From NCBI RefSeq assembly GCF_002252565.1, contig NZ_NPML01000011.1, forward strand, positions 124,001 to 188,000: DNA of 64,000 nucleotides, in the 5' to 3' direction. Shown in pieces: positions 1-64,000 of this stretch; the stretch's first letter is position 1, and each line of letters opens with the position of its first letter. This stretch comes from Petroclostridium xylanilyticum (GTDB lineage Bacteria > Bacillota > Clostridia > SK-Y3). Under the pieces are notes generated by a model. It saw nothing but the letters and a program-made list of their open reading frames with translations, did not search any database and had not been told where the DNA came from. A program made the position numbers and the translations under genes.

Positions 1-390
1 TACATCCGCTACATTTTCTATAATCTGCTTATGTTCAGTCAGGTTTTTTAAAAATTTTTCTTTGATATCAGAATCCTTTTTAAAAATCTGTATTGCCTGC
101 TTTATATAATACGTTTCAATCATAAACCTTATATCCAATAATTCCTCAATTTCTTCCCACTTAATACTTTTTACTTTCATTCCCTTTCTAGGAATACTTT
201 CCACCAGTCCTTCAGTTATAAGCCTGTTTAAAGCCTGCTTAATAGGCGTTTCACTTATTCCATACCGCTCGCTTAATTCCCTGAGAACGATTTTTTTTCC
301 AGGTATAAGCGTCCTTTCTGTAATGTCTTTTTTTAACGCCTTATATGCAACTTCTACTAATGTTTGGGTCTGGTAATGCATTGTATCCAA
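1..390 (-). CDS. GntR-family transcriptional regulator (FCD type), 3' part outside window
   Basis: This is a DNA-binding regulator whose C-terminal part lies beyond the left edge. The visible residues form a GntR winged helix, with LRELSERYGISETPIKQALNRL as the recognition region, followed by an RKG wing. The next part, EELLDIRFMIETYYIKQA, is the typical start of an FCD ligand-binding domain. I chose a TTG start at 390 because AAAGGGGGCG lies 7 bases upstream; an ATG at 381 is the alternative. It is transcribed away from the intron behind it. The ligand and targets cannot be told from this fragment. The family assignment is firm. Confidence 0.85.
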   Translation of the reverse strand, partial: MDTMHYQTQTLVEVAYKALKKDITERTLIPGKKIVLRELSERYGISETPIKQALNRLITEGLVESIPRKGMKVKSIKWEEIEELLDIRFMIETYYIKQAIQIFKKDSDIKEKFLKNLTEHKQIIENVADV

Positions 391-552
391 CCTGTATCGC
401 CCCCTTTACAGTCCAAATACCTTTTTGCTTTACTTTACTAAAGTTTTAGATTTAAAATTTAAAATCTGTAATAATATATTCGTCATATATTTAAAAAATC
501 CTGCAAAAAATCGAGTAGAAGCTGAATAATTATTTTATTCAGCGTCCTCTCA

Positions 553-587
553 CACCACCGTACGTACCGTTCGGTATACGGCGGTTC
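553..587 (-). ncRNA. Group II intron domain V hairpin
   Basis: On the minus strand GAACCGCCGTAT pairs with the later GTACGGTGGT to form the conserved domain V hairpin of about 34 nt, the catalytic core of the intron. It lies just after the maturase stop codon and just before the domain VI helix. The presence of a well-paired domain V supports a splicing-competent element. Confidence 0.8.
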
Positions 588-595
588 ATTAAGAT

Positions 596-2002
596 TTAAT
601 GTACAATTAGATACCTCTTTGATAAACTCTTGTAACCTATGTCTTCGAAGTATTTATTTGTAAGAGTCATATTGAGTATTTGGCTATTGGATATTCTCCA
701 GTAGCCTTTTCTCGTATTAGCGTATATCCAGGCTTTCTGTTTTTCTAATCCTAATTTTACTAGATTATCGTATTTTGTTTTTATCTTCTTCCATTGTTTC
801 CATATACATGCTCTTAGTCTACGCCTTATCCATTCGTCAAGGGCTTTCATTATTCTTTTCGCATCTGCTAATCCAAAGTAGTTAACCCATCCTGTCGTTA
901 TCTGATTCAATCTACGTATTCTATATTCCATACTTATTCCCTTGTTTCGATTGGTTATTTCTCTTACTTTTTCCTTAAGCCTTTTGATGGATTTTTCATG
1001 GATTCTTATTCTTACTTCGTTTTCTTTTGTGTAAAACGAGAATCCTAAGAACTTTCTTTTCCATGGTCTATCTACAGCACTTTTTGCTTCATTGACTTTT
1101 AGTTTTAATTTGGTTTCTATGAATTTCTTTATGCTTTTCATTACTCTGTTTCCTGCTGACCTGCTTTTTACGTATATGTTGCAATCATCTGCATACCGAC
1201 AGAATTTATGCCCTCTTCTTTCTAGTTCTTTGTCTAGTTCATCTAACATTATGTTTGCTAATAGCGGACTTAATGGCCCTCCTTGTGGTGTCCCTTCTTC
1301 TGTTGCTACTTTGATTCCATTTATCATTACTCCTGATTCTAAGTATCTTCGTATCAGCTTCAGTACTCTTTTGTCTCCTATCCGCTTTTCTAATTTAGTC
1401 ATCAGTATGTCGTGGTTTACTCTGTCAAAGAACTTTTCTAAGTCTATATCTACTACCCATGTGCATCCTTCGTTTATATATACTTCTGCGGCTGTTACTG
1501 CATCTTTTGCACTGCGTCCTGGTCTGAATCCATAGCTATTTTCCGAGAATGTATGGTCGTATATTCCACTTAGTATTTGGGCTATTGCTTGTTGTATTAG
1601 TCTGTCTAGTACTGTAGGTATTCCTAGTAGTCTTGTTCCTCCATCTGGTTTTGGTATTTCTACTCTCAGCACTGGTTGTGGTTTATACTTTCCTTCCAGT
1701 AATTGTTGCTTTATGGTCGGCCAGTTTTCTTTGAGATACGGTAGAAGTTCATCTACTTCCATCCCATCGACTCCATGGCTTCCTTTATTTGCAACTACTC
1801 GCTTGTATGCTTCTTTCATGTTTTCTCGGTCTAGTATCATTTCAAGCAGATTACTGGTGTATCTTTGTACATTGTTTCTTCTATCTTTTGACGCCGATGA
1901 TATACTATGCACTTCCGCTGTCTCTTGAAATTCCATTTCTTGATTGAGCGGATAGCCTCTTTGTTGAGTTGTCTGCAGTCTTTGCATATCTTTCGAGTTC
2001 AT
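596..2002 (-). CDS. ltrA: Group II intron reverse transcriptase/maturase (class C)
   Basis: This 468-residue multifunctional intron protein helps the RNA splice and copies it during retrohoming. The RT domain runs from about residue 50 to 330, with IPKPDGGTRLLGIP, FRPGRSAKDAV, GTPQGGPLSPLLANI and the catalytic YADD at 270-273. The maturase domain (about 350-440) carries WIRRRLRACIWKQWK and ANTRKGYWRI, which are typical of class C. There is no C-terminal HNH endonuclease domain, as usual for this class, so it probably targets single-stranded or terminator-like DNA. No frameshift is visible. It lies inside the intron RNA, after domains I-III, which fill 2003-2423. Confidence 0.95.
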   Translation of the reverse strand: MNSKDMQRLQTTQQRGYPLNQEMEFQETAEVHSISSASKDRRNNVQRYTSNLLEMILDRENMKEAYKRVVANKGSHGVDGMEVDELLPYLKENWPTIKQQLLEGKYKPQPVLRVEIPKPDGGTRLLGIPTVLDRLIQQAIAQILSGIYDHTFSENSYGFRPGRSAKDAVTAAEVYINEGCTWVVDIDLEKFFDRVNHDILMTKLEKRIGDKRVLKLIRRYLESGVMINGIKVATEEGTPQGGPLSPLLANIMLDELDKELERRGHKFCRYADDCNIYVKSRSAGNRVMKSIKKFIETKLKLKVNEAKSAVDRPWKRKFLGFSFYTKENEVRIRIHEKSIKRLKEKVREITNRNKGISMEYRIRRLNQITTGWVNYFGLADAKRIMKALDEWIRRRLRACIWKQWKKIKTKYDNLVKLGLEKQKAWIYANTRKGYWRISNSQILNMTLTNKYFEDIGYKSLSKRYLIVH

Positions 2003-2423
2003 AAGATTTCCAAAACCTCCTAATGTTCGGTCCTTCCTTATCTATTCATGACTAGATAAGTACTATGACCTCTGCTGACTTCTCAAGGTTCAGCCATACA
2101 TCACTGTATGGGTTGTCATTTCGGAGTTCACTTTAATGACTCGTCCTTGAGACCTCCCCGGGTAAGAACGATAACCTTCATCTCGTCTATCTGCCAGATT
2201 TACTGTATGGAGTTCGGGTAGTGTTGGACTTCGTTTTGTTTAGCAAACTCGTCCGCCCCAATTCAGCCTCTTATCTGGTTTTTGTTCATCAGACCGAGAT
2301 TTTGCCTACCACTTCCTTCAGATTCCACCTCGCGATGGACACCCTTGCGGTTCAGCTAGTGGTTCCCACTACCAAGCCCACAGCGGACTTTCACCGCCTA
2401 GTTATCGCCCATGCCGGGCGCAC

Positions 2424-2462
2424 TAAAATAAAAAAATTCCAGCATAAACTGGAATTTTTTTA
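2424..2462 (-). terminator. Rho-independent terminator used as group IIC intron insertion site
   Basis: The hairpin AATTCCAG-tttatg-CTGGAATT is followed on the minus strand by TTTTTATTTTA, then directly by the intron 5' end GTGCG. It would have terminated the guaA gene whose remnant lies just upstream. The stem is symmetric, so it could also act on plus-strand transcripts. Confidence 0.85.
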
Positions 2463-2464
2463 TT

Positions 2465-2640
2465 ACTCCTCTCATATCCCCTACACTCTTCATACCGGTC
2501 ATTACGGCAAAGTACTAATGTAAATCTCGTTGCAATCCTGCCGTAGCTATTTCTTCTTTGAAAAGTATATCAGCTTCTTTTATTATTTCAAACTTTTCCT
2601 TAACAATATCATCGATTACCCTAATCGCAAGACCCGCCAG
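2465..2640 (-). pseudogene. guaA: Decayed fragment of GMP synthase (guaA), C-terminal domain
   Basis: The minus-strand frame from 2640 reads GLAIRVIDDIVKEKFEII, then KEADILFKEEIATAG, LQRDLH, a TAG stop at 2515-2517, and YFAVMTGMKSVGDMRG. This matches the GMP synthase C-terminal region (known pattern: PGPGLAIR, REEIAKAGL, QYFAVLTNMRSVGVMG). The TAG sits where the family has Gln, so it looks like a CAG to TAG nonsense mutation. Similarity stops about 11 residues after FAVMTG, and everything N-terminal to GLAIR is missing. The fragment ends at the terminator that carries the intron. A functional guaA should exist elsewhere in the genome. Confidence 0.75.
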
Positions 2641-2740
2641 ATCGTGTGACAACTCCCTTTAAGATGGCTAAAAAATCGTATCTCCATGTTCTTTCGTCCT
2701 GCCATCCCTGTGATTCTTTGTCGTTATGTTTACTTAATAA

Positions 2741-2778
2741 TTTTCATAAAAATAACCGCTATCCCTTATGGGTAGCGG
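2741..2778 (-). terminator. Terminator after tRNA-Thr
   Basis: On the minus strand CCGCTACCC-ataa-GGGATAGCGG forms a strong hairpin followed by TTATTTTTA. It starts 8 bases after the encoded CCA of the tRNA, so it ends the tRNA transcript. Confidence 0.8.
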
Positions 2779-2786
2779 CATTCATC

Positions 2787-2862
2787 TGGAGCTGGTAGCC
2801 GGAATCGAACCGGCGACCTGATCATTACGAGTGATCTGCTCTGCCGACTGAGCCATACCAGC
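2787..2862 (-). tRNA. tRNA-Thr (anticodon CGT)
   Basis: On the minus strand the acceptor strand GCTGGTA (2862-2856) pairs with TACCAGC (2797-2791), followed by T and an encoded CCA. The D-loop contains AGTCGG, the T-arm GGTTCGATTCC is canonical, and the anticodon stem GATCA/TGATC holds the loop CTCGTAA, giving anticodon CGT for ACG codons. It stands alone with its own terminator. Confidence 0.95.
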
Positions 2863-2921
2863 ACTTGATTGCAGTTAATTACGAAAATATATTATATACA
2901 CTTATTATTAAAAAATCAAGC

Positions 2922-3434
2922 TTATTTATCTTCAATTAATATGATTTTTCCCTCAATTAAACTCTTCTGCACATCAATTACTCTCTGATTCTCTGAACCA
3001 CGGAATTTTAACAATAGATTCTTCATTTGTTCTATAAATGGGCCATCCACCATGACATCAATATATTTTATCAATTCTCCCCACTCCGGGCGGGTCGCCT
3101 GACATTCACTGAGAATATCTTCAAAAATATACCCGGTGTAAAGCCATGTATTCATGCCCATTTCTTTAACTCTTTTTGCAATTTCACTGCAGGCGGCTGC
3201 CTGTTCAAGAGGTTCCCCTCCAGAAAAAGTGATGCCTTTATGAAGCTTCAGTCTGGAAATCTGTGCTATGATATCGTTGACGTCCGCCTCAATTCCTGCA
3301 TCAAAGCTGTGTGTTTGCGGGTTATGACACCCCTTGCACCGGTGTGGACACCCCTGGGTCCATATCACAGCCCGGATTCCCGGACCATCAACGATACTAT
3401 CTTTTGTGATGGGTGCTGCTAATCTTATTTTCAT
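2922..3434 (-). CDS. nrdG: Anaerobic ribonucleoside-triphosphate reductase activating protein
   Basis: This radical-SAM activase uses a 4Fe-4S cluster and SAM to make the glycyl radical on the anaerobic reductase NrdD. In its 170 residues the cluster motif CPHRCKGC lies at about residues 30-37, preceded by DGPGIRAVIWTQG. GITFSGGEPLEQ is the SAM-binding GGE motif, and VDGPF is also conserved. Length is normal for the family. The ATG at 3434 has GAGGTAATAAC upstream. No nrdD is adjacent in this window, so the partner must lie elsewhere. It indicates anaerobic deoxynucleotide synthesis. Confidence 0.93.
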   Translation of the reverse strand: MKIRLAAPITKDSIVDGPGIRAVIWTQGCPHRCKGCHNPQTHSFDAGIEADVNDIIAQISRLKLHKGITFSGGEPLEQAAACSEIAKRVKEMGMNTWLYTGYIFEDILSECQATRPEWGELIKYIDVMVDGPFIEQMKNLLLKFRGSENQRVIDVQKSLIEGKIILIEDK

Positions 3435-3603
3435 TATGTTATTACCTCACTTATCATTCTAAACAAGATAATTATACTTAAAAATTAATATCAACCGCCA
3501 CACCGGGCACACCCGGCACAAATAATGATAAAAATATGCTTGATTGGTCAGGGCTTCGACAGCGGTTTTTGTTTTACTCCCCACTGTTCACTCCTCACTA
3601 TTT

Positions 3604-5115
3604 TCATATCAACGGACTATAATAAGTAGTACGCTCTCCCGTCTTGTTTAGTAACTTATTTATACAATTATACACTATTTCTATCCCTTTTTCAATTTGT
3701 TCAGGATAAACTGCCGCAAAGCTTATTCTTATATTTCTATCAGTATCAGCTGCATTACTCGTATAAAATATTTTTCCAGGAATGATCAAAACATCCCGTT
3801 TAGCACACCCATAATACAACTGAATCCCTGAAACACCTTCCGGTAAAGTCAGCCACAGGTTTAAACCACCATTAGGTTCATAGATGCTTGCACCCAAATC
3901 TCTTAATGCAGCAATTTCCCCAAGTATTTTTTTATATCTGTCTTTGTATATTTCCTTCATGTAATCAAGATGCCTTCCCCAAATTCCTTTTTGCAGATAT
4001 AGGTCAAATGCCCTCTGGATCAATCCCGAGGAAGATATATCGGTAGTATGTTTGGCTTGCAGGATGTCCTTAAAAACTTCTGAAGGTGCAATTAGAAAAC
4101 CTATACGTAAGCCGGGCATAAGAACCTTGGAGAAACTCTTAATATATAAAACTCTATCATATTTATCCAGTGACTTTAGCGTATGCGGCGTGCTGTCTTC
4201 TGTAAAGTTTAAGTCAGTCAAGAAATCATCCTCGATTATAAAAAAATTATTGCGATAAGCCAGGTCTAGCAAATATTGCTTCTTTTCCCTGGAGTAGCAG
4301 AAAGTTGTAGGATTCTGATAATTTGGCATGGTATAAATTAACTTAGGCCGATAGAGCTTAATATACTTTTCAAGCACACTTATATTTATGCCGTCGTGCT
4401 CTATAGGTACTCCCACAATCTTCGCACCTCTTGATTTAAATACTGCAATCGCACCCGTATAGGTTGGATTTTCTACTAAAACATAATCTCCGTGATTAAT
4501 TAAAGCTTTTGCAATAACATCTATTCCCTGCTGCGCTCCTGAAATAATTTGAATATCATCCTGGTGGGCTTTAATAGAATAGTTCATATTAAGAAATTGA
4601 GAGATAGAATGTCTCAAAGACTTATAACCGTTACTTTCATGATAACCGAATGCCTGTCCTTTATCGCGGTCTAAAACTTCAATTAGAACCTTCTTAAAAT
4701 CTTCAACAGGGAAAAGGTCCGGAGTAGGAGTTGCACTGGCAAAATTAATACTGTTTTCTGAGAGTGTAATTTGTCCCCTGCTCATTAGTTGAATGTCTTC
4801 TTCTTCAAAAAAGGTATCTTCTTTTACCTGAATTTCCATATCCGTCGGCTGTACTGCTATATATCTTACCGGAGCAACATAAACCCCACTTCCCGTTTTT
4901 GAATACACATAACCATTCTGTTCTAAGAGCTTATAGGCATTGACGACAGTAACTGTATTTACCTCCAGCTGTTCTGCCAGTTTTCTTATTGCAGGAAGCC
5001 TTGAACCTTTAGCTATATTCCCCTTAACAATTAATTTTTTTAAATGTTCAAATAGTTGAATATATAATGGAACACTATTACTCCTATCCAATTGTATCGA
5101 TGCAATTTCCCGCAT
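3604..5115 (-). CDS. pdxR: MocR-type regulator, probable PdxR activator of pdxST
   Basis: This 503-residue protein combines a GntR winged helix at about 1-80 (LPAIRKLAEQLEVNTVTVVNAYKLLEQNGYV) with a fold-type I aminotransferase domain at about 130-500. The likely PLP lysine is in SFSKVLMPGLRIGF. MocR proteins sense PLP with the aminotransferase fold. It is divergent from pdxS-pdxT, the classic arrangement for PdxR, so control of vitamin B6 synthesis is a strong inference. The ATG at 5115 is preceded by GGAGGAATAGAAT. The shared upstream region contains phased ATTGTAT boxes. A repeat arm of the TAGTGAGGAGTG family begins 3 bases after the stop codon. Confidence 0.9.
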   Translation of the reverse strand: MREIASIQLDRSNSVPLYIQLFEHLKKLIVKGNIAKGSRLPAIRKLAEQLEVNTVTVVNAYKLLEQNGYVYSKTGSGVYVAPVRYIAVQPTDMEIQVKEDTFFEEEDIQLMSRGQITLSENSINFASATPTPDLFPVEDFKKVLIEVLDRDKGQAFGYHESNGYKSLRHSISQFLNMNYSIKAHQDDIQIISGAQQGIDVIAKALINHGDYVLVENPTYTGAIAVFKSRGAKIVGVPIEHDGINISVLEKYIKLYRPKLIYTMPNYQNPTTFCYSREKKQYLLDLAYRNNFFIIEDDFLTDLNFTEDSTPHTLKSLDKYDRVLYIKSFSKVLMPGLRIGFLIAPSEVFKDILQAKHTTDISSSGLIQRAFDLYLQKGIWGRHLDYMKEIYKDRYKKILGEIAALRDLGASIYEPNGGLNLWLTLPEGVSGIQLYYGCAKRDVLIIPGKIFYTSNAADTDRNIRISFAAVYPEQIEKGIEIVYNCINKLLNKTGERTTYYSPLI

Positions 5116-5204
5116 ATTCTATTCCTCCAGAATTGTATTGACACAATACCAATTGTATGTAATAATTGAAGTTAATAAAGCAGTTTGCCAAACATTGTAT
5201 CGAT
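5091..5204. promoter_or_regulatory. Probable PdxR operator: four phased ATTGTAT boxes with a promoter
   Basis: ATTGTAT occurs at 5091, 5132, 5152 and 5194, all in the same direction, with spacings of 41, 20 and 42 bases. These are close to multiples of two helical turns. The outer copies extend to ATTGTATCGAT. A TTGACA at 5138-5143 and TAATAA at 5160-5165 with a 16-base spacer form a plus-strand promoter overlapping the two middle boxes. Binding of direct repeats is known for MocR regulators; assignment to PdxR is inferred from position. Confidence 0.55.
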
Positions 5205-5324
5205 ACAGTTATTATACCAAAACAAGCTTTGCCTGTAAATACTTCGTTTTTAAATAATACTCAACTCAACAAATAACTTAAAAGAATTAGGGTATTTTAT
5301 AATTAACCAACTTTAAAAATAAAT

Positions 5325-5462
5325 ATTTATATAGTTCACAGTTAACAGTTCACAGTAGTAAACGATTTAATAGCTTTTACCGTGAACTGTGAACCGTGAA
5401 CTGTGAACTGTTAACTTATTGACTTTATCTGCCATGTAAAATCATTATCAGTAAATATATAG
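5325..5462 (+). repeat. Palindromic intergenic repeat, family A, copy 1
   Basis: This is one of three copies in the window of a sequence that opens TATATAGTTCACAG, continues CAGTAGTAAACGATTTAATAG and ends AATCATTATCAGTAAATATATAG. The left part is a large imperfect palindrome of GTTCACAG and CTGTGAAC units. It sits in the leader between the pdxR/pdxS control region and pdxS. It is itself flanked by the inverted sequences AATTAACCAACTTTAA (5301-5316) and TTAAAGTTGGTTAATT. Confidence 0.8.
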
Positions 5463-5569
5463 ATATTAAAGTTGGTTAATTTCATCGATAACTACATTAA
5501 TTTATTTTTAACTTTAATATTGGTTATCGATATAAACATAAATATTAATTTTAAGAAAGGATGTTGAAT

Positions 5570-6448
5570 ATGAATGAAAGATATGAATTAAACAAAAATC
5601 TCGCCCAGATGTTAAAAGGCGGCGTTATTATGGATGTTGTAAATGCCGAACAAGCACAAATTGCTGAAAAAGCCGGTGCCGTAGCCGTTATGGCTTTAGA
5701 GAGGGTTCCTGCCGATATTCGAAAACAGGGCGGGGTGGCAAGAATGTCCGACCCAAAATTGATTAAGGAAATTAAAGCGGCTGTTTCAATCCCTGTAATG
5801 GCTAAAGTAAGAATTGGCCATTTTGTTGAGGCTCAAATTCTTGAAGCTCTGGGTATTGATTACATAGATGAAAGTGAAGTACTTACTCCTGCAGATGAGA
5901 TGTTCCATATTAATAAACATGATTTTAAAATTCCTTTCGTATGTGGAGCAAGAAATCTCGGAGAAGCATTGAGAAGAATCGGTGAAGGTGCTTCCATGAT
6001 TAGGACCAAGGGTGAAGCAGGTACCGGCAATGTAGTGGAAGCTGTCCGCCATATGAGGACCATGATGAGCGAAATCCGCAAGCTGCAGAATATGCCTAAA
6101 GAAGAATTAATGACTGCTGCAAAAGAAATGGGTGCTCCCTATGACTTAGTAGTATGGGTTGCCGAACATGGAAAGCTTCCGGTAGTAAATTTTGCAGCAG
6201 GTGGAATCGCTACTCCTGCTGATGCGGCACTTATGATGCAGTTAGGCAGTGACGGTGTTTTTGTAGGCTCAGGAATATTTAAATCAAGCGACCCGGAAAA
6301 AAGGGCAAGGGCCATCGTCAAGGCTACCACTTATTACAACGATCCTAAAGTGCTGGCAGAAGTTTCAGAAGACCTTGGAGAAGCTATGTATAGTTTGGAA
6401 ATCAGCCAGATTGCCAAAGAAAATCTATATGCCGAACGTGGATGGTAA
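5570..6448 (+). CDS. pdxS: Pyridoxal 5'-phosphate synthase subunit PdxS
   Basis: This is the synthase subunit that joins ribose 5-phosphate, glyceraldehyde 3-phosphate and ammonia to make PLP. It forms a (beta/alpha)8 barrel. Family motifs are complete: [34 protein letters not shown] (first catalytic Lys), [13 protein letters not shown] and [11 protein letters not shown] (second Lys). I placed the start at ATG 5570 because AGAAAGG lies 9 bases upstream, while the ATG at 5561 touches that site. This gives 292 residues, the usual length. pdxT follows 29 bases later and supplies ammonia. Confidence 0.97.
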
Positions 6449-6477
6449 AAACGGACTGATCTGCAGTGGAGGTTAAC

Positions 6478-7074
6478 ATGATAAAAATAGGTGTATTAGG
6501 GCTTCAGGGTGCTGTAGCTGAACATATAACAATGTTACATCAGTTTGATAATGTGCAGCCTGTAGTAGTAAAGACGAAACCGGAACTCGACTCTGTAGAA
6601 GCACTGATTATGCCCGGTGGTGAAAGTACCGCCATAGGGAAACTGCTTGATGATTTTAATTTGATGGATGTATTGGCGGAAAGGATCAGAAAAGGTATGC
6701 CGGTATGGGGGACCTGTGCTGGAATGATTCTTTTGGCGAAAAAGATTAGTAACCATGACAGAACTTTTTTGAATGCTATGGATATACAGGTTCGTCGTAA
6801 TGCTTACGGAAGCCAGTTGGACAGTTTTCGGACTACGCTTAATATACCAGAAATTTCAGAGGCTGAGATTCCGCTGGTATTTATTCGTGCCCCCTATGTT
6901 GAAGAAGCATGGAACGACGTTAAGGTGCTGGCTAAAGTAGATGATAAAATTGTTGCATGCAAGCAGAACAATATGCTGGCAACTTCCTTTCATCCCGAAC
7001 TAACCAATGACCTCAGTTTTCACAAATACTTCATTGAAAAGATGGTTAAGCCTGGAAACATAAATGCAGACTAG
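6478..7074 (+). CDS. pdxT: PLP synthase glutaminase subunit PdxT
   Basis: This class I glutamine amidotransferase releases ammonia that is channelled into PdxS. Over 198 residues it shows IGVLGLQGAVAEH at the N-terminus, PGGESTAIGKLL, the catalytic cysteine in WGTCAGMILLAK and the His-Glu pair in SFHPELTND. The ATG at 6478 has GGAGG 4 bases upstream; an in-frame ATG 12 bases earlier lacks spacing for this site. The stop codon lies inside a terminator stem, which ends the pdxST operon. Confidence 0.97.
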   Translation: MIKIGVLGLQGAVAEHITMLHQFDNVQPVVVKTKPELDSVEALIMPGGESTAIGKLLDDFNLMDVLAERIRKGMPVWGTCAGMILLAKKISNHDRTFLNAMDIQVRRNAYGSQLDSFRTTLNIPEISEAEIPLVFIRAPYVEEAWNDVKVLAKVDDKIVACKQNNMLATSFHPELTNDLSFHKYFIEKMVKPGNINAD

Positions 7075-7093
7075 TGATAGTCTGCATTTTTTG
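7063..7093 (+). terminator. Terminator of pdxS-pdxT
   Basis: ATGCAGACTA-gtga-TAGTCTGCAT is a perfect 10-bp stem followed by TTTTTTG. The pdxT stop codon is part of the left arm. Confidence 0.88.
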
Positions 7094-7122
7094 TATAACT
7101 TAATCAGTTTTAACTTTACATT

Positions 7123-8283
7123 CTAAATGATTCCACTTTCTTTAATCAACTTAACTGCCCTTAAAATTTTCTGCTCCGATTGAACAAGCGCAAGACGCAC
7201 ATATCCTTCTCCTCTTTCACCAAAGCTGCTGCCTGGAACTACGATTACGCCTGTCTTGTCCAGCAAATCAAAGGTAAATTCTACCGAAGATGAATATTGC
7301 CTGGGAATAGGCGCCCATACAAACATAGTTGCCTGAGGCTTATCAATCATCCACCCTATTTCTTTTAGGCCCTCAACAAGTATATCCCTTCTCCTTTGGT
7401 AGGTCTGAACAGTTTCCTGTACATAAGTTTGCGGGCCTTGCAATGCAGCAATAGCTACCTCCTGCACCGGCAGGAAAATTCCGTAGTCCAGATGAGATTT
7501 TAATATTTTTAATTGTTCTATTACTTTATTATTACCCATCGCAAAAGATATCCTACAACCGGGGATGTTATAGGTTTTAGACAACGAATTAAATTCCACG
7601 CCAATATCCTTTGCTCCGGGAATACTCAGGAAACTGCCCCCCTTTATTCCATCAAAAGTAAGTTCACAATAGGCATTATCATGAACCACTACAATATCAT
7701 ATTTTTTTGCAAACCATACCAGCTTTTCATAAAACTCCGGTGGTGCAACAGCAGTAACCGGGTTATTAGGATAAGAAACGATCATCATCTTAGCATTGTG
7801 GGCCGTAGTACTATCTATTGCATCTACATCAATAAGAAAGTCATTCTCTCTTAATAACGGCATTTTATGCAGCTTTGCACATGCAATGGAAGGACCTACG
7901 CTAAAAATAGGATAGCCAGGATCAGGAACCATTACAACGTCTCCCGGGTCAGCTAAAGTTAGTGCTATATGCCCCAAACCTTCCTGCGACCCCATAAGGG
8001 ATGTTATTTCATCCGGTTGTAACTGTACACCAAATCTTCTACCATACCATTCAATAACCGTTTCTATCAATTCAGGTTTGTCCTTAACCGCATATATGTA
8101 ATTCCCCGGGTCCCCTACCGCTTCCTGCATCGTTTTAATAATATGAGGTGCGGGCGGAATATCAGGAGTCCCAATACTAAAATTAATCACTTCTCTACCC
8201 TGGGATAATAATTCATTCTTTTTATTATCCAAGTGGGCAAATATAGCAGACGCAAGTCCTTCCATTCTTTTAGAAAATATCAT
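7123..8283 (-). CDS. Class I/II PLP-dependent aminotransferase (LL-diaminopimelate aminotransferase-like)
   Basis: This is a fold-type I aminotransferase of 386 residues. It shows INFSIGTPDIPPAPH near the N-terminus, SYPNNPVTA, VHDNAYCELTF and the PLP lysine in FNSLSKTYNIPGCRISFA. A C-terminal RLALV supplies the substrate-carboxylate arginine. The pattern is closest to the DapL/AlaT-like group, so lysine or cell-wall diaminopimelate synthesis, or alanine metabolism, are the likely roles. I started at ATG 8283. The frame stays open 19 codons upstream, but those codons (LLQTTNHELRT) translate a family C repeat. PLP use fits the neighbouring pdxST genes, though no operon link exists. Confidence 0.85.
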   Translation of the reverse strand: MIFSKRMEGLASAIFAHLDNKKNELLSQGREVINFSIGTPDIPPAPHIIKTMQEAVGDPGNYIYAVKDKPELIETVIEWYGRRFGVQLQPDEITSLMGSQEGLGHIALTLADPGDVVMVPDPGYPIFSVGPSIACAKLHKMPLLRENDFLIDVDAIDSTTAHNAKMMIVSYPNNPVTAVAPPEFYEKLVWFAKKYDIVVVHDNAYCELTFDGIKGGSFLSIPGAKDIGVEFNSLSKTYNIPGCRISFAMGNNKVIEQLKILKSHLDYGIFLPVQEVAIAALQGPQTYVQETVQTYQRRRDILVEGLKEIGWMIDKPQATMFVWAPIPRQYSSSVEFTFDLLDKTGVIVVPGSSFGERGEGYVRLALVQSEQKILRAVKLIKESGII

Positions 8284-8299
8284 ATCTATCACCAACTTT

Positions 8300-8392
8300 T
8301 TTATAGTTCGTAGTTCGTGGTTGGTAGTTTGTAGAAGCATAGTATATCACTATGAATTATTAACTGTAAACCATGAACTATTTCTACAATAA
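8300..8392. repeat. Intergenic repeat, family C, copy 1
   Basis: This is an imperfect palindrome built of GTTCGTAGTTCGTGG and ACCATGAACTAT units. Similar copies lie at 21055-21125 and 55199-55265. It overlaps the region just upstream of the aminotransferase and creates a false N-terminal extension in that frame. Confidence 0.6.
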
Positions 8393-8525
8393 TTATACCA
8401 GAAAAATAAAAACATCCATATAAAATTGCTAAATAAAATAAAGATTTTATTCCTAAATACTTCCATTTTTTGAACTCTTATGTTATAATAATTAAGTAAA
8501 CCATACCAAAGAAGAGGGGATTTCA

Positions 8526-8747
8526 ATGAAAGCTAAAGATCAAATACCTATGTGTTGTAATTGCAAACGTGGGAGACGCATACCCCTTACGAATGATATA
8601 TTATGTCCAATACATGGTGTTGTCTCCGGGAGTTACGCATGCAAAAAATATAGTTATAACTTTTTTTTAAAAAAACCAAAACGTAGAAGAAGCATCAATA
8701 CTGGTGAATTCAGTTTCAGTGATTTTTCCATAGTTGATATGGAATAA
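8526..8747 (+). CDS. Small cysteine-rich protein of unknown function
   Basis: This 73-residue protein has clustered cysteines (MCCNCK near residues 9-13, CPIH near 31-34 and ACKK near 42-45), a layout suited to binding a metal such as zinc. The C-terminal half is basic (KKPKRRR). The start at 8526 has GAGGGGATTTCA upstream. I do not recognise a family with a known function. It stands alone between the aminotransferase and the transglycosylase, in the same direction as the latter. Confidence 0.65.
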   Translation: MKAKDQIPMCCNCKRGRRIPLTNDILCPIHGVVSGSYACKKYSYNFFLKKPKRRRSINTGEFSFSDFSIVDME

Positions 8748-8841
8748 TTTTTTAACTATGCTATCATTGCGTATTTTTTTAATTGATTTTACCTCTTATA
8801 TGGAATATAATATATTTAACTTATAAAACTTACCGGGTGAT

Positions 8842-9417
8842 ATGATGAATATAAGGGTTAGTGATATATTTAAAGAAAAATTAGATAGTATACAAGCTCG
8901 GACTCCGCTTAAAATTCCTGTAAAAGAAAGTCCTGTGCCATTTCAGGAAATGCTTGATACTGCGATGGGCAAAAATGATACTGCTTTGGATAATCAACCA
9001 GCAGATAAATCTCAGCTCATGTCTTCTATTGAAAAGGCTGTATATGAAGCAGGACAAAAGTATAATATACACCCTAATGTCATTAAAGCTGTTATAGCAG
9101 CTGAGTCTGGATTTGACGCAAACGCTCTCTCGCCAAAGGGGGCTCAAGGATTAATGCAATTAATGCCCGGTACCGCTAAAGTACTCGGTATAAAAAATCC
9201 TTGGAATGTATCCGAAAATATTCATGGTGGAACTAAATACCTAAGAGAGAAACTAGATCAATTTAATGGTGACATAAAATTAGCATTAGCTGCTTACAAT
9301 GCAGGACCTAATAGTGTAATCAAATATGGTGGCATTCCACCTTATACCGAGACTCAAAATTATGTAAGAAATGTGCTTAAATACATAGATCAATATAATA
9401 CAGGGCAAAAACGCTAA
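8842..9417 (+). CDS. Lytic transglycosylase (SLT domain)
   Basis: This enzyme cleaves the glycan strand of peptidoglycan. The SLT domain covers about residues 70-185. The catalytic glutamate is in VIAAESGFDANALS, followed by KGAQGLMQLMPGTAK, NIHGGTKYLREKL and LALAAYNAGPNSV. The first 70 residues are polar and there is no signal peptide or membrane segment, so export is unexplained. Similar short SLT proteins occur in Bacillus (YjbJ type) and near flagellar genes. GGGTGA upstream fits either ATG at 8842 or 8845. A hairpin terminator follows. Confidence 0.9.
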   Translation: MMNIRVSDIFKEKLDSIQARTPLKIPVKESPVPFQEMLDTAMGKNDTALDNQPADKSQLMSSIEKAVYEAGQKYNIHPNVIKAVIAAESGFDANALSPKGAQGLMQLMPGTAKVLGIKNPWNVSENIHGGTKYLREKLDQFNGDIKLALAAYNAGPNSVIKYGGIPPYTETQNYVRNVLKYIDQYNTGQKR

Positions 9418-9431
9418 TATGCTTTTATATG

Positions 9432-9462
9432 AGGGCAAACCTGTGGGCTTGCCCTATTTATA
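9432..9462 (+). terminator. Terminator after the transglycosylase gene
   Basis: GGGCAA-acctgtgggc-TTGCCC forms a stem 15 bases after the stop codon and is followed by the AT-rich run TATTTATATTTAT. The T-run is interrupted, so efficiency is uncertain. Confidence 0.6.
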
Positions 9463-9533
9463 TTTATATGCACGTTCTTTGTTATATAGGTGTATTCCTT
9501 CTTCGTTGCTTGATTCAAGTTTAATTCTAGAGG

Positions 9534-9592
9534 AGTGGAGAGTATAATCCACTGAAAATGTTTATACTGCTCACTTTCCACTGTCCACTAAT
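9534..9592. repeat. Intergenic inverted repeat, family D (GGAGTGGAGAGT)
   Basis: GAGGAGTGGAGAGTATAA at 9530-9547 and CACTTTCCACTGTCCACT at about 9570-9589 form an imperfect inverted pair between two convergent genes. Arms of the same family lie at the 3' ends of pdxR, cysK, hflX, pepV and mtaD. Confidence 0.55.
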
Positions 9593-9642
9593 TCTATTGT
9601 TAGATTTCGTTTTGATATTTTAAATTTCATACCTCAAATATG

Positions 9643-10758
9643 TCATAATTTAGCAAAGAAATTTCTAATAATGGGCTCCATTTTCCCTGATTCAATTAAA
9701 AATCCATCATGACCAAAGGGTGACTTTATTTCTTTATACTCCACATCAATATTATTCCTCTTCATATCCTGCACAAGCTCCTTCTGTTGACATACAGGGA
9801 AAAGAATATCAGAACTTATTCCTATTACCAATGCTTTTCCCTTAAAGGCCTTTAAAGCATTGTCTATGCCGCCAAAGTCTCTCCCCAATTCAAATAAATC
9901 CATTGCCCTGGTAAGATAAAGGTAGCTGTTGGCATCAAATCTTTGTACCAGTTTTTTTCCCTGGTAGTGGAGATAGCTCTCTACTTCAAATTCGTTATTA
10001 AAGCTTTCGAAGAGATTATTTCCTTCTCTGGCTCTTCTTCCAAACTTTTTTAACATAGATTCGTCACTCTGGTATGTAATCATACCAACCATTCTGGCCA
10101 GGGAAAGCCCTGATTCGGGCTGATTCTTGTTGTCATAGTAATCTCCATTATTCCAGTAAGGGTCAAGGGTGATTGCTTTTCTCTGTACCTCATTAAATGC
10201 AATAGCTTGTGGGTTCAGGCTCTTTGGTGCTGCCATAACAATAATACTGCCTACCATTTCAGGGTACTGTACTGCCCATTCCAGTGCCTGCATTCCCCCC
10301 ACAGAACCGCCCACTACTGATACCAGATGACTGACTCCCAGGTAGTCCAGTAACCTTTTTTGAACATTCACCATATCTTTTATAGTAATAATAGGGAAAT
10401 CCATCCCATACCTTTTTCCTGTTTTAGGATTTACAGAAGACGGACCGGTAGTACCCTGGCATCCCCCTAACACATTGGAACAAATAAAGCAATATTTGGA
10501 GGTATCAAACATCAAACCTTTTCCAACAAATTTTTCCCACCACCCCTCTTTAGGATCGTAAGGGTCATGCCGTGTAACATGGGAATCCCCTGTTAATGCA
10601 TGAGTTATTAATACAACATTCGTTTTATCCTGATTCATCTCACCAAATATCTCATAGGCAACAGTAATAGGGCCAAACTTTTTACCACATTCTAAAATAA
10701 AATCTTCATTTTCTGCAAAGGTATAAAACTGTTTATAGCTGCTTGCAGTATTACTCAC
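9643..10758 (-). CDS. metX: Homoserine O-acetyltransferase
   Basis: This alpha/beta-hydrolase activates homoserine with acetyl-CoA for methionine synthesis. It shows VLITHALTGDSHV (oxyanion region), the nucleophile elbow GGSVGGMQALEWA, the acid in ISSDILFPV and the catalytic His in SPFGHDGFLIE. Length is about 371 residues, normal for MetX. A GTG at 10758 has AGGGGG 9 bases upstream; an ATG at 10776 is the alternative, with a weak site. It follows metY in the same direction with a short gap, so both are controlled by the SAM-I riboswitch. Confidence 0.94.
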   Translation of the reverse strand: MSNTASSYKQFYTFAENEDFILECGKKFGPITVAYEIFGEMNQDKTNVVLITHALTGDSHVTRHDPYDPKEGWWEKFVGKGLMFDTSKYCFICSNVLGGCQGTTGPSSVNPKTGKRYGMDFPIITIKDMVNVQKRLLDYLGVSHLVSVVGGSVGGMQALEWAVQYPEMVGSIIVMAAPKSLNPQAIAFNEVQRKAITLDPYWNNGDYYDNKNQPESGLSLARMVGMITYQSDESMLKKFGRRAREGNNLFESFNNEFEVESYLHYQGKKLVQRFDANSYLYLTRAMDLFELGRDFGGIDNALKAFKGKALVIGISSDILFPVCQQKELVQDMKRNNIDVEYKEIKSPFGHDGFLIESGKMEPIIRNFFAKL

Positions 10759-10784
10759 TACTAGTTTCCCCCTCATGCCTGAAA

Positions 10785-12074
<1,290 letters not shown>

Positions 12075-12087
12075 TTACTGCCTCCTT

Positions 12088-12124
12088 AAAAAACAAAAAT
12101 TAAAACCTCCTGTGAGACAGGAGG
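12088..12124 (-). terminator. SAM riboswitch expression-platform terminator
   Basis: CCTCCTGT-ctc-ACAGGAGG on the minus strand is followed by TTTTAATTTTTGTTTTTT, ending just before the metY ribosome binding site. It forms the off state when SAM is bound. Confidence 0.88.
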
Positions 12125-12149
12125 CTTATTATTTTTCTCTATTAATTCC

Positions 12150-12248
12150 TCTTATCTCTCAGGTAAAAACCTGCTGGATTTAGCACCACTGCGATTTACG
12201 CCGGTTGCCGGGCTTCACTGGGCCAGTCCCTCCGCCACTCTTGATAAG
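12150..12248 (-). promoter_or_regulatory. SAM-I (S-box) riboswitch
   Basis: The minus strand starts CTTATCAAGAGTGGCGGAGG and continues through GACTGGCCC, GAAGCCCGGCAACC, GGTGCTAAATCC and AGCAG to GAGAGATAAG. These are the conserved P1, kink-turn, pseudoknot and J3/4 elements of the S-box. P1 pairs CTTATC with GATAAG. It precedes metY-metX, which are standard targets. High SAM should favour the downstream terminator. Confidence 0.96.
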
Positions 12249-12308
12249 ATTTAACCTTTATTAAATTAATATGATTTTAACATTGACTTTAACATTTGTC
12301 AATAAAAA

Positions 12309-13262
12309 TTACTTTTTGATAATTTCAGGATCTCTTTCAACAGGCTCTTTTAATGCCATATGCCCTTTAAAGGTTTCAATCTTTTGTCCTTCTATTAAAA
12401 ATTGTACTTTATTAATATGTTCAAGCTCGGTAAGTGAATTAACAATAGAATAAATCGTCATAATTTCACCTGCGGATCCCCCGGGGTGTTCTGTCCTAAA
12501 CTCATTGGACAAATTTACAAAACATATACCCTCTTTTGTTTCTATGGAAAGCAGTTTCGTTTGTGCGGGTACCGTAGCAAAAAGATTTTTATCCTTAGGC
12601 CCCTTAATAAGCTCTTCTATTACATATTTCTCCACAGGCTCGTTATCTTTAACCACTACTACTCTCTTCTCAGGTACGAGATTCTCCCAGCCATTTCCGG
12701 CAAAGTATAACGTCAATGTAGTTTTGTCTTTTTCTGAAGGAGCGGCTTCAAACACTACGTCATCTTTACCTAAAGGTCCAAAAGGTTTGCCGCTGGGACC
12801 AATAAGTTCTTTTCCTTCTACTAAAATCAATACCTTCTGTATATTAGGTAAATCAGATAATGTATTCACCAGTGAAAAGCGTGCAACGATCTCGCCAATA
12901 TCACCCGATTTATAATATTCCTTCGAAAAATTAACTGTGACTAAAGTACCCTCTTGCTTAATATCCAGTAACTTAGTCCCTTCCGGAATGGCTTTTTTCA
13001 TTTCTAAACTTACAGGCCCTTTTAGTAATTCCTGTATGGCGATTTTAGGCAATTTCTTTGTATCTTCCACAACAACTTCTCTGGTCTCGGATAATATTTT
13101 ACTATTTTCCTTATCGGTAAAATACAAGTTTATTTTTTGTTTATTTTGTGGTTTTGCCTGAAGCATGTCCGCTGATTTTTTTATATCACCTCTACCCATA
13201 CTGCAACCCCACATAAAAGCAATAATTAAAAGTAATACTGAGACCAGAAATATTTTTTTCAT
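12309..13262 (-). CDS. Lipoprotein with two GerMN domains
   Basis: This 317-residue lipoprotein has a signal peptide ending in IIAFMWGCSMG (lipobox Cys about residue 20). It is followed by two copies of the GerMN fold, at about 45-170 and 185-300. Each has LYF, VVV, AIQELLKGP or VIEELIKGP, and NTLSDLPNIQKV or NSLTELEHINKV. GerM of Bacillus is needed for spore germination and cortex synthesis, and related domains occur in other envelope proteins. It is the last gene of a minus-strand run after a two-component pair, but an 86-base gap separates them. ATG 13262 has GGAGG upstream. Confidence 0.88.
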   Translation of the reverse strand: MKKIFLVSVLLLIIAFMWGCSMGRGDIKKSADMLQAKPQNKQKINLYFTDKENSKILSETREVVVEDTKKLPKIAIQELLKGPVSLEMKKAIPEGTKLLDIKQEGTLVTVNFSKEYYKSGDIGEIVARFSLVNTLSDLPNIQKVLILVEGKELIGPSGKPFGPLGKDDVVFEAAPSEKDKTTLTLYFAGNGWENLVPEKRVVVVKDNEPVEKYVIEELIKGPKDKNLFATVPAQTKLLSIETKEGICFVNLSNEFRTEHPGGSAGEIMTIYSIVNSLTELEHINKVQFLIEGQKIETFKGHMALKEPVERDPEIIKK

Positions 13263-13348
13263 ACAAAAACCTCCAAAAAATCATACTATAGCTTGAATAA
13301 GTATATATGATAAAGTTTACAAAAACATTACTAATTGTTACGAAAATA

Positions 13349-14776
13349 TTAAGTTTCACGATAAGGAATAGTAATCTTAAACCTACTTCCCTTTCCTTCT
13401 TCGCTTTCTACCTGTATATCTCCTCCATGAAGCTTTACAGCGTCCAATGCGATTGAAAGCCCCAGCCCTGTACCGCCGGTTTCCCTCGCTCTTGCCTTAT
13501 CAACTCTATAAAACCTGTCAAAGATTTTGTTTATTTCAGTACCGGAAATGCCAATCCCATTATCTTCTACAATGATAGTAACGCTGTATTCAGACTTATC
13601 AATGTCTATTGTTACATTTCCTCCTTCCGGAGTATACTTAATACTGTTGTCAACAATATTAAAAATTGCCTCCCATATTTTATCTTCATCAACCAGTACA
13701 AAAATATCTTCATTAGCTTTTAATCTTAATTCTATACCCTTTTTCCCGGCCAAAGGAGATAAGCTTTTTACTATTCCCTGCAAAAGCGCCTTCATGTTGA
13801 CATTTTTCATTTCCAATTCATTTTCAAAGATATCCATCCTGGTAAGCATAAGGAGTTTATCAATAATTCTTGATAAACGGTTGATCTCGTTATTGATATC
13901 GCTCAAAAACTCTTTTATAATCGGCATCTCCAATTGCTGCATATGCATAAGGGACTCTGCTAACACTTTAATCGAACTCAGGGGTGTTTTAAGTTCATGG
14001 GAGGCATCGGATACAAATTGGTGCCTTTTTTCTTCCACCTGATTTAAACGTTCGATCATTTTATTAAAAGCTGTTCCCAATTGAGCAATTTCATCATTTC
14101 CTCTTATTTCAACCTTTCGATTTAGCTTTCCATCAGACATATCCCTGATTGCAGCAGTCAATTCTTCTACAGGACCCGTTATAACTCCTGCAAGAAAAAA
14201 ACTTAATAACCCGATGAGCAAACTTACAACTAAGGTAATGCCGTATAGTTTTTTTCTGAAATCTTTTAAAAAGTCAACAATATTTTGTGCAGAGGTAGAT
14301 AGATACACTACACCTCTCGTTTCTTTTTCCTTAACAATTGGTACTGCTGCATTAATGACCCATCCGGTTTCTTCTTCAAAATGAGTTTGCACATCATTGC
14401 CTTTCAGTGCCTTTACCACTTCCTCTTTTAAAAGCACCTTGCCTTTCAGGTTGTTTGCTTCAGCCGTATCAAATAAAACTTTGGCTTCTTTATCCGTTAC
14501 GATAACCCGGATATTTTTATCAATTTCTAATTGCTTGATGGTCTGCTTAATCAATTCGTCGCTGTATTCGATATACTGTGAGGTGATATTTGCAACTACA
14601 TTTGCCCTGGTAAGCAATTCTACACCTCTTTGATTAAAAGAGTATTCTTCTAAAGAATCCTGTATATAAATATCTATTAAAAATAATGTCAACAGAATAA
14701 TAAGAAAATAGGTTATAACCACCCTCCACCTGATACTGAAGAACCGGTTACTGGATTTCTTTAAAATAATAACCAA
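13349..14776 (-). CDS. Membrane sensor histidine kinase (WalK/PhoR-like)
   Basis: This kinase of about 475 residues has a first membrane helix (about 18-38), an extracellular sensor of Cache-like type (about 40-175), a second helix (about 180-205) and a HAMP linker. The HisKA phosphoacceptor is FVSDASHELKTPLSSIK, followed by an ATPase domain with N (NIVDNSIKYTPEGG), G1 (VEDNGIGIS) and G2 (GGTGLGLSIA) boxes. There is no PAS domain. The frame starts at TTG 14776, overlapping the response regulator by 29 bases, but GGGGAG touches that TTG. An ATT 6 bases further on has ideal spacing. It pairs with the regulator upstream. Confidence 0.92.
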   Translation of the reverse strand: MVIILKKSSNRFFSIRWRVVITYFLIILLTLFLIDIYIQDSLEEYSFNQRGVELLTRANVVANITSQYIEYSDELIKQTIKQLEIDKNIRVIVTDKEAKVLFDTAEANNLKGKVLLKEEVVKALKGNDVQTHFEEETGWVINAAVPIVKEKETRGVVYLSTSAQNIVDFLKDFRKKLYGITLVVSLLIGLLSFFLAGVITGPVEELTAAIRDMSDGKLNRKVEIRGNDEIAQLGTAFNKMIERLNQVEEKRHQFVSDASHELKTPLSSIKVLAESLMHMQQLEMPIIKEFLSDINNEINRLSRIIDKLLMLTRMDIFENELEMKNVNMKALLQGIVKSLSPLAGKKGIELRLKANEDIFVLVDEDKIWEAIFNIVDNSIKYTPEGGNVTIDIDKSEYSVTIIVEDNGIGISGTEINKIFDRFYRVDKARARETGGTGLGLSIALDAVKLHGGDIQVESEEGKGSRFKITIPYRET

Positions 14777-15434
14777 CTCCCCATTTTGTTAATATATAAT
14801 CAGGTTCAGCCGGGTTGGGCTCGATTTTCTCTCTTAACCGCCTAACATGAACATCCACAGTCCTTATATCACCCGGATAATCATAACCCCAGATGATATC
14901 CAGCAGGTTCTCCCTGCTGTAGACTCTTCCCGGATTAGAAGCAAAAAGGTCAATCAGGTCAAACTCCTTCGCAGTCAATTCAATTTCCCTGCCTTTTATT
15001 TTTACCTTTCTCGAATTGTAATCCAGTTCAATATCCCCTTTGGATAAATTACCCTTGCGTGGTTCATGCCCGGATGATGTCACCCTTCTTAAAATTGCTT
15101 TTACCCTTGCCTTCAATTCTAAAATATTAAAGGGTTTGGTAAGATAATCATCAGCACCATATTCCAATCCAAGAATTTTATCAATGTCTTCATTCTTCGC
15201 AGTCAGCATGATGATAGGAACATTGGAAAACTCCCGGATCTTCTGGCATACTGTAAGTCCGTCAACCTTAGGCAACATTAAATCCAGTATAATAATATCT
15301 ATACTTTTATCTTTTGCAAGCTTAATAGCTTCTTCACCATCGTAAGCTACTTCTACCTGGTAGCCATCTTGCTCAAAGTTAAATTTAATCCCTTTTACCA
15401 ATAATTTTTCATCATCAACAATTAAAATCTTCAA
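14748..15434 (-). CDS. OmpR/PhoB-family response regulator (WalR-like)
   Basis: This 228-residue regulator has a receiver domain (about 1-120) with acidic DDE at 7-9, the phosphoacceptor in IIILDLMLPKVDG, the T in IMLTAK and the lysine in DDYLTKPFN. A winged-helix effector domain (about 130-225) has ELTAKEFDLIDLFASNPGRVYSRE, split by normal spacing from IRTVDVHVRRLREKIE. The start is TTG at 15434 with GAGGAGGGAC upstream. It overlaps the downstream kinase gene, so the two are translationally coupled. Target genes are unknown; the WalR resemblance suggests cell-wall control. Confidence 0.94.
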   Translation of the reverse strand: MKILIVDDEKLLVKGIKFNFEQDGYQVEVAYDGEEAIKLAKDKSIDIIILDLMLPKVDGLTVCQKIREFSNVPIIMLTAKNEDIDKILGLEYGADDYLTKPFNILELKARVKAILRRVTSSGHEPRKGNLSKGDIELDYNSRKVKIKGREIELTAKEFDLIDLFASNPGRVYSRENLLDIIWGYDYPGDIRTVDVHVRRLREKIEPNPAEPDYILTKWGVGYYFKEIQ

Positions 15435-15446
15435 AATAGTCCCTCC

Positions 15447-16082
15447 TCAACGCACTTCAATTAAATCTTTGATTTGTTCGAATTTTTTCTCTCCTATACC
15501 CGGTACATTCATTATATCTTCAATGGTCTTAAATCCGTTATTTTGATTTCTAAAATCAATAATTTTCTTTGCAGTAGCAGTCCCGATTCCGGGAAGTTTA
15601 TCCAACTCCTCGGCACCGGCGGTGTTAATGTTGATCTTGCCGTTATTTCCCGATAACGTTTGCTGTGAAGATACCGCTTCCATGTTATTTACCCTTTCTC
15701 CTTTAGCAGGAATATACACATCCTGCCCATCCCTAAGCGGAGCCGCAAGGTTTACAGCATTTAAATCTGCGGTATCCAATTCACCTCCTGCTAATTTTAG
15801 AGCATCCCATACTCTTTTTCCTTCATCCAGAGTTACTACTCCAGGATTTTTGACCTGTCCTTTGATATGGACCATAATTTTCTTTGTCTCAGGTGGTTCC
15901 TGCTCCTTAACTAACTCTTTTTGTAACGCCAATTGTTGTGCATAAACCTGGTCAGTATCTTTCACTTCCAGTTGAATAGGTTTTGTTTTATTATAATTTA
16001 ACATAAAAGTTCCGCCAATAGCAACCAATAAAACAAGAGATACTATTATTATAACCTTTTCTCTTTTTGTTAAGTTAAACAT
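15447..16082 (-). CDS. comEA: ComEA-like helix-hairpin-helix DNA-binding protein
   Basis: This 211-residue protein has one N-terminal membrane helix (about 10-28), a SLBB domain (about 68-125, MVHIKGQVKNPGVVTLDEG), and two helix-hairpin-helix motifs at the C-terminus (LDKLPGIGTATAKKIIDFR and IMNVPGIGEKKFEQIKDL). This is the ComEA layout, in which the outer HhH domain binds double-stranded DNA for uptake. No comEC or comEB lies next to it here. It sits 12 bases upstream of the response regulator in the same direction and may share its transcript. Confidence 0.88.
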   Translation of the reverse strand: MFNLTKREKVIIIVSLVLLVAIGGTFMLNYNKTKPIQLEVKDTDQVYAQQLALQKELVKEQEPPETKKIMVHIKGQVKNPGVVTLDEGKRVWDALKLAGGELDTADLNAVNLAAPLRDGQDVYIPAKGERVNNMEAVSSQQTLSGNNGKININTAGAEELDKLPGIGTATAKKIIDFRNQNNGFKTIEDIMNVPGIGEKKFEQIKDLIEVR

Positions 16083-16266
16083 TTATTTATTCACCTCGCA
16101 AAAAGTGTTGTTGTAAGAACTATAAACTATTTTAATAGTAATATTCTATTTCATTTAAAAATTTCCTTTTTTTTTCTCAAAGTTTTTCTTCTTTTTTTCT
16201 GTAATTATTGACCATTTTCTGTTATACTAGATTAGGATATCTATATGATCAATAAGGGAGGTACTC

Positions 16267-17586
16267 ATGCAAAAAAAAGTCGCACTTATAATTTTGTTTT
16301 TATTTTTTATTAATATCTTCGCTATACCTGTATATGCACAATCTCCTCAAATCAATTCTCCTTCTGTCATCTTGATTGATAGTGCTACCGGTAGAATTTT
16401 ATATGAGAAAAACAGCCATGAAAAAATGTATCCTGCAAGTATTACTAAAATTATGACCGCCATACTGGCCTTGGAAAAAGGAAATCTTAATGACATTGTC
16501 ACAGCAAGTTCAGAGGCTGTTTTAAGTGTTGATGCAGGCGGAAGTAATGTTGGTATATTACCTGGTGAAGAACTTTCTTTAGAAAATCTGTTATATGCAC
16601 TGATGATATCGTCTGCTAACGAAAGTGCAAATGTGATTGCTGAGCACATAGCAGGTAGTATAGATGAATTTGTAAAGTTAATGAACCAAAGGGCTGCCGA
16701 ATTAGGTGCTAAAGATACATATTTTGTAAACACCAATGGCCTTCACGATGACCGTCATGTAACAACCGCCTATGACATGGCATTGATTTCCAGACATGCT
16801 ATGACAATACCTAAATTTAGAGAAATTGCAAATACAAGTTACTATGAAATACAACCCACAAATAAATATAATGAGAAAAGGTATCTTTCCAATACCAACC
16901 ATCTGATCAATAAATACCGTGCAACCAGGTACTATAATTACTTATACGAGCCCGCAATCGGGATAAAAACCGGTTATACATCTAAAGCAAACCATACTCT
17001 GGTGGCTGCTGCAAAAAAGAACGGTCTCGAGCTTATTACGGTAGTAATGGGTTCAAAATTGGATGGAATGAAGTATCAGTCTTATGAAGATACTATTAAC
17101 TTGTTTGAATACGGTTTTAACAACTTTGGTATGCAAACTATTGTAAAACCCGGGGATATTATCGATGAAGTAAAGGTAATGGATGCAAAGGCTAATGAAC
17201 ATGTAATCCTGCTGGCAGAGCAAGCTTTAACAGCTTTGCTGCCTAACAATGTGGATAAAAATACTATCCAAAAGGAGGTATATCCTCTTTCCAATATTAA
17301 AGCACCCATTAACAAAGGAGATGTATTAGGTTTTGCTACTTATAAATATCAAGACCAGGTCCTTGGAAAAGTTAACCTGGTTGCTGATAGAAATGTTGAA
17401 CAGGAACCTATCGTTATTGTAAAAAATAAAACCATTTCCATATTAAATTCCCTATGGTTCAGGGTTTTAACCGGTGTAATTGGTTCGGTATTAGTTATTC
17501 TTGTAATACTTCGAATAGCCAGAAGAAAGAAAAAATATTCATTTTCCCGGAATAAAGTTAGATATATTAGAAATAAAAAGTGGTAA
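16267..17586 (+). CDS. dacF: D-alanyl-D-alanine carboxypeptidase (S11, DacF/PBP5-like)
   Basis: This serine carboxypeptidase trims the terminal D-Ala from peptidoglycan stem peptides. It has a signal peptide (about 1-24, FFINIFAIPVYA), the SxxK nucleophile in YPASITKIMTA, SxN in MISSANESANV, and KTG in GIKTGYTSKANH. The C-terminal domain is followed by a membrane helix (about 398-418) and a basic tail (RRKKKYSFSRNKVR) that anchors it. GGGAGGT precedes ATG 16267. A second S11 enzyme lies at 28417-29655. In spore formers such enzymes act on vegetative wall or cortex; which applies here is not clear. Confidence 0.93.
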   Translation: MQKKVALIILFLFFINIFAIPVYAQSPQINSPSVILIDSATGRILYEKNSHEKMYPASITKIMTAILALEKGNLNDIVTASSEAVLSVDAGGSNVGILPGEELSLENLLYALMISSANESANVIAEHIAGSIDEFVKLMNQRAAELGAKDTYFVNTNGLHDDRHVTTAYDMALISRHAMTIPKFREIANTSYYEIQPTNKYNEKRYLSNTNHLINKYRATRYYNYLYEPAIGIKTGYTSKANHTLVAAAKKNGLELITVVMGSKLDGMKYQSYEDTINLFEYGFNNFGMQTIVKPGDIIDEVKVMDAKANEHVILLAEQALTALLPNNVDKNTIQKEVYPLSNIKAPINKGDVLGFATYKYQDQVLGKVNLVADRNVEQEPIVIVKNKTISILNSLWFRVLTGVIGSVLVILVILRIARRKKKYSFSRNKVRYIRNKKW

Positions 17587-17611
17587 GCACCAAAATGCTT
17601 ACCACTTTTTA
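17576..17611. terminator. Bidirectional terminator between convergent dacF and ridA
   Basis: AAAAGTGGTAAGCA-ccaaaa-TGCTTACCACTTTT is a perfect long stem with A and T runs on its two sides. It lies over the dacF stop codon and just past the ridA stop on the other strand, so it can end both transcripts. Confidence 0.9.
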
Positions 17612-17612
17612 T

Positions 17613-18008
17613 TCATATCAAAGCAACCGCTTCAATTTCAACTCCTACATCCCTTGGAAGCTTAGCTACCTGTATGCAGGAACGGGCAGGATAGCTGCCG
17701 GTAAAATACTGTGCATATACCTCGTTTACTGCCGTAAAATCATTCATGTCTTTGAGGAAAACAGTAGTTTTTACTACATTACCCATGCTCGTACCTGCTG
17801 CCTTTAAAACCTCTTGAAGATTATCCAGCACCTGTCTTGCCTGTGCCTTTATATCCCCTTGTATAACTTCTCCAGTTGCAGGCGAAATAGGAATCTGTCC
17901 TGAAGTAAACACCATATTTCCTACTTTTATTGCCTGAGAATAAGGTCCTATTGCGGCCGGAGCCTTATCAGTGCTGACTACCTGTTTTATGGTGTTTTGC
18001 TGATCCAT
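17613..18008 (-). CDS. ridA: RidA family reactive-intermediate deaminase
   Basis: RidA hydrolyses reactive enamine/imine products of PLP enzymes before they damage other enzymes. The 131-residue protein shows [36 protein letters not shown] and the substrate-binding arginine in [24 protein letters not shown]. Length and motifs are typical. AAGGAGG lies upstream of ATG 18008. It follows leuS, with 84 bases containing a palindromic repeat between them. Confidence 0.96.
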
Positions 18009-18092
18009 TCAAAATGCCTCCTTTGTATGGTTTAGGGTTTAGAATTGAGGAGTGAAAGCTAGAGCTTTCCATCAACTCTAAACTCTAAATAA

Positions 18093-20570
18093 TTACTTAA
18101 CAACAATATTTACCAGTTTTTCAGGAACTACAATGACCTTTACTACCTGTTTCCCCTCTATCAACTGCTGAATCTTTGCACTTTCCATAGCAGCTTTTTC
18201 TGTTGCTTGCTTATCCAAACCTGTAGGAATCACCAGTTTATCCTTTACTTTACCATTAAGCTGGACTACAATTTCCACCTCATCTTTTACAAGGGCTTCC
18301 GGGTTGTAAGCAGGCCATTTCTGCTTGTGCACGCTTCCCTGTTCACCTATATGTTGCCACAATTCTTCGGTAATATGTGGTACGAATGGAGCAAGCACAA
18401 TGATTAAGTTTTCAATTGCATCTTTTAGCAGAGGAACATTATACTTATCCTTTTCTACCTTTTCTTTATATTGATACAGTGCATTTACAAATTCCATAAC
18501 AGCACTTATTGCCGTATTAAAATTAAAGCGCTCACTTACGTCTTCAGTTACCTTTTTAATGGTTGCATGGAGCATATATCTTAACTCTTTATCCTCTGAA
18601 GATAAAGAACTACCATCCAACTCTCCTGCACCTTTTATGATATCGGTAAAGTCCTCAACAATTCTCCATACCCTGTTCAAGAAGCGGAAAGACCCTTCTA
18701 CCCCCTGGTCACTCCATTCCAGGTCCTTTTCAGGAGGTGCTGCAAACAGGATAAATAATCTTGCGGTATCGGCACCATATTTATCGACTATTTCCTCAGG
18801 GCTTACAACATTTCCAAGAGACTTGGACATCTTGGCACCATCTTTTAGTACCATGCCTTGTGTCAATAAATTTGTAAAAGGTTCATCTACCGAAACATAG
18901 CCTAAATCATACAATACTTTTGTGAAAAACCTGGAATATAACAAGTGAAGTATTGCATGCTCAACACCGCCAATATATTGATCTACCGGCATCCAGTAGT
19001 CAACGGCCTGTTTGGAGAAAGGTTCTTTATCATTACATGGGTCACAGTATCTGAGGAAATACCAGGACGAACAAACAAATGTATCCATAGTATCCGCCTC
19101 ACGCATTCCTATCTTTCCGCATTTTGGGCATTTTGCCTTCATAAAGCTTTCAGAACCTTTTAATGGTGATTCTCCCGCCCCTGTGAACCTAACATCGGTG
19201 GGCAGCAATACCGGCAAATCTTCTTCGGGAACCGGGACAGCACCGCACTCATCACAATAGATAATAGGAATAGGTGCACCCCAATATCTCTGCCTGGAAA
19301 TCAGCCAGTCCCTTAACCGGAAATTAACCTTTCTTGTCCCCAATCCCTGGCTTTCAATGTAATCTATGATTTTCTTTAATGCTGCTTCATTTTTTAGTCC
19401 ATTAAATTCTCCTGAATTTACCATAATTCCCTCAGCCGGGAAAGCTTCTTTCATTGTTGCCCCATCAAGCTGTTGTCCTTCCGGTTGAATGACTACTACT
19501 ACCGGCAGGTTATATTTTCTTGCAAATTCAAAATCTCTCTGGTCATGGGCAGGTACTCCCATAACTATACCGGTTCCATAGTCCATTAATACGTAATTTG
19601 CAAGGTAAAGCGGTACTTTCTCATTATTAAGAGGATTAATTACATATCTTCCAGTAAAAACACCCTCTTTTTCAGTTTCAGTAGAGGTTCTTGTAATTTC
19701 ATTTAAGTACTGCATTTTATCTATAAATTTTCTACATTCCTCTTCCTGCGGCATTCCTTTGATAAGTTCCTGCACAACCGGGTGCTCGGGAGCTATAACC
19801 ATGTAAGAAACGCCAAATATGGTATCCGGACGGGTAGTATAAACAGTTAAAGTTTTATCCATACCATCAACTTTGAATTGTACCTCTGCCCCTTCACTTC
19901 GTCCAATCCAGTTTGACTGCATGAGCTTAACCTTTTCAGGCCATCCTTTTAATTTTTCAATGTCATCCAGCAGCCTTTGGGCATAGTCAGTAATCTTGAA
20001 AAACCACTGTTCTAAATCCTTCTTACCCACATCCGACTTACATCTTTCACACTTCCCGTTCACTACCTGCTCATTTGCTAATACGGTTGCACAGGACGGG
20101 CACCAGTTAACAAAAGATTTTTTCTTATAAGCCAATCCATTTTTATAGAGCTGCAGGAACATCCATTGCGTCCATTTATAGTAGCTCAGATGGCAGGTAG
20201 CAACTTCCCTGTTCCAGTCATAGCTGATACCCAGTTCCTTAAGCTGTCTTCTCATATTCTCAATATTGGACCAGGTCCATTCATTTGGGTGAACACCATG
20301 CTTGATTGCGGCGTTTTCAGCCGGAAGACCAAAAGAATCCCATCCCATAGGATGCAGTACATTGTATCCATTCATTACTTTAAATCGGGCAACAACGTCA
20401 CCTATCGAATAGTTTCGTACATGTCCCATGTGAAGGTTTCCTGAAGGATAAGGAAACATTTCCAGGGTATAGTACTTCGGTTTGTCATTCTTTTCAACCT
20501 TAAAATGCTGGTTGTCTTCCCAGTACTTTTGCCATTTTTGCTCAATTTCACTAAAATTATAACTCATCAT
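18093..20570 (-). CDS. leuS: Leucyl-tRNA synthetase
   Basis: This class I synthetase charges tRNA-Leu. Over 825 residues it has the HIGH-type motif in [16 protein letters not shown], a zinc-binding insert ([21 protein letters not shown]), and the CP1 editing domain with [14 protein letters not shown] and [20 protein letters not shown] second zinc cluster precedes the KMSKS motif in [16 protein letters not shown], and an anticodon domain follows. GAGGGGGATAA lies before ATG 20570 (20567 also possible). It is 15 bases after rsfS, so it is in the nadD-yqeK-LCP-rsfS run. No T-box leader is present. Confidence 0.98.
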
Positions 20571-20585
20571 TTATCCCCCTCGTTA

Positions 20586-20951
20586 TTATACTCTATTAAT
20601 AATTGCCTGGATATCTACACGTGGAGCATCAGACCATAGTCTTTCAAGATTATAAAAGGACCGGGATTCGTGGTGAAATATGTGTACGACCACTTCACCA
20701 TAGTCCAAAAGAATCCATCGGGCACTGGCATATCCCTCTTTATGAATAGGCACACGTCCTAGCTCTGCCAGTTTTTCTTCCACAGCATCAGCCAGTGCTT
20801 TAATCTGGGTGGTTGAATTACCTGAACAAATAACAAAATAATCTGCCAGTAAAGATACATTTTTGATATTTAAAACATCTATATCCTGAGCTTTTTTATC
20901 ATCAAGGACCTCTACGATCTTTAATGCAAGTTTTTCGCCATTCAAATTCAC
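20586..20951 (-). CDS. rsfS: Ribosome silencing factor RsfS
   Basis: RsfS binds ribosomal protein L14 and blocks subunit joining when nutrients are short. The 121-residue protein shows DIDVLNIKNVSLLADYFVICSGNS, QIKALADAVEEKL, GYASARWILLDYGEVVVHIFH and RSFYNLERLWSDA, all conserved in the family. The start is GTG at 20951, with AGGAGG about 12 bases upstream. It belongs to the common nadD-yqeK-LCP-rsfS order, with leuS next. Confidence 0.95.
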   Translation of the reverse strand: MNLNGEKLALKIVEVLDDKKAQDIDVLNIKNVSLLADYFVICSGNSTTQIKALADAVEEKLAELGRVPIHKEGYASARWILLDYGEVVVHIFHHESRSFYNLERLWSDAPRVDIQAIINRV

Positions 20952-21054
20952 AATATTCTGTTGCCTCCTTACTCCTTAAATAATATGTAAAAAATTTTCA
21001 TTAATCTCTCATATTAAATAATAGAAATTAAGAGTAATAGTAAAATATTCAGTG

Positions 21055-21125
21055 TCTATGGTTCGTAGTTGATAAATTTTATGGTTTTTAACACGGACCA
21101 AGAACTACAAACTATGAACTATTTA
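21055..21125. repeat. Intergenic repeat, family C, copy 2
   Basis: TATGGTTCGTAGTTG and CAAACTATGAACTAT are the arms of an imperfect palindrome in the 241-base gap between the LCP gene and rsfS. The repeat resembles those at 8300-8392 and 55199-55265. Confidence 0.6.
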
Positions 21126-21164
21126 ATTATTTTACTACATATTATTATAAATTTCTAGATTCTG

Positions 21165-21192
21165 TGAAAAAAAGAACGACAAAGTCGCTCTT
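21165..21192 (-). terminator. Terminator of the LCP gene
   Basis: On the minus strand AGAGCGAC-ttt-GTCGTTCT is followed by TTTTTTTC and begins right after the LCP stop codon. It separates nadD-yqeK-LCP from rsfS-leuS. Confidence 0.8.
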
Positions 21193-22530
21193 TTATCGTA
21201 TTTCGCTTATATCATTTCCAACAATGACGGTTACATCAATTTTGCTGTCTTTATCCAAGTCCTTATCTGTCTCAATTTCCCCGAGTGCTTTTGAAATTTC
21301 TTTTGCATATCCTTTGGTTGTTCTATCCACAGCCTTTGTTTTACTGTAATGCACACCTCCAAAGTTACCTGTCCTTACAACATTAAAACCTTTTTGTTTT
21401 AAATCTTCAGCAACTTTTGCAGCTGCCCCATCAGTATTAGAGCCGTTTAATACTTCAACCTTAATGAACCTGTTTTTCCAGCTTGGTTTATATTCTGCCT
21501 CTTTTTTTACGGACTGTTCTTTCTCTTCCTTACTTCCCTCTTGTTGGTTATTATTACCTAAATCTTCTTTTTCAATACCTTCATTTATTTCTTCTGATGG
21601 AGTAAAATAATTCTTTATTAGTTCGTCAGTTTTTTCCTTGTCATGAAGAAAGTAGGAAATCCCTCCAATATAGCCGCTATCTCCCGGCAGCATCATCATA
21701 TTGATTTTACTTTTATCCAATTGAAGAGCATCTCCTATATATTTTCCGATTTCCTGGACTTCAAAATTAGTTTTCACATTTTTGATTACAATCGCCACCA
21801 ACTTAGGGATCTTAAAAATATTTTTTAAGCTGAGGGCTTTATCTATTACTGCGTTAATAAACTCCTGCTGTGCCTTCATCCGTCCAAGGTCTCCATCCGG
21901 ATAACCTGTCCCATCGGAATTCTTTCTAAACCGTACAAACATCTCAGCCTGTTTTCCGTTAAGCACCTGTTCCCCTTTATTTAGTTTAATATATAACCCT
22001 TGGTAGGGGTCTTCATAGTACATATTAATTGGAACATTTACTTTTACTCCACCTATTTCATCTATAAGCGTCCTGAATCCTTTAAGGTTAACTAAAACAT
22101 ATTTATCCACGTCTACATTTAACAAATTTTTTATTGCCTCAAAAAGCGCCTGTTCTTTTCCGAAGGCATAAGCCGAATTTATTTTTTTATCGCTTCTTGT
22201 GGTTTCAATCTTTGTATCTCTGGGTATCTGCAGCATATTTACTCTTTTTGTCTTCAAATCATACTGTGCCAGTATGATTACGTCTGTCCTATATCCATCC
22301 GCATCAACGCCTAAAAGAAGCACATTTAACAGAGTTTGTCCTTCTTCAGTTTTTTCCGTTATCTTCTTAGCTTTATCCGAACTTGTTCCAGCGCCGAATT
22401 CCATCCCGGAGCCATCATCATGACCGGCAATCCGGTAAGACAAGGCTACCCCGCCAGCCACAACCCCTGCTACTAGTGAAAATGTAATTAATATTAACAA
22501 TATCAGTCGGATAAATACTTTAAAATTCAT
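21193..22530 (-). CDS. LytR-CpsA-Psr (LCP) family cell-wall glycopolymer ligase with LytR_C domain
   Basis: LCP proteins attach teichoic acids or other glycopolymers to peptidoglycan. The 445-residue protein has a single N-terminal membrane helix (about 5-30). Its LCP domain (about 60-260) contains LLLGVDADGYRTDVIILAQYD, LQIPRDTKI, NSAYAFG, EMFVRFRKNSDG and DLGRMKAQQEFI. After an acidic linker comes a LytR_C domain (about 325-445, VEVLNGSNTDGAAAKVAEDL). ATG 22530 has AGGAG 7 bases upstream; the frame is open further but would start inside yqeK-proximal sequence. It lies 22 bases after yqeK. Confidence 0.93.
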   Translation of the reverse strand: MNFKVFIRLILLILITFSLVAGVVAGGVALSYRIAGHDDGSGMEFGAGTSSDKAKKITEKTEEGQTLLNVLLLGVDADGYRTDVIILAQYDLKTKRVNMLQIPRDTKIETTRSDKKINSAYAFGKEQALFEAIKNLLNVDVDKYVLVNLKGFRTLIDEIGGVKVNVPINMYYEDPYQGLYIKLNKGEQVLNGKQAEMFVRFRKNSDGTGYPDGDLGRMKAQQEFINAVIDKALSLKNIFKIPKLVAIVIKNVKTNFEVQEIGKYIGDALQLDKSKINMMMLPGDSGYIGGISYFLHDKEKTDELIKNYFTPSEEINEGIEKEDLGNNNQQEGSKEEKEQSVKKEAEYKPSWKNRFIKVEVLNGSNTDGAAAKVAEDLKQKGFNVVRTGNFGGVHYSKTKAVDRTTKGYAKEISKALGEIETDKDLDKDSKIDVTVIVGNDISEIR

Positions 22531-22552
22531 ATAATCACTCCTGATGTATCCC

Positions 22553-23119
22553 TCATCTCTCGTACAATAAAATGTAATTTCTTGCATCTATAGTATTTGG
22601 ATGAATCAACTTTCCAAGTGATAAAACAAACCTGATTGTGTTATCTATTGCCATCAAAATTGCTTGATTTAAATCTTTATATGCAATTCTACGAAGCTTA
22701 TCTACCCCCGGGAAATCCCGGTTAGGCTCAATAAAATCTGCCAGGTAGATTATTTTACATAAAGTTGTCATCTCCGCTTTGGCTACCGTATGATAATGCA
22801 CTGCTTCCAAAATCTCTTCATCAACTATTCCAAACTGATGCTGCGCTATTTTAGCACCTAACGGGCCATGAATTAATTGCATCTCCGCTTTGGAAATATT
22901 ATCTAATACTATATCAAACTTGTCGCATAATTGCAATATTTGTTGCTTTTTTATATCTTTTGCACAATCATGTAATAATCCGGCGATTCTTGCCTTTTCG
23001 GCATCACAACCATAAAGTTTTGCCAGTTCTATTGCTGTATCTCTTACACCTATAGAGTGTCTAAATCTACATGGTGTTAGCATACCTTTAAGTTTATCCA
23101 TCATTGCACTTTCGTTCAT
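22553..23119 (-). CDS. yqeK: HD-domain Ap4A hydrolase YqeK (symmetrical)
   Basis: YqeK-type proteins split diadenosine tetraphosphate into two ADP using an iron-bound HD domain. The 188-residue protein shows FRHSIGVRDTAIELA (metal His), AGLLHDCAKDI (HD), LIHGPLGA, HYHTVAKAEMT and IIYLADFIEPNRDFPGVDKLR. All are conserved. It lies between nadD and the LCP gene, the standard Bacillota order. Confidence 0.95.
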   Translation of the reverse strand: MNESAMMDKLKGMLTPCRFRHSIGVRDTAIELAKLYGCDAEKARIAGLLHDCAKDIKKQQILQLCDKFDIVLDNISKAEMQLIHGPLGAKIAQHQFGIVDEEILEAVHYHTVAKAEMTTLCKIIYLADFIEPNRDFPGVDKLRRIAYKDLNQAILMAIDNTIRFVLSLGKLIHPNTIDARNYILLYER

Positions 23120-23250
23120 TACCCTATAAACCCCCGATGTAAATTAAGATAACCTATATAAATAACACTGAATATATCACATGCATTATGACGGGTAAGT
23201 ATCATCATGTATGAAATGTTGCAGCTATTTTTATGTTTTAAATCCCAGAA

Positions 23251-23904
23251 TTAACCAGTGTACAAATTATTCTTATAAATATAATTTTCAACAGATTCGG
23301 GCAACAAATATTTTATTGGCTGATTGCTCTTTACCCGTTCACGAATATCGGTAGAAGATATAGCCAACGATGGCACCTCTACAAAATGGATCCTGCTATT
23401 ATAATTAACTGTCAAATATTCTATGTCTTTAAAAAGATCATCATGGTGATAACCAGGCCTGGTTGCTGCTACAAACTCACATATTTTCAATAGCGATTCA
23501 GCGTCCTTCCAGGTAAGAATTTGGTTCAATGCGTCTGCACCGGTAATGAAGTAGAATTGAGCTTTTCCCTGAAATTCAACATTAAAGTTTTTTACTGTAT
23601 CTATGGTATATGTATAGCCTTCTCTGTCAATCTCAATTCTTGAAACTTCAAAATATGGGTTAGTGGCTGTTGCCAGCAATGTCATCAGATATCTATGATT
23701 CTTATCCGTGACCATTTGATCAACTTTATGTGGAGGATTTCCCGCCGGAACAAATATAACCTGATCCAGATTGAATTTTGCTCTTGCAGCTTCCGCCGTA
23801 ACCAAATGTCCATAATGTATCGGATCAAAGGTTCCACCCATAATTCCTATTTTAAGCAACTCATTTTGTAATAATTCTATTTTGTTTTTAACTGATTTTA
23901 TCAT
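23251..23904 (-). CDS. nadD: Nicotinate-nucleotide adenylyltransferase
   Basis: NadD transfers AMP from ATP to nicotinate mononucleotide in NAD synthesis. It shows [17 protein letters not shown] (nucleotide-binding HxGH), [35 protein letters not shown] and the C-terminal [10 protein letters not shown]. An N-terminal addition of about 18 residues ([16 protein letters not shown]) precedes the core. ATG 23904 is preferred to a GTG at 23919 that overlaps the GGGTGG site. It heads nadD-yqeK-LCP; a 131-base gap separates it from yqeK. Confidence 0.95.
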
Positions 23905-24026
23905 TATTAAAATAACCACCCTGCCAATTTTTACTCAAACACATTATACCATATTTCTTTTTAGGGTAAATAATAAAATCTTTTAATAAAAGATTTTTAT
24001 GTAAAAAAATCACGAAACTTTTTATC

Positions 24027-24062
24027 AAAAAAACAAAAAGGAGACCGGAACTCCGGCCTCTT
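24027..24062 (-). terminator. Terminator of csoR-trxA
   Basis: GAGGCCGG-agtt-CCGGTCTC on the minus strand is followed by CTTTTTGTTTTTTT, 24 bases after the trxA stop codon. It is a strong Rho-independent terminator. Confidence 0.9.
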
Positions 24063-24084
24063 TTTCATTGGTACTTATTAACTT

Positions 24085-24414
24085 TTACAGGTTTCTTTCG
24101 ATCATAGCAGCAAAATCTTCTTTTGACCTTGCTCCTACTACCTTATCAACAACTTCACCATTCTTGAAAAGCATAATAGTAGGAATACTCATTACTCTAA
24201 ATTGAGCTGCCAATTCTCTCTGTTCATCTACGTTGACTTTTCCAACCTTTGCTCTTCCTTCAAAATCACTAGCCAGCTCATCAATAATCGGTGCCACCAT
24301 TCGGCAAGGCCCGCACCAACTTGCCCAGAAATCAACCAATACAGGCATATTAGAATTCTTTACTTCTTGAGAAAAGTTATCGTTTGTAAGAGTTAGAACT
24401 TTTTCACTTGCCAT
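24085..24414 (-). CDS. trxA: Thioredoxin
   Basis: This is a 109-residue cytoplasmic thioredoxin with the active site [15 protein letters not shown] and the conserved cis-proline stretch [13 protein letters not shown]. It reduces protein disulfides and supplies electrons to reductases. ATG 24414 has GAGGAGAGATG upstream. It lies 63 bases after csoR in the same direction and before a strong terminator, so the two genes probably form one transcript under the CsoR operator. Such coupling would make this thioredoxin copper- or thiol-stress-responsive, which is an inference. Confidence 0.96.
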
Positions 24415-24477
24415 AATACATCTCTCCTCTAAAATTATTTACTGGTACATTTATACCAACTTATTAAATTCTTAAAC

Positions 24478-24750
24478 TTATTTCATGAACTTCAGTACTA
24501 CATCTATTAATTCATCTATAGATTCTTCTCTACCTTCAGTACTGATAGCTTTTTTTATACAACTCCTGGAATGGTTTTCAAGAATCAGGCCTCCCACTTT
24601 ATTAATGGCAGCTCTTATTGCAGCAACTTGAACAAGTATATCTGCACAATATTTCTCTTCCTCTACCATCTTATATACACCTTTCACCTGGCCTTCGATT
24701 CTTTTTAATCTCTTTAGTATATCTTCCTTGCAGTTTTCGCACTGTGCCAT
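24478..24750 (-). CDS. csoR: CsoR-family metal-sensing repressor (copper type)
   Basis: The 90-residue all-helical repressor belongs to the CsoR/RcnR/FrmR family. The start of helix 1 shows CKEDILKRLKRIEGQVKGV. The Cu(I) ligand triad is present as C in EKYCADILVQ and H and C in ENHSRSC (H-x3-C). This pattern separates CsoR from the persulfide sensor CstR, which lacks the His. A G-tract operator and a consensus promoter lie directly upstream, so it probably represses itself and trxA. No copper ATPase or chaperone is present in this window. Confidence 0.9.
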   Translation of the reverse strand: MAQCENCKEDILKRLKRIEGQVKGVYKMVEEEKYCADILVQVAAIRAAINKVGGLILENHSRSCIKKAISTEGREESIDELIDVVLKFMK

Positions 24751-24766
24751 ATCTTAGCCCCCAACA

Positions 24767-24821
24767 TACCCCCATGGGGTACTTTTGATTTTATTATATA
24801 AGTTTTTCCTTTAGTTGTCAA
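24767..24821 (-). promoter_or_regulatory. csoR promoter with G-tract CsoR operator
   Basis: On the minus strand TTGACA (24821-24816) and TATAAT (24798-24793) are separated by exactly 17 bases. TACCCCATGGGGGTA follows at 24781-24767, at about the transcription start. A G-tract palindrome centred on an AT pair is the known CsoR box. Position over the start site predicts repression that is relieved by Cu(I). Confidence 0.85.
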
Positions 24822-24910
24822 TACTATTATTCCAAAAAAATAAAAAAAAATTAGGGAAATTTCTATCAATTCCCTAATCATACCATTCCCCACTACTCAC
24901 AACCACTATT

Positions 24911-25834
24911 TCACTCTTCTTTAAACAACGCCGTACTCAAATATCTTTCTCCAGTATCCGGAGCAACTACCACTACTCTTTTTCCTTTTCCTAATTTTTT
25001 GGCCATCTGTAAAGCCGCATTCACCGCCGCACCACTGGAGATACCAACTAAAATACCTTCCTGGCTTGCAAGCTTCCTCGCAGTTATAAATGCGTCTTCA
25101 TCGGCAATTTTTATTACTTCATCTATAATATTTTTATTAAGCACCTCAGGTATAAAGCCGGCACCGATACCTTGAAGCTTATGGGGGCCCGGTTTGCCTC
25201 CGGAAATAACCGGTGAAGCTTCCGGTTCCACTGCAATTACTTTAATTGATGGAATTTTTTCTTTTAATACTTCTCCAACCCCGGTTAAAGTACCGCCGGT
25301 ACCAACTCCGGCTACAAATGCATCAATATTTCCTTCTGTCTGTGTCAAAATCTCTACTGCAGTTGTCCTTCTATGAACATCCGGATTTGCAGCATTTCTA
25401 AACTGCTGAGGCATAAAATAACCGGAATTTTGACTAACCAGCTCTTCCGCTTTTGCAATAGCACCCCTCATGCCTTCTGCGCCAGGAGTAAGTACCAGTT
25501 CTGCTCCATAAGCCTTTAAGAGATTTCTTCTCTCAATACTCATTGTATCCGGCATAACAAGTATTACCCTATATCCTTTTGACGCACCTACCATTGCAAG
25601 ACCTATACCTGTATTACCACTGGTAGGTTCTACAATCGTAGAACCAGGCTTAAGTAGTCCTTTATTTTCTGCATCTATTATCATATTCAAGGCAATTCTG
25701 TCTTTCACACTGCTTCCGGGATTAAAAGATTCTAATTTTACCAATACTTCCGCACTATCTTCATCTACCAGACGGTTTAACCTCACCATAGGCGTTTGAC
25801 CTATTAGTTCATAAATATAATTTGCAACACGCAT
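24911..25834 (-). CDS. cysK: Cysteine synthase (O-acetylserine sulfhydrylase)
   Basis: CysK makes cysteine from O-acetylserine and sulfide. The 307-residue protein has [13 protein letters not shown], the PLP lysine in [16 protein letters not shown], the substrate loop [12 protein letters not shown], the phosphate loop [12 protein letters not shown] and [18 protein letters not shown] 25834 has AGGGGAGG 7 bases upstream; the frame upstream overlaps the preceding gene and is not needed. It lies 17 bases after a CoA-binding protein gene. A family D repeat arm begins right at its 3' end (24886-24910). Confidence 0.96.
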
Positions 25835-25851
25835 CTTTATACCTCCCCTTA

Positions 25852-26232
25852 TCATACATAATTTAATGCAACCAGTACACAAGCTTGAACAGTGTTAATC
25901 CCTTTTTCTTCTGCAAGCTTCAATAGTTCATCATTTACTGTACCAGGTTGAAGCCATATATTTTTTATCCCTAATCTTGCTGCTTCTTCCACTACTTTGA
26001 TTCCATGTCTTGGCGCTACCACCATATCAATTACGTCCGGAACTTCAGGTAATTCGCTCAAGTTTGAATAGCACTTATCTCCTTCGACCTCTGAATAATT
26101 CGGATTTACAGGATATACTTTATATCCCCGGCTTTTAAGTTTCTGATAGATCTTGTAGCCATACTTCTCCTGATTTTCAGTAGCTCCAACCACTGCCCAG
26201 GTTTTCATTTTCAAAAGTTCTTCTTCTCTCAT
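25852..26232 (-). CDS. CoA-binding domain protein (YccU-like)
   Basis: This 126-residue protein is a single Rossmann-type CoA-binding domain. It shows [20 protein letters not shown] at the start, [33 protein letters not shown] and [16 protein letters not shown]. The family has no proven reaction; it resembles the CoA-binding part of succinyl-CoA synthetase. ATG 26232 has GAGGTGG upstream. It immediately precedes cysK and probably shares its transcript. A family A repeat lies upstream. Confidence 0.88.
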
Positions 26233-26276
26233 AGTTACCACCTCGTTATTTAGCATTTTAATTTAACGCATTGTGC

Positions 26277-26390
26277 TATATAGTTCACAGTTCTCAGTTC
26301 ACAGTAGTAAACGATTTAATAGCTTTTACTGTGAACCGTGAACTTATTGACTTTATCTGCTATGTAAAATCATTATCAGTAAATATATAG
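26277..26390 (+). repeat. Palindromic intergenic repeat, family A, copy 2
   Basis: The sequence runs from TATATAGTTCACAG to AATCATTATCAGTAAATATATAG and shares CAGTAGTAAACGATTTAATAG with the copies at 5325 and 30594. It is shorter than copy 1 because one GAACTGTGAACTGTTAAC unit is missing. It fills the gap between yigZ and the CoA-binding gene. Confidence 0.8.
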
Positions 26391-26422
26391 CTAAATTATA
26401 TTCCAATCACTGAGTTTCAAGG

Positions 26423-27094
26423 CTAAGAGCCTGTAGAAGATAACAATTTTCCTTTTTCATCAATAGCAATATATTTTGTCGCTACTTTACTTATATTTAC
26501 CCTTCCGTTAGTAATATCAATCATATTTTGGATAAACTGCTCCGATTGTTGAGCATTCACGAGAACAAATAATGTCACATCCTCTTGATATATGGTACCA
26601 TCAATAATATGTCCGGAATTTACTATTTCATTCTGGATTTTACCTAACAAAGTATAATCTGTTTTTATTTTAATATTATCACAAAGCCTCATGTATATAA
26701 TTCCCGCAGCAACCAAACCCTCTTTAGCACTTCTTCCATAGGCTCTGACAAGTCCTCCTGCTCCTAAAAGCGTACCTCCAAAATATCGCGTAACTACAAC
26801 CACTACATCCTGCAGTTGTTCTTTTTTTATTACCTCAAGCGTAGGAATACCTGCCGTACCTGCCGGTTCTCCGTCATCACTATACCTTTGGATATTGTTA
26901 TTGCCAATTACATATGCATAAACATTATGAGCAGCATCCCAGTACTTTGATTTTAGCTCATTAATAAAATCTACAGCCTCCTGCTCTGTAGTCACAGGTT
27001 TTACACTAGCAATAAAACGGGATTTCTTTTCTATTATTTCTGCCTGTCCATATTGATATACCGTTTTATACTCACACTGATGTTTATTGTCCAC
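26423..27094 (-). CDS. yigZ: YigZ/IMPACT family protein (UPF0029)
   Basis: This 223-residue protein has an N-terminal IMPACT domain with EIIEKKSRFIASVKPV, AAHNVYAYVIGNN, RYSDDGEPAGTAGIP and VVVTRYFGGTLLGAGGLVRAYG, and a C-terminal DUF1949 domain. Eukaryotic IMPACT regulates GCN2; the bacterial role is not settled. The start is GTG at 27094, three bases after the hflX stop. Its Shine-Dalgarno GAGGAG and the GTG both lie inside a family D repeat arm. Confidence 0.93.
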   Translation of the reverse strand: MDNKHQCEYKTVYQYGQAEIIEKKSRFIASVKPVTTEQEAVDFINELKSKYWDAAHNVYAYVIGNNNIQRYSDDGEPAGTAGIPTLEVIKKEQLQDVVVVVTRYFGGTLLGAGGLVRAYGRSAKEGLVAAGIIYMRLCDNIKIKTDYTLLGKIQNEIVNSGHIIDGTIYQEDVTLFVLVNAQQSEQFIQNMIDITNGRVNISKVATKYIAIDEKGKLLSSTGS

Positions 27095-27097
27095 TAT

Positions 27098-28384
27098 CTA
27101 CTCCTCACTCCCCACTATGTATTCTTTTACCCTCCCAAACATTACTTCATCCACCAGTACATTCATTACAGTGCCCTCCTGTGTATATTCTTCCCTAAGA
27201 ACATCACATTTTTCATGAATCTGGGACACTATGCTTCCCACTGAATAAGGAACACATATTTTAACCTTTATCTTTTTTCCCGGAACAATATCGTCCATCA
27301 ACTCCAGTAAATCATTTATGCCTTTTCCGGTTCGGGCAGATACTTCCACGCTGCCTTTAACCATCTGCCGATCCTGAGGCAAATGAATATCATCCTGCTT
27401 TAAATCTATTTTATTGTATACCATTATAATAGGCTTGCTCGCAGCACCTAATTCTTTTAATATATTGTTAACCACCAGTATATGCTGTTCTGCCACATCA
27501 CTGCTGGAATCTACTACGTGTAGCAATACATCTGCCAATACTGCTTCTTCTAAAGTTGATTTAAAAGCCTCTATCAGACGGTGAGGAAGTTTTCTTATGA
27601 AACCTACAGTATCCACCAATAAAACTTTACGGTTATCTGAAAGTTCTATGCTCCTGACAGTAGGATCCAGTGTAGCAAACAGCTTGTCCTCTGCCAATAC
27701 ATCAGAATGGGCAAGGGCATTTAATAAAGATGATTTTCCTGCATTCGTATATCCAACTAAAGCAACAACAGGTATTCCTTCTTTCTTTCGCCTGCTTCTC
27801 AAAAGTTCCCTGTGTTTTTTAATGTCTTTTAATTCATCTTCAAGGTAGCTGATTCGTCTTTTAATATGTCTCCGGTCAGTTTCCAGCTTGGTTTCACCAG
27901 GACCACGGGTGCCTATTCCCCCTCCAAGTCTTGAAAGAGCAGATCCAACCCCAACTAATCTTGGCAGCATATATTTTAGTTGTGCCAGTTCTACCTGAAT
28001 TTTTCCTTCTTTCGTAAGAGCCCGGGCTGCAAAGATATCCAGGATAAGTGTACTTCGGTCAATAACCTTGATACCTGTAATGTCTTCGAGATTGCGTACC
28101 TGTGACCCGGTCAGCTCATCGTCAAAAATAATGAGGTTAGCTCCCAAACTTTCGCAAACGGCTTTAATCTCCTTTACCTTGCCTTCACCAACATAGGTTG
28201 ATGTTTCTATAAATGTCCTGTTCTGTAAAATGGCAGTCAATACCTCCGCCCCAGCCGTATCAGCCAGACGTGCAAGTTCTGCCAACGACTCTTCGGTGGT
28301 ATCTTCCAAACTATTCCGATTTCCTGTATGTACTCCTACTAAAACCGCCCGCTCTTTTTTTTCTTGAGTTTCTATATATTCCAT
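27098..28384 (-). CDS. hflX: Ribosome-associated GTPase HflX
   Basis: HflX splits stalled or hibernating ribosomes and is linked to heat and antibiotic stress. The 428-residue protein has an N-terminal domain with GEGKVKEIKAVCESL and IIFDDELTGSQVRNLED. The glycine-rich GIGTRGPGETKLETDRR linker follows, then the G domain with G1 ALVGYTNAGKSSLLNAL, G3 LVDTVGFIRKLPH and G4 MVYNKIDL. GGAGGTACT precedes ATG 28384. The last residues (VGSEE) and the stop codon are read from a family D repeat. Confidence 0.97.
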   Translation of the reverse strand: MEYIETQEKKERAVLVGVHTGNRNSLEDTTEESLAELARLADTAGAEVLTAILQNRTFIETSTYVGEGKVKEIKAVCESLGANLIIFDDELTGSQVRNLEDITGIKVIDRSTLILDIFAARALTKEGKIQVELAQLKYMLPRLVGVGSALSRLGGGIGTRGPGETKLETDRRHIKRRISYLEDELKDIKKHRELLRSRRKKEGIPVVALVGYTNAGKSSLLNALAHSDVLAEDKLFATLDPTVRSIELSDNRKVLLVDTVGFIRKLPHRLIEAFKSTLEEAVLADVLLHVVDSSSDVAEQHILVVNNILKELGAASKPIIMVYNKIDLKQDDIHLPQDRQMVKGSVEVSARTGKGINDLLELMDDIVPGKKIKVKICVPYSVGSIVSQIHEKCDVLREEYTQEGTVMNVLVDEVMFGRVKEYIVGSEE

Positions 28385-28416
28385 AGTACCTCCATTAATC
28401 TTGCATCTTCATTCTA

Positions 28417-29655
28417 TTATATTTTAATATACTTTTGCAACAACTTATTCATTTCCATCCACTGCTTCAATATTTTACTCAAGTTCATGTCTATCGTCCA
28501 GAAAGCTACATCTTCTTTTGCATAAAGCTCACAGCTGCCTATGGGAGATTCGCCTAATCTCAAGACTACTTTGCCAATCTTTTGTCCTCTTTTAATGGGA
28601 GCAGTTAACTGCTCAGGGACGATAAATTCCCTTTCAATATTAGCTAATTCTGTATCATTCAGATGCATGCTGATTTCACCTTTATTTATTGCATAAACCT
28701 TTTCTTTCTTTCCCTTTACTACCGGGATGCTTATCATTTCCTGTCCATCGGGCAGGACAGTAATTAATGGAAAATTGGAAAAAACATAATTTAATATTTT
28801 ACGGCTATCATTGGAACGGCTATATTTTGAATTTGCCCCAAGCACCACACTTATCACCTGCCATCCATCCCTTGTGGCAGAAGTAACCAGACATCTCCCT
28901 GCAGGCCCGGTATACCCGGTTTTCACCCCATCTGCCCCCTCATAGGAATGTAGCATTTCATTGGTATTTGTATATTCTTTCCCATTTTCCATTCCTTCAC
29001 GGGGTACTACTTTTGATTTCGTTTTTACAACTTCTGCAAAAATAGGATTGGTAAGGCAGTACCGCGCGATTATTGCCAGGTCGTACGCTGTAGAATAATT
29101 ATTTCTATCCAGACCATGAGGTGAGCCGTACTTTGTATTTTTTGCACCAATTTCAAGAGCCTTTTCATCCATCATTGCTACAAAGTTTTCAACATTTCCG
29201 GCTATATGTTCTGCTATTGCGATTGCTGCATCATTTCCGGATGGTAACATAAGGGCATATAATAAATATTCCAGCTTTATTTTCTCACCTACCTTCAAGT
29301 GGGCTTGAGAGCCGCCTACATATGCCGCCCTTTTACTTACCGTTACAATATCATTTAAATCTCCTTTTTCAATGGCTAATATTGCAGTCATCATCTTGGT
29401 AGTACTGGCCATTTGACGCCTGCTATAAGCATTTTTGCTATACAGTATTCTCCCATTAATTGTATCGATTGCCACTGCTGCTGGAGAAGATATTTTAGGA
29501 AGCTCGCTTTCACTCTGTTCTAAAACAGGTATTTCCTCAAAATCAAATTCCACGTCTTCGTCTTCTTGCGCTCTTATGATGTTTTGAAAAGAAAAAATGA
29601 ATGCAATTATGATTATTATTGCTATGAAACGTTTATACCACAAAATCCACCACAC
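28417..29655 (-). CDS. D-alanyl-D-alanine carboxypeptidase (S11, DacF-like), second copy
   Basis: This second S11 carboxypeptidase has 412 residues: a signal helix (about 8-29), an acidic spacer (EDEDVEFDFEEIPVLE), SxxK in RQMASTTKMMTA, SxN in LPSGNDAAIA and KTG in GVKTGYTGPAGR. Unlike the copy at 16267 it has Gly in the SGN motif and ends in an amphipathic helix (LSKILKQWMEMNKLLQKYIKI), not a membrane anchor. That is the PBP5/DacF membrane-surface type. The start is GTG 29655 or a nearby TTG; the ribosome binding site AAGGGTG does not decide it. Confidence 0.92.
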   Translation of the reverse strand: MWWILWYKRFIAIIIIIAFIFSFQNIIRAQEDEDVEFDFEEIPVLEQSESELPKISSPAAVAIDTINGRILYSKNAYSRRQMASTTKMMTAILAIEKGDLNDIVTVSKRAAYVGGSQAHLKVGEKIKLEYLLYALMLPSGNDAAIAIAEHIAGNVENFVAMMDEKALEIGAKNTKYGSPHGLDRNNYSTAYDLAIIARYCLTNPIFAEVVKTKSKVVPREGMENGKEYTNTNEMLHSYEGADGVKTGYTGPAGRCLVTSATRDGWQVISVVLGANSKYSRSNDSRKILNYVFSNFPLITVLPDGQEMISIPVVKGKKEKVYAINKGEISMHLNDTELANIEREFIVPEQLTAPIKRGQKIGKVVLRLGESPIGSCELYAKEDVAFWTIDMNLSKILKQWMEMNKLLQKYIKI

Positions 29656-29806
29656 CCTTACTTAACTTTACTTAAAACCTCAGGCAGGTTCAAAGTTATA
29701 ATAAACCTACACCTTTATACATTTGTTATTCCTTTTATTAAGTTATTAGTTTTAAATTGATAATATAACTTAAAAAGTGTGGTGGTATTAAAAAAGCAAC
29801 AAATAC

Positions 29807-30388
29807 TTAACCTTTTAATCTTTCAATACAAACCGCAATGGGAGGATAGTTAATCTGATTTATAAAATGGTACATTAGCACACTGTACTTCCTGCAATCT
29901 AGTTCTCTTAGAAATCCCAAAACTGCATCTTTTTCCTCAAATCCGCTATCTCCTCCATAGTATATCACCAGCATTACAATTCCGTGAGGTACTATAAGCT
30001 CCAGACTTTTCTGAATTGCCATTATTGTCGTCTCAGGTCTGGTATGTATTTTATGGTCACCGCCAGGAAGATAACCGAGATTAAACATAACAGCCTTTAT
30101 TCCTGCTTCCACATACCAGTCAATGTTTTCATGTCCATCTTTTATAAGTGTCACACGGTCCAGAACATTCTCATTTATTAGTTTTTCTCTTGTATTCTCA
30201 AGAGCTTTATCTTGTATGTCAAAGCAATAGACATGCCCACTATCTCCCACTAATTTGGCTAGAAACACGGTATCATTTCCATTCCCTGCAGTTGCATCTA
30301 CCACAATATCTCCGGCACAGACTACCTTCTCAACAACTTCATGGGAGATGCCTAGGGAATTCTTAAGGACTCTCATTCTATTTTTCAT
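29807..30388 (-). CDS. mnmM: SAM-dependent methyltransferase MnmM/YtqB family (tRNA wobble uridine)
   Basis: This 193-residue class I methyltransferase has the SAM loop VVDATAGNGNDTVFLAKL, followed by VYCFDIQDKAL and VMFNLGYLPGGDHKIHTRPETT. This signature is that of YtqB. Bacillus YtqB has been described as MnmM, which adds the last methyl group of mnm5(s2)U34 in tRNA. The N-terminus is near ATG 30388 or 30376; AGGAG is better spaced for the second. It is the last intact minus-strand gene before a repeat-rich gap. Confidence 0.88.
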   Translation of the reverse strand: MKNRMRVLKNSLGISHEVVEKVVCAGDIVVDATAGNGNDTVFLAKLVGDSGHVYCFDIQDKALENTREKLINENVLDRVTLIKDGHENIDWYVEAGIKAVMFNLGYLPGGDHKIHTRPETTIMAIQKSLELIVPHGIVMLVIYYGGDSGFEEKDAVLGFLRELDCRKYSVLMYHFINQINYPPIAVCIERLKG

Positions 30389-30484
30389 CTCCTATAAATT
30401 TTATTCATCTATATGAAATGCACTAAAAACTTTACTATATATTACCTTATTTAGCCAGCCAAATCAATATGCAGCTTTATAATA

Positions 30485-30585
30485 TCAACCTTGTAACATA
30501 CTTTCAAGTTTTTTTGCATCATCTATAGGTGCCTGGCAAGCAAAGTTTTGACATACATAGGCAGTGGCTTTGTTATCTATGGACC
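30485..30585 (-). pseudogene. yyaL: C-terminal relic of a YyaL-type thioredoxin-domain protein (DUF255)
   Basis: The minus strand reads SIDNKATAYVCQNFACQAP followed by IDDAKKLESMLQG and a TGA stop. KATAYVCxNFxCQAP is the conserved C-terminal end of the YyaL/spermatogenesis-associated protein 20 family, usually about 680 residues. Only about 33 codons remain and an in-frame TAG lies just upstream. The break sits beside the end of a family A repeat at 30594, so insertion or recombination there probably removed the rest. Confidence 0.75.
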
Positions 30586-30593
30586 GCTACCTT

Positions 30594-30717
30594 CTATATA
30601 TTTACTGATAATGATTTTACATGGCAGATAAAGTAAATAAGTTCACAGTTCACGGTTCACAGTAAAAGCTATTAAATCGTTTACTACTGTGAACTGAGAA
30701 CTGTTAACTGTGAACTA
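30594..30717 (-). repeat. Palindromic intergenic repeat, family A, copy 3 (inverted)
   Basis: This is the reverse complement of copies 1 and 2: CTATATATTTACTGATAATG at the left, then CTATTAAATCGTTTACTACTG and GTTAACTGTGAACTA at the right. It directly abuts the yyaL relic and is followed within 14 bases by a family B repeat. Confidence 0.8.
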
Positions 30718-30730
30718 AGACACAGACAAA

Positions 30731-30799
30731 GGGACAGGTGCGTTATCTGCTAAGCTTTTTCTACAACATATAGACATAACAGACGATGTACCTGTCCCC
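30731..30799. repeat. Intergenic repeat, family B (GGGACAGG...CCTGTCCC), copy 1
   Basis: The terminal inverted repeat GGGACAGGTGCGTTATCTG / AGACGATGTACCTGTCCC encloses CTAAGCTTTTTCTACAA. Other copies are at 41293-41361, 45928-46000 and a right half at 43609-43643. Palindromes of this type often depend on REP-associated Y1 transposases; none is in the window. Confidence 0.8.
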
Positions 30800-30875
30800 C
30801 CGTCCTGTGTTTGCTAAAAAATGCGTCTGCTATTACATTTTTTCAATAAACTTTGGACAAAATAGCATTGGTGAA

Positions 30876-31000
30876 AGACCAGCTAATTAAAGTCAAGAGT
30901 TTTTAAGAAAAATTTTGAGAAATTTTTTTAGACTCCTGACGTTAATCAAAGGCATGACAACAAGACCACCTAAGTGAAGTAGACATAAAATAGCTGGTCT
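30876..31000. repeat. Nested inverted repeats beside the IS110 element
   Basis: AGACCAGCTA (30876-30885) and TAGCTGGTCT (30991-31000) are perfect inverted repeats. Inside them TTAAAGTCAAGAGT and ACTCCTGACGTTAA pair at 12 of 14 positions around a core AAATTT-tgag-AAATTT. The block could be a structured RNA, a MITE or the outer right end of the adjacent IS. No reading frame of note is present. Confidence 0.5.
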
Positions 31001-31048
31001 GAAATAATAAGTTGCTCTTTGAAAACTGAACATCAAGTACAAGTACTA

Positions 31049-32338
31049 TTAAGCTGCTGTATGCTTTGCTGCAAGATTCTTCGCATGCTCTTGGGGGCTA
31101 CGTAGCTGATAAGGCTTTCTATCCCTCAGAACAGCAAAAATATAATTAACAAGCTTACGCATAACAGCTCCCAAAGCTACTTTTTTAGGTTTGCTCCGGC
31201 ACTTCTGTTGATAAAACTCCAGTAACACAGGGTTGCAAGCTGTCTTATCCCTCTTGGTACGGATATTGGCAAGAGCAATTGTAAAAAGCACCCTGCGAAG
31301 CAGCCTTGAACCCCTCTTAGACATCTTGTTACGTGTACCGGTAAACTCTCCGGACTGCATGACAGAGGGGTCAATGCCGAAATAAGCAACCAGCTTGCCC
31401 GGCTTTTTAAAGGCCGAAAAGTCGCCAATCTCCGCAAGAATGGTGGCAGCAGACAGAAGGCCTATGCCGGGAATGCTCTGCAAGAGTTCAAGCGTCAATG
31501 CAAGTACAGGCATGTCCTTTGCCAGGTCCTCATCAATCAGCTTATGGATGGCTTTAAGGACTTTCTCCAGGTTTTCCTCCAGGGTTCTGATCATGGAGAT
31601 GTACACACCGAGCATGGCAATATTTGAGGAATTGTGAATGCTCAAAGGTTCAAAATCTCTGGCCTTGGAGACCAAAAGCTCATACTTTTCAGTTGCCCAT
31701 TTAAGGCTTTTGTGGGACTTTTCCTGAATCATTGAAATCAGCTTGTTCCTGTCAGCCTTAAGAATATGGGCAGGCGTAGGATACTCCTCCAGGACTGCAA
31801 GAGCAGCCTTTGAAAAGATGTTGGGGAATACATCCTTAAAGTTTAGCATGAGTTGGTCAACAATACCCGTAAACCTGTTTTTGTAGGCAGTAAGCTCGTC
31901 AGAGAGCTTGTAGTACTGGCGGCAAAGGCTCCTTAAGCATTCAATATCCTCATCGAGGATATTAGTAGTTTTAAGCTCCTGAAATCTGTAGAGCAATGCA
32001 ATTTTCCGGGCATCCACTTTATCATTTTTCACTTTTCTAATTCCAATATTTTTGATAGAATCAGTCTGGATGGGGTTTGTTACTGAAACCTCAAATCCAG
32101 CTTTACAAAGTGAATGGAAAAGGATTTTGTGATAGTGCCCGGTGGATTCCATGACGACGAAAGGCCTTGAATCAAAGTCCTTTTCCGTTTTTTTCAGCAA
32201 TTCAACGGCTCTTTCAACGTCGGTACTGGAATCATGGCGAATCTTCATGCGGGCAATTACTTCATTGGATGGAGAAAGAATCGCCATCTCACTGAAGAAC
32301 TTGCCCACATCAATGCCTGCAATGGGTCTGAAATTCAT
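31049..32338 (-). CDS. IS110-family DEDD transposase/recombinase
   Basis: This 430-residue recombinase has an N-terminal RuvC-like DEDD domain: IAGIDVGKFFSEMAIL, the glutamate in VVMESTGHYHKIL and the aspartates in VKNDKVDARKIALL. A C-terminal Transposase_20 domain carries LLQSIPGIGLLSAATILAEIGD and YFGIDPSVMQSGE, with the catalytic serine. The ATG at 32338 has AAAGGAGG 8 bases upstream. The frame runs open for 25 codons further upstream, in sequence better read as non-coding. No disruption is visible. The protein should work with a bridge RNA encoded beside it. Confidence 0.94.
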   Translation of the reverse strand: MNFRPIAGIDVGKFFSEMAILSPSNEVIARMKIRHDSSTDVERAVELLKKTEKDFDSRPFVVMESTGHYHKILFHSLCKAGFEVSVTNPIQTDSIKNIGIRKVKNDKVDARKIALLYRFQELKTTNILDEDIECLRSLCRQYYKLSDELTAYKNRFTGIVDQLMLNFKDVFPNIFSKAALAVLEEYPTPAHILKADRNKLISMIQEKSHKSLKWATEKYELLVSKARDFEPLSIHNSSNIAMLGVYISMIRTLEENLEKVLKAIHKLIDEDLAKDMPVLALTLELLQSIPGIGLLSAATILAEIGDFSAFKKPGKLVAYFGIDPSVMQSGEFTGTRNKMSKRGSRLLRRVLFTIALANIRTKRDKTACNPVLLEFYQQKCRSKPKKVALGAVMRKLVNYIFAVLRDRKPYQLRSPQEHAKNLAAKHTAA

Positions 32339-32399
32339 TAAAAATGCCTCCTTTACAAGATTGATGGACTTAAAAGCCTCCATTCCTTCCCATGTAAGC

Positions 32400-32567
32400 A
32401 AACAACCTTGCATGTGACACGAGGAACCAGCTTATTAGCTGGCCTCAACCAGCCAAATCATGTAGACTTACCGGAATGGATAAATACTCTTTCACACGGG
32501 TAATCGGCCCGCTAAGGTCCGTCCCAGGAGGTGATACACACACCTTCCAAGTCCGGAAGATATTATA
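32400..32567 (-). ncRNA. Candidate IS110 bridge RNA with its promoter
   Basis: Upstream of the transposase lies a minus-strand promoter, TTGGCC (32591-32586), 18 bases, TATAAT (32567-32562). The transcript would begin with the hairpin CTTCC-ggactt-GGAAG and later form GAGG-CCAGCTaataAGCTGG-ttCCTC. No frame explains this segment. IS110-group elements are known to encode a bridge RNA of about 180 nt here that pairs with target and donor DNA. The assignment rests on position, promoter and structure only. Confidence 0.5.
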
Positions 32568-32754
32568 CATGATTTTCAAGGTTCAGGCCAACAGGTGCTG
32601 GCATAATGGCTAAGATGTGAAGCCGTATGATGTGCTTGATGTTTAGAAAAGTATGAAGTTTGAAGTGTTATGTTAACAATGATTTTTAATGGGTCGAACA
32701 GTGGCTTCGGTCACTGATTTAATACAATATTAATTGTACAAGCGAGGTGATAAT

Positions 32755-32964
32755 ATGACAGTACAAAGTGACTTGCAAAAAGCAATAGCATCCTGCGAGG
32801 CTGCCAAAGGAAGTTATGCAATGATGGCTCAATCAACTGAGGACCCGCAGGCAAAGCAGATGTTTAATAGTATGAAAGCTGATATTGATAGGCATATTCA
32901 ATATTTAAACGGCAGGTTAAGTTACTTAAACCAGAATAATGATTTAAATAAAAAGAAGCAGTAG
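32755..32964 (+). CDS. DUF1657 domain small protein
   Basis: This 69-residue protein begins MTVQSDLQKAIASCEAAKGSYAMMAQ and continues DPQAKQMFNSMKADIDRHIQYLNGRL, the DUF1657 pattern. In Bacilli and Clostridia such proteins often sit near spoVA genes, but none is here and no function is proven. It is predicted to be two helices, like half of a ferritin-type bundle. ATG 32755 has GAGGTGA upstream; an ATG 21 bases earlier lacks a site. A short hairpin follows. Confidence 0.85.
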   Translation: MTVQSDLQKAIASCEAAKGSYAMMAQSTEDPQAKQMFNSMKADIDRHIQYLNGRLSYLNQNNDLNKKKQ

Positions 32965-32973
32965 AAGTGATCA

Positions 32974-33003
32974 AGGGCGGCTAATATATGCCGCTCTTTA
33001 ATT
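32974..33003 (+). terminator. Terminator between DUF1657 and DUF192 genes
   Basis: AGGGCGGC-taatatat-GCCGCTCT followed by TTAATTAAT lies 10 bases after the DUF1657 stop. It overlaps the end of the convergent DUF192 gene. The T-run is short. Confidence 0.6.
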
Positions 33004-33339
33004 AATAAATAATTGGTCTCCTTCTTTCGTATTTGTCCGGCTGATGGTACCCGCAGGCAGTTCCAGCACCCTGACGGCTGTTTTTACCATTGGGCTAACC
33101 CGGTTGGGTTGAAGATTTTGAATTGTATGTACGATTGTGTTATCTCTCGAAATAAAGACAACATCCAGCGGAAATCTCATCCCAAAGGTATGTACCATAT
33201 TACAGGGCATCAATATCAGACCCTCGCCTTCATCCAGTTCTTTTCTAAACATTAATCCTTTTAATCTGGACATAAACGTTTTTGCCAGTTTTGCTCTATC
33301 AGCCAAAATAAGATTATTATTAAAATTTTTAATTAGCAT
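32998..33339 (-). CDS. DUF192 family protein
   Basis: This 113-residue protein has LAKTFMSRLKGLMFRKELDEGEGLILMPCN, split here as LKGLM and EGLILMPCN, then MVHTFGMRFPLDVVFI and VLELPAGTI, the DUF192 hallmarks (compact beta fold, unknown role). GGTGAATC lies before ATG 33339. It follows tadC by 70 bases in the same direction and could be the last gene of the Tad transcript, though such proteins are common outside pilus loci. Confidence 0.9.
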   Translation of the reverse strand: MLIKNFNNNLILADRAKLAKTFMSRLKGLMFRKELDEGEGLILMPCNMVHTFGMRFPLDVVFISRDNTIVHTIQNLQPNRVSPMVKTAVRVLELPAGTISRTNTKEGDQLFIN

Positions 33340-33409
33340 CAGGATTCACCCTCTATTTTTGTATCTTTTAAAAATCTTAACTCTTCTGTTATTAAATAAA
33401 AATACACTC

Positions 33410-34333
33410 TTATTTTTTAAAAGTATCAATCAACCTTATAACTACAGGTCCTAAAAGTACAGTAAAAATTGTAGGAAAGATAAAAAATACCATTGGTAAA
33501 AGCATCTTTATTGGGGCTTTCATCGCTTTTTCCTGTGCCCTTTGACGCCTCCGCAATCTCATCTGGTCTGATTGGATTCTTAATACATTGCCTATGCTAA
33601 CCCCTAATTGATCCGCCTGGATTACTGATGCTATAAAAGTAGTAACATCTATCACAGCTACTCTCGCACTCATGTTTCTAAGTGCATCCCTTCTTGGCTT
33701 TCCCATTTTTATTTCCTGGAGAACCTTGTCAAATTCCTTGGCCAATACTCCCGGCATCTTTTCCACAACTTTCCCTAACGCTGCATCAAAACCAAGCCCT
33801 GCTTCTACACTAACCGTTAACAAGTCAAGAATATCCGGAAGGGTCTTTATAATTTCTTTTTGCCTTTGTTGAATCTTGGATATTAGTATAAGGTTAGGCC
33901 CCAGAATTCCTATCAAAACTTCTATTCCGGTGATTAAAGCCATCCTTTGGAATTCCGCTTTAAAGGCAATTCCGATTAAAATTGAACCTAATGGTACTAA
34001 TACAGTTAGAAAAGCCTGCAAACTGAGCCACTCGTTTATTCCGAAATTATATGGAGTTCCTGCCGCAATAATTTTATTTTCATAATTGTTAATGATTTCT
34101 TTAGGGGTAACTCTTATCAGAAATGCTGCCAGCTGTTTTAGCATCGGTTGTACCACCCTTGTATGAAAAGGCTTTGCCAATTCTCCCTCTTCAGCATCTG
34201 AACTTTCGTTCATAGCTATTTTGTTGAGTCTTTGTGCTATAATCATTTTATTATTCCTGGAAAAGCTGTAAATTGCAAGTATAATTACAAATGTTGTAAC
34301 AAATGAAAAGAATAAAATTAATAACATTTGCAT
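33410..34333 (-). CDS. tadC: Tad pilus inner-membrane platform protein TadC
   Basis: This type II secretion F-domain protein is the second half of the pilus platform. Its 307 residues include an N-terminal membrane helix (about 1-21), two mid-protein helices (about 105-150) and a C-terminal one (about 275-300). The cytoplasmic T2SSF domain has DILDLLTVSVEAGLGFDAALGKV and EMKMGKPRRDALRNM-like EIKMGKPRRDALRNM followed by VTTFIASVIQADQLGVSI. It lies 12 bases after tadB. Confidence 0.93.
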   Translation of the reverse strand: MQMLLILFFSFVTTFVIILAIYSFSRNNKMIIAQRLNKIAMNESSDAEEGELAKPFHTRVVQPMLKQLAAFLIRVTPKEIINNYENKIIAAGTPYNFGINEWLSLQAFLTVLVPLGSILIGIAFKAEFQRMALITGIEVLIGILGPNLILISKIQQRQKEIIKTLPDILDLLTVSVEAGLGFDAALGKVVEKMPGVLAKEFDKVLQEIKMGKPRRDALRNMSARVAVIDVTTFIASVIQADQLGVSIGNVLRIQSDQMRLRRRQRAQEKAMKAPIKMLLPMVFFIFPTIFTVLLGPVVIRLIDTFKK

Positions 34334-34345
34334 TTCCTCACCCCC

Positions 34346-35311
34346 TCAGACTTCAATTTTTACTATTTGATTTATAAAATAGATCCCTAACAATTCCATA
34401 ATAATGGATATGCCTACCATCATAAGTCCTAATTTACTGGTAAAAAGTACCCCAATATGCTTCGGGTTAATAAGTGCTAAAACTACACCCATGGCCGGTG
34501 GAAGAATAGAAATGATAAGCCCGGACATCCGGCCCTGTGCAGTAAGGGTCTTTACTTCTCCTTTTATTCGGACCCTCTCCCGGATAGTTTCAGAAATATT
34601 ATCCAATATTTCTGCGAGATTTCCTCCTACCTGTCTCTGAATCAATATGGCAGTAATCATCAATTCCAGATCATCGCTTTCAACTCTCTTCACAAGATTT
34701 TCCAGAGCATATTCTGTTGAAAGTCCAAGATTAATCTCTTTTTTTACCTGTGCGAATTCTTCTGCTATGCTTCCTGACATTTCGGTTGAAGTTGCATCAA
34801 TTGCTTGAAAAAAACTATAGCCTGCCTTCAAGGAATTTGAAATTAATGAAATTGCATCTCCCAATTGGTCATTGAGCAGCTTAATTCTTTTCTTTTTTTT
34901 CGATTTTACAAATAATATAGGCAAGTACCACCCTATTGTGCCCAGAGTCAGCCCGGTTATAATACTTTTTGAAACTATGAAAAACACAATCATGAAGGTA
35001 ATTGCGCTGATAATGCATAGCGTAATAAACTCTTCACCTTTAAGAGGTATATGTGCTTTTATAAGCTGGGCCTGAATGTTCTTCTTATAACTGCTAAATA
35101 TTCCCAGGTTTCCAATTTCTTTTCCCGAAGATAATAAATTTTTTATAATCCTGTTAAAATTTCGCTTTTCCTGACCTTCTTGAGCTTGGTCCACATTTAC
35201 ATACTTTTCTACCCGATTGATTAACTTCTTTCTAAATATGAAGATATTCACTACACTGTAACCGGCTAATAGTACAGTAATAAACGCAAAAAAAACAATA
35301 AGGTATAGCAT
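34346..35311 (-). CDS. tadB: Tad pilus inner-membrane platform protein TadB
   Basis: This 321-residue type II secretion F-domain protein pairs with TadC to form the platform that TadA acts on. It has an N-terminal helix (about 3-25), paired helices at about 95-135 and two C-terminal helices. The domain motif is DAISLISNSLKAGYSFFQAID, with EEFAQVKKEINLGLSTEYALENL and ITAILIQRQVGGNLAEILDNIS. GAGGTGGAATA precedes ATG 35311. It lies 26 bases after tadA. Confidence 0.94.
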   Translation of the reverse strand: MLYLIVFFAFITVLLAGYSVVNIFIFRKKLINRVEKYVNVDQAQEGQEKRNFNRIIKNLLSSGKEIGNLGIFSSYKKNIQAQLIKAHIPLKGEEFITLCIISAITFMIVFFIVSKSIITGLTLGTIGWYLPILFVKSKKKKRIKLLNDQLGDAISLISNSLKAGYSFFQAIDATSTEMSGSIAEEFAQVKKEINLGLSTEYALENLVKRVESDDLELMITAILIQRQVGGNLAEILDNISETIRERVRIKGEVKTLTAQGRMSGLIISILPPAMGVVLALINPKHIGVLFTSKLGLMMVGISIIMELLGIYFINQIVKIEV

Positions 35312-35337
35312 TATTCCACCTCTATTATGGGGTAAGT

Positions 35338-36705
35338 TTATATTTTTTTACTTAAGAACAAATCTGAAGGTAATTTGACGCCTACACTTTCCAATTTTTC
35401 AAAAAACCTAGGCTTTATGCCTGTAGGCATAAATTCACCAAGAATTTTTCCTTTTTCATCTCTGCCTTTTTGTTTAAATATGAATATGTCCTGGAGGGTA
35501 ATTACATCTCCTTCCATTCCTGCTACCTCGGTAATATGCGTTATTTTTCTACTGCCATCCTTTAATCTCGATTGTTGAATAATCAAGTCAATTGCTGAGG
35601 CAATCTGTTCCCTTATTGCTCTTACAGGCAGGTCCATCCCGGCCATAAGTACCATTGTCTCCAGACGCGACAGCATATCCCTGGGAGAATTTGCATGACC
35701 GGTAGTCAATGAACCATCATGTCCTGTATTCATTGCCTGAAGCATATCTAAAGCTTCGCCTCCTCTTACCTCACCTACAACAATTCTGTCAGGACGCATA
35801 CGCAAAGAGTTTTTAACCAGGTCTCTAATAGTAATTGCACCTTTTCCTTCAATATTAGGAGGGCGGGTTTCCAGGCGTATTACGTGCTCCTGGCTTAGTT
35901 GAAGCTCTGCTGCATCTTCAATAGTAACAATTCTTTCGTCCGGTGGAATAAAAGATGATAATACATTTAAAGTTGTGGTTTTACCGCTGCCCGTTCCTCC
36001 GGAAACTACAATATTTAATCTTGCTTCAACGCACGCTTTAATAAATATTGCCATATTAGCATCTAATGAATTGAAATTGATAAGATCCTTAATAGTAAAA
36101 GGCCTTTCGGAAAATTTTCTTATAGTAATAACCGGCCCGTCCAATGCCAGCGGAGGTATAATCGCATTTACACGAGACCCATTCGGAAGCCTGGCGTCCA
36201 CCATGGGAGAACTTTCATCAATTCTTCTGCCTATAGGCGCAACAATCTTTTCTATTACATGCATCACATGCTCATCATCGCGAAAAGTGACATCACTTAA
36301 AACCAACTTGCCTTTTTGCTCTATATAGACCTGTTTTGGCCCATTAACCATAATTTCTGATACATCCGGGTTATGAATAAGACTGTTAATAGGTCCAAAT
36401 CCAATGGTTTCATCAATAATTTCCGAAATAATTTTTTGCCGGTCATTTCTTGAAAGAGGTACGTTTTCTTCTGATAAAGCTTTTTCTACCAGTAAAGCAA
36501 TCTTTTTTTCCAATTCCTGAGAATCTTCTCCATCTTCTATATCATCTGGATTTATTTCATTTACAATTCTGTCAAATATTTTCTTTTTAATATCACGAAA
36601 AGGATCTTTCTTCTCAAAATGGCCAATTTTTTTATTTTTCCCGGCAAAACCGGCGTCATTCATTTCTACAGCTTTCTCTTTTTCTAATCGTTGTAATAGT
36701 GACAT
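35338..36705 (-). CDS. tadA: Tad pilus assembly ATPase TadA/CpaF
   Basis: This secretion ATPase powers Flp pilus assembly. Over 455 residues it has the N-terminal CpaF domain, PNGSRVNAIIPPLALDGPVITIRKF, Walker A GGTGSGKTTTLNVLSSF, the Asp box IVTIEDAAELQLSQEHVIRLETRP, Walker B RPDRIVVGEVRGGEALDMLQAMNTGHDG and the His box TTGHANSP. ATG 36705 has GAGAGGTGAAAC upstream; the open frame further upstream is not required. It lies between cpaE and tadB. Confidence 0.96.
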   Translation of the reverse strand: MSLLQRLEKEKAVEMNDAGFAGKNKKIGHFEKKDPFRDIKKKIFDRIVNEINPDDIEDGEDSQELEKKIALLVEKALSEENVPLSRNDRQKIISEIIDETIGFGPINSLIHNPDVSEIMVNGPKQVYIEQKGKLVLSDVTFRDDEHVMHVIEKIVAPIGRRIDESSPMVDARLPNGSRVNAIIPPLALDGPVITIRKFSERPFTIKDLINFNSLDANMAIFIKACVEARLNIVVSGGTGSGKTTTLNVLSSFIPPDERIVTIEDAAELQLSQEHVIRLETRPPNIEGKGAITIRDLVKNSLRMRPDRIVVGEVRGGEALDMLQAMNTGHDGSLTTGHANSPRDMLSRLETMVLMAGMDLPVRAIREQIASAIDLIIQQSRLKDGSRKITHITEVAGMEGDVITLQDIFIFKQKGRDEKGKILGEFMPTGIKPRFFEKLESVGVKLPSDLFLSKKI

Positions 36706-36750
36706 ATGTGTTTCACCTCTCACTATTTTCTTCACATTCCACAAACTATT

Positions 36751-37953
36751 TTAAAATCCCAATATTTTTTGGAAAAACGACTTTTGTTGTGAGATATGTT
36801 TCTTTTCATTTGTAAGATGATAACCAATTTCATATATACTTTTTGCTACTTTTGTTTCTGCCCTGGTCAGGACAAAAGGAAAGCCTTTATTAACCGAATT
36901 TATTACAGTTTGGTTATCCTCCGGAATACTGATCCATATTTTATTCTTGACAGTGTCTTCAAAATCTTTATATGTAATGCCAAACTGCTCTGATGCCTTA
37001 TTTAAAACTATTTTGACTTTGGAATCGGAATAATGCAATGAGTCCATTACTTCAAGGCCGGATTTGACATTTTTAATGGTTGGCAGGTCCATAGTAGAAA
37101 TAAATAATACTGCATCTGATGCGTCCAGTGCGGTCAAAGTAGTCTCATTAAAATTTTGTGCAGTATCTATAATGATATAGTGATAACTTGCTTTTAATAC
37201 CTTTATAATCTTTTCTATATGCTGTGCAGTTACATATTCGGCATATTCCGGTTTTACCGGTGCCGGCAGCACTCTTACACCGGAAAAATGGGTTACAAGG
37301 TACTCTTCCATCAGCTCTTCATCCAGAATATTTATTTCTTTTATAAGTTCTGTTATGGTGGTCTTAATGGAAACATTTAAATGAATCGCCACATCACCAA
37401 AGAGTAAATCAAAATCAAGCAGTGCAACTCTTTTTTTAGTTTGCCGGGCGATGGTAACTGCCAGATTTGTAGCGATAGTAGTTTTACCTACTCCTCCCTT
37501 GGTACTAAAAATAGATATTATCTTTGAATTTATCTCACCTTTATCTCTCGGAACAGCACTTTTCTGTTTTCTTTTAGTTTCGAGATTGTAAGTTTTTACA
37601 ATAGTATTAACCAATTCTTCTCCGGTAAAAGGCTTGGTAATATAATCTCTGGCTCCCGCAGTCATTGCTTTTCGCAGGTATTCCTGTTCTATTTGGACTG
37701 ACATAATGACAATCGTAGTCTCAGGAACCTCCAGAGAAATTTCCTCTGTTGCCTTAATTCCATCCTTTACCGGCATATTAATGTCCATCAATATTATATC
37801 CGGTCGTACTTCCCGGACAAGAAAAACTGCGTCTTCTCCATTTTCTGCTTCCCCGACAACTTCTATCCTTTCATCAAAAGATAACAAGGTTTTAATATTC
37901 TCTCTAGTCTCTCTAACGTCATCGGCTATGATGACCTTTATTCTTTCATTCAT
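36751..37953 (-). CDS. cpaE: CpaE/TadZ-like ParA-type ATPase with N-terminal receiver domain
   Basis: CpaE/TadZ positions the pilus machine at the cell pole. The 400-residue protein begins with a receiver domain (about 1-125) that has all phosphorylation residues: ADD near 10-12, phosphoacceptor D in ILMDINMPVKDG, and K in DYITKPFTGEEL. The ParA-like domain (about 145-380) has Walker A FSTKGGVGKTTIATNLAVT, VALLDFDLLFGD and YIIIDTAQNFN. An intact Asp implies possible control by a histidine kinase, unlike pseudo-receivers of many TadZ proteins. GAAAGGGGAAAA precedes ATG 37953. Confidence 0.93.
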   Translation of the reverse strand: MNERIKVIIADDVRETRENIKTLLSFDERIEVVGEAENGEDAVFLVREVRPDIILMDINMPVKDGIKATEEISLEVPETTIVIMSVQIEQEYLRKAMTAGARDYITKPFTGEELVNTIVKTYNLETKRKQKSAVPRDKGEINSKIISIFSTKGGVGKTTIATNLAVTIARQTKKRVALLDFDLLFGDVAIHLNVSIKTTITELIKEINILDEELMEEYLVTHFSGVRVLPAPVKPEYAEYVTAQHIEKIIKVLKASYHYIIIDTAQNFNETTLTALDASDAVLFISTMDLPTIKNVKSGLEVMDSLHYSDSKVKIVLNKASEQFGITYKDFEDTVKNKIWISIPEDNQTVINSVNKGFPFVLTRAETKVAKSIYEIGYHLTNEKKHISQQKSFFQKILGF

Positions 37954-38003
37954 TTTTCCCCTTCTTTCTATTAATATAATTCAATTTATGAATAAGATAC
38001 TTT

Positions 38004-38753
38004 TTATTTGGGTAAAACTACTTTTCCCCTATCCGTTACCAGATCCTCCCTTATGACGCCTTGCGTTGAAACAATATCATGGTCACCTACACGGCGTAAT
38101 GCCATTTTCAGTACACCCATTTCTTCACCGAGAGCTAGTCTTTCTGCCTCCTGCAAGGTTACGGCCAGGGTAACTGTCTTCGGTAATTCTGTTCTTGGTC
38201 CTTCCGGAACATCCTGCAACTGTCCCATCCCTAATACCAAAATATTTTGCAGTATCACTTTGGAAGTTCTGGGATATACAATTTTTTGCCGGTTATCTTC
38301 AATTTCATATTTATCAAAAGTTGCAAGGATATCTACGTAATCCCCCGGTCGAATAAAATCTCCTACCTCTGTAGCTTCGTTTACATTGATGGTTACAGCT
38401 CTTTTACCTTCAGGAACTGCATAAGATAAGAGAAGTTTTTCTTCACCAATCAATCTGTCCTTAAGTATCTGTTCACCCTGTATAATTCTGTCACTCGCCC
38501 TTTTCCCCATAACTTCATTGATATCCGTACACGCTTGTGCATTAGCATAGGATTTCAGCACTTTTTCAATTTTCACATCATTAGAGGAGATCTCTGCCCT
38601 TTTTTCTATAGTCTTTACTGCAACGACTACATTTGTATATTCAACATTATTCTCAGACTTCTTTATTCCTTGAAGGTATGAGTAGATCAAAAATGAAGTG
38701 ACTAATGCCAATACAACTGCTAAAAGTAATATTTTTTTATTTCCTGCTTGCAT
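38004..38753 (-). CDS. cpaB: Flp pilus assembly protein CpaB/RcpC
   Basis: The 249-residue protein has an N-terminal membrane helix (about 8-26, ILLLAVVLALVTSFLIYSYL) and a SAF domain (about 43-105, VVVAVKTIEKRAEISSNDV, ERIIQGEQILKDRL-like DRIIQGEQILKDRL). An RcpC region follows, with AVTINVNEATEVGDFIRPGDYVDIL. In Gram-positive Tad systems, which lack the secretin, CpaB probably acts at the wall or as a pilus modifier. AGGAGG precedes ATG 38753. Confidence 0.92.
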   Translation of the reverse strand: MQAGNKKILLLAVVLALVTSFLIYSYLQGIKKSENNVEYTNVVVAVKTIEKRAEISSNDVKIEKVLKSYANAQACTDINEVMGKRASDRIIQGEQILKDRLIGEEKLLLSYAVPEGKRAVTINVNEATEVGDFIRPGDYVDILATFDKYEIEDNRQKIVYPRTSKVILQNILVLGMGQLQDVPEGPRTELPKTVTLAVTLQEAERLALGEEMGVLKMALRRVGDHDIVSTQGVIREDLVTDRGKVVLPK

Positions 38754-38765
38754 GGGAGATTCCTC

Positions 38766-39743
38766 CTATTCTACTAATTTTACTGCGTATAGACCATAAT
38801 CCCTACCTGTCCCGTCGCTATCACCCACTGTAATATTTTTTATAAATCGTCCAAGTACCTGCAAATGACCGTCTTTTCTAGTTGTTCCTTCAAGAAGAAA
38901 TGCTGCAAAACCGACTATTTGCACTTCATTTCTTCCATTTACCTGAAGTGTATCTACTATAGGTATGGAAATAATTCTTGGACAAGATAGATCATACTGA
39001 TTAGTTGTACATTTAGGAGTATGATTACACTGATTCATAAGATAATCGACTCCTTCTTCTGTAGGATTGGGCATGTTTCCGGTTTCGGTCTCAATCCAGT
39101 CCCCTACCTTTAATTTTCCGTTATATCCATATTTGATGTTATTTCTATAGTTATTTGCCCCTGTTCCCCCAAGGGCAACCGGTCCGAAATTTCCGTTATA
39201 ACCGTCTCCTGCTCCTTCTTTTAATACATACTGGACACCATATTGGAACGGAAAATCTTCCACTGCTAAAGGTCTCACTCCGGTCATTCCTGTAACCGGG
39301 AACACAACGGCTTTTGCTCTGGCATCCACCTGTGTATTATAAAAGCCTAAAACCCTTGCAAAGTAAAAATCTACATTATCTTTCCCCTTAATTTCTATAC
39401 TTTTGGCACTTGATGAAACAATAATTTCCACATTTGCTTCACTAAATCCGTTCTTTTGTATATATTCGATTGCAGTTTCCCTGGCTTTCTGCTCACTAAT
39501 TGAAATATCCTGTGCAGCCGCTAGAGCAGCAGCGTCCAGGGCATTGGATAACTTTTGTTTTCGTATATAGGTTAACCCCATATCGGTAACTATGGCTGTA
39601 CATCCTAAAATTGCAACCATCAAAGCAGCTGTCATTATCATTGTTGTTCCTCGTTGCTGTTGTAATATTCCGACAATTTTATTCCATATTCTTTTAAATA
39701 ACTTGTAGTATATTTTTAATGTTAAATTTCTTTCTTCCTTCAT
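38766..39743 (-). CDS. TadG-like pseudopilin/Flp-associated protein
   Basis: The protein of about 325 residues has one hydrophobic segment (about 33-55) preceded by QQQRGTTMIMTAALMVAILGC, as in TadG and Flp-locus proteins with the TadE/G-like leader. ALDAAALAAAQDISIS is the conserved stretch after it. The rest is an exported beta-rich domain with two cysteine-containing segments (NQCNHTPKCTTNQYDLSC). I chose ATG 39743 because TGAGGT is well spaced; an ATG at 39767 directly after the tadE stop is possible. It is probably a minor pilin or adhesin. Confidence 0.85.
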   Translation of the reverse strand: MKEERNLTLKIYYKLFKRIWNKIVGILQQQRGTTMIMTAALMVAILGCTAIVTDMGLTYIRKQKLSNALDAAALAAAQDISISEQKARETAIEYIQKNGFSEANVEIIVSSSAKSIEIKGKDNVDFYFARVLGFYNTQVDARAKAVVFPVTGMTGVRPLAVEDFPFQYGVQYVLKEGAGDGYNGNFGPVALGGTGANNYRNNIKYGYNGKLKVGDWIETETGNMPNPTEEGVDYLMNQCNHTPKCTTNQYDLSCPRIISIPIVDTLQVNGRNEVQIVGFAAFLLEGTTRKDGHLQVLGRFIKNITVGDSDGTGRDYGLYAVKLVE

Positions 39744-39767
39744 GCTGAATACCTCATGTTTTGCCAT

Positions 39768-40166
39768 CTACTCTACTCTCATAACCGTTACAGCCCTTAA
39801 CGGAAAAGGATTGGGAGCAATATTGCTGATTAAGGGAGTAATAAGTTCTACATTATAATCTATTTGAACAGCAGCCTGCACTCCCCTGATCCTGCTAATA
39901 TGTGATGGTGTAATTGTTATTTGCATGGAAGTTGAATCCAGAGATAATGTTCTTGTACTAATTACGTTTACTATATCCAGATCACTTCCACCTACAACGG
40001 CACACCGTGCGCCTTCCCTGGAAGCATTCGTAATGACTAGATAAGCACTGAATATTCTTCCAAATTCAAAGACACTAAAAAGAATTAATAAGATTAGTGG
40101 TAAAACCATAGCTGTTTCTACTATCGATTGTCCCCGGTTATTTCGCAAAATTTTTGTCATTCTCAT
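39768..40166 (-). CDS. tadE: TadE-like minor pseudopilin
   Basis: The 132-residue protein has NNRGQSIVETAMVLPLILLILFSVFEFGRIF at residues about 9-39, here noted as RGQSIVE then the hydrophobic core, which is the TadE leader with the conserved E. A prepilin peptidase would cleave before the hydrophobic part. VITNASREGARCAVVGG follows, as in the family. It lies between flp (after a terminator-like hairpin) and the tadG-like gene, which begins right after its stop. Confidence 0.93.
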   Translation of the reverse strand: MRMTKILRNNRGQSIVETAMVLPLILLILFSVFEFGRIFSAYLVITNASREGARCAVVGGSDLDIVNVISTRTLSLDSTSMQITITPSHISRIRGVQAAVQIDYNVELITPLISNIAPNPFPLRAVTVMRVE

Positions 40167-40180
40167 ATTTCACCTGCTTT

Positions 40181-40213
40181 TAAAAAAACCCTACCTGCGA
40201 TACAAGTAGGGTT
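40181..40213 (-). terminator. Hairpin between flp and tadE
   Basis: AACCCTAC-ttgtatcgcag-GTAGGGTT on the minus strand is followed by TTTTTTA. It lies 60 bases after the flp stop codon and ahead of tadE. Partial read-through would give much pilin mRNA and less assembly mRNA. Confidence 0.8.
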
Positions 40214-40272
40214 GCTCTTTGAATACCATTTGCTGAATTAGTAAATAGCAGCTATTCGTTTTGCTGTGTATA

Positions 40273-40461
40273 TTATGGTGTTACATCATCAATTAAACCA
40301 TCAAATAAAGCACGTACTGCTTCTCCAAGGGGAGTAAGCGCAAGTACTACAACTGCTGCTATTAACGCGATAATTAAACCGTATTCAACCATTCCCTGCC
40401 CTTTTTCGTCTTTTGCAAATTTTTTCAAATACAACCCCGCATACTTAAATAGCGTTAACAT
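40273..40461 (-). CDS. flp: Flp-type (type IVb) major pilin
   Basis: The 62-residue prepilin has a basic leader (LYLKKFAKDEKG), the cleavage site G/QGMVEYGLI with Glu and Tyr at the conserved Flp positions, and one hydrophobic helix (LIIALIAAVVVLALTPL). The short tail GEAVRALFDGLIDDVTP is typical. GAAGGAGGT precedes ATG 40461. It is the first gene of the Tad cluster; no prepilin peptidase gene (tadV/cpaA) is in the window, so processing needs one elsewhere. Confidence 0.95.
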   Translation of the reverse strand: MLTLFKYAGLYLKKFAKDEKGQGMVEYGLIIALIAAVVVLALTPLGEAVRALFDGLIDDVTP

Positions 40462-40775
40462 TTGACTACCTCCTTCGTAAAATAAGTTTTATTTTTCATT
40501 TCTGATGTTCATTTGCTTTTTCTAGATTTAGTATACTATTAGATGGGTTACATTCAAATCCGCCATTAGTACCCAATAGAGTAATGCTTTATTCCCTAAA
40601 AAACATAAGGAATGCAGTATGATAAGACAAATGTACCTAGGAAAAGATTACTATATATAAACGAGACTACAGGAATATTAATTTTCTATGACCCTATGAC
40701 TAAATTACCTCTCCTTGCAAAATACCTATAAGGAGTAACTGACATTACGTCTGCTGGATGGTCAGCTATTTTTTT
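40462..40775. other. Intergenic leader upstream of flp; no gene seen
   Basis: This 314-base stretch carries the flp ribosome binding site and presumably its promoter. On the minus strand CTCCTTATAGG and CAAGGAG can pair near 40710-40735 and might end the upstream gene's transcript. I looked for a cyclic di-GMP riboswitch and saw no match. No reading frame stands out. Confidence 0.5.
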
Positions 40776-41216
40776 CTATCTTGTATACATCTGGTTTCTT
40801 AATGTAACAAATAATCTATACATGTATTCCTGCTCATGAATGATATGTTCAAGTAATGTTTGCCATACTTTGTTTTCTCTGCCATAGTTTTTTACCTGAT
40901 TTAATACATTAAGAAAGTCTATGTCATATTGTAAGAATGTTTCTACAAGGCTTCGGACTTGGATAAGTGGCAGGTAAGCCATCCAATCGACACCTCCATA
41001 GGGTTGTCTTCTAATGATCTCTTTTACCCTTTTGTGTAATGCTTCAAAATTTTCATTAAGTTTATCCAGCTTATTTATTAGTTCTTTTGGCAAATCAATG
41101 TTACTTGATTTTGCTACTGTTTTTATAAATACAGGATGCTGCTTGGAAATTTCCGTCCACATGTCCAATTCTCTAAGTGCACACAGGGTATTCGTTAGAA
41201 CTGTATAACAATACAT
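40776..41216 (-). CDS. Helical protein of unknown function, DUF2935-like
   Basis: The 146-residue, almost wholly helical protein begins MYCYTVLTNTLCALRELDMWTE, split by normal sequence, and has HPVFIKTVA, a central coiled-coil-like stretch and LLEHIIHEQEYMYRLF at the end. Paired His and Glu residues in the first and last helices recall ferritin- or hemerythrin-like bundles such as DUF2935, but the match is loose. GGAGGTGATTTTT precedes ATG 41216. It stands alone upstream of flp and downstream of a family B repeat. Confidence 0.65.
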   Translation of the reverse strand: MYCYTVLTNTLCALRELDMWTEISKQHPVFIKTVAKSSNIDLPKELINKLDKLNENFEALHKRVKEIIRRQPYGGVDWMAYLPLIQVRSLVETFLQYDIDFLNVLNQVKNYGRENKVWQTLLEHIIHEQEYMYRLFVTLRNQMYTR

Positions 41217-41292
41217 AAAAATCACCTCCTTCCCTCCTTCAATCATTGTATGAGGAAGGCTTTTCTTATGTTACATGTCAACACACAGACAA

Positions 41293-41361
41293 GGGACAGG
41301 TACGTTGTCTGCTAAGCTTTTTCTACAATACATAGATATAACAGACGATGTACCTGTCCCC
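41293..41361. repeat. Intergenic repeat, family B, copy 2
   Basis: GGGACAGGTACGTTGTCTG at the left pairs with AGACGATGTACCTGTCCC at the right around CTAAGCTTTTTCTACAAT. It is the best-preserved copy and lies just downstream of the Nudix gene's stop codon, where it could act as a transcript-end hairpin. Confidence 0.85.
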
Positions 41362-41373
41362 TGATTTTCCCTG

Positions 41374-41907
41374 TCATTTCATTAGTTGAGACGCTTTTAA
41401 AATTGCTATGATACTTTTAGCATCTCTTATTTCACCATTCATTACCATATCTACCAGCTCATCCAGAGGAATTGTTTCCGTTTCTACAAATTCATCTTCA
41501 TCCAGTTTGACTTCACCCTTATAAAGTCCGGTAGCCATATAAATATGCAAGATTTCATTGGTAAAACCAGGCGTTGAATAAAAATGCCCTAATGATTGTA
41601 TATTTTTTGCTTTATAGCCGGTCTCCTCTTCGAGCTCTCTAACACCGCATTCATAAGGGTCTTCCCCATAATTCAGTTTACCCGCAGGGATTTCAAGACA
41701 TATCTCATCGACCGGTTTACGGAACTGTCGAACCATGATTACCTCTCTATTTTCGGTAATAGGGATTATTCCCACCCCTCCCGGGTGTTCTACAATTTCC
41801 CTTGTAGAAGTATTTCCGTTTGGGAGTTCAACTGTATCAACCCTTACATTAATAATTTTTCCAGAAAAAATTTTTTCACTTTTTATTGTCCTTTCTTTAA
41901 AATCCAT
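41374..41907 (-). CDS. nudF: Nudix hydrolase, ADP-ribose pyrophosphatase type
   Basis: The 177-residue enzyme hydrolyses ADP-ribose to AMP and ribose 5-phosphate. The Nudix box is GEDPYECGVRELEEETGYKA, matching Gx5Ex7REUxEExGU. IIPITENREVIMVRQFRKPVDEICLEIPAGK, read as VRQFRKP and LEIPAGK, is the ADP-ribose-specific N-terminal pattern. ATG 41907 has GTGGAGG upstream. A family B repeat follows the stop codon by 12 bases. Confidence 0.93.
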   Translation of the reverse strand: MDFKERTIKSEKIFSGKIINVRVDTVELPNGNTSTREIVEHPGGVGIIPITENREVIMVRQFRKPVDEICLEIPAGKLNYGEDPYECGVRELEEETGYKAKNIQSLGHFYSTPGFTNEILHIYMATGLYKGEVKLDEDEFVETETIPLDELVDMVMNGEIRDAKSIIAILKASQLMK

Positions 41908-42019
41908 AGCAGCCTCCACTTTTTTTTATATTTCTACAATATTATATCTATAATATATTGTATTATCCAGTAAAAATAGAATAAAATATATTTGGTATTA
42001 ATAAAGGAGGAACAGTAAA

Positions 42020-43417
42020 ATGAATTTTGATCATTATGTAGACCAGATGTTAGAAGATATTATAAAATCCACACAGGAAATGGTACGCATCCCCAGTGTA
42101 AAAAAAGAACCTTTGCCTGGAAAGCCATTTGGAGAAGATGTTAACAGGGCTTTGGAATACATATTGGAACTAGGCAAATCAATGGGTTTCAGGACTAAAA
42201 ATGTAGATGGCTATATCGGATATATTGAGTTTGGAGAAGGTGAAGAGTTAATTGGAATATTAGCGCACCTGGATGTTGTTCCGGCAGGAAGCGACTGGAC
42301 CTACCCTCCCTTTGAGGCAGAAATCCATGATGGAAAAATATACGGCAGGGGGTCACTTGATGATAAAGGTCCTGCAATAGCAGCGTTATATGCAATGAAA
42401 GCGATAAAGGATACTGGTATAGAGTTAAATAAGAGAGTGCGTTTAATACTTGGATTGGATGAAGAAAGTGGCTGGGAGTGTATCAGACGCTATAAGGAAA
42501 CTGAAGAAGCTCCTGACGTTGCTTTTACTCCTGACGCAGATTACCCGGTTATTCATGCTGAAAAAGGAATCGTCAACTATAAATTTTTCCAACAATATAA
42601 TAGTGAAAATGCTTTAATAAAAATCATTACTATTAAAGGCGGAAACAGACCCAATATGGTCCCGGATTCCTGCGATGCGGTTATTGAAGTACAACCGGAA
42701 CGATTTAATAATGTCTGTGATAACCTGAAACAACTCATTGAAAATAAAGGATTTAAAATAGAAATAAATGCTGACAATGACAGAATTGCGTTAAAAGCCC
42801 ATGGCAAATCAGCGCATGGAAGTGTACCTCATAAAGGTATTAATGCAATATCGCAACTGATGGTAGTCCTATATGAATGTATGGGGAATTATAATACTGA
42901 AAATCCTTTTATTCAATTCTATCATGAGTGTATCGGTCTTGAAACCGATGGAGCATCCATCGGTTGTGCTATGGAAGATGATGTATCGGGAAGGCTAACC
43001 TTTAATATAGGATTGATAAGTGCTGATTCAAATTATGCCGAAGCGGTTGCAAATATACGTTACCCAGTAACCTTTAAAGAAGAAGATATATATGCAAAGA
43101 TTCAAGATATGATACAAAAATATGGTGTTAAAGTTGAAAAGCTGGAGCATCAAAGTCCTCTTTATGTGCCAAAAGGCCATCCTTTGGTGCAGAAACTAAT
43201 GAAAGTATACAGGGATGTCACAGGAGATGACAGAGAACCGGTAGCCATAGGCGGAGGTACTTATGCCCGTGCCTTTGAGAATGCCGTTGCTTTTGGAGCG
43301 GCATTTCCGGGCGAACCTGAACTTGCTCATGAGAAAGATGAGTATATTGCTATTGATTCTCTAATTAAAAATACTAAGATTTTTGCAAGAGCAATTTATG
43401 AATTAGCTAAAGAGTGA
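42020..43417 (+). CDS. pepV: PepV-like M20 dipeptidase
   Basis: This zinc dipeptidase of 465 residues acts in the cytoplasm on imported dipeptides. It shows GILAHLDVVPAG with the metal His and Asp, YGRGSLDDKGPAIAALYAMKA with the second Asp, the catalytic Glu pair in GLDEESGWECI, TPDADYPVIHAEKG and a C-terminal GGGTYARAFENAVAFGAAFPGE. AAAGGAGG precedes ATG 42020. The stop codon TGA opens a family D repeat arm. A 25-codon fragment matching residues about 377-400 recurs at 45864, evidence for a second, lost copy. Confidence 0.93.
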   Translation: MNFDHYVDQMLEDIIKSTQEMVRIPSVKKEPLPGKPFGEDVNRALEYILELGKSMGFRTKNVDGYIGYIEFGEGEELIGILAHLDVVPAGSDWTYPPFEAEIHDGKIYGRGSLDDKGPAIAALYAMKAIKDTGIELNKRVRLILGLDEESGWECIRRYKETEEAPDVAFTPDADYPVIHAEKGIVNYKFFQQYNSENALIKIITIKGGNRPNMVPDSCDAVIEVQPERFNNVCDNLKQLIENKGFKIEINADNDRIALKAHGKSAHGSVPHKGINAISQLMVVLYECMGNYNTENPFIQFYHECIGLETDGASIGCAMEDDVSGRLTFNIGLISADSNYAEAVANIRYPVTFKEEDIYAKIQDMIQKYGVKVEKLEHQSPLYVPKGHPLVQKLMKVYRDVTGDDREPVAIGGGTYARAFENAVAFGAAFPGEPELAHEKDEYIAIDSLIKNTKIFARAIYELAKE

Positions 43418-43749
43418 GGAGTGGGGAGTGAGTAACTCTAAAGACAGTGGGACAGTTAGAAATCACTGAGAAAATAATGAATAATCGTTCGGCCGAGACA
43501 TGGGGACACACCACTTGTTAGTGAAAAACTTGCAAATAGCGCTTTTCGACGTGAAATGTCCCCAAGTCTCACCCTCTTTCGCCGCACAACCCGGCTTTTT
43601 CAGCAGTTCAATACATAGATATAACAGCCAATGTACCTGTCCCTTGTCCTGTGCTTTGTCCTGTGTTCTCCTGCCTTGTGTTTTAGCACACAAGCTTTGC
43701 TCGGTGCATCGAATCGTCCCTTTTGATGCTTGACTCTCTTTAAATAAGT
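43418..43749. other. Repeat-rich intergenic region with a broken family B copy
   Basis: No gene is supported here. It begins with the family D arm GGAGTGGGGAGTGAG at the pepV stop. GGGACAG at 43449 and ATACATAGATATAACAG-to-CCTGTCCC at 43611-43643 look like the two ends of a family B copy separated by about 150 bases. The intervening DNA has TGGGGACA (43500-43507) and TGTCCCCA (43557-43564), another inverted pair. Alternating CCTTGTCCTGTG units follow. Confidence 0.55.
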
Positions 43750-44766
43750 TTATTTATCAAAGCATAGAGGTCTATTGCCAACGTTAATTTCTTTAATTAT
43801 GGTATCAGTCATTCCATCTAATATAATAACTTTGCCTGGAATTGAATGACTGGCAATATATACTTTATTATTCATAGTTGTGATTGCATATGGATTAGTT
43901 ATACTGTTAATATACTTTAATACTCTACTTGAATTTAAATCGACAATAGTCACCGTGTTATTTTGTTCATGAGTAATATATGCTTTATTATTTAAAAAAG
44001 CAATTTTAGAAAGTTCTGGTATATCTAAGTTTATTTTTTGCTTGCTTTTTCCAGTGCAAGAATCAATAATATCTATATAAGAAGCCTTCGCCTCTTTGTC
44101 CTGACAAAGCAGGTAAATATCATTATTAGGTGCAATTCCGAAACCAAAAATAGGCTTTGGCTCTGAAGTTAAAGGAGAAAAAATTAATTCATTTATTACT
44201 CCTACTTGATAGCCATTATTTGTATAATAATTAAAAACAATTCTTCCGTTATTATCAACAGTTAGGTTTTGTGCTATATCTGGGATAGCTATTTCTTGAA
44301 CCAGATTAAAATTGTGATTAAGTACAGAAATATAAGACTTCTTATCTTTGATAATTGAATGTGAACAATAGAGATATTTGTTGTTTGAAATAATTCCAAA
44401 AAGTGCAGGACGTTTTAAACTAATATATTTTATAGTTATATTATCACTCATTATACCTAATTTTGCTGGTTTTTCCAATGGAAATATTGAAAATACCACC
44501 TGTTGTGGATTAATATAATGAATACAATCACCAAATCTATCAATATTAACTTTTTGTAATAACGTATCATTTTTAGAATCAATAATAGAAACAGTCCCAT
44601 CTTCCATTAATAGTAAATTATTCTTAAAGTTTATTTGAGTAGCGCTATTAGTAATATTAATGTTATTAGTTCCATGTTTATTAAAATTAAAAACTTTACA
44701 AGTTATAAAAACAACAACTAATAAACAAAGCATAAGTAATGTAATTTTAATATACTTAAGTTTCAT
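43750..44766 (-). CDS. Membrane-anchored beta-propeller protein (YncE-like)
   Basis: The 338-residue protein has one N-terminal membrane helix (about 9-26, LLMLCLLVVVFITCKVF) and an extracytoplasmic region of repeated four-strand blades: DGTVSIIDSKNDTLL, SYISVLNHNFNLVQEI, SYIDIIDSCTGKSKQKI, NTVTIVDLNSSRVLKYI and GKVIILDGMTDTIIKEINVG. Such YncE/NHL-like propellers bind proteins, DNA or glycans, and no enzyme residue can be named. It is unusually AT-rich. It lies downstream of the papain-like gene on the same strand, with a hairpin between. Confidence 0.75.
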   Translation of the reverse strand: MKLKYIKITLLMLCLLVVVFITCKVFNFNKHGTNNINITNSATQINFKNNLLLMEDGTVSIIDSKNDTLLQKVNIDRFGDCIHYINPQQVVFSIFPLEKPAKLGIMSDNITIKYISLKRPALFGIISNNKYLYCSHSIIKDKKSYISVLNHNFNLVQEIAIPDIAQNLTVDNNGRIVFNYYTNNGYQVGVINELIFSPLTSEPKPIFGFGIAPNNDIYLLCQDKEAKASYIDIIDSCTGKSKQKINLDIPELSKIAFLNNKAYITHEQNNTVTIVDLNSSRVLKYINSITNPYAITTMNNKVYIASHSIPGKVIILDGMTDTIIKEINVGNRPLCFDK

Positions 44767-44845
44767 TAAAAAATTACTCCTTTATTTCCATAGGATAATT
44801 GCAAGTAAGCCGTTTATGCTTGTAATTATATCAAAAATACACAAA

Positions 44846-44883
44846 ATACGCTAAGAATAATCAAAAAATCCTTAGCGTATTTT
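44846..44883. terminator. Terminator between the papain-like and propeller genes
   Basis: AAAATACGCTAAG and CTTAGCGTATTTT are perfect inverted arms around about 14 bases, with T-runs on both sides. It lies 26 bases past the papain-like stop codon, so the two minus-strand genes probably have separate promoters. Confidence 0.8.
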
Positions 44884-44908
44884 ATTATACCATTCACAAC
44901 TTACTATC

Positions 44909-45724
44909 TTATAAAGCTTCTTTATAAACTACAGTGTCATTATCTAAATACAAATCTAATGGAAGCACTACATATGGAAGCCAAGTAATTACATTATTAC
45001 CAATATTCTTATTGGCTTTTTCTCTATAGGCACCATATGGCATTTTACTACAGTACATTGTGCTGTAGTCATTAGGATATGTATTCTTAATTTTATAAGG
45101 AATATCTGCTTCGACTTTTGTATCAGCCCATGACACTACAGAATCAATTTGAGAAGATGTAACGTTTTTAACATATAGTGCAACACATTCATCATAACTT
45201 CTAAATTTATTAGGTGTCTGATAGGTGGTTCCTTCTTCTGGAGTTGCAGTAGCAATACATGCACTGTTTAAATTAACAAATCTATCACCATTAAATAGAC
45301 CGGCATGTCTATATGCTCCATAAGCACAATAACCATCATGAACTAAAAAGATTGAGCCATGATCGTCAACAGAAAAAGTCATTGTATTAGTTCCTGTTGG
45401 AGGATTAGGACTTAAATCTAGTGTAGTAACTGTACCGCTGTCATTTTGAGATGATTCTGCATTATTTGCTGATTCCTCTAGATACCAATTTGTAAATTCT
45501 TCTAATGCCTTATCTGTCCTATCTGGTTCAGGATATTCTTTTTTATCTAGCTTTGGAAATCCAATTCTATAACCATCCTTATCATATTTAATTTGTTTTC
45601 GAGTTTTAGTCTTGTTACTTGCTTTAGATTGCTCTTTATCTTTTGCGGCAAAAACTGAAAAATTAGAAACACATAAAACACCTACTATAATTAATGGTAT
45701 AATTTTTTTAATAAATACTTTCAT
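44909..45724 (-). CDS. Secreted protein with permuted papain-like (NlpC/P60-type, YiiX/YycO-like) fold
   Basis: The 271-residue protein has a signal peptide (about 1-26, IIVGVLCVSNFSVFA), a lysine-rich linker and a C-terminal domain. There DDHGSIFLVHDG and YGAYRHAGLFNGDRFV are followed by ALYVKNVTSSQIDSVVSWAD, PYKIKNTY and MYCSKMPYGAYREKAN. The order His (RHAG) before Cys (YCSK) is that of circularly permuted NlpC/P60-like enzymes, which cut peptides, amides or lipids. This assignment is by motif only. AGGAGGCGATATAG precedes ATG 45724. It may be a wall-active enzyme. Confidence 0.7.
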   Translation of the reverse strand: MKVFIKKIIPLIIVGVLCVSNFSVFAAKDKEQSKASNKTKTRKQIKYDKDGYRIGFPKLDKKEYPEPDRTDKALEEFTNWYLEESANNAESSQNDSGTVTTLDLSPNPPTGTNTMTFSVDDHGSIFLVHDGYCAYGAYRHAGLFNGDRFVNLNSACIATATPEEGTTYQTPNKFRSYDECVALYVKNVTSSQIDSVVSWADTKVEADIPYKIKNTYPNDYSTMYCSKMPYGAYREKANKNIGNNVITWLPYVVLPLDLYLDNDTVVYKEAL

Positions 45725-45863
45725 CTATATCGCCTCCTATTTGTGTATAATATGCATTTATATGGGCTCATTAAAAATACAAAATTAATATACTATACTT
45801 TTCATGAATTTTTTTGTCGAAATGTGTAGATTTTGAAAAAATTTTTTAAAAAAATTGTTAATA

Positions 45864-45938
45864 CTTCTTTATGTACCAAAAGATCATCCTTTGGTTCAGA
45901 AGCTGATGAAAATATATGCATATAAAAGGACAGGAGAC
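45864..45938 (+). pseudogene. Short fragment of a second pepV-like dipeptidase gene
   Basis: The plus strand reads LLYVPKDHPLVQKLMKIYAYKRTGD. PepV at 42020 has PLYVPKGHPLVQKLMKVYRDVTGD at its C-terminal part, with strong nucleotide identity as well. Nothing else of the gene is seen on either side. The fragment's right end merges with the left end of a family B repeat, whose GGACAGG overlaps the ACAGGAGA of the gene. A duplicate or paralogue was probably cut at that point. Confidence 0.75.
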
Positions 45939-46117
45939 AGTTACATTGTCTGCTAAGCTTTTTCTACAATACATAAATATAACAGACAATGTACCTGTCC
46001 GAGACTACTGAAAAAGCCACTTTTAAAAAAAGCCAACGGAGTTAAGCGGGTTTCAGGGTTCAATTTTCAGAAAAAAGTGACTTTGTCAGTGGTTTCGTAC
46101 CTGTCCCCCTGTCCTGT
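45928..46117. repeat. Intergenic repeat, family B, copy 4, split by a MITE-like insertion
   Basis: GGACAGGAGACAGTTACATTG opens the copy, less one base in the shared core TGTCTGCTAAGCTTTTTC, and GACAATGTACCTGTCC closes the first part at 46000. A 96-base element follows, then GTACCTGTCC is repeated and continues CCCTGTCCTG. The 10-base repeat shows that the right arm was duplicated on insertion. Confidence 0.8.
46001..46096. mobile_element. MITE-like element, 96 bp, with 10-bp direct repeat
   Basis: The ends GAGACTACTGAAAAAGCCAC and, on the other strand, GAAACCACTGACAAAGTCAC match at 16 of 20 positions and both continue into CTTTT. It is flanked by direct repeats GTACCTGTCC at 45991-46000 and 46097-46106. 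It has no coding capacity. The TIR style resembles ends of IS1182-type elements, but the parent is not in the window. Confidence 0.75.
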
Positions 46118-46219
46118 TATTTTAACATATTAATAAATATTTTAACAAAAATTTTACGAAAGGTTAACCAAATTAACATAGCTGTACTTTATAATATAAA
46201 TCAACGAACATACAGAAGG

Positions 46220-47185
46220 GTGGGAAACAATATTAGCCAGTTAGAAAGTAAAATTAGTCTGCAGAAAGTTACTTCTTTTGAAAAAACAGGAACATTAGAA
46301 ACAATAAATATATCAAAATTGAAAGAAAATGTTATAGGGTACTTATTTCTTTCACCATCTATCATTTTATTTACGATATTCCTGTTCTATCCTCTTGCAA
46401 AGTCTGTCTATTTAAGTTTATTTATTACCGATCCCAGAGGAAAAATTGCTGAGTTTGTAGGTATTCAAAATTATATTAATTTGTTTACCTCAGATCAGTT
46501 CTTCACAAGTTTAAAAGTAACAGTTCTTTTCACGTTACTAACAGTTCCTTCTAGTATTGTATTTGCTTTAGTTTTATCACTATTTACTCATAACAGACTA
46601 AAGGGAATGCGTATTTTTCAGTTTATTTTTTCACTTCCTATTGCTATATCAGTGGGAACCGCCTCTATTATCTGGATGATACTATTTCATCCGAGCGCAG
46701 GTATGTTTAATTATTTTTTGAATCAATTAGGATTTCAATCAATTTTCTGGTTATCTGATCCTAAGTGGGCGTTATTTTCAATTTCTTTGGTAACAGTTTG
46801 GATGAATTTAGGTTTTAACTATATAGTCTTGCTAAGCGGATTACAAGGGATTTCTGAGGATTTGTATGAGAGTGCCAGAATTGATGGTGCGGGACGTTTC
46901 CGTATATTGTGGAATATGACGCTTCCTTTATTATCGCCTACCATCTTCTTTGTTTCTATTGTTTCAATTATTGGAGCTTTTCAAGCATTTGGTCAGATAC
47001 ACATCATGACCAAGGGTGGACCAATAGATAGCACCAATGTATTCGTCTATTCTCTGTATCAGGAAGCATTCATAAATTTTAATTTTGGATCAGGAAGTGC
47101 GAGCGCAATTGTGCTTTTTGCCATCATTTTGAGCTTAACTTTCATCCAATTCAAAATAACGGAAAGGAAGGTTCATTATCAATGA
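46220..47185 (+). CDS. ugpA: ABC sugar/glycerol-phosphate permease, UgpA/MalF type
   Basis: This 321-residue membrane protein has six predicted helices (first about 35-60). The ATPase-coupling EAA loop is EDLYESARIDGAGRFRILWNMTLPLL. It pairs with the next gene to form the transport channel. The start is not well defined: GTG 46220 touches AGAAGG, and no ATG with a good site lies near. The genes downstream (permease, binding protein, phosphodiesterase) suggest uptake of glycerophosphodiesters or glycerol 3-phosphate. No ATPase gene is in the operon. Confidence 0.9.
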   Translation: MGNNISQLESKISLQKVTSFEKTGTLETINISKLKENVIGYLFLSPSIILFTIFLFYPLAKSVYLSLFITDPRGKIAEFVGIQNYINLFTSDQFFTSLKVTVLFTLLTVPSSIVFALVLSLFTHNRLKGMRIFQFIFSLPIAISVGTASIIWMILFHPSAGMFNYFLNQLGFQSIFWLSDPKWALFSISLVTVWMNLGFNYIVLLSGLQGISEDLYESARIDGAGRFRILWNMTLPLLSPTIFFVSIVSIIGAFQAFGQIHIMTKGGPIDSTNVFVYSLYQEAFINFNFGSGSASAIVLFAIILSLTFIQFKITERKVHYQ

Positions 47186-48018
47186 GTGTGTTATTAATGA
47201 AAAAGAGAACGAACTACCTCCTGCACTATCTTATACTCATAATACTGGCCATTGTTGTATTGTATCCAATACTTTATATTTTTTCGATTGCACTCATGAC
47301 TCCGCAAGAAATTGATTCATATCCTCCCCCCTTTTTACCAAGTAGATTTTATATAGAAAACTTGAAATTGGCAATGACAACTGTACCAATTATTAAATTT
47401 ATCATGAACAGTTTTGTGGTTTCTACTGGTGTTATGGTTGGACAATTGATTACAGCTAGTATGGCCGCTTATGCATTCTCTAATATTCAATTTAAGGGTA
47501 GAAACCTACTTTTTGCTATTTTCCTATCTACCATGATGATTCCTTGGGAGGTTACCATAATCCCTAATTACTTGACGATTAAAGCGTGGGGGTGGATGGA
47601 CACCTATCAGGGGCTTATGGTACCCTTCATGGCTACGGCGTTTGGTATATTTCTTCTTCGTCAGTTTTTCTTACAATTGTCCAAGGAATTGTTCGAAGCA
47701 GCCAAAATGGATGGGGGTGGACACATAAGAATTTTCTTTTCAATCGTATTGCCCTTATCTCGTCCAGCCATTGGTACATTGGGTGTCTATTCTTTTTTGA
47801 CAACGTGGAATATGTACTTATGGCCTCTGCTTGTTACCAATCAAGAAACGATGAGAACGGTACAAATAGGGGTCACCATGTTGCAATGGGCAGAATTTAT
47901 GTCTTGGAATCTCGTATCAGCTGGAATTACAATTGTTCTTCTACCTTCTTTAATCCTACTTGTGTTAGGACTAAAACAACTAGTTCGAGGTATAACAGCC
48001 GGAGCAGTTAAAGGGTAA
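47182..48018 (+). CDS. ugpE: ABC sugar/glycerol-phosphate permease, UgpE/MalG type
   Basis: The second permease has 278 residues and six predicted helices (first about 12-35). Its EAA loop is KELFEAAKMDGGGHIRIFFSIVLPLSRPAI. It overlaps ugpA by four bases (ATGA), which implies coupled translation. The C-terminal helix (IVLLPSLILLVLGLKQLVRG) ends with the typical GLKQLVRGITAGAVKG. It needs an ATPase of the MsmX/UgpC kind encoded elsewhere. Confidence 0.93.
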   Translation: MSVLLMKKRTNYLLHYLILIILAIVVLYPILYIFSIALMTPQEIDSYPPPFLPSRFYIENLKLAMTTVPIIKFIMNSFVVSTGVMVGQLITASMAAYAFSNIQFKGRNLLFAIFLSTMMIPWEVTIIPNYLTIKAWGWMDTYQGLMVPFMATAFGIFLLRQFFLQLSKELFEAAKMDGGGHIRIFFSIVLPLSRPAIGTLGVYSFLTTWNMYLWPLLVTNQETMRTVQIGVTMLQWAEFMSWNLVSAGITIVLLPSLILLVLGLKQLVRGITAGAVKG

Positions 48019-48132
48019 TTCTTTAATTTTTAAAAAAATCTTCAAAGTAATTCAAAGTAGGTTAAAACATAAGGATTTTCATTAAATTAAAAAAGAAAAA
48101 ATACAAAAAATACAAGATGAGGAGTGTTAAAA

Positions 48133-49530
48133 ATGAAACCTGTTAGTAAAAAAATTATGCTTTTGATGGCTATTATAACCATCCTGTTAACTTCTGTTGC
48201 CTGTGGCATTATACCGAACACCAAATCAGCTAGTCAAAATGAAAACGTTCAAGGGTCATCAGGTTCACAATCGTCTAATGACAATACTTCAAACGGTCCA
48301 GTAAAAGTCGTTTGGTGGCATTCAATGGGCGGTGAACTTGGAAAAGCAGTAGATCAGCTTGTTGCTAATTTCAATTCATCACAGAACCAAGTAAAAGTTG
48401 AAGCCATTTTTCAAGGATCTTATGATGAAAGTTTGAATAAATTGAAGGCATCTCTTGGTAGCAACAGTGGTCCAGCCATGGTACAAGTTTATGAAATTGG
48501 TAGTCGTTTCATGATCGATTCTAAAGCGATTACTCCAATTCAAAAATTTATCGATGAAGAACATTATGACGTTTCTCAGTTAGAAAACAATATCATCAAT
48601 TATTATACAATTAATAATCAGTTATATTCGATGCCGTTCAATACATCTAATCCTATTCTTTATTACAACAAAGATATGTTTAGAGCAGCAGGACTAGACC
48701 CTGAAAAACCACCAGTTACATATGAAGAAGTTGAACAAGTTGCAAAAAAGTTATCTGGTAATGGAAAATATGGTGCGTCCTTTGCAATTTATGCTTGGTT
48801 CATAGAACAGTTTTTTGCCAATCAAGGTTCTGAATTAGTAAACAACGGAAATGGTCGCGACGCCTTAGCAACAGAATCCTTATTAAACAGTGAAGCAGGT
48901 GTGAAAACACTTACTTGGTGGAAAGGTATGATAGATAGTGGAGCAATGCTTAACTTGGGACGTAGTACTGCGGATACAAAGAAGGCTTTTGCTGCAGGTC
49001 AAGTAGCCATGATTTTGGATTCTACAGCAGCTTTACGAGGTATTATTGATTCAGTTGGTAACAGATTTGAAGTAGGTACTGGATTTCTTCCCAAACCACA
49101 AGGGACAGAAGATGGTGGAGTTATTGTTGGAGGAGCCAGTCTATATGTCTTAAACAACCGTCCGGAAGCAGAACAAAAAGGAGCATGGGAATTTATCAAG
49201 TATTTAGTTTCAGCTAAGCAACAGGCATACTGGCACATTAATACCGGTTATTTTCCTATTACCAAAGAAGCTTATAACGAGCCAAGTGTGATTGAAAATA
49301 TGAAGAAATTTCCCCAATTCAAAACAGCTGTTGAACAACTCCATGCTACAGTTGCCAATCGAGCAACACAAGGTGCTTTGATGGGTGTTTTCCCAGAAGC
49401 AAGGCAAATTGTTGAAAAGGCAATGGAAGAAGTAGCAAATGGCCAGAAGTCTCCACAAGAAGCGCTAGATACTGCAGCTAACGAAATTACTAAGAAAATC
49501 CAACAATATAATAGAACAATTAAACAGTGA
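48133..49530 (+). CDS. ugpB: Extracellular solute-binding lipoprotein, UgpB-like
   Basis: This 465-residue family 1 binding protein has a lipoprotein signal ending ILLTSVACGIIP (Cys about residue 25), then a Ser/Asn-rich linker. The mature part opens VKVVWWHSMGGELGKAVDQLVANFN, the UgpB-like pattern, and continues MPFNTSNPILYYNKDMFRAAGLDPEKPP and WEFIKYLVSAKQQAYWHINTGYFPITKEA. The Trp-rich sites suit glycerol 3-phosphate or glycerophosphodiester binding. ATG 48133 has GAGGAG upstream. It follows ugpE by about 115 bases and precedes a terminator. Confidence 0.92.
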   Translation: MKPVSKKIMLLMAIITILLTSVACGIIPNTKSASQNENVQGSSGSQSSNDNTSNGPVKVVWWHSMGGELGKAVDQLVANFNSSQNQVKVEAIFQGSYDESLNKLKASLGSNSGPAMVQVYEIGSRFMIDSKAITPIQKFIDEEHYDVSQLENNIINYYTINNQLYSMPFNTSNPILYYNKDMFRAAGLDPEKPPVTYEEVEQVAKKLSGNGKYGASFAIYAWFIEQFFANQGSELVNNGNGRDALATESLLNSEAGVKTLTWWKGMIDSGAMLNLGRSTADTKKAFAAGQVAMILDSTAALRGIIDSVGNRFEVGTGFLPKPQGTEDGGVIVGGASLYVLNNRPEAEQKGAWEFIKYLVSAKQQAYWHINTGYFPITKEAYNEPSVIENMKKFPQFKTAVEQLHATVANRATQGALMGVFPEARQIVEKAMEEVANGQKSPQEALDTAANEITKKIQQYNRTIKQ

Positions 49531-49553
49531 CAGGGAAAATAACAGCTATAGTT

Positions 49554-49586
49554 GAAAAGAGTCTTTTTTATAGACTCTTTTCATGT
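49554..49586 (+). terminator. Terminator after ugpB
   Basis: GAAAAGAGTC-ttttttata-GACTCTTTTC lies 24 bases after the ugpB stop. A short T-run overlaps the right arm. Read-through into ugpQ is likely because ugpQ follows in the same direction. Confidence 0.75.
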
Positions 49587-49637
49587 ATGTTTCAAAAAGA
49601 AATCAATTTATAAATTTAAATGGGGGAACCTTAAATT

Positions 49638-50390
49638 ATGTTAAAAGTTAAACCACTTATTATAGCTCATCGTGGAGCATCAGGAGAATCTCCAGAAAAT
49701 ACATTCGCATCGTTTAGATTAGCTATTGAACAAGGCTGTGATGCTATCGAATTAGATGTTCATCTATCTGCAGATGGAGAATTAATTGTTTGTCACGATG
49801 ATTTCATTAACCGAACTACTAATGGAATAGGAAAAATTAGTGATATGACAGTGTCCGAACTAAAAAAATATGATGCAGGAATTTGGTATCATGAAAGATT
49901 CAAGGGAGAAAAAATTCCGCTACTAGAAGAAGTATTTGATTTGGTCCCTAAAGAGGTCATAATCAATGTAGAAATAAAAAATATCCCTTCTTATTATCCT
50001 GATATTGAGCGAAAATTGCTTGAATTAATGATAAAAAAGGATCGGATATACAATGTGGTTATTTCTTCATTTGACCATCAATGTTTACAACAAATAAAAC
50101 TACTAGAACAAGAAGTAAAGATTGGTCTTCTATATAGTAGTAATTTAGCACATCATCGAGGTTATGCTAATATTTTTGAAATGCCCGTTTATTCATTGCA
50201 TCCATATTATCAATCGATTAACCAGCAGAATATTATAGATGCTATAAACCATGGTTTGGAAGTATATGCATGGACAGTAAACGAATATAGAGATATGAAT
50301 AAACTTATTGATTTTGGTGTAACAGGTATTATTACTGATTTTCCTGAAAAATTAAAAAAAGTATTAACAGAAAGATTTAAAGAACGATGA
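49638..50390 (+). CDS. ugpQ: Glycerophosphodiester phosphodiesterase
   Basis: The 250-residue cytoplasmic enzyme releases glycerol 3-phosphate from glycerophosphodiesters. It has IIAHRGASGESPENTFASF with the catalytic His, DAIELDVHLSADGELIVCHDD with the metal Glu/Asp and second His, NRTTNGIG, VNVEIKN-like INVEIKNI and a C-terminal AWTVNEYRDMNKLIDFGVTGIITDFPE. No signal peptide is present, so the substrate must be imported, as the adjacent Ugp transporter would do. It overlaps the following broken gene's leader. Confidence 0.95.
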   Translation: MLKVKPLIIAHRGASGESPENTFASFRLAIEQGCDAIELDVHLSADGELIVCHDDFINRTTNGIGKISDMTVSELKKYDAGIWYHERFKGEKIPLLEEVFDLVPKEVIINVEIKNIPSYYPDIERKLLELMIKKDRIYNVVISSFDHQCLQQIKLLEQEVKIGLLYSSNLAHHRGYANIFEMPVYSLHPYYQSINQQNIIDAINHGLEVYAWTVNEYRDMNKLIDFGVTGIITDFPEKLKKVLTERFKER

Positions 50391-50428
50391 AGTTTTTAAT
50401 TCTAAATAAAATGGGAGGTTTGGACATT

Positions 50429-50614
50429 ATGCGGTTAGCATTGATGGGGGATTTGCATTATCCGCATATCGAGCGAGGGAATCAAAAATTATTTGAAACA
50501 CGAGAGAGATTTTACGAGGGGTATTTGAAAAAGTTTTTAGAAATAGATGCAGATTGGTATATTTCCCTCGAAAATTTGACACATAAGTTGTGCTACTCTG
50601 AAAACTACTACTAG
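50429..50614 (+). pseudogene. Truncated calcineurin-like metallophosphoesterase
   Basis: Only about 61 residues remain. MRLALMGDLHYPHIE carries the first metal-binding Asp and His of the family, and DADWYISLENLTH matches the next block (usually LGDLTH), with Gly-Asp changed to Glu-Asn. The frame then runs into HKLCYSENYY and a stop, where an intact enzyme would have 200 or more residues. GGGAGGTTTGGACATT precedes ATG 50429, so it may still be translated. It would have ended the ugp operon. The loss lies near family D repeats at 50708. Confidence 0.75.
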
Positions 50615-50707
50615 GTAACGTTAGAGAGCAAAAAAATACCCTCTAATACTACCCAATTACTTCAAGGATTCAGGTAACACACAATAATTGATTATACTTT
50701 AAGTTAA

Positions 50708-50785
50708 AGAGTAAGGAGTGGAAAGTGGGGAGTAAGCAGTATGGAAATTATTCATTCATCACTTCCCACTGTCCACTCCCCACTA
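50708..50785. repeat. Intergenic inverted repeat, family D, full palindrome
   Basis: GAGTAAGGAGTGGAAAGTGG at 50709-50728 and CACTTCCCACTGTCCACTCC at 50759-50778 form a long imperfect palindrome. Its right arm contains the stop codon of mtaD (TAG, 50785-50783, minus strand). It lies between convergent ugp and mtaD transcripts and can fold in RNA from both. Confidence 0.75.
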
Positions 50786-52084
50786 TTCAAAAATTCTCTT
50801 ACTTATCTTGTTTATATTATAAATAACCTCTTCATCATCAACGGTCTTGAATTCACCCTTTTCCATGAGAATTCTGCCATCAACCAAAACTGTTTCCACA
50901 TCCGCAGCCTGCGCCGAATAAGCCAGGTTAGCAATTACATTGTGTTGAGGGTAAAAATGAGGCTTATTCAAATTTACAATGGTTAAATCCGCTTTCATCC
51001 CCGGCTTTATAATACCTACCTCATGCTTTATACCTAATGCCATCGCTCCATGAACTGTAGCCATTTTTAATGCATCATAAGCCTTTACAAGCGTAGGTTC
51101 CTTTTCTACCCCTTTACTTACAAGCGCAGCCAAATGAATTTCTTCAAACATGTTCAGGTTGTTATTGCTGGATGCACCATCAGTACCTAACGCAATATTG
51201 ATACCTTTAGCCAACATATTACGCACAGGAGTAATTCCACTTCCAAGCTTGAGGTTGCTTCCCGGATTGTATACCACGCTCACATCGTTTTCCTTGAGGA
51301 TATCCATATCCTCCTCCGAAACATGGACGCAATGGGCTGCAATGGTATGGGCTTTAAATATGCCGAGATCGTACAGATGGCGGACAGGGGTTTTTCCGTA
51401 TTTCTCCAAGCATTCCTGATTTTCTTTCAGAGTCTCTGAAATATGTATATGAATACCGGTCCCTAATTTTTGAGCCAGCTCCGCAACATCCTCCAGGTAA
51501 TCAGGAACGCAGGTATATACCGAATGAGGCCCCAAGAAAATCCTGATTCTTCCGTTAGATTCTCCGTCCCAGTCTTTAAAGAGCTGTTCATTTTCCAGTA
51601 AACGCCTGTCTTCTGTGGGGTTGAAATCAGGTTCAAAACACTGCAAACCTCTGGACAGATTTGCACGAATACCTGTCCTGCTTACTGCTTTTACAACTTC
51701 ATCCATGAAAAAGTACATATCGGCAAAGCAAGTAATCCCGGATCTTAGCATTTCCATAATACCAAGCATGGAAGCCCAATAGACGTCTTCTGCAGCAAAC
51801 TTGTCTTCAATAGGAAATATTTTTTCAAAAAGCCATTCCTGTAAGGGTAAATCATCGGCATAGCTTCGCAGTAACACCATTGGCGTATGTGTATGGGCAT
51901 TTATCAACCCCGGTAATACCACCCGGTCTCTACCCTCAATAATTACCTGCGGCAAAAAATCCTCAGGCAGGGTTTCCCCCACATAGGTAATTCTATCATC
52001 TACAATGGCAATATATCCATTATGGACAACTTTATTTTCATCTTCCATGGTAACAATCGTTGCATTTTTTATTAATGTATTCAT
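50783..52084 (-). CDS. mtaD: 5-methylthioadenosine/S-adenosylhomocysteine deaminase
   Basis: This amidohydrolase of 433 residues converts SAH (and methylthioadenosine) to the inosyl form, releasing ammonia. Metal ligands are in PGLINAHTHTPMVLLR, GTGIHIHISETLKEN and IAAHCVHVSEEDMDIL, and the aspartate is in NIALGTDGASSNNNLNMFEE. The outer residues follow the MtaD/SsnA group. ATG 52084 has GGAGG upstream. It is the third gene of pnp-ahcY-mtaD, 17 bases after ahcY. This supports SAH recycling through S-inosylhomocysteine. Confidence 0.93.
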   Translation of the reverse strand: MNTLIKNATIVTMEDENKVVHNGYIAIVDDRITYVGETLPEDFLPQVIIEGRDRVVLPGLINAHTHTPMVLLRSYADDLPLQEWLFEKIFPIEDKFAAEDVYWASMLGIMEMLRSGITCFADMYFFMDEVVKAVSRTGIRANLSRGLQCFEPDFNPTEDRRLLENEQLFKDWDGESNGRIRIFLGPHSVYTCVPDYLEDVAELAQKLGTGIHIHISETLKENQECLEKYGKTPVRHLYDLGIFKAHTIAAHCVHVSEEDMDILKENDVSVVYNPGSNLKLGSGITPVRNMLAKGINIALGTDGASSNNNLNMFEEIHLAALVSKGVEKEPTLVKAYDALKMATVHGAMALGIKHEVGIIKPGMKADLTIVNLNKPHFYPQHNVIANLAYSAQAADVETVLVDGRILMEKGEFKTVDDEEVIYNINKISKRIFE

Positions 52085-52101
52085 AGTAACCTCCGCAATC
52101 A

Positions 52102-53352
52102 CTATTCTCCCCAACTTGAAAGATACTTTCTCTGTGCTTCGGTTAAAGTATCTATGCTGATGCCCATGCTTTGCAGCTTCAATTGAGCAACATATTGATC
52201 TATTTCATCTGGAACTTCATAAACCTTATTCTCCATATTTTTATGGTTCTGAGCAATATGCTTTGCAGACAGCGCTTGCAGAGCAAAACTCATATCCATA
52301 ATTTCAGCGGGATGCCCGTCTCCGGCAGCAAGGTTTACCAGCCGTCCTTCTGCAAGAAGATGAATCCACCTGCCATCCGCCATTTTATAACCCATGATAT
52401 TCTTTCTCATTTCTTTTTTCTCAACCGCCATTGCTTCCAACTCGGGAATACAAATTTCAACATCAAAATGCCCGGCATTGGCAAGAATAGCTCCGTTCTT
52501 CATTACTTTGTAATGCTCATCGTATATAACCCTGTTGCAACCGGTTACGGTAATAAAGAAATCTCCTATCTTTGCAGCTTCATTCATAGGCATTACGCTA
52601 AAGCCATCCATTACCGCTTCAATTGCCTTGATTGGATCTACTTCACACACAATTACATTTGCGCCCAGACCTTTGGCTCTCATGGCACAACCTTTACCAC
52701 ACCAGCCATATCCTATAATTACTACATTTTTACCGCTTACAATCAGGTTTGTAGTTCTCATAACGCCATCCCACACCGATTGTCCTGTGCCATATCTATT
52801 ATCAAACAAATATTTGCAATATGCATCATTTACGGAAATCATAGGGAATTTTAACAAACCTTCCTTTGCCCTGGCTTTGAGACGGATTACCCCGGTAGTA
52901 GTTTCTTCACATCCGCCGAATACATCTGGCAGTAATTCCTGCCTTTCCCCGTGTAAAAGGTGGACGAGGTCACCGCCGTCGTCAATTACGATGTTAGGTC
53001 TGATATCCAATGCATAATTCAAATGCTCAAAATACTCCTTCTCGGTAGCGCCATACCAAGCATATACCTTTAGGCCATCTGCAACAAGGGCTGCTGCTAC
53101 ATCGTCCTGTGTGGAAAGCGGATTGCTTCCTGTTACAGAAACCTCAGCGCCTCCCGCAGCCAACACCTTTGCCAGGTATGCCGTTTTTGCCTCCAGGTGT
53201 ACACATACAACAGCTCTTAACCCTTTAAAATACTGGTTCTTTTTAAAATCCTCTTCAAGATACCTTAAAAGGGGCATATTCTTCTTTACCCATTCAATTT
53301 TCTGTCTTCCACTATTGGCAAGATGAATATCTCTTATTACACTTTCTCTCAT
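52102..53352 (-). CDS. ahcY: Adenosylhomocysteinase, possibly S-inosylhomocysteine hydrolase
   Basis: This NAD-dependent hydrolase of 416 residues yields homocysteine. It has [27 protein letters not shown], the catalytic Lys and Asp in [14 protein letters not shown], the NAD loop [14 protein letters not shown] and AGHFDVEI. It is the shorter archaeal/Thermotoga form. In the base-binding helix it reads HLEAKTAYL, where classical enzymes have HMTxxTA with Gln/Glu at the Lys position. With mtaD next to it, the real substrate may be S-inosylhomocysteine; that is inference. Confidence 0.92.
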
Positions 53353-53391
53353 ATTGATTCTCCTCGTTTCTATTTAATTTGGAGTTCGGAG

Positions 53392-54216
53392 CTATTTCCA
53401 CTTTTCAACAATTGCCTTAACCAGTGTTATAAACTTGTCTCTTGCTCTTTCGGCTGTATCCATCACTTCCTGGTGATGCAAGGGCTGGTCCAAAATTCCT
53501 GCAGCCATATTGGTGATGCAGGAGATCCCTAAAACTTTCATACCCGCATGAGCTGCTGCAATAACTTCCGGAACTGTAGACATCCCTACTGCATCTGCAC
53601 CGACAATTCCAAGCATTCTGATTTCAGCAGGAGTTTCATAACTTGGACCGGGCATAAATGCATAAACACCCTCCCGGACAGTTATTCCCAATCCATACGC
53701 AACCTCTTTTGCCAGTTCTCTTAGATCTTCCGTATAAGCATTAGACATATCATTGAATCTAAGTCCAAACTCATCGATATTTTTTCCTCTCAGGGGACTT
53801 TCTGAAAAAAACTTAATGTGATCTTTTATCAACATCAAATCGCCAGGTTCAAAATCTTTATTTATTCCGCCAGCTGCATTCGTAACTAAAAGGTTATTAA
53901 TCCCCAGCAGTTTCATTACTCTAACAGGAAATACCACCTCATCCATGCTGTACCCTTCATAGTAGTGAAATCTTCCTTTCATGGCCATTACATGTCTGCC
54001 TTTTAATTTTCCAACTACCAATTTGCCGGCATGCCCTTCAACGGTCGACACAGGAAAATTGGGAATATCCGAATAGTTAATCTCAACTGCCTGTTCTATC
54101 TCATCTGCCAACATTCCCAGGCCAGAACCCAGCACTATTGCAACTTCCGGTTGTACGTTCAATTTTTTTCTAAGATATTCTGCACTCTCTCGCATTTTTT
54201 CAATAGGCTTTATCAT
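53392..54216 (-). CDS. punA: Purine-nucleoside phosphorylase (inosine/guanosine type)
   Basis: The 274-residue trimeric-type PNP splits inosine or guanosine with phosphate. It shows VAIVLGSGLGMLADEI, GRFHYYEGYSMDEVVFPVR, LLVTNAAGGIN, MPGPSYETPAEIRML with the base-contacting Glu, DAVGMSTVPEVIAA and ISCITNMAAGI, whose Asn marks 6-oxopurine specificity. ATG 54216 has AAAAGGAGGG upstream. It lies 39 bases before ahcY, so the inosine released there can be consumed at once. Confidence 0.94.
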   Translation of the reverse strand: MIKPIEKMRESAEYLRKKLNVQPEVAIVLGSGLGMLADEIEQAVEINYSDIPNFPVSTVEGHAGKLVVGKLKGRHVMAMKGRFHYYEGYSMDEVVFPVRVMKLLGINNLLVTNAAGGINKDFEPGDLMLIKDHIKFFSESPLRGKNIDEFGLRFNDMSNAYTEDLRELAKEVAYGLGITVREGVYAFMPGPSYETPAEIRMLGIVGADAVGMSTVPEVIAAAHAGMKVLGISCITNMAAGILDQPLHHQEVMDTAERARDKFITLVKAIVEKWK

Positions 54217-54339
54217 AGAAACCCTCCTTTTGACTATATTCACTAGTATATTTTACCATACTCATATAAAAATTTATATATAAAATTTATATAAATCACT
54301 TTTAATACATTGCATCGGGATGAGTAGCATCATATATTT

Positions 54340-55176
54340 TTAGTTTCTTATAGTTGTCCTTTTACTTATTAATCTGATAATGTTATCTCCCAGAATTTTA
54401 TTTTTATCTTCCTCAGGTATATTTAATCTCCGAATTCTGTTAACTGCATATTTCTGAAAACCCGGACAAGGTGCGTCACTGCCAAACAGCAACCTGTCCG
54501 ACCCTACTTTGTTAACTGCATTTATGAGTTTGTCATCCTTATGAGCATATAATGGAGAAATATCAAAATACATATTAGGAAAATCACTTATTTCTTCTGC
54601 TACTTCTTCAAAATAATTCAGGTGCGCCATTATAACATTCAAATCCGATTTTTTTTCCATATACTTCATGATTGTCCTTACTTCCTGTAAACTATCTACA
54701 TGTATAAAAACTGGCACTTTATACTCATTGGCTAAATCAAAAAATTTAAAACTTTTATCATTTAATTCACAAGGATAAAGGACCTGATGAAACTTGATTG
54801 CTACAAAATTTTCATGAGTTAAATATCTCTCTATTTTACTGATTTCTTCAAGATTTGGATTCACCCAGTAAACACCATATATCCGTTCCGGATATTTTTT
54901 AGCCATTTCTGCAACATAATCATTTGGTGGATAGTCTATATATCTTTTTCTAAACTTCTTGCTTCTCATAATCCTTGCTACCAGCTCCATAGCAAGTCTG
55001 GTACCGGCCAGCCATGGCGGAATCCTTTTTGCCTTTAAGGTCCGTGGAATATTCTTGTCTTCAAACATATACGGTGTTGCCAGGACAAAATCGATATTTG
55101 ATTCATCTAAACATTTTATAAAATAATCGGTGTCTTGAAACAGTCCACCGAGATGCACATGCTCATCAACGATCAT
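54340..55176 (-). CDS. Amidohydrolase-family protein (amidohydro_2 TIM barrel)
   Basis: The 278-residue protein starts MIVDEHVHLGG (metal HxH), has FVAIKFHQVLYPCELND, VPVFIHVDSLQEVR, LNVIMAHLNYFEEVAEE with the third His, and a closing LLFGSDAPCPGFQKYAVNRIRRL with the metal Asp. Such proteins are decarboxylases or hydrolases of ring acids; the substrate is not evident. ATG 55176 has GGGGTAG upstream. It precedes punA by 123 bases on the same strand and could be the first gene of that operon. Confidence 0.85.
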   Translation of the reverse strand: MIVDEHVHLGGLFQDTDYFIKCLDESNIDFVLATPYMFEDKNIPRTLKAKRIPPWLAGTRLAMELVARIMRSKKFRKRYIDYPPNDYVAEMAKKYPERIYGVYWVNPNLEEISKIERYLTHENFVAIKFHQVLYPCELNDKSFKFFDLANEYKVPVFIHVDSLQEVRTIMKYMEKKSDLNVIMAHLNYFEEVAEEISDFPNMYFDISPLYAHKDDKLINAVNKVGSDRLLFGSDAPCPGFQKYAVNRIRRLNIPEEDKNKILGDNIIRLISKRTTIRN

Positions 55177-55198
55177 ATTTACTACCCCTATTATAATA

Positions 55199-55265
55199 AA
55201 ATAGTTCATGGTTCGTAGTCCACAGAAATAATTTTTTATGAACTAAGAACTACAAACTATGTATT
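55199..55265. repeat. Intergenic repeat, family C, copy 3
   Basis: AATAGTTCATGGTTCGTAGT and AACTAAGAACTACAAACTAT form an imperfect palindrome just upstream of the amidohydrolase start. It is the clearest copy of this family. Confidence 0.65.
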
Positions 55266-55307
55266 ATTATTTGAATAAACTAGACATAACATACGATTAA
55301 AAAATGG

Positions 55308-55356
55308 CAAAAAATAGACTAATCTGGATAAAATATTAGATTAGTCTATTTTTTAC
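55308..55356. terminator. Terminator downstream of the moa operon
   Basis: AAAAATAGACTAATCT and AGATTAGTCTATTTTT are perfect inverted arms of 16 bases around a 12-base loop, with T-runs on both ends. It lies about 100 bases past the moaC stop. The short space between holds only a small hairpin (CGTTG-gagct-TCAACG) near 55415. Confidence 0.9.
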
Positions 55357-55458
55357 TCTTAAAACCATATGGTTATTCATTTTTTTGATTGCCAAAAAGA
55401 AGGAAAACGTTGAAGCTCCAACGGGCACAGATTTCGCACCGTATCTAAGTATTATTTT

Positions 55459-55947
55459 TCATAAATTCGGATATTTCATATAATCCCCACTCTTACCTCC
55501 GCTCTTTTTTATAAGCATAATATCTCCTATGACCATTTCCTTGTCAACAGCTTTACACATATCATAAACGGTAAGTGCTGCAGCCGATACTGCCGTTAAC
55601 GCTTCCATCTCAACACCTGTCTTCCATGTGCATCTTACAGTTGCCTTTATATCAATACAGTTTCCATTTTCATTGACAAATAACTCAACCTTTACCGAAT
55701 CAAGAGGTACTTGATGACACATTGGAATAAGCTCACTGGTGCGTTTTGCAGCCATTATGCCTGCTATCCTTGCAGTGGCTAGTACATCTCCTTTTGGTAA
55801 CGTTCCCTCTGAGACTGTAGCAGCAGTTTCAGACTTCATATATATCTTTCCAATTGCTACCGCCTCCCTAAGACCAGCATCTTTTCCTGATACGTCAACC
55901 ATCCTAGCGTTCCCTTTTTCATCAATATGTGTCAATTCCATAGGCAC
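55459..55947 (-). CDS. moaC: Cyclic pyranopterin monophosphate synthase MoaC
   Basis: MoaC makes cyclic pyranopterin monophosphate, the first stable intermediate of molybdopterin. The 162-residue protein shows MVDVSGKDAGLREAVAIG, IPMCHQVPLDSVKVEL, VEMEALTAVSAAALTVYDMCKAVDKEM and a closing KKSGGKSG with the catalytic Lys. The start is GTG 55947, with GGAG at a good distance, or ATG 55941. It is the last gene of the tup-moe-moa run, 36 bases after moaA. Confidence 0.96.
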   Translation of the reverse strand: MPMELTHIDEKGNARMVDVSGKDAGLREAVAIGKIYMKSETAATVSEGTLPKGDVLATARIAGIMAAKRTSELIPMCHQVPLDSVKVELFVNENGNCIDIKATVRCTWKTGVEMEALTAVSAAALTVYDMCKAVDKEMVIGDIMLIKKSGGKSGDYMKYPNL

Positions 55948-55983
55948 CTTTCGCTCCTTTTCTGATTATAACCCACAACAGCA

Positions 55984-56943
55984 TTATCCGCCTATCAAAT
56001 TCATTTTCCTAACAGAGCTATATCCATCCTGAAAATTGTGCCCTGCGGGCTTTTCATAGACAGCACATTCAATAAATTTACCAAGCTTTTGCGGGCTGCC
56101 TCTTAATACATCCAGTACATTTACCTCTCCATTATCACCCAGACAGGGTTTGATTTTGCCGTCATAGGTAAGTCTTATCCTGTTACAGTTACAACAGAAC
56201 TTATGGCTCATAGGACTAATAAATCCTACCCGTCCTCTGTATCCGGCCTTTTGATAGTATGTTGCAACTTCTGCTTTATCATAACTCTCACACCTTATCA
56301 AGTCAGGATGTGCCTTGATGATATCACTGTTAAATACTATTTTATCGGTATTCTGCTCTCCAAATTTACCAATAGGCATAAGTTCTATAAATCTGACATC
56401 TACCGAATTATACTTGGTAAACATGATAAAGTCATCAACCTCGTCGTCATTTAATCCTTTAACCAATACAGTGTTTATCTTCACAGGTCTCATCCCCAAT
56501 TCAAGGATTCTGCTTATCCCGGTCAATACATGCTCAAGCCTACCTCCTCCAGTAATATATTGAAACCTGTCATATCGCAGAGAATCGAGACTGATGTTTA
56601 CCCTTTTTAGTCCTGCTTCCTTTAGCTCCTCTGCCATTTTATACAGATATATGCCATTTGTTGTGATGGATAAGTCCTCAATTCCTGTGATACTTGAAAT
56701 ACCGCTGATTATCTCACATATGTCTGACCTTGTGAGAGGCTCTCCTCCTGTAATCCTTACCTTTTTTATCCCAATATTGGCCATTGCCTTAACAATAATC
56801 ATAATTTCTCTCGGAGTAAGGCCTGTACAGCAGTTATCTGTATAATTGCTGCTTCCGGATGTGCAGTATATGCATCTCAAATTGCAATTTTGTGTTACGG
56901 ATATCCGTAAATATTCAATTTTTCTTCCGAATCTATCCTTCAT
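55984..56943 (-). CDS. moaA: GTP 3',8-cyclase MoaA
   Basis: This radical-SAM enzyme rearranges GTP to start molybdopterin synthesis. The 319-residue protein has the first cluster in TQNCNLRCIYC (CxxxCxxC), RITGGEPL, ITTNGIYLY, RVNISLDSL, the second cluster CCNCNRIRLTYDGKIKPCL and an essential C-terminal GG. Two clusters and the GG tail are diagnostic. ATG 56943 has GGTGATGAC upstream and overlaps the end of the fused moeA gene by 11 bases, so translation is coupled. Confidence 0.96.
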   Translation of the reverse strand: MKDRFGRKIEYLRISVTQNCNLRCIYCTSGSSNYTDNCCTGLTPREIMIIVKAMANIGIKKVRITGGEPLTRSDICEIISGISSITGIEDLSITTNGIYLYKMAEELKEAGLKRVNISLDSLRYDRFQYITGGGRLEHVLTGISRILELGMRPVKINTVLVKGLNDDEVDDFIMFTKYNSVDVRFIELMPIGKFGEQNTDKIVFNSDIIKAHPDLIRCESYDKAEVATYYQKAGYRGRVGFISPMSHKFCCNCNRIRLTYDGKIKPCLGDNGEVNVLDVLRGSPQKLGKFIECAVYEKPAGHNFQDGYSSVRKMNLIGG

Positions 56944-56953
56944 GTCATCACCG

Positions 56954-58861
56954 TCAACCAATTATTTTTCCTGCGTCATTAACAACATATCCGCCCATTT
57001 TTTCAAGCAAGTTCTTGAACTCTGAAGACCTTAATATATCAATAAATTGCCTTACGGTTACTAATTCCAGATGCCTCTCTGGCACAATAAAGTCATACTG
57101 CTCCTCACATATAGGTATGAAGTCGAGGCCATATATCTTTGCTGCCGAATAAATACCCAAGCCTGTATCAGCACTTCCCGCCGCCACCAGCGCAGCAACC
57201 GACATATGAGTATATTCTTCCCTTTCATACCCGTATATTTTCCCCGCTGTAATGCCACCCTTTTTCAACATATAGTCCAGCAAAATCCTAGTTCCTGAAC
57301 CCTTCTGTCTGTTCACATACCTTAATCCACTACCGCAGATATCGGTAATACTTTTAATGTTTTTTGGATTTCCGGGTGCAACCATAAGACCTTGTATTCT
57401 CCTGACACCCTTAACAACAGCTATTTTTTCATTTGCCAGATATTTTTTAATATATGAGGTGTTATATTCACCCGTTTCTTCATCCAGTAGATGGATTCCG
57501 GCCAAGTGAGTTTCGGACCTTTTTATGGCCATTATACCCCCCAAACTTCCTACATGAGATGATGAAACATATTGTCCCGGATATTTTATCCTCATCAAAT
57601 CTGCTGCAATATCAATCAGTGGATCATGGCTTCCAATTATATTTACAGTATTCCGTATCTCATTTTCACTCTTTAAAAGCCGTACATTAACCTGAGTATT
57701 CCTCTCATAACCTTCTGAGTTTGTGGGGATCTCAAGTATACCGTCAGCTTTTACAAAAGATGTAACAACACCAGCCCCTCGGTTTAACGGAGTAGCTATC
57801 AGCCTATCATTTACATATCCCAGACTTACTCTCACAAACTCCCTGTATTTAAAAGAGGATAGAATTTTTCTGGAGAGTATTGCCTTCACTTTATCCTCTT
57901 GGCAAAATGCCACACCCTTAAGATGTTCTATGACGGGTTTTACTACCATATCCATAACAATGATGCCCGATACCGGATAACCGGGTATACCGATTACCGG
58001 ACGGTTGCCAATCAAGCCTAGGATTGCAGGCTTGCCCGGCCTTATTGCGATACCATGTACAAGCATATTTCCTACTTCACTTATGGCTCTAGAAGAAAAA
58101 TCCTCTCTTCCGGCCGAAGAACCTGCATTTACAATTACCATATCACATTCCTGGGCCACATTCAGTATGGCATCCTTTATATCTCTCAAGTTATCCCTTA
58201 CCCTTTTGTAAACCCTAGGTACAGCTCCCCATTCCAAGAGCATGGATGAAAATATTGATGAATTAAATTCGATGACCTGTCCTTTTTGAGGAGTCTCAGA
58301 AGAGCTTACAAGCTCATCGCCGGTAGCAATAATACCTACAACCGGCTTTTTTTTCACCTTTACCCTCATTACCCCTCCGGCAAGCATGGCACCTATTGCA
58401 GCAGGTCTTATCTGCGTATTTGATGTAAGGATAATTTCTCCGGCGCAAATATCTTCCCCTATTTGTCTGACATGCTGCCAGGGAACAGCGGCATTAATAA
58501 GTAGTATCTTCCCATCCCCCGAGTCGATGACGTCCTCAATCATTACAACCGCATCAAACTCGTCTGGTAGTGGGTCTCCCGTATCAACCCTAATAAAATC
58601 GGTATGCTCTTCAAGTACTACAGGGGTTGTTTCAGTTGCTCCGAAGGTACTCTTTGCACATAAAGCTATACCGTCCATAGCGCACGCATTATAGTGAGGC
58701 GAAGATATCCGGGCATAAACTGCCTCTGCAGTTATCCGTCCTAAAGAATCCTTAACCGGTATCTCTTCGGTGCCTAATCCAGCTTCAGCACTTTTTAGAG
58801 CATCAATATAGATCTTTAGTGCGTCTTCCAATTCCAGGTTGTGTAAATAACTGTAGTCCAT
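56954..58861 (-). CDS. MoeA fused to a periplasmic-binding-protein-like domain
   Basis: The 635-residue protein has a MoeA part (about 1-405): AVYARISSPHYNACAMDGIAL, GDPLPDEFDAVVMIEDV, VVGIIATGDELVSS, NAGSSAGREDFSS and GIPGYPVSGIIVMDM. From about 410 a PBP-like domain follows: IIGSHDPLIDIAADLM, VSSSHVGSLGGIMAIKR, RYVNRQKGSGTRILLDYML and VAALVAAGSADTGLGIYSAA, close to ModA/LysR-substrate domains. It has no signal peptide, so it may sense molybdate or tungstate in the cytoplasm or deliver it to the MoeA part. It is 77 bases after moeA. Confidence 0.93.
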   Translation of the reverse strand: MDYSYLHNLELEDALKIYIDALKSAEAGLGTEEIPVKDSLGRITAEAVYARISSPHYNACAMDGIALCAKSTFGATETTPVVLEEHTDFIRVDTGDPLPDEFDAVVMIEDVIDSGDGKILLINAAVPWQHVRQIGEDICAGEIILTSNTQIRPAAIGAMLAGGVMRVKVKKKPVVGIIATGDELVSSSETPQKGQVIEFNSSIFSSMLLEWGAVPRVYKRVRDNLRDIKDAILNVAQECDMVIVNAGSSAGREDFSSRAISEVGNMLVHGIAIRPGKPAILGLIGNRPVIGIPGYPVSGIIVMDMVVKPVIEHLKGVAFCQEDKVKAILSRKILSSFKYREFVRVSLGYVNDRLIATPLNRGAGVVTSFVKADGILEIPTNSEGYERNTQVNVRLLKSENEIRNTVNIIGSHDPLIDIAADLMRIKYPGQYVSSSHVGSLGGIMAIKRSETHLAGIHLLDEETGEYNTSYIKKYLANEKIAVVKGVRRIQGLMVAPGNPKNIKSITDICGSGLRYVNRQKGSGTRILLDYMLKKGGITAGKIYGYEREEYTHMSVAALVAAGSADTGLGIYSAAKIYGLDFIPICEEQYDFIVPERHLELVTVRQFIDILRSSEFKNLLEKMGGYVVNDAGKIIG

Positions 58862-58938
58862 CTTTCCATTTTCCCTCCTAAAACTACTCTTTTGCTAGTC
58901 CTCTCAAACTCGATACTGATCCAATCATCATAGTAGTA

Positions 58939-60162
58939 TTAAAAGAGAATAACATCGACTTCACAGCCTTTGCATATACCTTCGGAACCCCGCTCTACCC
59001 TAACATAGCCATCTGCAGAGGAAAGAAGCTTTATAAGTCCCGACTTGCTGAAAACAGGTTCTGCAAAGAATCCGCTACCCTCCTTTTTGAGAATAACAGG
59101 AACAAATTCTTCTCTCCCGTTGTTCGAAGGATAATTAACCGTCATTACGGCCTTTACAGTACTTTCTGGCCTGCTTGTTGTACCGTTCATTACATCAATA
59201 AGCCGTAATACAAGCAGCTTGAATATAAAAAAAGCTGAAACAGGATGCCCTGGCAGGCCGATAAGCGCCTTTCTTCCTGATTTTCCTATGATGGTGGGCT
59301 TACCCGGTTTTACAGCAATCCCGTGTATAAGTACACCAGGATCGCCTACAGAGTTTATAATTTTGTAGGTTTCGTCTCTGGTGCCTACCGAGCTTCCCCC
59401 AGATATTAATACTACATCACATTCTTCAAGTGCAGTTTCAACTACTGTTTTTATCTTCTTATAACTATCGGCTGTTATTCCGTATAAAATTGGCTCTACA
59501 GAGTATTCGAGCAGCCCGGAATAAAGAAAGTAGGAATTGACGTCCCTTACCTGAGAACCAACAGGTTGTTGACGAATATCCACCACTTCATCCCCTGTGG
59601 ATACTATACCTACTCTGATTTTCCTTTTTACGGCAACCTTTTCTATACCTAACGCAGCCAATACTCCTATATCCTGTGGTCTTAAACTGGAGCCCGATTT
59701 TAAGACCACATCTCCAGCTTTTACATCATCACCTTTGAAAACTACATTATTCCCAGGAGCAACAGGCTTATAAATATATACAAACCCATCGTCCATATCT
59801 TCCGAGTATTCTATCATAACTACAGCATCTGCATTCTGCGGCAGCTCTCCTCCGGTAGGTATATAGGCAGCTTGCCCTGAAGCAATTGTCAAATAGTTTT
59901 TTTCTCCCATTTTCACTTCTCCAAGCAGTTTAAGCTGAACCGGAAGAGCTTCGCTTGAACCAAAGGTATCGGAAGCTATTACAGCATAGCCGTCAACAGA
60001 AGAACGATTGAACCCGGGTATATCTTCAACAGCTACTATATCATCGTCCGTAATCCTGTTAACAGCATCTTTTATATTGACCACTTCACTTTCCAGTTCA
60101 AATCCGGAAAAGTTGGCATGAATTATTTTTATTACATCATCAAAACTCTTTACATGATACAT
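58939..60162 (-). CDS. moeA: Molybdopterin molybdotransferase MoeA
   Basis: MoeA inserts molybdate or tungstate into adenylated molybdopterin. The 407-residue protein shows VEDIPGFNRSSVDGYAVIA, GQAAYIPTGGELPQNADAVVMIEY, KVGIVSTGDEVVD-like RVGIVSTGDEVVD, VLISGGSSVGTRDETY and KALIGLPGHPVSAFFIFKLL. GGAGGATAG precedes ATG 60162. Together with the fused paralogue downstream, it gives two MoeA enzymes in one operon; in other organisms such pairs are thought to separate Mo from W cofactors. Confidence 0.95.
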   Translation of the reverse strand: MYHVKSFDDVIKIIHANFSGFELESEVVNIKDAVNRITDDDIVAVEDIPGFNRSSVDGYAVIASDTFGSSEALPVQLKLLGEVKMGEKNYLTIASGQAAYIPTGGELPQNADAVVMIEYSEDMDDGFVYIYKPVAPGNNVVFKGDDVKAGDVVLKSGSSLRPQDIGVLAALGIEKVAVKRKIRVGIVSTGDEVVDIRQQPVGSQVRDVNSYFLYSGLLEYSVEPILYGITADSYKKIKTVVETALEECDVVLISGGSSVGTRDETYKIINSVGDPGVLIHGIAVKPGKPTIIGKSGRKALIGLPGHPVSAFFIFKLLVLRLIDVMNGTTSRPESTVKAVMTVNYPSNNGREEFVPVILKKEGSGFFAEPVFSKSGLIKLLSSADGYVRVERGSEGICKGCEVDVILF

Positions 60163-60183
60163 AATGCTCTCTATCCTCCGGAT

Positions 60184-60876
60184 TTAGTATTGTGCCCAGT
60201 ACTTAAGGAATTCTTTTGTTTCCTGCATACGCGGGGAATGCAGTACACTATCGGCAGGTCCCTTTTCTACAATGCATCCTCCCCATAACATAATCACCTC
60301 ATCAGCCATTCTTGATGCCTGGGAAGGGTTGTGCGTTGAAAAAATCATTGTAGCACCATTTTTTGTTATAACTTCAGCAATATAATCCTCTATAAGCTTC
60401 ATACTTGGAATATCGATCGCGGAAGTAGGTTCGTCCATCAATACCAGCTTTTTATTCAGTATTAAGGTGCGTAGAATGGCAATCTTTTGTGCTTCGCCTC
60501 CCGACAAGGAACAAGCGCTGGCATGGATAAAATTCTGCATATTAAAAAATCTCAGCGCATTCTCCGCTTCATTTGCAGCTTCTTTTGCATTCCCCATACC
60601 CAGAGTTACATTCTTGAGAACGGTAGTATCAAATATATATGGCTTTTGCGGCATATAGGATAAATCTCTGTAAGGCCGGTGTGCAGCATCATTGTAGTAT
60701 ATCACTCCTGCATCAGCCTTTTCAATACCTGCTATCAGTCTTAACATGGTAGTTTTTCCCGAACCGTTGGGTCCAAGGATGGCATACACTTTTCTGCTGT
60801 CAAATTGCAGATTTTCAATATTCAATACAACTCTGTCTCTATATGATTTTGTTACATTATACAAACGTATCTTCAT
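60184..60876 (-). CDS. tupC: Tungstate/molybdate ABC transporter ATPase TupC
   Basis: The 230-residue ATPase powers oxyanion uptake. It has Walker A ILGPNGSGKTTMLRL, Q-loop YMPQKPYIF, signature ACSLSGGEAQKIAILRTLI, Walker B KLVLMDEPTSAID and the H-loop IFSTHNPSQA. ATG 60876 has CAGGAGG upstream and overlaps the end of tupB by four bases. The context with a TTTS-type binding protein points to tungstate. Confidence 0.93.
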   Translation of the reverse strand: MKIRLYNVTKSYRDRVVLNIENLQFDSRKVYAILGPNGSGKTTMLRLIAGIEKADAGVIYYNDAAHRPYRDLSYMPQKPYIFDTTVLKNVTLGMGNAKEAANEAENALRFFNMQNFIHASACSLSGGEAQKIAILRTLILNKKLVLMDEPTSAIDIPSMKLIEDYIAEVITKNGATMIFSTHNPSQASRMADEVIMLWGGCIVEKGPADSVLHSPRMQETKEFLKYWAQY

Positions 60877-61562
60877 TTTGCCTCCTGAAAGCGTTGTAGT
60901 ATCCAATTTATAAAAAAAGAGACAAGTATAAGTATAATACCTAGTGCAAGTGCTTTATCATAGTTTCCTTTTCCGGTCTCCAGCACGATGGACGTTGTCA
61001 TAACTCTGGTTTTGTATTGTATATTGCCGCCTACCAGCATTACAGCACCCACCTCCGATATGGAACGCCCATATCCTGCTAATAGGGCTGAGAACAGCGG
61101 GTACTTGCATTCATGGATAAGCATGATAATAATTCTGAAGTTGCTCATGCCAAGGCCTTTGCAGGTTTCCTCTATGGATTTGTATTTAAGCTGCACAGCA
61201 ACGACAGTCAAACCCGTTATTATCGGTAACACTATAATAATCTGTGCAATCACCATTGCAGCAGGTGTAAAAAGCAGTTGCATATGTCCCAGGGGACCTT
61301 TACAGGATAAAAACAGGTACACCACCAAACCAGCAACCACAGGAGGAAGTCCCATTAATGTGTTTATTACTCTTACAAACAGTCGTTTCCCTATAAAATT
61401 CCTGCTGCCTACTATTATACCGATAGGTATTCCCAATACTGCAGCTCCCCCCGTACTTGCTACCGTTACAAGCAGTGATAATAGGATAATACCGTATACT
61501 TCGCTGTCTAAGGATACTATCAAACTCCATGCACTAAAAATACTGTTCATTATTTCGTTCAT
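60873..61562 (-). CDS. tupB: Tungstate/molybdate ABC transporter permease TupB
   Basis: This 229-residue integral membrane protein has about five helices (first 22-48, GIILLSLLVTVASTGGAAVLG). The coupling EAA-like loop is SIEETCKGLGMSNFRIIIMLIHEC, and GRSISEVGAVMLVGGNIQYKTRVMTTSI is the ModB/TupB region that lines the pathway. ATG 61562 has AAAGGG upstream. It is the second gene after tupA. Confidence 0.94.
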   Translation of the reverse strand: MNEIMNSIFSAWSLIVSLDSEVYGIILLSLLVTVASTGGAAVLGIPIGIIVGSRNFIGKRLFVRVINTLMGLPPVVAGLVVYLFLSCKGPLGHMQLLFTPAAMVIAQIIIVLPIITGLTVVAVQLKYKSIEETCKGLGMSNFRIIIMLIHECKYPLFSALLAGYGRSISEVGAVMLVGGNIQYKTRVMTTSIVLETGKGNYDKALALGIILILVSFFINWILQRFQEAK

Positions 61563-61608
61563 GGTTTAGCCCTTTCAAAAAGCATTGAAAATGTCACATT
61601 TTTTAATC

Positions 61609-62484
61609 CTAATTATTTTTAGAGTAATTCACTATAAAAAGGCTTTCTCTATATTTGTCCTTACCGAACTCATTTATCATGTTCAGAGCCTTTTCGGATG
61701 TCATCCATTCTATAAACTTCTGTGCGCCTTCCTTGTTGATGCCGTCATGCTTTTCAGGGTTCACGGCAATTATCGTATATTGATTCTTGAGATCCGGAGC
61801 AGCATCTACTACAATTTGCAAGTCCAGCTTATCGCGCATAGACAGGTAGGTAGCTTTATCCGTAAGGGTGTACGCCTGTTTTTCATTTGCCATAGACAAT
61901 ACAGCTCCCATGCCCTTACCTGCTGAAATATACCAGTCACCTGAAGGAGTTGCCTTTAATTTTTCCCAAAGGGATACCTCTTTCTTATGGGTACCAGAGT
62001 CATCACCCCTTGATATAAATGGGCTTTTTGATTCCATTATCCGTTTCAGGGCGGCAGCAGCATCCAAATTGTTTGTTATTCCGGCCGGATTGTTTTTAGG
62101 ACCTACAATAACGAAATAATTGTACATCAGCTCAATCCGTTTCAATCCATGTCCGTTTGAAACAAATTCATCCTCAGCTTTTTTACTATGCACTAGCAGC
62201 ACGTCTGCATCTCCATTCTCACCAGTTTTTATAGCTTGTCCGGTTCCCTGAGCGATTATTTCTAGGGTTATACCCGTGTCCTTTTCAAATTCGGGTTTCA
62301 AATACATGAGCAGGCCGGAATCATCAACACTGGTAGTAGTCGCTAGTGTCAACGTTCCTCTGCCGGTTCTCATACTGCAACTGGTTAAGACTATTACCAG
62401 AAGAAAAACAGAAACAGACAGCAGGAATCTTTTTCCTATAACTAATACAGGTTTTGAAATATGTGAATAAGTGTTCTTTTTCAT
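61609..62484 (-). CDS. tupA: Tungstate-binding lipoprotein TupA
   Basis: The 291-residue substrate-binding protein has a lipoprotein signal ending VIVLTSCSM (Cys about residue 36). The mature part starts TLTLATTTSVDDSGLLMYLKPEFEKDTG; the TTTS motif is the oxyanion-binding signature of TupA. MYNYFVIVGPKNNPAG, FISRGDDSGTHKKEV and YTLTDKATYLSM follow. GGAGGAAATCCT precedes ATG 62484. It is the first gene of a seven-gene tup-moe-moa operon. Affinity for tungstate over molybdate is known for TupA and inferred here. Confidence 0.94.
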   Translation of the reverse strand: MKKNTYSHISKPVLVIGKRFLLSVSVFLLVIVLTSCSMRTGRGTLTLATTTSVDDSGLLMYLKPEFEKDTGITLEIIAQGTGQAIKTGENGDADVLLVHSKKAEDEFVSNGHGLKRIELMYNYFVIVGPKNNPAGITNNLDAAAALKRIMESKSPFISRGDDSGTHKKEVSLWEKLKATPSGDWYISAGKGMGAVLSMANEKQAYTLTDKATYLSMRDKLDLQIVVDAAPDLKNQYTIIAVNPEKHDGINKEGAQKFIEWMTSEKALNMINEFGKDKYRESLFIVNYSKNN

Positions 62485-62682
62485 AGGATTTCCTCCTTCA
62501 AAAATGTGGTAGTGTCAAAAATTTTATCAACTTTTGACCTGTACCCTTTGATTTTATTGACTTTTATTTAAAATTTATCTTACCCCTATAAAATTGGAAA
62601 TTGAGAATGTATAGATTTGAACAACATTATATCAGTTTTACTACTATACATTCAATTACAATATCAAATTACTATATATCTT
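62485..62682. other. Intergenic region between divergent tupA and a transposase
   Basis: The stretch carries the tupA ribosome binding site and must hold the tup promoter. GTCAAAA (62514-62520) and TTTTGAC (62532-62538) are inverted and could be the tup operator or the left end of the adjacent insertion sequence. No molybdenum-cofactor riboswitch pattern was seen. Confidence 0.45.
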
Positions 62683-64000
62683 ATGTGTTGCGTTCTTGGC
62701 AAACACTCTCCCCGCAAGTATTACGATGAGCCTGTTAAAAAACCCTGCCGTAAGCTTGTGGTAGATGAAATGCCTATTATTAAAACCTTTGAGAAACTTG
62801 ATTACAAAAAGCGTATTGCTGATCAGCTTAAAGCTACTGGCAATCTCATTCCCCCAGTGAGGAGAAGGATACCTTCTACTGTCCCTGAAACTATAACCTG
62901 CCCCAGATGTAATGCCCCTCATGATTACCTGTACGATAATACAGGTGGCAGAGGTCAGTATTTATGCAAGGTTTGTGAGTGTACCTTCAATAAGAAGAAC
63001 TACTATCTCAAAAACCTTTTATTCTGCTGCCCTCACTGTGGTAAGGTTCTTACTCAACAAAAGCAGCGTAAGGACTTTAATATCCATAAGTGTAAGAATC
63101 CTAAATGTCCATATTACCTTACCAAACTTAACTCAATGTCTGCTGAAGAAAAGCTACGTTATGAAGCTAATCCCCATGACTTTAAGCTGCACTACATCTA
63201 TAGAGAGTTTAATATTGATTTTGAACCTCTTGCAAAGCAAGCCTCGCAGCCCAATACTGTGAATTTATCAAGATTATCTGTTTCTCCCCACATTCTTGAT
63301 CTTATCCTTACCTACTACGTAAACTTCGGTATGTCTTCAAGGCAGACTGCTGCATTGATGCGTGAAGTCCATGGTGTAAGTGTTTCCCACCAATCGGTAC
63401 TAAACTACGCAGATGCTGTTGCCCGTAATATTAAGCCTTTGATCGACAACTACAAGTATAGCCCGTCTGGCTCCATCTGTGGCGACGAGACGTATATCAA
63501 GGTTAATGGTAAATGGCATTATGTGTTCTTCATCTTTGATGCGGTAAAAAAGATTATTCTCTCTTATCCGGTATCTCCTAATCGAGATACTGTTACTGCT
63601 ATCAAGGCATTGGACGATACCCTATCCAAATTTGAAAACATACCTGATGATCTTACTCTAATCTTTGATGGTAACCCCATCTATATACTAGCTCAGCATT
63701 ACTTCGCCCAATACGGTATTCACTTTGATATCAAGCAGGTTATCGGCCTTTCTAATGATGATCCTGTCTCTGAGGAATACCGCCCTCTCAAACAAATTAT
63801 TGAGAGACTCAACCGCACCTTCAACCGTGATTACAGGCCTACCAATGGTTTCAATAGTTTTGATGGTTCTGTGTCGTTCTTAACCCTATTTGTTGCCTAT
63901 TTTAATTTTCTAAGGCCACACTCAACATTGGAAGGTAAAGTTCCAGTAGTATTGGAAGAACTATCTACACTTCCCAATATGCCTGCCAGATGGCAGATAC
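62683..64000 (+). CDS. DDE transposase with N-terminal zinc ribbons, truncated by the window edge
   Basis: An uninterrupted frame of 439 codons runs from ATG 62683 to the end of the window. Cysteine pairs CPRCN, CKVC, CPHC and CKNPKCPY at about residues 73-145 form zinc ribbons. A DDE catalytic core follows with ICGDETYIKVNGKWHYVFFI (first D), LIFDGNPIY (second D) and QIIERLNRTFNRDYRP (E), as in IS6/IS240-like transposases. AYFNFLRPHSTLEG ends the core. There is no clear Shine-Dalgarno site before the ATG. The 3' end and right IS boundary lie outside. Confidence 0.9.
   Translation, partial: MCCVLGKHSPRKYYDEPVKKPCRKLVVDEMPIIKTFEKLDYKKRIADQLKATGNLIPPVRRRIPSTVPETITCPRCNAPHDYLYDNTGGRGQYLCKVCECTFNKKNYYLKNLLFCCPHCGKVLTQQKQRKDFNIHKCKNPKCPYYLTKLNSMSAEEKLRYEANPHDFKLHYIYREFNIDFEPLAKQASQPNTVNLSRLSVSPHILDLILTYYVNFGMSSRQTAALMREVHGVSVSHQSVLNYADAVARNIKPLIDNYKYSPSGSICGDETYIKVNGKWHYVFFIFDAVKKIILSYPVSPNRDTVTAIKALDDTLSKFENIPDDLTLIFDGNPIYILAQHYFAQYGIHFDIKQVIGLSNDDPVSEEYRPLKQIIERLNRTFNRDYRPTNGFNSFDGSVSFLTLFVAYFNFLRPHSTLEGKVPVVLEELSTLPNMPARWQI

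Follow-up and report, generated by a model that had tools for sequence, protein, structure and literature searches.

Why does a tandem repeat sit on the stop codon of an mtaD-like gene, and does its position reflect the stop codon, an RNA hairpin or a more general property of gene edges? The question is raised by positions 50708-50785 of the window, the whole 64,000-nucleotide stretch of Petroclostridium xylanilyticum DNA analysed here, where two inward-pointing arrays of 7-nt units form an inverted pair of period-7 arms. The gene encodes a member of the N-ethylammeline chlorohydrolase / MTA-SAH deaminase group of amidohydrolases, and its TAG stop is the TAG of TAGTGGGGAGTGGACAGTGGG. The initial annotation placed arms of this type (family D) at or within a few bases of the stop codons of five genes in the window, with the stop itself inside the arm in mtaD, hflX and pepV. 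The placement holds for mtaD, for pepV, whose TGA stop (43415-43417) sits within AGTGAGG, and for pdxR, but not for the other two genes (Table 1). The gene called cysK is metX, and its arm lies well beyond the stop, while the names pdxR, hflX and pepV were correct. In hflX the supposed arm is coding sequence: its IVGSEE stands against IVGSENEE, IVESGE and IIGDEG at the equivalent place in relatives, and it continues toward the region where the next gene, yigZ, starts. As conserved coding sequence, this look-alike should be left out of the count. Beside the mtaD foldback, a short ORF on the forward strand (50411-50614) with a MRLALMGDLHYPH-like beginning is, judged by eye, probably the remnant of a phosphoesterase gene.

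Table 1. Heptad arrays, a look-alike and the mtaD-like gene in the window (window coordinates).
Feature	Position	Strand	Context and basis
D arm, AGTGGGG AGTGGAC AGTGGGA AGT	50761-50784	-	Its T plus AG form the mtaD stop; the mtaD ortholog ends close to the same residue
Partner D arm, AGTAAGG AGTGGAA AGTGGGG AGTAAGC AGT	50710-50740	+	Folds with the arm at 50761-50784, z -4.1
mtaD-like amidohydrolase gene	50783-52102	-	TAG stop (50783-50785) inside the arm; NCBIfam and orthologs
D array AGTGAGGAGTGGGGAGT	43413-43429	+	Overlaps the TGA stop of pepV (42020-43417)
D array, composite type D1 (TATGAAAATAGTGAGG...)	3576-3599	-	4 nt past the TGA stop of pdxR (3604-5115)
D arm	9566-9589	-	53 nt past the stop of metX (9643-10776); weak partner at 9534-9543 (+)
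Look-alike, not an inserted element	27093-27116	-	In the conserved coding end of hflX, adjoining the yigZ start region
Other heptad array (ACTACAAACTATGAACT)	21104-21120	-	73 nt from the end of gene 21193-22530
AGTTCAC-type heptad foldback	5333-5416		Separate dispersed family; no stop enrichment by the simple test

A search with the exact 20-mer, allowing up to three mismatches, gave three matches in the window and none in 100 shuffles. In the whole genome CACTCCCCACT occurs 104 times and its reversed control not once. The commonest D unit is AGTGGGG, others being AGTGGAC and AGTGGGT; the number and type of units vary from array to array, and mixed arrays exist. Among tandem periods, period 7 is dominant with 84 loci, against 28 at lag 6 and 1 to 6 at lags 5 and 8 to 11. 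Units at the stop edge fit the pattern A-R-T-K-R-R-N, though the phase had itself been set by the first three of these letters. Elements of type D1 are longer and dispersed; they have TARTATGAAAAT as an end and what looks like its inverted counterpart. Of the other hallmarks of a MITE, neither a target duplication nor a source transposase was seen. No Rfam family matched at the arrays. Foldbacks of the AGTTCAC type with a conserved core, AGTAAACGATTTAATAGCTTTTAC, occur as near-identical copies in both orientations at 5333-5465, 26277-26393 and 30593-30717, and a separate GGGACAGGTAC family with the tail ACAGACRATGTACCTGTCC is found at 30726-30797, 41288-41359, 43609-43646 and 45929-46000.

The genome-wide measurement of stop distances that the initial annotation proposed was carried out on 1.26 Mb of the 3.86 Mb genome, made up of unbiased tiles (1.18 Mb) and the window, with genes called by a purpose-written hexamer-based caller. 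Arms between -25 and +15 nt of a stop codon were counted as near-stop, and the start edge was set at 35 nt. Many thresholds were picked after part of the data had been seen; those of the stop-edge test were fixed on this genome before being applied to the replication genome, a related one taken to be Petroclostridium sp. X23 (G003), in which D arms were found by pattern and not by position. In the own genome 24 sense arms and one antisense arm lie near stops, while uniform placement predicts 5.5 and never exceeded 13 in 200 runs. The same simple test gave no such excess for the AGTTCAC family (3 against 5.1 expected) or the ACATGGGGACGGTTC family (4 against 2.8). Because most tile genes share one strand, orientation was tested against far arms, and near and far arms differ (Fisher p = 0.0018). 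In X23 the near-stop D arms are 38 sense and 0 antisense, and the far arms 20 sense and 44 antisense (Fisher 2e-13). A foldback that fills its spacer must put an arm near the stop, and for this reason the simple per-arm null overstates the effect; it is kept here, with residual-spacer and single-arm nulls replacing it for inference. A stop-side distance of 13 or less was found in 21 of 38 blocks of the own genome (8.2 expected) and in 22 of 40 co-directional blocks of X23 (15.3 expected). For spacers holding a single arm the figures are 18/32 against 4.8 and 9/19 against 3.0, respectively, values reached in none of 2000 simulations in either genome. The stop-edge excess is thus real but smaller than the simple null implies, and the near-stop sense bias holds in both genomes, counted as two genera. 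The original judgement that the placement is too regular for random intergenic insertion is borne out, also under the stricter single-arm null.

The stop codon is, however, only half of the placement rule. Heptad arrays begin beside either of the genes that flank an intergenic gap, and they invariably point inward. In X23 spacers between co-directional genes, the stop edge has 22 sense and 0 antisense arms, the start edge 1 sense and 15 antisense, and the middle of the spacer 12 and 13. At the start edge the antisense arms end 15-27 nt short of the start codon, immediately upstream of the position of the ribosome-binding site. The own genome has few arms there (3 antisense, 0 sense), and the start-edge rule rests mainly on X23. 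The same polarity is seen in AT-rich period-7 arrays (AATTGAG, AATGAAT, AGTTCGG), where the arrays at stops number 15 sense and 1 antisense and those at starts 2 sense and 5 antisense. When its AGT phase sets the orientation, the AGTTCAC family obeys the rule as well although it has no stop enrichment (5:0 at stops and 0:6 at starts, where three cases are undecided by purine content). Since AT-rich heptads follow the rule, neither G-quadruplexes nor any one repeat family explains the placement; G-quadruplexes were rejected as its reason because heptads unable to form one are placed alike. Between divergent genes arrays are scarce, with 3 of 85 loci in a class that holds 17% of intergenic bases. 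In one X23 locus (L282, ~1456-1517) a foldback spans the entire gap between two convergent stops, with an arm 1-5 nt from each stop. The proposal of target choice at gene ends therefore survives in a wider form, covering either edge of the spacer; as arms also lie antisense just upstream of ribosome-binding sites, the stop codon itself is not the feature that is recognised.

A general role as RNA 3' hairpins, the other function suggested at the outset, is not supported. Counting both genomes, 42 of 70 near-stop arms (60%) have no partner arm, and in the 28 arm pairs the match within a pair is 0.69, identical to the match against arms of other elements. Gene ends with arrays fold with a median z of -1.70, compared with -1.35 for other ends, no clear excess, and in many cases the array separates genes of a single operon (for instance rpsJ and rplW). 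The conserved unit is not a hairpin. If the inverted arms were the stems of intrinsic transcription terminators, which we consider very unlikely, the strong hairpins at mtaD, pheT and cdsA (z -4.1 to -5.3) and the T-rich sequence following the pheT arms in three genomes would be accounted for, but not the unpartnered arms, the arrays inside operons, the missing T run in most of the hairpins shown or the lack of enrichment at convergent gene pairs (3/44). Overall the arrays do not show the terminator signature of a stable hairpin and T run closing a transcription unit; a few loci, e.g. pheT, may qualify, and at individual loci such as pheT or rny the general picture may not hold.

The effect of the arrays on the genes themselves was assessed by comparison with orthologs. 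C-terminal lengths agree within two residues with own-genome orthologs in 80% of X23 array genes and 87% of controls, and rpsD, rplW, rpsJ, flgK, greA, rny, cdsA, pheT, spoIIIAB and larB all end where their orthologs end. The median X23 spacer with an array measures 147 nt and the orthologous own-genome spacers without one 53 nt, a difference of about 90 nt. With C-termini nearly unchanged and array-free spacers shorter, the arrays lengthen the spacer between an intact stop and the ribosome-binding site. These comparisons bear on whether the pattern could be an artefact of stop-bearing inserts, in which random hits at gene ends supply a stop, truncate the gene and so mimic arrays that begin at stops. 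Type D1 fits such a process, as it carries TARTATGAAAATAG and its own TAR or TGA acts as the stop in most near-stop copies, but C-termini are hardly truncated or extended beyond the control level and the antisense peak at the start edge is left unexplained, so that we regard it as highly improbable. Truncation is largely refuted by the ortholog comparison, and may hold for a few genes such as those at X23 L288 and L322, whose products are seven residues shorter. For annotators, the placement rule is a warning that repeats may supply the last codons and stops of genes in such genomes. All three reading frames are closed within 30 nt at 32% of array ends and 9% of controls. A function as three-frame stop was nevertheless rejected, because AGTGGGG units contain no stop codon and such a function would not account for the start edge.

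Arrays also recur at the same gene ends in relatives. Of 13 X23 orthologs of own array genes, 4 have an array at the corresponding stop, compared with 5 of 312 gene ends in the X23 tiles (p = 1.8e-4), and the units may differ. At the rplW stop the own genome has AGTGGGT where X23 has AATTAAT; for the gene at X23 locus L338 the units are AGTTCAC in the own genome and AGTGGGG in X23; larB has AGTGGGG in both, AGTTAAC/AGTTCA in G001 and no array in G004. In place of the AGTGGGG units of the window, the mtaD gene of a relative (L094, locus L278 of G004) has an AATGAAT array directly past its stop. In rny, an AGTGGGT array is kept in the own genome, G001, G002 and X23. Recurrence far above background would also fit a function, and one possible though doubtful reading is a functional mRNA element, in which an ART-phased array past the stop is predicted to bind a protein or to shape termination, mRNA decay or downstream translation, with selection keeping the array beside the gene although its units change in sequence. 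Such an element would agree with the sharp positional peak at the stop, the arrays, in some cases of different units, at matching gene ends of other genera (rplW, flgK, larB), the conserved rny array and the closure of three frames. On the other hand, one RNA role cannot cover both these arrays and the antisense arrays before starts, unit sequences vary widely, arrays are confined to a few per cent of genes, and there is no link to high codon adaptation, which is slightly lower in array genes. This last result also led us to reject high expression or transcription-linked hot spots as an explanation.

Copying within the genome does occur, as indicated by six X23 loci with unrelated flanks that share the unit order AGTGGGG AGTGAGG AGTGGAT AGTGGGG AG, or nearly so. 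The finding weighs against an origin in place, by which heptad tracts would arise through replication slippage and grow until they reach a coding or ribosome-binding edge. Heptads have been suggested to suit polymerase slippage (discussed in PMC4692102), and varying unit numbers and types and mixed arrays are as slippage would leave them; but six loci could share an identical order of four units only through copying, tracts growing in place would acquire no fixed polarity at two edges, and array-free orthologous stops (rpsD, rplW, mtaD) hold no proto-unit, the exceptions being hflX, larB and a gene at C7:162652, in which the coding end resembles GTGGGGAG. We therefore consider slippage unlikely. 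No clean empty site with closely matching flanks was found among the relatives compared, which belong to other genera. Across the class the distribution is patchy, exact AATGAAT triple heptads being present in only 13 of 291 genomes; outside the family a few of these start at a stop and others do not.

The explanation that we tentatively favour, and judge almost as likely to be right as wrong, is that heptad-phased inserts form a broader class, of which the D repeats represent one variant in sequence, and that members of this class enter or grow in short spacers and spread as copies. Such an insert would have the form 5'-ART(N4), repeated about three to five times and often arranged as an inverted pair facing inward. 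It would enter, or grow in, the short spacer separating a stop codon from the ribosome-binding site that follows, without disturbing the edge of either gene, and foldback or partial copies of it would spread through the genome. The polarity would then follow from the inward-pointing ends of the insert, adjacency to the stop or ribosome-binding site from the shortness of the original spacers, in which only that space was free, and lone arms would be partial or decayed copies. Small heptad-ended inserts would thus survive at spacer edges. We infer that the arrays arise mainly by insertion and copying and less by growth in place, and that selection mainly removes copies from anywhere else. Against heptad-ended inserts, no transposase or target duplication was identified for the heptad elements, the arms of one element share no unit order, unlike ordinary terminal inverted repeats, and insertion into short spacers alone does not explain lone stop arms that face hundreds of free bases.

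Heptamer repeats are over-represented in several bacterial lineages, and there is no agreed origin or function for them. The heptanucleotide STRR repeats of cyanobacteria are, like the arrays described here, short tandem heptamers in intergenic DNA (cited in PMC4692102). REP and REPIN elements, which are associated with RAYT transposases, are likewise small, dispersed, intergenic and sometimes palindromic, but they lack the period-7 arrays and two-edge polarity seen here; conversely, with 60% lone arms and pairing no better than chance, the present arms do not show the conserved imperfect palindrome of REP/REPIN. None of the 12 Y1 transposase genes in this genome lies within about 1.5 kb of a heptad array, so that no association with a RAYT source was seen; this absence is weak evidence, as only about two D hits are expected there by chance. 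The closest published case is that of the G-rich GGGAATC and GGGGA(C/T)T heptamers of Xanthomonas and Nostoc (Rehm et al. 2015, PMC4692102), which are dispersed and mostly intergenic, lie in sense within 50 bp of a stop, including overlap with it, or on the non-coding strand upstream of ORFs, occasionally form inverted pairs, are scarce between divergent genes and share their gene context among related species (PMC4692102). Both systems have exact 7-nt tandem units with G tracts, placed in sense near stops and antisense near starts. The present units (AGTGGGG, AGTGGAC, AGTGGGT and the AT-rich AATTGAG and AATGAAT) differ from GGGNATC and GGGGAYT, the host belongs to another phylum, the placement is resolved to a few nucleotides, and AT-rich heptads, which the G-quadruplex explanation does not cover, follow the rule. 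The present case is a variant in Clostridia that adds exact placement and units that are not G-rich. The TAACTGA heptamers of Beggiatoaceae, cyanobacteria and Bacteroidetes, which vary between strains by indels in 7-nt steps (MacGregor 2015, PMC4679880), are also intergenic 7-nt direct repeats at gene edges; they differ in having a single unit sequence and, in the best-studied genome, in lying mostly forward and just upstream of starts (PMC4679880). The arrays of Clostridia, Xanthomonas, Nostoc and Beggiatoaceae might come from one general, sequence-flexible process that places 7-nt-phased repeats at gene edges and conserves beat and polarity and not letters, a rather improbable generalisation. 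The rule itself, with the same beat and polarity at both edges in several unit families including AT-rich ones, argues against G-quadruplexes and 3' hairpins as the general reason for such repeats, and whatever mechanism is proposed has to recognise gene edges in either direction and be independent of unit sequence.

Other features were noted in the same DNA. A group II intron lies on the reverse strand at 510-2339 of the window, where three Rfam parts matched around an ORF (596-2002), with a tRNA gene near it (2790-2862). A SAM riboswitch (12149-12250, reverse strand) is found upstream of, and on the same strand as, the gene at 10785-12071 and metX. In the tiles of the own genome, GTAGAACCGAAACATACGATGTATTGAAAT is exactly repeated many times (each 12-mer counted 48) and looks like a CRISPR direct repeat.
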